From: a virus
DNA length: 20,955 nucleotides
Strand: one strand, 5' to 3'
Virus record (IMG/VR): IMGVR_UViG_3300037460_000183
Coordinates: 1-20,955 of that record
Shown one piece after another: positions 1 through 20,955 of the stretch. The stretch's first letter is position 1; each line of letters begins with the position of its first letter. Under the pieces are notes generated by a model. It had not been told where the DNA came from, ran no database searches, and saw only the letters and a program-made list of their open reading frames with translations. The position numbers were made by a program, and so were the translations under genes.

Positions 1-354
1 TGAGGTAGTGATATCGAACGTCGAGAGCTCTCCGAAGATACCGATGAACAGAGCACCTGCCGCAGCCAAGATCCCTGACTGATCGGACGAATCAGATAGG
101 TGGGTACCTGCTCCGTTCTCGGCTCCCACGTAAGCGTTGGGTGAACCCGAATCATCACCAAACTCCAAGTGAGGAGCAGTGCCGTTCGCTGTCCCAAACA
201 CTCGGATAGCTGGCTCGCCATCAAGAGGTCTGATCGAGATAGATCCATCAGCCTCGACAGTTACACGACCACCAGCTTGGGTGATCTCAGTGCCGCCGCC
301 GCCACCGCCGCCACCTCCTCCAGAGTTACCTGGAGTTCCTAGTTGAATTGTCAT
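1..354 (-). CDS. Gly-rich fibre/virion protein, N-terminal fragment
   Basis: This reading frame is open to the left edge, so only the first 118 codons are visible. It starts at ATG 354-352 behind a GGAGA ribosome site. The N-terminus (MTIQLGTPGN) is followed by an uninterrupted run of about nine glycines at residues 12-20. The rest is a Gly/Ser/Asp-rich, beta-type sequence with short segments such as GEPAIRVFG and TAPHLEFGDD. A glycine linker followed by beta-rich sequence is typical of phage tail fibre or virion appendage proteins. It lies 3 nt downstream of the 89-aa gene at 358-627 and is probably co-translated with it. Function is inferred from composition and from its place at the end of the fibre/lysis block; no receptor-binding domain is visible in the fragment. 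Confidence 0.7.
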   Translation of the reverse strand, partial: MTIQLGTPGNSGGGGGGGGGGTEITQAGGRVTVEADGSISIRPLDGEPAIRVFGTANGTAPHLEFGDDSGSPNAYVGAENGAGTHLSDSSDQSGILAAAGALFIGIFGELSTFDITTS

Positions 355-357
355 GGT

Positions 358-627
358 CTAGGTCTCCATCAGGTAGTCAGCAGTCTGGACGCCGGCCGCA
401 GACCGTACAAAGATCTGGTCCACGTTATTGACGTCAAGAGACGCCACGTTCCCCGGCGCAAGCAGAAGAGGCTGAGCTACACTATCGCCGATAAAGATGT
501 TATCGGTGTTACCGATAGGTGCTATGACAGTGATGGACAGACAGTGTTGACTGGCCCCTAGAACGGCAGCTCCAACGGCAACCGCGGCGTTCGTTCCACT
601 TAACAATGTTGCTGGATACTGAGTCAT
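358..627 (-). CDS. Small beta-rich virion protein (89 aa)
   Basis: The start is ATG 627 (MTQYPATLLS), chosen because a strong GGGGGAGGA ribosome site sits just upstream. A longer in-frame reading to 723 would overlap the holin gene with Arg-rich shadow sequence and is rejected. The protein has alternating hydrophobic strands and patterns such as NTDNIFIGD, LLLAPGNVASLDV and VDQIFVRSAAGVQ. These resemble a small beta-sandwich module found in many phage structural proteins. It has no signal peptide or TM segment. It is the first gene after palindrome copy 1 (638-654), which occupies the gap behind the holin gene, and is followed 3 nt later by the Gly-rich fibre fragment. It is probably an appendage component; the exact role is unknown. 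Confidence 0.72.
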   Translation of the reverse strand: MTQYPATLLSGTNAAVAVGAAVLGASQHCLSITVIAPIGNTDNIFIGDSVAQPLLLAPGNVASLDVNNVDQIFVRSAAGVQTADYLMET

Positions 628-637
628 TCCTCCCCCT

Positions 638-654
638 TGTTCATTTGATGAACA
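638..654. promoter_or_regulatory. Palindromic junction element, copy 1
   Basis: Perfect inverted repeat TGTTCA-TTTGA-TGAACA. The arms extend inward to 7 bp around TTG. It fills the 37-nt gap between the holin gene and the 89-aa gene, 10 nt upstream of the latter's start. On the minus strand it reads AAGGTGTTCA...TGAACAAGG, matching the flanks of the other copies. Confidence 0.8.
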
Positions 655-664
655 CCTTGGTCGG

Positions 665-1096
665 TTAGAGTTCTTCCTTCTTCTCTTTGTTGTTGAAGAC
701 CTGAGGAACGATCTTCTCTGCACTGCGTCCTACGATGTATCCTCCGATACCTATTTGAAGCAGTCTCCACATCTGTTCGGGAACCAGGACAAGAGACTCT
801 ACATCCATGAAGCCAGTAGAGATCAGTACAATCTCAACTGCAAATGTCAGCATGACCAGAGGGCGCCAGTTCCTAGCCAACCAAGACTGACTGTTCGCTT
901 CGGCTAGAATCACAGATGCTCTGGCTGAGGCTAACTCCTTGTCATAGTCATACCCGACCTGCTTCAAGTCGGCCTCGATCTGAGTCAGAGCAACCTTGAA
1001 GGCTAACCGCTCCTCATCGGTCGTAGTGATGTCGTCGATGAAGCCAAACGCCGGCTTCAGTACCTTCCCTAGAATTCCTAAGAGGGGAATCCCCAT
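665..1096 (-). CDS. Holin, GTA-type 3TM family
   Basis: This 143-aa protein carries the hallmarks of the holin family first named for gene-transfer-agent release (Holin of 3TMs). It has a charged amphipathic N-terminal half, then the signature EANSQSWLARNWRPLVMLTF (residues 66-85) leading into a TM helix (about 79-96). A second hydrophobic segment contains IGIGGYIVGRSAEK (115-128), and the tail is Lys/Glu-rich. Holins form inner-membrane lesions that let endolysin reach the cell wall at the end of infection. The ATG at 1096 overlaps the stop of the 140-aa gene by 1 nt (TGATG), with a GGAGAG ribosome site, so it is translationally coupled. The M15 peptidase endolysin lies about 0.9 kb upstream in the same operon. 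The family assignment rests on the NWRPL and GGYxxGRSAEK motifs. Confidence 0.88.
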   Translation of the reverse strand: MGIPLLGILGKVLKPAFGFIDDITTTDEERLAFKVALTQIEADLKQVGYDYDKELASARASVILAEANSQSWLARNWRPLVMLTFAVEIVLISTGFMDVESLVLVPEQMWRLLQIGIGGYIVGRSAEKIVPQVFNNKEKKEEL

Positions 1097-1518
1097 CAGC
1101 TCTCTCCGTGCTTCTTCTTACGAGGTGGCACGTTCACATCCACATCGACGTTGTTGTCCACGTTGTGAATGTCGTCCTTGTTCTTGATGCCTCTCAACTC
1201 CAAGGCTATCCAGATAAGAACTGGTATCGCCAGGCCCAAGGTGAGCTTCTGCGTCGTAGTTGCACCCTGTCCACAGGTGTTGCACTCATCGGCCGCAATC
1301 TGCTCACGGAGAGCTTCAATGTTCCTGTTGAGGTTCTCGATCATGGTACTGTCCGACATCACATTGATGTTGTTCTCGATGGTGACAGGAGTCGGCTCAA
1401 CCTCCACATTCACATCAGGTACAACAACAGTCTGCTGTCCCTCAGCCGCAGACGCAGCCAGGGCAATGGCTAGCAAGCCCAGTACAATCGGGAGCCACTT
1501 CCATAGACGGTCTCTCAT
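1096..1518 (-). CDS. Signal/TM protein in lysis cassette (140 aa)
   Basis: The start is ATG 1518, with AAGGA 5 nt upstream; longer readings to 1659 add Arg-rich shadow sequence. Residues 1-10 are basic. Residues 9-24 form a hydrophobic helix ending in ALAASAAEGQQ, which looks like a cleavable signal or an N-terminal anchor. A Val/Asp/Asn-rich segment (30-55), a short helix and a Cys pair (C79, C82) follow. A second hydrophobic segment lies at about 93-109, and then comes a tail with a DVDVNV run and a basic PRKKKHGES end. Its position between the 57-aa membrane protein and the holin, with ATGA and TGATG overlaps, makes it part of the lysis operon. A spanin-like or antiholin-like envelope role is possible, but no family is recognised. 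Confidence 0.75.
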   Translation of the reverse strand: MRDRLWKWLPIVLGLLAIALAASAAEGQQTVVVPDVNVEVEPTPVTIENNINVMSDSTMIENLNRNIEALREQIAADECNTCGQGATTTQKLTLGLAIPVLIWIALELRGIKNKDDIHNVDNNVDVDVNVPPRKKKHGES

Positions 1519-1688
1519 GGTGATCCTTGTCCTGAGGAAACTGCACCTACAACTAGCTCGAACAGATACACGATAGGAGTGAGAGCCCAATCGGCTACCT
1601 CGGGCCAAGCGATCCGAACGATGATGAGGACGATAACTAGGATGACTAGAGCGCCCCACCGATTCACTTTGAAATTCCAGTTACCCAT
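1515..1688 (-). CDS. 57-aa single-TM protein, candidate holin/pinholin
   Basis: This short frame starts at ATG 1688 (MGNWNFKVNRW) and ends at a TGA that overlaps the next gene's ATG (ATGA at 1518-1515). It also overlaps the end of the upstream gene by 8 nt, with AAGG about 9 nt upstream of its start. Residues 12-28 are an almost pure Val/Ile/Leu helix flanked by Arg10 and Arg25. A second, less hydrophobic stretch follows (35-50), and the protein ends in SSGQGSP. Frame continuity, junction geometry and membrane character support a real gene. In a lysis cassette beside an endolysin and a recognised holin, it could be a second holin, a pinholin or an antiholin. Sequence alone does not decide which. 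Confidence 0.68.
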   Translation of the reverse strand: MGNWNFKVNRWGALVILVIVLIIVRIAWPEVADWALTPIVYLFELVVGAVSSGQGSP

Positions 1689-1953
1689 TTAGCATCGCCT
1701 TCGTTCGTTTCAACACAGCACCCATAGACATTTCCTGATCGTGCTGAGCCTTCTCGAACGTCTTAGATCCCACGTGATAAGATCCCTTTATCCCCAGATC
1801 GGGAACCCTGCCTGTCTGAATAGCTTCGATAGCCTCAGGCTTAGACACTCCAAGCTTAGCCATGACCATCACGATAGCAGCCTCCAGATGCGTCCCTCTC
1901 TCCGGCACCAGCCATACTGTACCATCTGAGTCAAGGACCGCAGACAAAGCCAT
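1681..1953 (-). CDS. Unknown small protein in lysis operon (90 aa)
   Basis: ATG 1953 (MALSAVLDSDG) is chosen because an AAGGA site lies 5 nt upstream. A GTG at 2013 would extend it to 110 aa and overlap the endolysin gene by 22 nt, but has no clear ribosome site. The predicted protein begins with a beta-like stretch (DGTVWLVPERG). It continues with a helix (HLEAAIVMVMAKLG), a helix-turn-helix-like alternation around KPEAIEAIQTG, and a basic C-terminus (LKRTKAMLNG). There is no TM segment or signal. It sits between the M15 endolysin and the 57-aa membrane protein and is coupled to the latter. No family is recognised. Confidence 0.6.
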   Translation of the reverse strand: MALSAVLDSDGTVWLVPERGTHLEAAIVMVMAKLGVSKPEAIEAIQTGRVPDLGIKGSYHVGSKTFEKAQHDQEMSMGAVLKRTKAMLNG

Positions 1954-1991
1954 GTATCCTTCAACTCCTTCTAGCCTCTCAGGATTACCGA

Positions 1992-2435
1992 TCAAGGTAG
2001 CCTCATAGTCCACATATGATCAGACGACTTCGTGCGGCTAGCATCCAGATGCACTCCACCGCCATCCTTCTTCACCATACCTTTATATGTACCGTGAGAT
2101 CCCTCGTAGCATCCCACCCTAATGAACCCAACAGCGAACCCTGCTCGGATCACCCGAGATCGTTCCCGACTGTTCAACACCTGTAGATCGGCTGCTATCC
2201 CAGGCTCATCACCATGAGCAGAGCGAGAGTCATCCCTCAGCGTATCAATGATACGGAAGGGAACTCCTGCTTCCGATCTTGCTACAAACAGAAGCCGAAG
2301 GAAGCCGGCATCCATCTTCTCAGGAGCCTCGAACTCACTCGGTGAGAAGAACTCAGAGATCTCCTCCCATACCGGATGATCCAGAGTAGCGTACTCCGGC
2401 TCCAGATGATCTAGAGGACCTACATCAGACAGCAT
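1992..2435 (-). CDS. M15-type zinc peptidase, probable endolysin
   Basis: This 147-aa protein matches the peptidase M15A pattern (D-Ala-D-Ala carboxypeptidase/L-Ala-D-Glu endopeptidase fold). An FFSPSEF motif (29-35) comes first, with helix MDAGFLRLLFVAR after it. Then come IDTLRDDSRSAH (63-74) and GIAADLQV (79-86), followed by GFAVGFIRVG and GGGVHLDAS (125-133). The predicted Zn ligands are H74, D83 and H129, with D131 beside the last. All are present, so the enzyme should be active. It would cleave peptide bonds in peptidoglycan during lysis. There is no signal peptide, so export would need the holin encoded further along the operon. The start is ATG 2435, immediately after the stop of the 68-aa gene, with GGGAG/GAGTAG upstream. 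A virion-associated wall-digesting role is an alternative. Confidence 0.85.
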   Translation of the reverse strand: MLSDVGPLDHLEPEYATLDHPVWEEISEFFSPSEFEAPEKMDAGFLRLLFVARSEAGVPFRIIDTLRDDSRSAHGDEPGIAADLQVLNSRERSRVIRAGFAVGFIRVGCYEGSHGTYKGMVKKDGGGVHLDASRTKSSDHMWTMRLP

Positions 2436-2642
2436 CTACTCTACTCCCATGAGTGAGACCGGCTTCCCTGCTTGGAGGGCAGGAATGATCTTCTCTACAT
2501 GTGAGTAGGGCATCGTAGAAAGAGCGTCGATAGCCGCCTTCCACACCTCGATGTGAATCGCTACATGGGTATAGCCAGCTTGTTCCTGGTCCCCATTGAG
2601 TTCCGCTGTCGCCTTTGTGACTTCAGCGCGTGGGTCAGTCAT
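2436..2642 (-). CDS. Small unknown protein (68 aa)
   Basis: The ATG at 2642 overlaps the upstream gene's stop (ATGA), with GGGAG upstream, and the gene ends directly against the endolysin start. The protein is mostly helical (EVTKATAELNGDQ, IHIEVWKAAIDALSTM) and ends VSLMGVE. It has no TM segment and no recognisable motif. Small helical proteins downstream of fibre genes can be chaperones or minor virion proteins, but nothing here decides between these. Confidence 0.65.
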   Translation of the reverse strand: MTDPRAEVTKATAELNGDQEQAGYTHVAIHIEVWKAAIDALSTMPYSHVEKIIPALQAGKPVSLMGVE

Positions 2643-2932
2643 GGTCTGCGTCTCCCTTCGAGTCTCGTGATCTCATCATCCAAAGCCTGACGTCCATCGT
2701 CTTGACCGTCTCGTTCGATCTTCAACCGATCAAGCTGATCTGCTTCATGAACTCTCTGTGCAGCAGGTAGGTCAATCAGGAGCTTCCACCAACGCTTCAG
2801 AGTATTGTTGATATCTGCGTTGTCAGTAGGGTTCCCTCCATCCTCTTTGGTCTTAGCTATAAGAGTAGCAGAGAAGGTGTTGAACTCATCCTCCGTCATC
2901 TCAAAGCCAGTAGGCGGTAGTCCGTTAGCCAT
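2639..2932 (-). CDS. Small unknown protein with coiled-coil tail (97 aa)
   Basis: The start ATG 2932 shares its A with the fibre stop (TAATG), so it is coupled to the fibre gene. Residues 11-30 form a helix (MTEDEFNTFSATL). The middle contains LKRWWKLLIDLPAAQR. The last third is strongly charged and heptad-like (LDRLKIERDGQDD, ALDDEITRLEGRR), suggesting a coiled coil. Position just after the 765-aa fibre fits a fibre-assembly chaperone or minor tail protein; this is inference from context only. Confidence 0.68.
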   Translation of the reverse strand: MANGLPPTGFEMTEDEFNTFSATLIAKTKEDGGNPTDNADINNTLKRWWKLLIDLPAAQRVHEADQLDRLKIERDGQDDGRQALDDEITRLEGRRRP

Positions 2933-5229
2933 TACGACCTCAATGCTGTGTAGATGAAGTCACCGTCGATCAGATGTATGTCAGCAACCTCTAAGACGTT
3001 CGATAGGTGGATCTCGAAGGCGATACCGAGGGCATCCACTAACGGATTCGTAGCATCTCCCGCCGGGAACGTAATGTCCATCTCGTAGAGATCCCCAACT
3101 GCCAGCCTCCCCGTTACAGCCACAAACTGTCCTGTGACTTGAGTGCTTGCCTTGGCCACTCCCTCAGCGGTCACCAGCGTTGGAGCTGTGTAGTCGCAAG
3201 TGAAGTCACACTCATCGAGATTAACCTGTACCGATGAAAGCGAGAACTGCAGCCGGAGGATCACATCCTGAGTCCGGTCCAGATCCGCAGGGAACGAGTG
3301 ATACAGAGATGCAAGTTCGACGACTAGATCGAAGAGAAGTGCTGGAACTGTTGGTGTCGTACCGATGGTCACATCAGTCGGAGCGGTAATGCCTTTCCTG
3401 AACTGATCTCCACTCAGATGCAGAGCTCTCTCCAGATGCCCCATCGTTGCCATGACACGCCACCGTGCCGTCGTGCCATCGTACCAGAGCAATATGCTGC
3501 GCTGTGGATGGACGACGTAGGGTAGGCCCTCAGGGGTGATGAACCTGTTCGTGGCTACACTACCAACGTCTTGATGTGCAAGCGCCAGATCGAACGAGCC
3601 GATATTGACGAGTCGCAACTCATCATCTGCCTCAGAGAAATCAACTGTCGTAGCGTCGATGCCTGTCATGGTGTGGTCGGCGTCAGTGTCTACACGCAAC
3701 AGCCCACGCATCGCGGTGCCAGAACCTTGTCCTTGATAGTCGTCCACATCCCCCGTGATTTGCGCAGGACTAATCGGAACGATAGCATTGGCGCCTTGCA
3801 CCTTCGCACGAGCGGTGACTGTGAACGTAAGGCCAGACGCCTCGTAGATTTGATTAGGTACGCCTAAGGTGTAGACCCGTAACCTATAGAGTCCAGAGTT
3901 GTCTGCACCTGCACGTTCAGCTGAGAAGAACGCGATGTTGTTTTTTACGGCAGCATCATCTTCGATGGTCCAGAACAGTGCTGTGCCGAAGCCATCGACC
4001 ATATCGCCAGACGACTGCCCGGTGAGCCGCCACGAAGAAAGGAGCAGGTTGGTACTGGATGCTTGGCGAATGAAGTCAGAGACCGGGAACACTTCAGATA
4101 GGACTCGTAGCCCGCCTTGCGGGATTACAACCTTTGCTGCTGACGCTCCTCCGAAGTGGGGGTCAAGGTTGAGATCCACCCCGTCCCACCAGATGGCGGC
4201 ATCTGCGGCAGCGACTGTGTTACCGAACTTCAAGAACGTGTTGTCGTTGAAGTGGGCATGACCAAGGCCGAAGTCGGACTCAGCGGTACTAAGGTTTTGA
4301 AGGAACCGAGCGTTCGACGCAGCGACCAACTGAGAGCGGACGACCACCTTCACGACGTTGCCGCCGAACGGGATGTCGTTGCAGTCCACCCCGATGTACG
4401 AGGTCATCGCCTCGGTGCCCCCAACGGGTGCGAACAGGGCTGGTGCGGGGTTCTGAAGGTGGAGCCCACGGATGATGCCGAAGCTCATGGCCGAGCCCAA
4501 GACCGTGCTGTACTTCGGCCCAAACACGAAGCCCGTCAAGGTCGTGGCGTTCATCGTCGCGCCAGCGAGTGAGGCCGCTACGGTGGGTGCAAAGTTGAGT
4601 GCCACTACCGCGCCCGCTGTTCTGACCGCAGCAGTCGGGTTCTCGACTCGTGGGCCAGCGTTGACGATGAGCGGGTTGAGTGGGTTGAACCCCGGTCCAG
4701 CGATCAGATTCGGGAGAGCCTGCAATACAGTGTACGCAGCGAACCCCGGAACCGCACCAGACGTGATGATCGGCGCTCCACGGAAGCTCTCGTAGATGAA
4801 CGTGGGAGCGGTGAAGTCGATGATCCCTGAGAAGTTCAAGCCTCCACCAATAAAGACGCCGAAGCTCTCAGTCGCCTCGTAAGCGAAGCCGTAGGCTGCT
4901 CCTGGATTGGCGCTGTACGGGCCGAAGATGACCGGCGAGTTCATGTTGATGAAGCCGAGGGTCGAGTGCGTCGAACCCTGTAGCGTCAGCGTCTCTGCCT
5001 GCAACGTACCGCCGAACGCGGACTGCCCGCCAAGTCTCCCGGCCAACAGGAGATACTGTAGGTGATCGTCGTCTGCCAAGCCTTGCAGGGGACCATGATC
5101 CAGCGCGGCATTGTGCTGAGTAACCGCAGACTCTGGAACCTGATCGTCAGCGATCTGATCCCGCATCTGGGTGAACAGCAGAGGTGGAAGAACTCCACCC
5201 TGTGCCGATGCTTTAAGTCCCGAGTTCAT
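2932..5229 (-). CDS. Tail fibre protein (765 aa)
   Basis: This is the largest ORF of the block and a typical fibre. Residues 17-65 contain a virion-attachment-type segment (LLFTQMRDQIADDQVP, SAVTQHNAALDH) and the fibre motif GLADDDHLQYLLLAGR. A long beta-rich, Ala/Gly/Thr-rich shaft follows. The region around residues 510-610 has the common fibre module with TMTGIDATT, LRLVNIGSFDLALAH, VATNRFITPEG and LLWYDGTTARWRV. The C-terminal part (LLFDLVVELASLYHSF onward) may form the distal domain. It would contact the host surface receptor. The start ATG 5229 overlaps the upstream stop as TAATG. The N-terminal segment is related to part of the neighbouring 151-aa protein. Receptor specificity cannot be read from the sequence. 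Confidence 0.85.
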   Translation of the reverse strand: MNSGLKASAQGGVLPPLLFTQMRDQIADDQVPESAVTQHNAALDHGPLQGLADDDHLQYLLLAGRLGGQSAFGGTLQAETLTLQGSTHSTLGFINMNSPVIFGPYSANPGAAYGFAYEATESFGVFIGGGLNFSGIIDFTAPTFIYESFRGAPIITSGAVPGFAAYTVLQALPNLIAGPGFNPLNPLIVNAGPRVENPTAAVRTAGAVVALNFAPTVAASLAGATMNATTLTGFVFGPKYSTVLGSAMSFGIIRGLHLQNPAPALFAPVGGTEAMTSYIGVDCNDIPFGGNVVKVVVRSQLVAASNARFLQNLSTAESDFGLGHAHFNDNTFLKFGNTVAAADAAIWWDGVDLNLDPHFGGASAAKVVIPQGGLRVLSEVFPVSDFIRQASSTNLLLSSWRLTGQSSGDMVDGFGTALFWTIEDDAAVKNNIAFFSAERAGADNSGLYRLRVYTLGVPNQIYEASGLTFTVTARAKVQGANAIVPISPAQITGDVDDYQGQGSGTAMRGLLRVDTDADHTMTGIDATTVDFSEADDELRLVNIGSFDLALAHQDVGSVATNRFITPEGLPYVVHPQRSILLWYDGTTARWRVMATMGHLERALHLSGDQFRKGITAPTDVTIGTTPTVPALLFDLVVELASLYHSFPADLDRTQDVILRLQFSLSSVQVNLDECDFTCDYTAPTLVTAEGVAKASTQVTGQFVAVTGRLAVGDLYEMDITFPAGDATNPLVDALGIAFEIHLSNVLEVADIHLIDGDFIYTALRS

Positions 5230-5648
5230 TAGGCTGCGAAGCTCCCTCCACGAGCGTAGACGTTGAAGGCTTCTGCTTGCTCAGTTGACGCCCCAAGCCG
5301 TACCGTAGCATCGGCAAGGTTCAACGGAGGATCATCGAGAGCTGTAGTCAGGTTGATCACGGTACGGAACGCCTGAAGCACCGCACTCGGTACGGCAGCG
5401 ATCACACCTTCTTCTCTCCACAGAACCCACGTCACTCCACTATCGAAGGACAGGAACAGTCTGATCATCCCGAGAGTCGTAGTGGCGATTGCCTTGATCT
5501 CGATCTGATCAATACGCACTCCTTCGGTCAGACCATCAAGGACCTCCACGATAGTACCTGTGCCATCTCGATTGGGATTCGCTGCACTGATCTCCGCTAG
5601 CCCAAGGACAGCGCTTTTGGTGAAGACTGGTTCGGTGTTCTTAGCCAT
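5229..5648 (-). CDS. Virion structural protein (139 aa)
   Basis: This is a compact beta-type protein whose pattern recurs in many tailed phages next to fibre genes. The motifs are AEISAANPNRDGTGTIVEV, then RIDQIEIKAIATTTLGMIRL, then a short Trp-containing hairpin (VTWVLWREE). It ends LGASTEQAEAFNVYARGG. It has no signal or TM segment. It is coupled at both ends: its ATG overlaps the 151-aa stop as TAATG, and its stop overlaps the fibre ATG. It is probably a tail or appendage component located between adaptor and fibre. Its precise structural role is not established. Confidence 0.72.
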   Translation of the reverse strand: MAKNTEPVFTKSAVLGLAEISAANPNRDGTGTIVEVLDGLTEGVRIDQIEIKAIATTTLGMIRLFLSFDSGVTWVLWREEGVIAAVPSAVLQAFRTVINLTTALDDPPLNLADATVRLGASTEQAEAFNVYARGGSFAA

Positions 5649-6103
5649 TAGGATAGTGCTCCATTCGCTACGCAGCGATCATTAGACGTCCACGGACGAT
5701 GACTGGTTGTTCTCCTGAGAACGAAGTCCCACAAGTCGCCCTGGAAATTCTTAGAGTCAACCTCCAGGTATTCCTGCCACTGAGCCACAGCAGACAGCGG
5801 AACCTGGCCATCCTCGATAAGGCCCAGCAGCTGAGTAAATAAGATATCCAATGCGGCCTCATGCTGCGTAACAGCCGCTTCGCCTACCTGTACATTCAGA
5901 ATGTTACCTAGAATGTCAGAGAAGCTAATGGTTCCCCCAGGTCCTCCGCCACCAGGATCACCTGGATCACCGCCGCCTGAAGGTCCATCTGAGTTCCCGA
6001 AGAACCATCCATTAGGTCCACGAACGATGAAGTCACCGTCCCGAGGAATCTGATTCGAGCAAGCCTCGCGAAGAAGCTGCTCAGCATCAAAGCGATTACT
6101 CAC
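5648..6103 (-). CDS. Fibre-attachment-like virion protein (151 aa)
   Basis: The start is GTG 6103, overlapping the 226-aa stop by 4 nt (GTGA), with a GGGAGAG site upstream. Residues 1-40 contain IPRDGDFIVRGPNGWFFG, a short beta module. Residues 41-57 are a Gly/Pro/Asp linker. The C-terminal half has two copies of a helical segment: QVGEAAVTQHEAALDILFTQ (72-91) and LIEDGQVPLSAVAQWQEYL (95-113). The second closely resembles residues 24-43 of the 765-aa fibre. This shared segment probably mediates docking to the tail or trimerisation. The final 30 residues are Arg/Trp-containing. It is probably a short appendage or fibre-connector protein. Confidence 0.7.
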   Translation of the reverse strand: MSNRFDAEQLLREACSNQIPRDGDFIVRGPNGWFFGNSDGPSGGGDPGDPGGGGPGGTISFSDILGNILNVQVGEAAVTQHEAALDILFTQLLGLIEDGQVPLSAVAQWQEYLEVDSKNFQGDLWDFVLRRTTSHRPWTSNDRCVANGALS

Positions 6104-6780
6104 AGGAGGACTCTCCCTCGGAATGACTCGTCTGCACCCATCCTAGGATCACTCTGCAGATCCTGGAATGACCGAGCGATAGCGATACCTTCTGCGGGGT
6201 TCTGACTTTCCAGCCATTCCTCAGTAGGCAGCTTCCGCAACTTGTTCTCGGCGATCTGGAACGTGAAGGTAGCTCTCTCATTCTCTTCCAAGTCGATCAA
6301 TGCATTCCTCAGCGAGATCAGGTGAATCACCCTGTCATACATCGCAGGGAGTCCTGACAAGTCTCCCACACCAGTCAGTAGCGGAGGCTCTTTGATAAAG
6401 AACATCTGCATTGTCTGGATGGCATCAGGTAGAGGAAAGAGACTGATGAAGGCTCCTGCCCGCTGGTAGTGAGTCGGAGTCCCTGTCGTCGTCTGATCGA
6501 ATGATTCAAAGTTCTCGATCGAGGTCTTGATCAACCTCCTGTTCACTTCATTGATCCGTAGAGAGAGCATCGCAAGGAGATCCAATGGAACGTCGTACGT
6601 CCTCTGATCGGCGATCGTATCAGCGGTAGCACCTTGTCTCCGTCCTTGGATATCCAGTTCGCCAAACAACTCGATAACACCGTCATTGATCCACTGATCG
6701 AGTCGCTCGTTACCTTGACGCTTCTCACCGAGGGCCAGGTTCAGCCCATCTCTAAATCCGCCTAGTGTCTCAAGTCCCAC
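6100..6780 (-). CDS. Adaptor/neck-like protein, paralogue B (226 aa)
   Basis: The start is GTG 6780, with GGAGGGG 7 nt upstream, overlapping the preceding gene by 11 nt. The N-terminus (LGGFRDGLNLALGEKRQGN, then RLDQWINDGVIEL) is helical. The middle has QRTYDVPLDLLAMLSLRINE, PTHYQRAGAFISLFPLPDA and MQMFFIKEPPLL. The last third is helical, with basic residues. The protein is clearly related to the upstream 218-aa product, with the same order of landmarks: LG, the W-I-N helix, the Q-x-x-Y-x-x-P-x-D turn, the Phe-Pro-x-Pro-Asp turn, and K-x-x-P-P-L. Position just after the capsid genes fits a head-to-tail adaptor or neck ring subunit. Confidence 0.72.
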   Translation of the reverse strand: MGLETLGGFRDGLNLALGEKRQGNERLDQWINDGVIELFGELDIQGRRQGATADTIADQRTYDVPLDLLAMLSLRINEVNRRLIKTSIENFESFDQTTTGTPTHYQRAGAFISLFPLPDAIQTMQMFFIKEPPLLTGVGDLSGLPAMYDRVIHLISLRNALIDLEENERATFTFQIAENKLRKLPTEEWLESQNPAEGIAIARSFQDLQSDPRMGADESFRGRVLL

Positions 6781-7426
6781 TTGCTGACCCCTCCACCGGA
6801 TCGGAAGCTGTAGGCTGAGTCTGTGTCAACCCGCCAAGAAGGAACGAGAAGTCCTGTCCAGTCAATCGACTACCTAAGTAAGCTACGGCTCGGTTAGCCC
6901 AGGTGGTTGCTCTTGCATCCTCACCTACCGCTAGCAGTCCATATGCTACACCTAGGAGCAGCACACCGTTATCCACGTATGGAGGCAGAATGGTTACATC
7001 TCCATCCGCAACCAGTGGAGGCGGTGTCTGCTTGAACATAGCCAACAGATTGTAAACTATGTCAGGGTTAGGGAAGACCAACAACTCGTCCCCTCTCCTA
7101 GTCCACCTCTGTGGAGCAGCCTCCGTAGTCTGAGTTCGATTCAACCTGAAGTACTCACTGTTCGGTACCCAGGTCAAAAGATTGTCGTTGTCCTCGTCAC
7201 GAAGCATCTGGACGATCAGGGAGTCTGCTGGTGCTGCATAGTTGTTCTGTCCCTGTACCGTCGGTATGGCTAGATCGTCGTCTAGCTCAGTGAAGTCAAT
7301 TCCACTCGCAATGTCAGTATAGGCCAAGTTGATCCAAACATCTCTACGCGGGTCGTCAACGTTCGACCTAGAACCCATAGATGAGTCTAGCTCGGTACGG
7401 ATCTGCAATAGTGTCAAGACGCCCAT
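6770..7426 (-). CDS. Adaptor/neck-like protein, paralogue A (218 aa)
   Basis: ATG 7426 overlaps the 89-aa gene's stop (TAATG), with AGGTGA upstream. The N-terminal helix LLQIRTELDSSMGSRS and DVWINLAYTDIA are typical of phage adaptor proteins, in which an early helix bundle packs on the portal. GQNNYAAPADSLIVQMLRDE, PQRWTRRGDELLVFPNPD and FKQTPPPL follow. A helical segment (ATTWANRAVAYLGSRL) and a low-complexity Gly/Ser/Thr tail close the protein. Its order downstream of the capsid genes agrees with a head-tail connector. It shares its whole architecture with the next gene, so the pair probably arose by tandem duplication. The identity of the ring each forms is unknown. Confidence 0.74.
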   Translation of the reverse strand: MGVLTLLQIRTELDSSMGSRSNVDDPRRDVWINLAYTDIASGIDFTELDDDLAIPTVQGQNNYAAPADSLIVQMLRDEDNDNLLTWVPNSEYFRLNRTQTTEAAPQRWTRRGDELLVFPNPDIVYNLLAMFKQTPPPLVADGDVTILPPYVDNGVLLLGVAYGLLAVGEDARATTWANRAVAYLGSRLTGQDFSFLLGGLTQTQPTASDPVEGSASGT

Positions 7427-7695
7427 TAGACTTTCACCTGTACGAGATCCACGTTAACTCCGCCCCCATTCTCTCTTGGTCCAGCTTCTGCATGCTGCAG
7501 TTGAACATGTTCTGCTTCCGCGGGAAAGATAAAGACACCGTCCTCAACGATGGACAGTTCTTCACATTGAGGCTTGAAGTTCGCGAGAAGGCGATCTCCA
7601 TCCTCTATTCCACGAACCTTCAGGCGGTTGCCTCTTCTCAGGCAGATCCAACCTGTAGACCCGATCTTATTGCTTTGAAGCAAAACGGCAGTCAT
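7426..7695 (-). CDS. Small beta-rich virion protein (89 aa)
   Basis: ATG 7695 (MTAVLLQSNKIGSTGWI) follows AAGGTGG. The sequence is mostly short beta strands: STGWICLRRGNRLKVRG, IEDGDRLLANF, ELSIVEDGVFIFPAE and VNVDLVQVKV. It has no TM segment or signal. It lies between the major capsid gene and the adaptor pair, and palindrome copy 2 (7705-7723) sits in the 32-nt gap just upstream. A head-completion or minor capsid role is plausible from order, but the fold is not identified. Confidence 0.7.
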   Translation of the reverse strand: MTAVLLQSNKIGSTGWICLRRGNRLKVRGIEDGDRLLANFKPQCEELSIVEDGVFIFPAEAEHVQLQHAEAGPRENGGGVNVDLVQVKV

Positions 7696-7704
7696 CGTTC
7701 CACC

Positions 7705-7723
7705 TTGTTCAACAAATGAACAA
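7705..7723. promoter_or_regulatory. Palindromic junction element, copy 2
   Basis: Perfect 7-bp arms: TTGTTCA-ACAAA-TGAACAA. It fills the 32-nt gap between the capsid gene stop (7728) and the start of the 89-aa gene (7695). The AAGGTGG ribosome site of that gene begins within the element's distal arm flank. Confidence 0.82.
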
Positions 7724-7727
7724 CTGG

Positions 7728-8654
7728 TTAGATACCAGTCGATCCATCAATACCTCTCCAATCAGTTGAACCGGCACTCATCCTCGCGATGATACCGAAC
7801 CAGCTGATCTGCTCCCGACCTTCGAAGCCGCTCACGTCGTCCGGAGTGGATCTCCAGAAGAACTGCAACGGGTACGACCTTGAGTTCTTCGGGATCAAGG
7901 TGAACCACGCATCAGCATCCGTGAGGTACTGCGACTTCATCGGCATGAGCCCCTGGCGACTGACGACGTTCTGAGCCTCGAGAGACTCGATACCGTCGGT
8001 AGCAAGCGTAGTCGTGACGACCTGCGTCTGCAAGATTTCCAGCGCCTGGAACCACCCAAAGATCGACACCAACACGTTCGCAGGCATCACGTTGATCTTC
8101 AGGTCTCGGTCCGTCCGTAGATCCATGAAGCGCTCCAGCGACCCCTTGAGGGCAGTCGTGGACAGATCCACTTCCGGGTTCGGCCTGTTCGTGAAGGTCA
8201 AGCCACCCACACCTACGTGAGTGTCATTGATGAGAGACACACCGTCATACGTCAAGATGGTCGTGAAAGCACCATTCAAGACAGCATGGGCTGTGACCTC
8301 CTCAGCCTCCCTCATCGAACGAGCCAAGTTCGCGGCGCCTTGACTGTTCAGCGCACCGTAAACGTCATCCTCAACAGCCTCGCGGGTGATCTCAAACCCA
8401 AGACCAAACCCCGTGTGGATGTAGCGGACCTTCCCTCTGAACTTCGGCCGATCCATAGCAATCGGCGTTCCTTCGGGTCTCTTGACAGCGATCGGCATTC
8501 CTGTCACTACCAAGTCATCTTCATACGCCTGGTTCGACGTGTCCACATTGAAGATGCCAGGATAGATCGCAGGTAGCTCGTTGTAGTCGTCGATAAAGAC
8601 TTTACGAGCGCCAGGCCGCAAGAGGTTATCAAACTGACCTCTAACAACAGTCAT
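7728..8654 (-). CDS. Major capsid protein
   Basis: This 308-aa protein has the size, order and features of a tailed-phage capsid subunit of the Mu gpT-like/HK97-fold group. The N-terminal region (MTVVRGQFDNLLRPGARKVF) is followed by YNELPAIYPGIFNVDTSNQA. GFGLGFEITREAVEDDVYG (about residues 103-121) and SMREAEEVTAHAVLNGAF form the long helical stretch. MDLRTDRDLKINVMPANVLV is the beta sheet and turn typical of capsid axial domains. The C-terminus has FFWRSTPDDVSGFEGREQIS and GIIARMSAG. It starts at ATG 8654 with AGGAGAG, 9 nt after the decoration gene. It would form the icosahedral shell around the genome. No protease domain is visible in the scaffold, so any maturation cleavage is unknown. 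Confidence 0.85.
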   Translation of the reverse strand: MTVVRGQFDNLLRPGARKVFIDDYNELPAIYPGIFNVDTSNQAYEDDLVVTGMPIAVKRPEGTPIAMDRPKFRGKVRYIHTGFGLGFEITREAVEDDVYGALNSQGAANLARSMREAEEVTAHAVLNGAFTTILTYDGVSLINDTHVGVGGLTFTNRPNPEVDLSTTALKGSLERFMDLRTDRDLKINVMPANVLVSIFGWFQALEILQTQVVTTTLATDGIESLEAQNVVSRQGLMPMKSQYLTDADAWFTLIPKNSRSYPLQFFWRSTPDDVSGFEGREQISWFGIIARMSAGSTDWRGIDGSTGI

Positions 8655-8663
8655 GAGTCTCTC

Positions 8664-9104
8664 CTAGACCTGGAACTGACGGTTCGCAGCCAAGACACTG
8701 ACCTCAAAGAACCCAGTAGGACCATCGCCCTTCAGGTAGATGTCCTCGATCACGAGACGTGCCGCACCACTTGCGGTGTCTACGAGAGCGACTCCATCAC
8801 CATCCACGCCGACATCCCTGGATTCCCCAACGTCGCCCGGTATCGGATCTGCAAGTCCCTCAAGGAAGAAGGTGCTGTCCGGATACGCAACGAATACCAG
8901 AGCGAACCCAGGATCGGGATCTAACTCCAGCAACACTGCATCATGAGCCGCAAAGCCCAAGATGAGTACCGGATCTGCACCAGCTTCAATGATCTCCCCG
9001 TTCGCATCCAACAGAACGGGAGCACCCTCGACATACGTCGCCGCAGCCTCGAGTGGAAACCTACGAATCCGCCTTCCCGTATTCGGGATTGCAGGCAGAG
9101 CCAT
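8664..9104 (-). CDS. Capsid decoration/stabilising protein (146 aa)
   Basis: The sequence is acidic and beta-rich. The N-terminal pattern RRIRRFPLEAAATYVEGAPV plus LLDANGEIIEAGADPVLILG is what phage head decoration proteins show, a strand pair with a default-value turn. Later strands include FALVFVAYPDSTFFLEGLAD and ARLVIEDIYLKGDGPTGFF. Position immediately upstream of the capsid gene is the usual place for decoration or stabilisation proteins. It would bind the outside of the mature shell. It starts at ATG 9104 with AGGAGA. No strong homology is provable by eye. Confidence 0.72.
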   Translation of the reverse strand: MALPAIPNTGRRIRRFPLEAAATYVEGAPVLLDANGEIIEAGADPVLILGFAAHDAVLLELDPDPGFALVFVAYPDSTFFLEGLADPIPGDVGESRDVGVDGDGVALVDTASGAARLVIEDIYLKGDGPTGFFEVSVLAANRQFQV

Positions 9105-9127
9105 TGGTGTCTCCTAGCGTTAAGGTC

Positions 9128-9664
9128 CTAATCCTCCTTGTGAGAATCAGGCACATCTACTTCGCGTTCTACAGCCTCCGTAACACTCGAACCCCGAGGG
9201 CGTGCTTTGTACTCGTCACGCATCCCGGATCTGAGCTTGATCTCGTCTACGGCATCGTAGAACTCTTCCTGAACTCGGCCCATCTCCTCAGCGGTGGCAC
9301 GGTCCAAGTCCTCCCTCATTTCATCCCTGATGTCCTCCGCGATGGCCATCATTACTACGTCACCCACCCGAACGATATCTTCGGGCTTCATCCCTGGTAG
9401 CATCTCAGCGGCGTCACCACCAAGGTCCTTCACGTAGCACAGTCGATACCCGTCGATATGACGACTGGTTACGTTAGACAACTCCGGCTTATGCTCCGGA
9501 GAGTAAACAAAGCGTACACCCTGACCTGGGTGACCCTCAATGTACAGATCTGCGAGCAGCTTCAGACGCCGCCCAACCTTCCCCCCACTCCGTACTCTCG
9601 TCGTAGGGGCCTTCGCCTTCCTTTCCTTAGAAGGACCTTTTACTGCGTCCGGTACGATTGGCAT
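9128..9664 (-). CDS. Head-module protein of unknown role (178 aa)
   Basis: The N-terminus is strongly basic (SKERKAKAPTTRVRSGGK, then VGRRLKLLADLYIEG). A beta part follows (GVRFVYSPEHKP, DGYRLCYVKDLGG), then DIVRVGDVVMMAIAEDIRDE and a long acidic helix with RATAEEMGRVQEEFYDAV. The C-terminus is charged. There is no TM segment. It lies between the scaffold candidate and the decoration gene, and starts at ATG 9664 with GAGG upstream. Location in the head module and a basic tail plus coiled region suggest a capsid assembly or DNA-contacting minor head protein. No family is recognised. Confidence 0.7.
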   Translation of the reverse strand: MPIVPDAVKGPSKERKAKAPTTRVRSGGKVGRRLKLLADLYIEGHPGQGVRFVYSPEHKPELSNVTSRHIDGYRLCYVKDLGGDAAEMLPGMKPEDIVRVGDVVMMAIAEDIRDEMREDLDRATAEEMGRVQEEFYDAVDEIKLRSGMRDEYKARPRGSSVTEAVEREVDVPDSHKED

Positions 9665-9674
9665 GTCTCAATCC

Positions 9675-10418
9675 TCAAGTAGGGAGCTTCAGCTCGTCAA
9701 GGCCAACAGAGTCACGGTACTTAACAAAGTCCGCGGCAGACACACCCTGAGCCCGAGCAACTTCAGTCTCCAGCTCACTCATCACTGGGTCGGCATCCGT
9801 TGGAACAGGAGTAGGTGTGCTAGGCGGAATGCTACCCGTGGTTCCACGAGCATCCCTCGCCTTACCTTCAAGCACCTTCGCTCCTACCGCCATCGTGTAC
9901 GCTCCCATGATGTTCTGCCGTGTAGCAGGCAGCCGACCATCCTTCAGCAACTGTCGAATCTGTGCCTCATGATCGGCAAAGTCATCCACTGACCCTGCTA
10001 CCATCGAGAACTCCGCTTCCCCTACTCGATCAGAGAGGTCACCTACTGCACTGACGTAGCCTCTCTTTGTAGCCCACCGATCGAGAGCCTTGTCCACGTC
10101 CTCGAGGATCAACTCTTCCATCGGCTTGTCGTCGTCAGGATCAGGCTCAGAAGGAGGGGTCACACTCACAGCACCCCTCAGCTCAGCGATCTGCTCCTTC
10201 AGATTGTCCACTTCGTTGTTTCGAGTACCCAAGCTAGTGATCATGTGGTCGAGTAAGAACTTGACCTCAGCCTCTGGCCTGTCCCTCAGGTCCTCGGGTA
10301 ACGCCTCCAACGAGATCGTTGCCGGTGTTGCTGGCGGATCTCCTCCATCCGGTGCCGGGGGATCTCCAGGCGGATCTCCCTCAGGCGGTGCTACTGGTTC
10401 ATCTGGTGCTCGTGGCAT
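9675..10418 (-). CDS. Scaffolding protein candidate (247 aa)
   Basis: ATG 10418 (MPRAPDEPVAPP) is preferred over the ATG at 10433. A GAGGTGAG site lies about 5 nt before the former and overlaps the latter. The N-terminal 40 residues are a Pro/Gly/Asp-rich disordered stretch. Helical, charged sequence follows (LGTRNNEVDNLKEQIAELRG), then an acidic linker, helix LILEDVDKALDRWATKRGY, DDFADHEAQIRQLLKDGRL and a final Thr/Pro linker. Acidic, coiled, low-complexity proteins between portal and capsid genes are usually scaffolds that guide procapsid assembly. No protease motif is present. The assignment is from composition and gene order. Confidence 0.68.
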   Translation of the reverse strand: MPRAPDEPVAPPEGDPPGDPPAPDGGDPPATPATISLEALPEDLRDRPEAEVKFLLDHMITSLGTRNNEVDNLKEQIAELRGAVSVTPPSEPDPDDDKPMEELILEDVDKALDRWATKRGYVSAVGDLSDRVGEAEFSMVAGSVDDFADHEAQIRQLLKDGRLPATRQNIMGAYTMAVGAKVLEGKARDARGTTGSIPPSTPTPVPTDADPVMSELETEVARAQGVSAADFVKYRDSVGLDELKLPT

Positions 10419-10449
10419 TGTCTCACCTCTCATCGACGAGGGTTAAAGG

Positions 10450-10728
10450 TTACCTCTCTCCTAAAATCATCGCAGCCAATTCAGGCTGTTCCTCCTTCAG
10501 TTCCTCAAAAGATGCATCCATCCGCTTCTTCATGTACTCCTCAAACGGAGTCTCGTTAACCTCCGACAGGCTCTCCACCAAGGAGTATGTCTGCACCCAG
10601 TTCTGCAGCGCCCCCTGCCGACGGAGGTAGTCTTGGTGGCTCTCCGCTTGAGATAGGTACTCCAGAATCTCTACGCCTAAGAGTTTCAGCCTCTCGCAGT
10701 AGAGCTTCCAACCCGGAGAGCTTTTCAA
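10450..10728 (-). CDS. Small helical protein overlapping the portal 3' end (92 aa)
   Basis: This frame shares 173 nt with the portal gene in another frame. The downstream part (after 10556) is coding only here and gives a clean charged helix (TPFEEYMKKRMDASFEELKE). The overlapping part is also protein-like: SPGWKLYCERLKLLGVEILE and HQDYLRRQGALQNWV. This resembles small proteins found after portal genes in many phages. The chosen start is TTG 10728, with GAGG 4 nt upstream. The ATG at 10923 would add an Arg/Ser-rich run that looks like portal shadow. A much later ATG with GAGGAG would give only 27 aa. The start is therefore uncertain. Function is unknown. Confidence 0.6.
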   Translation of the reverse strand: MKSSPGWKLYCERLKLLGVEILEYLSQAESHQDYLRRQGALQNWVQTYSLVESLSEVNETPFEEYMKKRMDASFEELKEEQPELAAMILGER

Positions 10729-12655
10729 GGACCTCAGCGCTCTCAGTTCCTCTGGCGAAAGCTTCCAGTCCCCCCATGTCTTCGGCTCGAGGAAGGAGGC
10801 GCTCAAGGACCGTAAGACCTGCAAGCGCTTCGTCCGGGTCCGAAACGTCAAACGTTTCCAGAACGTCACCCATGAACTTCTCAGCCCCGCCAACCATCGC
10901 ACGAACGACTTCAGGTAACGCATCAGGAGCCAACCCTTGAGCTAGAGGTATCATCTGTTGATATAGCTGAGTCAGCAGGTTGAACATCGCAATCGAGTTC
11001 TCCCGCTTGACTTGTCTATTCTGCAGCGACGTCGGGACCTGAGTTCTGACAGCCATACCCAACTCCACGACACGCCTTGGAAGTCTAAAGACTGCTTCCA
11101 CTGTTCTGCCCCGAGCACCCATCCAGGCGATGCCCTTACCATTCACTCCGAACTGGAAGTAGAGATCAATAGCCTGGCTACCGACCTCGTTCAATCCCGC
11201 CCTGATCGACCGAACAGTCAAGTCAATCCTCTTGGCCTGTTCCTGGAGAAGGGCTAGCTGGGCACTGGCAGTGGTGCGAGATACTGGTTGGGCTGCACCT
11301 GCTGATGCCTCACTCGTTCCTGCTAGCCGATCTCCATAGTCCCGCAGCATGATCTCTTCGTTCACAGTCGACGGATATATCTCGGAGATTCTCATCTCAC
11401 GAATGTCGTTATGAACGTCCATCACTTCCAGGATCTTGCCTGAGTATAGTGGATCACCAGGCTGTAGAGCCCGCACTCCTTTCCGCTTCAAGAATATCTT
11501 CAAGCTGGCTAGAGTGATGTTATCGGACCGCTGGTTGTAACGAGAGCTGATGGCCTCCTGGATCTGTTCCAGCATCTCACACAGGCCCTGATCGTAGAAC
11601 CTGTTCTCGACAGGGAAGTAGCCCAGCTTGATGAAGGGCCGCTTTCCGTGCCAGTAAGGATGGAACTGTCGTCCAACGATCTTCTGTGTCTCCTCGTTGT
11701 AATAGACGACGATCTCAGTCATCTTCGGAGTCTTACCGTTCGTACTCGGTCGAATGTTGTAGGACAACCAGATCTCGTAAAAGACGAACTCCTGTCTGGT
11801 AATCGGAACAGTCTCTTCAATCTCCTCAGCCACACGCTTCGTGTCAGGCTCAGCCGTCGGCTCACCTGGAATCTTGTCCTTGATGGACTCCCAGGTACCT
11901 TCCATGAAGCGACCATTGGCTTCCTGATCAATGATGTCTGTCTCATTGAGACGAAGCCGCTTGCCGCACCACCGAGCCTTCTGAAGGTCTGACTCCCCAA
12001 AGCGAATGAAGAAGTCCTCCAACGCCATGTTGTAAGTGATCGGCCCATCGTGCATGACCAACTCTTTCGGATACACACTGGTCCCATCAGCAGTGATCTG
12101 GTAGTACTCCTTCTCGATGACCTCGTTACCAACCTCTATAACCGAAGTCCCAAACTTGGCAGCCTCGATAATCCAAGGCACAGCAGTCTTGTCGATCTTC
12201 AGATCTCTATCCGAAGCGGTATCCAAGAAGGTTTCGATCTCGTCGATAAAGGGCTCCCACTCCTCAGCTAGATCAGTCAATACCCACCTGGGACGAGCAG
12301 TCAGGGTTGCCTGAACTAACTGAGCAGTGAGAGTGTTAACTGCCTCTTTGACGACGGGCAGGGTAAGATTCGATGCACCGAAGAACGGGAACGTCTTGGG
12401 ACCCTCTGGCATAGGAACATCATACACCAACTTCCAGCGAGCCAGCTTCCGCTCAAAGTCCGATCGCTCCGACTTCGCTCGCCAGATCTCATCCCTAACG
12501 AACGTCGTAACGGCATCGCAGATAGGATCCCATATGACACTAGGAATCTTAGCCGCAATCGGCGTCTCGATGATCGGAGCGTCAGCCTCTTCTGAGGGTT
12601 CCTCCGTAAGAACCTTCAGCTCATCCACAGGCTGTGGTATGATCTTCTCAGGCAT
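10556..12655 (-). CDS. Portal protein
   Basis: This 699-aa protein is close to P22-type portals in length. The N-terminus has an acidic leader and then a helix (FVRDEIWRAKSERSDFERK). FPFFGASNLTLPVVKEAVNT (about 89-108) marks the start of the portal core. ENRFYDQGLCEMLEQIQEAI and SSRYNQRSDNITLASLKIFL form the conserved stem/clip region. TTASAQLALLQEQAKRIDL and LNEVGSQAIDLYFQFG follow. Twelve copies would form the DNA channel at one capsid vertex, docking terminase and then the adaptors. ATG 12655 shares a base with the preceding stop (TGATG), with GAGGAGGG upstream. The C-terminal 57 codons overlap the 92-aa gene. They become Gly/Pro/Ala-rich (PPRLPPSAGGAAELGADIL), possibly a late extension. 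Confidence 0.9.
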   Translation of the reverse strand: MPEKIIPQPVDELKVLTEEPSEEADAPIIETPIAAKIPSVIWDPICDAVTTFVRDEIWRAKSERSDFERKLARWKLVYDVPMPEGPKTFPFFGASNLTLPVVKEAVNTLTAQLVQATLTARPRWVLTDLAEEWEPFIDEIETFLDTASDRDLKIDKTAVPWIIEAAKFGTSVIEVGNEVIEKEYYQITADGTSVYPKELVMHDGPITYNMALEDFFIRFGESDLQKARWCGKRLRLNETDIIDQEANGRFMEGTWESIKDKIPGEPTAEPDTKRVAEEIEETVPITRQEFVFYEIWLSYNIRPSTNGKTPKMTEIVVYYNEETQKIVGRQFHPYWHGKRPFIKLGYFPVENRFYDQGLCEMLEQIQEAISSRYNQRSDNITLASLKIFLKRKGVRALQPGDPLYSGKILEVMDVHNDIREMRISEIYPSTVNEEIMLRDYGDRLAGTSEASAGAAQPVSRTTASAQLALLQEQAKRIDLTVRSIRAGLNEVGSQAIDLYFQFGVNGKGIAWMGARGRTVEAVFRLPRRVVELGMAVRTQVPTSLQNRQVKRENSIAMFNLLTQLYQQMIPLAQGLAPDALPEVVRAMVGGAEKFMGDVLETFDVSDPDEALAGLTVLERLLPRAEDMGGLEAFARGTESAEVLEKLSGLEALLREAETLRRRDSGVPISSGEPPRLPPSAGGAAELGADILLGGEPVGG

Positions 12656-12891
12656 CAGCCCTCCTCAGGCTCCTTACCCCAGTTCTTCACATCGGCCACA
12701 GTGATAGCCCCGTCCTTCCCAGTCCCTACCAATCCTTCGAGATCCTCAGCACTGATCCCCAACTCGGCAGCAACCTCAGCTGCACGGTCAGTTGCGAAGT
12801 CAATGTCGGTCCCGCCCTCAGTGGCCTCAGCGTTGGCCGGACGAGCTGCACGACCCTTCATGTGCTGTGGAAATGATTGCGTCGGCATCAT
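12655..12891 (-). CDS. Small protein with E3-binding-like fold (78 aa)
   Basis: Residues 33-71 match the peripheral subunit-binding (E3-binding) pattern known from 2-oxoacid dehydrogenases. There is a first helix (TDRAAEVAAELG), a short loop (ISAEDLEGLV), the GTGKDGAIT turn, and a second helix (VADVKNWGK). The N-terminal 30 residues are Ala/Thr/Glu-rich and probably flexible. Similar mini-domains occur in phage virion proteins, where they act as protein-binding modules. It is coupled to the portal gene (TGATG) and could be a portal-associated minor protein or assembly factor. Two adjacent ATGs are possible (12891 or 12888). The second is better spaced from AAGGAG. Confidence 0.72.
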   Translation of the reverse strand: MMPTQSFPQHMKGRAARPANAEATEGGTDIDFATDRAAEVAAELGISAEDLEGLVGTGKDGAITVADVKNWGKEPEEG

Positions 12892-12901
12892 AGCTCCTTA
12901 C

Positions 12902-14638
12902 TTAAGGTGTGGTAGCAGCCCAGGAAGTCCCTGGCGATACCGCTGGAATGTTCGTCCACGGCGTCCTGAGATTCAATTCAAAGGCAGCAGCCAGATAGCT
13001 CTCATAGGCCTCAAGCTGCTCTGTAGACATCAACGACCCAAACGCAGCGAAGTACACGATCAGTCTGTCCAACCCTCCAAGTGTCCCTGGATTGCTAGGC
13101 ATGTCCGTTTGCTGAGCTTGGCCCTGACCAAGAGTAGGTGCACTACACTCCGTGAAGTAGGCAGTAATCGCACAGGGATTGTTAGCTACTTCCACCCCGT
13201 TGAGACGAATCGTCTTCCCTGGTCGAGAAGATCCCGCCTGAGCACATGTCCCTGTAAGAATAACGTCATCACCAGGTGCTACTAGCCCAGGAGCCGATTG
13301 GATAGAGAATTGACTACCTGGCTGTATGCAACCGATAGACTCCTCAGATGAGTGGTGCATGGCAACTGATCCGTCTGGCTGAATCCAGATCTGTGACTTC
13401 TTAGGGTTACCTTGAATCGGTGCGATCCCTGAGTTGCTACCAAACAGCATAGCGGACTGAGTGATGTCTGTACACCTCATCACACCAATGTAGGTATACT
13501 CGTTACCGCTCCAGTTCTGAGGATTAGGGAAAGCACCTCCACCGCTCCAGCCGATATAGTTACCTTGTCCATTCCCTGTCGGATTGCTGAGCGGGTTCGC
13601 TGCAAACCTCACAGCGTCGATCCCAGGAGTCCAACCATCCTCCACAAAGATGACGTTACCGTCGTTGCCCACACTACCGGCATCAGTACGACCTTGAGGA
13701 TCGGAAGTCTCTAGATCCTTCCAGCCTGCACCACCTTGATTGATACGGATGTTCTGTCCATCAGTGTAGGGCAGACCGTCCTTAATGTTCCTTACGTCGT
13801 ACTCTACGATCGGACGATCAACGGTAGGCTTCGCCTGGTTCGGAACAAAGACATTAGGGAAGTTCGTCCAGATAGTGAACACACGAACGAACCTATCAAA
13901 CAGGTACGATTCCATCGCTGCGACTTCAGCATCCGACGCTGCGGTCGAATAGCCGCCAAGGTAAGGCATGTTCCTGTTAACGCCAGTGAAAGCCCCAGGG
14001 AACGGAGGCGAAGGCTGACTCGGAAGATTAACCTGACCAAGCCTCGGACCGAACCAGAAGTCTGATCCTAGGTCGATACCAGAGAAGCTTGCTACCTCTA
14101 CTCCATTAACCCTGATGACCGCTCCACCTGAAGGAACGTCTAGCCGAGCCGTGATGTATGCCCGAGTGCCATTGACAAAGAGCCCTGTGGCTGATCCGCC
14201 TCCTACATCACGAGCTGGTAGTGCTCCATTCTTCCCGATGATAAAGTGAATTGAGCCATCGGGGTAGATACAGAGATAAATGCCTACAGGAGGATTGATC
14301 CCATCTGGTGTCCCGTAGATAGCACATCCTGCAGAGAGATCAGTGGTCTCGACTACAGCAAAGAGAGTCATACTTGACAGCAACATGTTCGCAGGATTGA
14401 AGGTCATGGTATCGGGTGTGCCGTCTAGATCATCGAAGATAATCCCGTTCTCATCATCGCTCCACTGATTCGGCCCGCCGATCTTCCCCATCCTGACAAC
14501 ACCCTGACTCTGAACAGCGTCGGTCCCACCTCCCGGCTTGGAGTCTACCCAGGTACCTATAGCTACACCATCGTCCACAGTAGGAGTAGCTGAATCGTAC
14601 TCCCATTCCCAGCCTGCGATGGTAGGTTTAGTTGCCAT
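12902..14638 (-). CDS. Tandem concanavalin-like (LamG-type) virion protein (578 aa)
   Basis: The protein contains two related beta-sandwich halves, about residues 1-268 and 275-578. Matching landmarks are MTLFAVVETTDLSAG (90-104) with YTYIGVMRCTDITQSAM (381-397), PDGSIHF with PDGSVAM, AVIRVNGVEVASF (173-185) with KTIRLNGVEVANN (475-487), and AAMESYLFDRF (240-250) with EAYESYLAAAF (543-553). WTNFP and WTNIP close the two halves. This is the layout of laminin-G/concanavalin-like lectin domains. The role is inferred: carbohydrate binding or a decoration/adhesion protein. Its place between the terminase and portal genes is unusual for an appendage gene. Palindrome copy 3 lies immediately upstream, and no normal ribosome site is found next to ATG 14638. 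Confidence 0.82.
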   Translation of the reverse strand: MATKPTIAGWEWEYDSATPTVDDGVAIGTWVDSKPGGGTDAVQSQGVVRMGKIGGPNQWSDDENGIIFDDLDGTPDTMTFNPANMLLSSMTLFAVVETTDLSAGCAIYGTPDGINPPVGIYLCIYPDGSIHFIIGKNGALPARDVGGGSATGLFVNGTRAYITARLDVPSGGAVIRVNGVEVASFSGIDLGSDFWFGPRLGQVNLPSQPSPPFPGAFTGVNRNMPYLGGYSTAASDAEVAAMESYLFDRFVRVFTIWTNFPNVFVPNQAKPTVDRPIVEYDVRNIKDGLPYTDGQNIRINQGGAGWKDLETSDPQGRTDAGSVGNDGNVIFVEDGWTPGIDAVRFAANPLSNPTGNGQGNYIGWSGGGAFPNPQNWSGNEYTYIGVMRCTDITQSAMLFGSNSGIAPIQGNPKKSQIWIQPDGSVAMHHSSEESIGCIQPGSQFSIQSAPGLVAPGDDVILTGTCAQAGSSRPGKTIRLNGVEVANNPCAITAYFTECSAPTLGQGQAQQTDMPSNPGTLGGLDRLIVYFAAFGSLMSTEQLEAYESYLAAAFELNLRTPWTNIPAVSPGTSWAATTP

Positions 14639-14641
14639 AGT

Positions 14642-14658
14642 TGTTCAACGAATGAACG
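14642..14658. promoter_or_regulatory. Palindromic junction element, copy 3
   Basis: GTTCA-ACGAA-TGAAC core within TGTTCAACGAATGAACG. It occupies the 22-nt gap between the 219-aa gene and the concanavalin-like gene, ending 3 nt from the ATG. On the minus strand it reads AAGGCGTTCA...TGAACAACT, and the only AAGG lies on the far side of the palindrome from the start codon. Confidence 0.8.
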
Positions 14659-14660
14659 CC

Positions 14661-15320
14661 TTAGTTGCCCCCGGCACGTTTCTGAGCTAGTTCCTCGATC
14701 TGATCGATCAAGCTTCTTCGTATACCCTCAGCCTCTCCGAACGGATCTGGCTGGACTAGTTCTTTGAATATCTGCTCCCGGATACTTCCAATGTCTCCAG
14801 CACCAGACTGAGCAGCTTCACTCGAGACTCGTCCGCCCCCACTGATCTGCTCCAGTAGACTACCAAGGGGATCCTCTGCCCCACCAGCAGCCTCACGACC
14901 TCCAGCACTCCTGAGAGGACGCAGGGCATCTGCTCTGGCTCCCGTAGTACTGCGGATCACGTTCCCTGCTCCTCGTGCTGCTCCCCTACCACCAGCTCGA
15001 ATCAGATCTCCGAGTATCCCGATACCAGGAAGGGCACTGAGCAGGCTAACGATCCCTGCAATGTTCTCACCTTCCGCAAACTGCTGCGGCGCATCAAAGC
15101 CTGCAGCCTTAACGTCTCCTACGCCAGGAGTAAAGTCAAGAGCAGTCCCAAACAGGCTACGAAGGAAGTCTGCACCCGTCCCTGCTTCGAAGTCTGGATT
15201 GACATTCTCCGTACTCGTAGCATCCTGCTGAGCTAGGAACTGCTCAACTACCAGTTGGGTCAATAGGTCCTGAAACGGATCTCCAGCCCCTTCTGGAATT
15301 GCCCTTCCACCGTTAGCCAT
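14661..15320 (-). CDS. Unknown protein after terL (219 aa)
   Basis: It starts at ATG 15320, one base after the terL stop, with GGAAG upstream. Residues 10-35 are helical and Gln-rich (LLTQLVVEQFLAQQD). Residues 53-115 contain two hydrophobic Gly-rich segments (FTPGVGDVKAAGFD and NIAGIVSLLSALPGIGILGD) separated by FAEGE. This PGxGD...LPGxG pattern is also seen in pre-toxin-like and membrane-associated regions of phage virion proteins. A Gly/Ala/Arg-rich linker and a helical C-terminus (GIRRSLIDQIEELAQKR) follow. The hydrophobic hairpin suggests membrane contact or an ejection/internal virion role. There is no enzyme motif. Function remains unknown. Confidence 0.72.
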   Translation of the reverse strand: MANGGRAIPEGAGDPFQDLLTQLVVEQFLAQQDATSTENVNPDFEAGTGADFLRSLFGTALDFTPGVGDVKAAGFDAPQQFAEGENIAGIVSLLSALPGIGILGDLIRAGGRGAARGAGNVIRSTTGARADALRPLRSAGGREAAGGAEDPLGSLLEQISGGGRVSSEAAQSGAGDIGSIREQIFKELVQPDPFGEAEGIRRSLIDQIEELAQKRAGGN

Positions 15321-15321
15321 G

Positions 15322-17019
15322 TTATCTTCCCATGTGAGTGCGATAACCAGTAGCGTTCAGCTGACTCAAGAACTTCTCCTCGTCCCAAGCCTGCTTCTTT
15401 GAGTCTGGGAACAGAGGTATGATGCCGATGTTCTTCTCAACGTAGTCTTTCTCGGTCTGAGCATGTTCCATCATCTCAGCCTCACTCATCAGGGCCGGCC
15501 AGTAGTCCAAGCTCTGCGAGAATGAGTCCACTCCATCATCGTAACGAACATTAGGGTGGAACTCGAACTGTTCAACCAGTTCCGTCTGCGACTTGTGCAA
15601 CCAGACTAGGTTACAGTTGACTAACGGCTGGCAGGCCTTGATATGTTCTTCCTTAGCCCACTGTGCCTTCTCAGATCCCTGTGGAGGCCACTGAACCAAC
15701 GGAGGATACGGAAGATCTTCTCGTTCCGCCTTCTCATTGACCCAGTACTTCGTTGCTCCTTGATATCCACGGTACTCTACGGAGATTACCGAAGGTCTCC
15801 ACTTCTTATCTAGTTCAAAGAGGAGTTCAACAGCCTCATCGGGAGGATAGTGCCCTACATGGGCTTCTAGAACGATGCGGAAGGGGATTGGATACCCCTT
15901 TAGCAAGACTAGGATCGAATTCATCGACGATCCCTTCTTCTCAGCGCGAGATGGGTCGTATACTATGATCCTTTCCCCTCCCCAAGGGGAGACCTTAAGG
16001 AACAACTCGCCATCATGAGCACATATGATCGTTCTACCGTCAGGGGACCACCGCCAGAAGCGAAGGTTCTCGTCATCGAACGTATTGAGCCCCGTTCCCT
16101 TCGGACTGTTGGCGTATTGAGCGTGATAACGTTGAGGGTCCCACTTCTTCATCCTCATAAGGAAGGCCATTGAGTTCTGCTCGGGGAAGATGACCTCCCC
16201 ATTCTCAATATCCCTCCTCCAGAAGCAAGCCATCTCTCCTTTCTGCGTGGCATGAGGCCCAATCTCCTGAGTCTCGTAGCCATCACCATATCTCTTCTGC
16301 TGAACCTCGTAGAGATCCCCTTTCTTCTTCCGAGATCCTGTAAAGTCGATCAATCCTTCGATCTCAGAGTTCAGAAGGGACTCCAAACCTCCAGCCCATA
16401 CGTTCAGGGCCTCCATCTCAACATCAGAGCGGATACATTTCTCAGTTACGAGGTCGTCTGGGCGAATGATGTCGTAATGCCGGGACTCGATACCACCCAT
16501 AGCGCCAATGGCATCAATCGTGGGCTCCCTACGGACCTTATTCCGAGGGACGATCATCTCAGACTGCGACCAAACGGCCTTCGTAAAGTTTTCAGGGATC
16601 AACTCGGAGTACAACCAGCGGAACAACTCATTCATCATGAAGTGTTGCTGGATCTCCCTCATGAATCGAGAAGCATTGATCGCTGTATCCGCCACGATGA
16701 GGATGGTGACGTTCGGATCCTTGAGAATATCCTGGATCGACAGAGCGATTGTCCAGATGGTTGTCTTGAAGTGAGTCCGAGGCATCAACTTCAACCGCCT
16801 GTGAGCCTTAACCTCGTTCACGAAGCGGCACATCGGCATGTGGACATGAGGAACTAACTTATCGTAGCCGAGGATTACCTTACAGAGATAGTAGAGGTCT
16901 GCTTTACCAAGCTCCCTCATTCTCTCACGTGTATCCGGGTCTGGTGTCGCAGGCTTTTTCGGGAGATTCTCCGGTTCTGTGTTCTGATAGACAGAGTTCG
17001 GAGTGATTCCCTCAGTCAT
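15322..17019 (-). CDS. terL: Terminase large subunit
   Basis: This is the DNA packaging motor ATPase and nuclease. In the 565-aa form that starts at ATG 17019, the ATPase domain has an atypical Walker A, MPRTHFKTT (79-87, with K85). It is followed by VTILIVADTAINASRFMRE, the Walker B segment HYDIIRPDDLV (181-191, D188/D189), and the coupling motif FTGSR (226-230). The nuclease domain has IIVYDPSRAE (D355), VISVEYRGYQ (E415) and YDDGVDSFSQSLDYW (D495/D498). These fit an RNase H-type metal site. The start overlaps the terS stop by 8 nt (ATGACTGA), with AGGGGTGG upstream. A longer reading to 17064 lacks such a site. The portal gene is downstream, as expected for head-filling phages. Confidence 0.93.
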   Translation of the reverse strand: MTEGITPNSVYQNTEPENLPKKPATPDPDTRERMRELGKADLYYLCKVILGYDKLVPHVHMPMCRFVNEVKAHRRLKLMPRTHFKTTIWTIALSIQDILKDPNVTILIVADTAINASRFMREIQQHFMMNELFRWLYSELIPENFTKAVWSQSEMIVPRNKVRREPTIDAIGAMGGIESRHYDIIRPDDLVTEKCIRSDVEMEALNVWAGGLESLLNSEIEGLIDFTGSRKKKGDLYEVQQKRYGDGYETQEIGPHATQKGEMACFWRRDIENGEVIFPEQNSMAFLMRMKKWDPQRYHAQYANSPKGTGLNTFDDENLRFWRWSPDGRTIICAHDGELFLKVSPWGGERIIVYDPSRAEKKGSSMNSILVLLKGYPIPFRIVLEAHVGHYPPDEAVELLFELDKKWRPSVISVEYRGYQGATKYWVNEKAEREDLPYPPLVQWPPQGSEKAQWAKEEHIKACQPLVNCNLVWLHKSQTELVEQFEFHPNVRYDDGVDSFSQSLDYWPALMSEAEMMEHAQTEKDYVEKNIGIIPLFPDSKKQAWDEEKFLSQLNATGYRTHMGR

Positions 17020-17569
17020 CTGTGCCACCCCTAGGAGCTCCAGCCTCGAAGCCCACAGCCGCAACTTCCTCTACCTCTTCCAGCTCCTTCGGTTCCACCA
17101 CTTTGTACGAACCTCGATACTCCACCAGCTCTCGAGTCGTCTCCTCCATTCGATCTACCACTTCTTGAGGTAGCAACGGAGCAGCTTCTTCTCTCACTTC
17201 CCTCACTGGAGTATATCCTGCTCGATCGAGTAGTCCAAAGGCTGCTGTCTGCCGAACCTTCTCATTCCGTGAGGACCTGAGTTCTTCCACGATCTCATCC
17301 AATGCCTCATTAGCATAAAGCTTGATCCGCAGAGCAGTATCAACTGTCCTGTCCGCAACGTTCGCGGCGAGATTCTCGATCTCATAAATCGCTCTAGGAT
17401 CATTAAGGATAAGAGATATGTGGGACTCAGAGCAACCAAGCTTCTCGGCGATCTCTCTACCTTTGTCACCTGCTACATGCAAGGCAACGATCAAACGATG
17501 ACGAGGGTTCCACTTTTCAGGAGACCACTCCTTCTCACCGTTCAATGCTGGTAGCAGATCAACCGTCAT
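17012..17569 (-). CDS. terS: Terminase small subunit / HTH DNA-binding protein
   Basis: The chosen start is ATG 17569 (MTVDLLPALN), with GGAGAAGG close upstream. A TTG at 17605 would add 12 residues but has only a weak site. Residues 36-60 form a helix-turn-helix (GREIAEKLGCSESHISLIL). Helical sequence with an Ala/Arg-rich oligomerisation-like part follows (KVRQTAAFGLLDRAG), and the tail is acidic (PKELEEVEEVAAV). Small terminase subunits bind the packaging site and hand DNA to TerL. Size, HTH and overlap with terL support this. It is the first gene of the leftward block, next to the repeat-rich non-coding hub where its binding site may lie. Confidence 0.82.
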   Translation of the reverse strand: MTVDLLPALNGEKEWSPEKWNPRHRLIVALHVAGDKGREIAEKLGCSESHISLILNDPRAIYEIENLAANVADRTVDTALRIKLYANEALDEIVEELRSSRNEKVRQTAAFGLLDRAGYTPVREVREEAAPLLPQEVVDRMEETTRELVEYRGSYKVVEPKELEEVEEVAAVGFEAGAPRGGTDD

Positions 17570-17753
17570 ACCTTCTCCAGGTCGTTGCTGAGCAGATTGC
17601 GTCAAATCAGGATCGCCTTTCCATCATAACCCTTTTCAGTGCATTTGTCAAGGGAGGAGAGAAATGTTCCCTAATAAGCAAACAGTTGGCAGCGTAATGC
17701 CTGGTGCAACAGCGAGCGCCAGCGAGTCTGCCCGTCCCGTTGATGTTCCATCT

Positions 17754-17770
17754 TGTTCATACGTTGAACA
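17754..17770. promoter_or_regulatory. Palindromic junction element, copy 4
   Basis: Perfect TGTTCA-TACGT-TGAACA, 184 nt upstream of the terS start. On the minus strand it reads ATAGGTGTTCA...TGAACAAGATGG, closely resembling the flanks of copies 1 and 2. Confidence 0.82.
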
Positions 17771-17795
17771 CCTATCCCTTCGAAGATGGTCGTTC

Positions 17796-17816
17796 TTAAA
17801 AATTTTAGATATGTTT
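17796..17816. other. AT-rich tract, possible unwinding element
   Basis: 19 of 21 bases are A or T, including TAAAAATTTTA, in a region that is otherwise GC-balanced. It lies about 50 bp from the iteron array, the arrangement expected for a DNA unwinding element. A promoter role was considered, but no matched -35/-10 pair is clear. Confidence 0.4.
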
Positions 17817-17868
17817 GAGCTACCATTCTGGGGGATACGCTGCTCAATGGGGGGTTGCGGGGTACCCT

Positions 17869-17973
17869 CTCATGTTAATCGCAGCTGCCCGGTAGCCCCT
17901 CACCTTAATCGCAGTGCCCCCGTTCCCGCTCATGTTAATCGCAGGTTCCCGCTCCCTCTCACCTTATCCACAG
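17869..17973. repeat. Four phased iterons (29-30 bp period)
   Basis: Copies of a 16-bp core lie at 17869-17884, 17899-17914, 17929-17944 and 17958-17973. Copies 1 and 3 read CTCATGTTAATCGCAG. Copy 2 reads CTCACCTTAATCGCAG. Copy 4 reads CTCACCTTATCCACAG. The period is 30, 30 and 29 bp, about three helical turns, so all cores face one side of the DNA. TG and CC alternate at core positions 5-6. The linkers are C/G-rich and less conserved. Iterons like these bind replication initiators, repressors or small terminases. Confidence 0.85.
17964..17972 (+). promoter_or_regulatory. DnaA-box match inside the fourth iteron
   Basis: TTATCCACA is a perfect match to the E. coli-type DnaA box. It replaces TTAATCGCA at the equivalent place in the other three cores. 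By chance such a 9-mer is unlikely in a 105-bp array. It suggests that host DnaA may contact the array. Confidence 0.55.
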
Positions 17974-17989
17974 TTCCCCACCGCCAAGA

Positions 17990-18004
17990 CTGCCACTTTG
18001 GCAG
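17990..18004. repeat. Short hairpin beside iterons
   Basis: CTGCCA-CTT-TGGCAG, a perfect 6-bp stem with a 3-nt loop, 16 nt past the last iteron core. No T-run follows, so it is not a standard terminator. It may be a protein-binding site. Confidence 0.5.
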
Positions 18005-18005
18005 G

Positions 18006-18092
18006 ATTCGCATTATGCCATAGATCGCAGCTTAACGTTGGCGGTTAAGGTGCTGCACCTGTATTATGCCGATTATTCGCATTTTACCATAG
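18006..18092. repeat. Paired 18-bp direct repeats
   Basis: ATTCGCATTATGCCATAG at 18006-18023 recurs as ATTCGCATTTTACCATAG at 18075-18092, two mismatches in 18 and 69 bp apart. A partial third copy, TATTATGCC, lies at 18062-18070. The pair brackets the inverted repeat at 18031-18049. Confidence 0.65.
18031..18067 (+). promoter_or_regulatory. Inverted repeat overlapping a weak promoter candidate
   Basis: CTTAAC-GTTGGCG-GTTAAG (18031-18049) is a perfect 6-bp inverted repeat. It covers a possible -35 (TTGGCG, 18038-18043), with TATTAT (18062-18067) 18 nt downstream. Transcription would run rightward towards the 118-aa gene. The promoter match is weak; the operator-over-promoter layout is inference. 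Confidence 0.3.
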
Positions 18093-18223
18093 TGTTTTGA
18101 CGAAACTGCATGTTAACCTGCTGGGTTGAAACCGTGTAACACGTTGCGGGACAACGACTTACGAGATCGAGCGGATTTGTGGCACGGTGGTTGCAATGTA
18201 TTCCACCAACATGGCCGAACCCA

Positions 18224-18241
18224 CACGGGCGGAACCCCGTG
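18224..18241. repeat. GC-rich hairpin upstream of the first rightward gene
   Basis: CACGGG-CGGAAC-CCCGTG forms a perfect 6-bp GC-rich stem about 75 nt upstream of the 118-aa start. It would lie in the 5' leader of a transcript from the hub. No T-run follows, so a terminator is unlikely. Confidence 0.45.
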
Positions 18242-18314
18242 GGACATGTGCAGGCGAAGTGACATACGTGCAGGGGCATCTCACACTCATTAGTTCTCTT
18301 GATAGGAGTTTGAT

Positions 18315-18671
18315 ATGTCTAGAATGCACACATGGAGTAGCAAGCCGACGGGTGGTACCTCACACGAGTTTACTCGTGAAGTCCCCACTGACGTTGACGA
18401 GACTGACCTGATAGTAGGTCTGTTCGGATCGACTGAACGGATGGTCTGGCACGCGGTCACTAGTGCGACGATCGCTGTAGCGCCGGGTCTACGGACGAGA
18501 CTGCCCAACGTAGAAGATGCGGTGGCCTACGCTAGGAACTTTGTAGCGGACGGTCGGAAAGAAGCCGCGTACGTTCGGAAGGTGAAGCGTTCTGCGGTGG
18601 ACGCGCAGAATTTCGATGAAGGACAGATGGCCTTCGTAACGGCCAACTTCGAGATCATCGAAGACGAGTAA
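18315..18671 (+). CDS. First rightward early-type protein (118 aa), unknown
   Basis: ATG 18315 follows AGGAG by 6 nt. The N-terminal 30 residues are polar (MSRMHTWSSKPTGGTSHEF). DETDLIVGLFGSTERMV and HAVTSATIAVAPG follow, then helix NVEDAVAYARNFVADGRKE. The C-terminus is charged and acidic (EGQMAFVTANFEIIEDE). There is no TM segment, signal or Cys pairs. It is the first gene right of the divergent hub, the usual place for early regulators or host-takeover proteins. No family is recognised and no HTH is evident. Confidence 0.72.
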   Translation: MSRMHTWSSKPTGGTSHEFTREVPTDVDETDLIVGLFGSTERMVWHAVTSATIAVAPGLRTRLPNVEDAVAYARNFVADGRKEAAYVRKVKRSAVDAQNFDEGQMAFVTANFEIIEDE

Positions 18672-18768
18672 GCCTTAACCTGCTCCTGTACGGATGTCGC
18701 TAAGCCTGGGCTGGTCAAACAGCCTTCGGCCCGTGTAGTACCGTAGTTCACTTTAACAGGAGTAGTGT

Positions 18769-19038
18769 ATGGCAAAGACAGCACAGGGCCGTGCCCTGAG
18801 TAAGCGAGTCCTATTCCTCGACACTCGTGGTCTAGAGGTTGAGGTAGATGAGGGACAGATTCGCCTTCTCATTGACGACACGGTACCTATGCCCTTCGAG
18901 GCCTTAGAGATCATCGAGGCGTGGGCAAGGGAAGCGGTTAACTTCGACGACCACGAGGCTGCCGTCTTCAGGGATGAAGCAGCCGAGTTCCTTGGTCGGA
19001 AGCTGGACGAGAGATTCCTGATAGGTCGCATGAGATAG
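18769..19038 (+). CDS. Acidic small protein (89 aa), unknown
   Basis: ATG 18769 has AGGAG upstream at good spacing. After a short basic start (MAKTAQGRALSKR) the protein is beta then helical. It contains VLFLDTRGLEVEVDEGQIRL, FEALEIIEAWAREAVNF and DDHEAAVFRDEAAEFLGRKL, and ends RFLIGRMR. Asp and Glu dominate the middle, as in many small early phage proteins that bind host enzymes. The 97-nt gap from the preceding gene holds no clear signal. Function is unknown. Confidence 0.72.
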   Translation: MAKTAQGRALSKRVLFLDTRGLEVEVDEGQIRLLIDDTVPMPFEALEIIEAWAREAVNFDDHEAAVFRDEAAEFLGRKLDERFLIGRMR

Positions 19039-19170
19039 GAGGTGTGAGAGCCCCTGGACACGGGTCTAAACTGTCCGACCTGCTATAGGATGAGTGACGC
19101 CAGCCCCTGATGTGAGCGGGGGGTGAGGCCCGCCCCTGCGCGCAGTATTTATATGTCTTGTGCGCGTAGT

Positions 19171-19187
19171 TGTTCACCCGTTGAACG
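19171..19187. promoter_or_regulatory. Palindromic junction element, copy 5
   Basis: TGTTCA-CCCGT-TGAACG, with GTTCA/TGAAC arms. On the minus strand it reads CAAGGCGTTCA...TGAACAACTACG, nearly identical in both flanks to copy 3. It lies in non-coding DNA, not next to an accepted start codon. Confidence 0.78.
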
Positions 19188-19243
19188 CCTTGAATGGTTG
19201 ATAGGGCAGCTACTAGGTGTTCAACATGCCACCGCCCGCCAGA

Positions 19244-19406
19244 CAACCATTGGCATTTCAGGGGTTGCTCGTGTCGAGAGGGGTACCAAAGGGCAGGTGT
19301 AAGGGGTATCTATATTCATATATATACTTTTTATTTATACTACGTTGAACCCCTTGCTCTCCCTCTCATACACTGTCGTGTGCATACCCCCATCTGCCAA
19401 TGGTTG
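19244..19406. repeat. 12-bp inverted repeat flanking an AT-rich core
   Basis: CAACCATTGGCA (19244-19255) is exactly reverse-complemented as TGCCAATGGTTG (19395-19406). The 139 bp between hold the AT-rich tract. No target duplication is seen at the outer ends, so a mobile element is not supported. Confidence 0.6.
19307..19341. other. AT-rich tract (31 of 35 A/T)
   Basis: Only four C and no G occur in 35 bases. Two TATACT hexamers (19323-19328 and 19336-19341) are good -10 matches, but no matching -35 was found at 16-18 bp. It may act as a promoter for the rightward genes or as an unwinding element. Confidence 0.45.
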
Positions 19407-19509
19407 GAGTGGTTGGCGTTGGCACCTATACATTGGCTGGCTGGGTTGACGAGTGGGCTAAGTGGGGGTTATATTCAACAACCAGCACACCCATCACAAG
19501 GAGTGGGGT

Positions 19510-19836
19510 ATGACCCTCAACAACAGCAGCACACAGATATACTGTCAGACCTGTGCTAATGCGTGGGATCTCACCGATGACAGAGGTATGTACTACTTCC
19601 GATCGGCTACCCTACCATTGGGCAGCTACACCTCTCCCGCGCTCATCGTGGCAGCGGCTGAGGAAATGACCTTCTGCCCTGAGTGTGACGTTGACCAGCT
19701 AGCTGCTGCCTATCGCAAGCCAGCACCCGGCATCCAGGAGTCACCGTTCTACGATCAGGACTCACGCATGATAGGGGCAGACGTAGATAAGGGAGGAGCT
19801 GTAGCTGGTGACTCGGATGTGCAGCACACACCATGA
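19510..19836 (+). CDS. Zinc-ribbon-like small protein (108 aa)
   Basis: ATG 19510 follows AAGGAG directly. A longer frame from 19462 lacks such a site. Two Cys pairs, IYCQTCANAW (10-19) and TFCPECDVDQ, are separated by about 40 residues and fit a CxxC...CxxC zinc ribbon. The middle contains YYFRSATLPLGSYTSPALIV, and the C-terminus is Asp/Gly-rich and probably disordered. It overlaps the next start by ATGA. It is probably a DNA- or protein-binding early protein; the target is unknown. Confidence 0.72.
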   Translation: MTLNNSSTQIYCQTCANAWDLTDDRGMYYFRSATLPLGSYTSPALIVAAAEEMTFCPECDVDQLAAAYRKPAPGIQESPFYDQDSRMIGADVDKGGAVAGDSDVQHTP

Positions 19837-20009
19837 AGGTGAAGACTCAACTGTTCATCAACGGTATGTATGCCAACAGAGCAGTGGTTGAGCTGAACGG
19901 TGACACTAAGCATGATCGAGGTCAGATTGAGATGCTACTCAAGGCTATGCTGGTCAACCTCGACACCATGAGCAAGTTCACCCTCTCAGTCACCGAGCGT
20001 GAGACATAG
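19833..20009 (+). CDS. Small protein (58 aa), unknown
   Basis: The ATG at 19833 overlaps the preceding stop (ATGA), and the frame ends at TAG 20007-20009, just before palindrome copy 6. The sequence is a beta start (MKVKTQLFINGMYANRAVVE) and a helix (GQIEMLLKAMLVNLDTMSKF), ending LSVTERET. It resembles a compact beta-alpha fold. Coupling to both neighbours and a sensible amino-acid composition support a real gene. No family is recognised. Confidence 0.68.
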   Translation: MKVKTQLFINGMYANRAVVELNGDTKHDRGQIEMLLKAMLVNLDTMSKFTLSVTERET

Positions 20010-20010
20010 G

Positions 20011-20027
20011 TGTTCAACCAATGAACG
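20011..20027. promoter_or_regulatory. Palindromic junction element, copy 6
   Basis: TGTTCA-ACCAA-TGAACG. In plus orientation it reads ATAGGTGTTCA...TGAACGACT, matching the minus-strand reading of copies 1, 3, 4 and 5. The ATG of the next gene (20021) lies inside it, and AGGTG at its left edge can serve as the ribosome site. Confidence 0.78.
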
Positions 20028-20212
20028 ACTGCGTTGCTCTAGTCAAGCTTGAAGAGTGCCCCATCTACGTATGCTACACAGGGATATGGCATTACAGTGA
20101 CATGAACCCTGAGTCTAAGCCGTGGATGGTATCACACTGTAGGTGGGTGCTTGTTCTGCCCTACTCATACAGCATACTGACAGCGAGGTACTATGGCTAT
20201 CGTACACGGTAG
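20021..20212 (+). CDS. Small Cys/Trp/Tyr-rich protein (63 aa)
   Basis: The start codon is within palindrome copy 6, with AGGTG 8 nt upstream as the only ribosome site. The sequence (MNDCVALVKLEECPIYVCY, then WMVSHCRWVLVLPYSYSIL) is rich in aromatic and Cys residues. A moderately hydrophobic stretch lies near 40-52. It overlaps the next gene by 20 nt. It could be a small membrane-associated or metal-binding protein. Coding status is moderately supported. Confidence 0.55.
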   Translation: MNDCVALVKLEECPIYVCYTGIWHYSDMNPESKPWMVSHCRWVLVLPYSYSILTARYYGYRTR

Positions 20213-20378
20213 GTATGTAGATCATATCAAGATCTTCGACGACCAGTGCTCACCGATCAGGCATTTCCTTGCTAACCTTGGCATCTGTGGACATGAAGGG
20301 ACATACCTCACGCCTCGTGAACACTGGCAAAGGGAGTATGACTCCCGCCCCTCTACATACCCTCGTTTAGTCAAGTGA
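20193..20378 (+). CDS. Small protein (61 aa), unknown
   Basis: ATG 20193 follows GAGGTACT. It overlaps the preceding gene by 20 nt. The sequence is MAIVHGRYVDHIKIFDD, then SPIRHFLANLGICGHEGTYL, ending STYPRLVK. It is basic and His/Arg-rich, with two Cys residues. No family is recognised. The good ribosome site argues that it is expressed despite its size. Confidence 0.6.
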   Translation: MAIVHGRYVDHIKIFDDQCSPIRHFLANLGICGHEGTYLTPREHWQREYDSRPSTYPRLVK

Positions 20379-20407
20379 AGATGGACTACTCCATGCGAGG
20401 TAAGCTC

Positions 20408-20671
20408 ATGACTCGCAGGCGACGCATCCATCGGATCTATTGCTATCGTTGCGGCAAGTATCAAGCCCACTTCCTCAATCCCTGTGAGTGCAAGCCAATA
20501 TGGACGTGCATGGATGGCTTCCAAGCTGAGCTATGTCATCAGCAACAGTGTGTCTACTGTGTAGGAGCCACGGAGTGGCGACCAAAGCGGTACCCCCGTA
20601 TCTTCAACGTCAAGCACTATGACTTCCGAGCACCAAGTAACTACATGTCTCCGTTCGGGGGCAAGACCTGA
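20408..20671 (+). CDS. Cys-rich zinc-binding-like protein (87 aa)
   Basis: ATG 20408 (MTRRRRIHRIYC) is chosen for its GAGGTAAG site 7 nt upstream. In-frame GTG 20375 and ATG 20381 or 20393 are weaker alternatives. The N-terminus is strongly basic. Cys residues occur as YCYRCGKY, NPCECKP, WTCMDG and ELCHQQQCVYCVG, enough for two metal sites. The C-terminal third is basic and aromatic (RPKRYPRIFNVKHYDFR). A nucleic-acid-binding zinc protein is likely. It overlaps the next start by TGATG. Confidence 0.7.
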   Translation: MTRRRRIHRIYCYRCGKYQAHFLNPCECKPIWTCMDGFQAELCHQQQCVYCVGATEWRPKRYPRIFNVKHYDFRAPSNYMSPFGGKT

Positions 20672-20898
20672 TGTACACCGCACTCGAACGTAACAGACAG
20701 TACCGCATAGGCATCGGGGATGAGGCTAAGCTAGTGACCTTCATGTTTCGAGAGTTCCCCGAAGATCACCCGCCTGTCTTCACCTTCCTAGATGATGAGT
20801 CAGGTGAGCTAGTCTCTTTCCTACTTGAGCAGCTGACTGAGCTGGAGAAACAAGGGGCTATCCGTTACATAGGTACCACACTCACACGCAGGGAGTAG
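20671..20898 (+). CDS. Small acidic protein (75 aa), unknown
   Basis: ATG 20671 shares its A with the preceding stop (TGATG), with GGGGGC upstream. The sequence is beta then helical: NRQYRIGIGDEAKLVTFMF, PPVFTFLDDESGELVSFLLE and LTELEKQGAIRYIG. No Cys, TM segment or signal is present. The coupling and compact composition fit an early phage protein. Function is not recognised. Confidence 0.68.
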   Translation: MYTALERNRQYRIGIGDEAKLVTFMFREFPEDHPPVFTFLDDESGELVSFLLEQLTELEKQGAIRYIGTTLTRRE

Positions 20899-20899
20899 C

Positions 20900-20955
20900 A
20901 TGGGCTATCACATACGCACTGGCCTAGTAACAGAGCATGAGTCCACGTTGGACAT
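20900..20955 (+). CDS. Start of a further rightward gene (partial)
   Basis: ATG 20900 follows GGGAG, one base after the preceding stop. Eighteen complete codons (MGYHIRTGLVTEHESTLD) are visible before the right edge, with no stop. It continues the tight early-gene array. Nothing can be said about function. Confidence 0.55.
   Translation, partial: MGYHIRTGLVTEHESTLD

Follow-up and report, generated by a model that had tools for sequence, protein, structure and literature searches.

Sigma-54 requires an ATP-driven activator and senses host physiology. The enhancer sites (UAS) of such activators are commonly situated 70–150 bp upstream, with other layouts also known (PMC3844500), and in the norVW system several enhancer sites act as a scaffold for the hexamer of the activator NorR (PMC2941729). 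The use of sigma-54 by phages is rare but not unprecedented; the Pseudomonas phage YuA (Yuavirus) is the case cited, with a reported strict dependence on the host sigma-54 (PMC5053324). In the YuA record, three active −24/−12 promoters are annotated within the virion gene block, and in a sigma-54 scan these annotated sites match the canonical motif poorly. The locus described here resembles RpoN-dependent promoters with enhancers, such as norVW/NorR, in having a canonical −24/−12 motif and palindromic upstream sites; unlike in norVW, the candidate palindromes are those of phages and lie 65–250 bp upstream of the −24 element. Unlike YuA, it carries a near-perfect site that heads a replication-side operon and not a virion gene block. 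The same region contains an array of direct repeats, which we interpret, with a probability of about one half, as a lineage-specific regulator-binding array. It would be part of a switch between divergent late and replication operons, the latter probably transcribed with host sigma-54.

The window, i.e., the whole stretch of DNA analyzed here, is a 20,955-bp virus fragment of a tailed phage. Its leftward genes encode the terminase, an SU10-like portal and head proteins, and the rightward genes are small. On the minus strand, terL (terminase large subunit, 15322–17064) is accompanied by terS (17012–17569), whose product has an N-terminal helix-turn-helix; the terS start was set by a methionine conserved in relatives and, at 17569, is 36 bp inside the longest frame. 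The rightward (early/replication) operon opens on the plus strand with a gene at 18315–18671, which encodes a conserved protein of 118 aa of unknown family. The first-pass annotation had placed the array between divergent gene blocks and next to terS. The former is accurate, with the array inside a 745-bp divergent gap between terS and the first plus-strand gene; the latter is true in that terS borders the same gap, but 300 bp separate the array from the conserved TerS start. Directly to the left of the array lies a G-run block (17824–17863, minus strand), conserved in all seven phages, of the form CATTCTGGGGG...CAATGGGGGG...GGGGT, seen on the minus strand as C-rich boxes 21 bp apart, which is a candidate activator/−35 region of a leftward late promoter. 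It is followed on the same strand by a conserved A+T-rich stretch (17794–17814, TTCTTAAAAATTTTAGATATG), a candidate −10 region or unwinding element, and the layout of the two elements could be that of an activator-dependent late promoter facing terS. No known RNA families were found in the array region. At 18221–18245, the rightward operon has in its leader a G/C hairpin, CACGGG-CGGAAC-CCCGTG, whose loop reads CGGAA and which recurs with changed stems in several relatives; the overall folding energy of the leader RNA is no better than that of shuffles.

The array itself is composed of four 16-bp cores on the plus strand: core 1 (17869–17884) and the identical core 3 (17929–17944), both CTCATGTTAATCGCAG, core 2 (17899–17914, CTCACCTTAATCGCAG) and core 4 (17958–17973, CTCACCTTATCCACAG). 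The repeat distance of 29–30 bp noted at first reading is reproduced by start-to-start distances of 30, 30 and 29 bp, and TRF reports a period of 30 with a score of 101. The alternation of TG, CC, TG, CC at core positions 5–6 (ABAB) is present in the window, and the proposed double unit of about 60 bp agrees with a self-match of 0.54 at 60 bp, as strong as the 0.53 at 30 bp. The suggestion that all cores occupy one DNA face, in contrast, does not survive: the core step amounts to 2.8–2.9 turns and not to the whole turns of a helically phased operator array, in-phase cores would need about 10.0 bp per turn, and at 10.5 bp per turn the cores fall at 0, 309, 257 and 171 degrees. Helical phasing was rejected because core 4 is about half a turn off core 1.

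The cores are direct repeats, all oriented alike and without internal symmetry. Three cores of the window have the 10-bp word TTAATCGCAG exactly, and the fourth reads TTATCCACAG; the word is exactly kept in seven cores of two phages, where the spacers between them diverge. A weak internal half-match with an 11-bp step, CTCA-N7-CGCA, has half-sites that agree at only 3/4 bases, and its likeness to OmpR/PhoB-type direct-repeat boxes is speculative. The real intergenic region contains a 16-mer with three copies at ≤2 mismatches, a number reached by 0 of 300 dinucleotide shuffles; a looser shuffle test (16-mer, 5 mismatches) did not discriminate real from shuffled sequence. Elsewhere in the 20,955-bp record, no further copies of the core 16-mer were found at ≤2 mismatches.

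Six other contigs bearing the gap were found in IMG/VR (L004/G001, L005/G002, L006/G003, L007/G004, L008/G005 and L010/G007), which together with the window represent seven phages of a small uncultured family with TerL identities of 77–93%. The TerL tree groups the window with G001 and G002, and G003 with G007; its deepest forks are unresolved. Searches by TerL profile, first-gene profile, portal and G-block pattern revealed no more gap-carrying phages, none were found in GTDB genomes, and there was no meaningful DNA relative among phage and plasmid records. A 33-bp match to an Arthrobacter phage (E 0.2) was taken as chance, and the distant relative MW202554, with only 62 bp between its divergent genes, was not useful for comparison. 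The longest relative, G004 (47.8 kb), encodes a PD-(D/E)XK exonuclease, an SSB-like protein and a ParB-methyltransferase on its rightward side. The same contig, taken in reversed orientation, carries at about 0.9–3.3 kb a fusion of DNA polymerase A with an N-terminal uracil-DNA-glycosylase-like domain; located at the other contig end, across the contig join, this gene may share a transcript with the rightward operon. The replication genes of this relative's rightward side (exonuclease, SSB-like protein, ParB-methyltransferase and PolA with the UDG domain) favor a replication role of the operon in the proposed switch.

The gap also contains a sigma-54-type −24/−12 element on the plus strand at 18180–18195 (TGGCACGGTGGTTGCA, TGGCACG-GTGG-TTGCA). 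It is situated 135 bp ahead of the first rightward gene and conforms to the canonical TGGCACG-N4-TTGCW in its GG at −24, its TGC at −12 and their spacing. GGCAYG-N4-YTGC could be aligned in all seven phages, 120–137 bp ahead of the start codon that opens the rightward operon; the invariance of the alignment columns is partly built in, as the rows were anchored on the pattern, and the distance to the gene and the rank within each genome are independent of this anchoring. In the sigma-54 scan, the site is the best or tied best in five of the seven genomes, scoring 13/14 in the window, 14/14 in G001 and 12 in G002, G003 and G007. The G005 site scores 11 and is tied with chance sites, and that of G004 is weak (GGGCACG-N4-CTGCC). 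In the 174 kb there are five matches to the strict form TGGCAYG-N4-YTGCA, all of them at this site, with 0.03 expected. YuA failed as a positive control for the scan, which accordingly picks up canonical sites only. Taken together with its sequence, the position of the element makes it a putative working sigma-54 promoter; the presence of sigma-54 in the host of the phage is assumed. No sigma-54 activator (PF00158) was found in the phage contigs, all of which are fragments.

The palindrome TGYCA-N3-TGRCA, represented in the window by TGCCACTTTGGCA at 17991–18003, is a candidate enhancer site (UAS) for such an activator. It was found at 12 places, one or two per genome in all seven genomes, each of them inside the gap and none outside it in the 174 kb, against 1.0 expected genome-wide. 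Neither this palindrome nor a sigma-54-type site was present in 36 unrelated contigs that match the G-block by chance. Placed upstream of the −24 element in all seven phages, the palindrome may be an activator site.

Further palindromic sequences occur in the region. The near-palindrome TTAACGTTGGCGGTTAA and CGCATTTTACC, at 18028–18092, are common only to the window and the distant relative L008 (G005), and this patchy occurrence suggests that regulatory pieces may be exchanged. Another palindrome, GTTCATACGTTGAAC at 17755–17769, is one of six copies of GTTCA-N5-TGAAC in the window (639, 7707, 14643, 17755, 19172 and 20012). The seven phages carry 45 copies, 4–10 per genome and in both operons, mostly at gene boundaries, where they often follow directly on a stop codon and precede the next start codon by a few bases. 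They recall the start-associated sequences of Cluster K mycobacteriophages (PMC3203893), from which they differ in sequence. In four phages, the GC-rich word CCCCTGCGCGC (19130–19150 in the window) is located shortly upstream of a GTTCA-N5-TGAAC copy.

The sequence of the array varies between relatives while its flanks stay. Counted from the start of the conserved AATGGGGGG block, the cores begin at 23, 53, 83 and 112 in the window and at 23, 53, 84 and 112 in the sister phage G001/L004, which also has four cores, in the order CC, TG, TG, CC (ABBA); ABAB order was consequently rejected as a defining feature. G004 has one core, at 23; in G005 the cores are degenerate and begin at 21 and 50, with a weaker third noticed by eye. 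Single motif copies also occur elsewhere within the same gap in G001, G002 and G004. At the array position of G002, three 26-bp units TTCGGT-N5-TTCGGT stand in place of the cores, and G003 and G007 are without an array, each having one TTCGGT pair on the opposite strand and closer to the rightward promoter. These pairs step by exactly 11 bp, as do OmpR/PhoB-type direct-repeat boxes, and TTCGG-N6-TTCGG was not found elsewhere in these genomes. Relatives that share the gene order and lack the array, named by the first-pass annotation, along with a missing replication or terminus signal, as an argument against its proposals, thus exist in three of the seven phages (G002, G003 and G007). Since a core sits in or near register in G004 and G005 as well, the simplest reading would be an ancestral core followed by amplification, loss and replacement. 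Turnover of the array between constant flanks is as expected of regulator sites that switch their partner.

Of the origin, pac and operator roles first offered for the array, the operator fits best, because the array is part of a divergent control region and is flanked to the left and right by promoter-like elements that are conserved; the pac option is weakened and the origin keeps some probability. As a regulator-binding array, the four head-to-tail sites would be recognized by a sequence-specific DNA-binding regulator of the phage or the host. To the left, the candidate elements would form the late (packaging/virion) promoter; to the right, host RNA polymerase with sigma-54 would start the replication operon at 18180–18195, activated by looping from upstream sites, for which the palindrome at 17991–18003 is the best candidate. 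Given that the phage contigs, though incomplete, encode no sigma-54 activator, a host activator is the natural candidate. The array, which lies 200–310 bp upstream of the sigma-54 promoter and borders the candidate late elements on their upstream side, could serve as a docking site for a further regulator and tune one or both promoters. Such a regulatory role is inferred from its position, its turnover and its co-location with these elements. The asymmetric cores and the weak 11-bp half-match would suit a head-to-tail dimer, which is speculative. Against the regulator reading, many operators are palindromic, whereas these cores lack symmetry and form direct repeats in the manner of iterons.

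This last property leads to the strongest rival, which we consider unlikely, although well ahead of the remaining ones: that the array is an origin element, with iterons for a phage initiator, a host DnaA box and the A+T-rich stretch at 17794–17814 as the unwinding site. A comparable combination of short direct repeats in one orientation with a DnaA-box sequence and nearby A+T-rich DNA is known from iteron origins such as lambda ori, P1 oriR and those of iteron plasmids, and replication genes are found in the operon to the right. A perfect DnaA box, TTATCCACA, lies inside the arrays of the window (17964–17972, within core 4) and of G005, and these are the only ones in those records; core 4 also holds the sole TTATNCACA of the window record. 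The sister phage, however, has four cores and no DnaA box, and the DnaA box was rejected as a general identity of the cores, as it is not matched by 7/8 cores of the window and G001. A check of GC skew, proposed at first reading, placed the minimum at 17996 in the window, beside the array, and in most relatives in the gap near the array or the G-block (in G004 at 29734, with the anchor at 29809), but divergent transcription confounds this signal completely. Relatives should retain an origin, yet G003 and G007 lack the array and G002 has unrelated repeats in its place. Unlike in iteron origins, where repeats are conserved among relatives with the same replication module, three of the seven phages are without the array here, close relatives included. 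No initiator/Rep gene was found in the available contigs, all fragments.

Less probable still is that the spacer is prone to repeats and that the array, with no bound protein, is only a tandem duplication, left over or neutral. The copy number, order and even sequence of the repeats vary between relatives, two of which are without any array, in its favor; against it, TTAATCGCAG stays exact in the seven cores despite the diverging spacers, and single motif copies recur in the same gap in G001, G002 and G004. Least of all do we credit a TerS-binding packaging site, pac or cosB-like: the array lies 300 bp upstream of terS and its 16-bp direct repeats are similar in length and number to the lambda cosB R sites, but, unlike in cosB or pac sites, its presence does not follow the TerS recognition helix, which is near-identical in G002 (SESHVSLILNDP vs SESHISLILNDP) where the array is gone, G003 and G007, whose TerS proteins are 72–76% identical, are likewise without an array, and no relative's contig ends at the array, with no end repeats found.

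Returning to the regulator-binding array, a bolder form of it, tentative and in our view rather doubtful, is that the whole family has placed its replication operon under the control of host sigma-54 and an enhancer-binding protein and swaps arrays to change the gating regulator, be it of the host or of the phage. Replication would then begin only when the activator of the host is on. If the main reading holds, the early/replication side of the phage switch would depend on sigma-54. The array itself is of an ordinary kind, a presumed protein-binding direct-repeat array, in an unusual control region. What makes the locus worth following is the conserved sigma-54-type promoter with palindromes private to this gap, together with the way in which phages of 77–93% TerL identity have exchanged whole arrays at one fixed site; this exchange would offer a natural series for the rewiring of a promoter to a new regulator.
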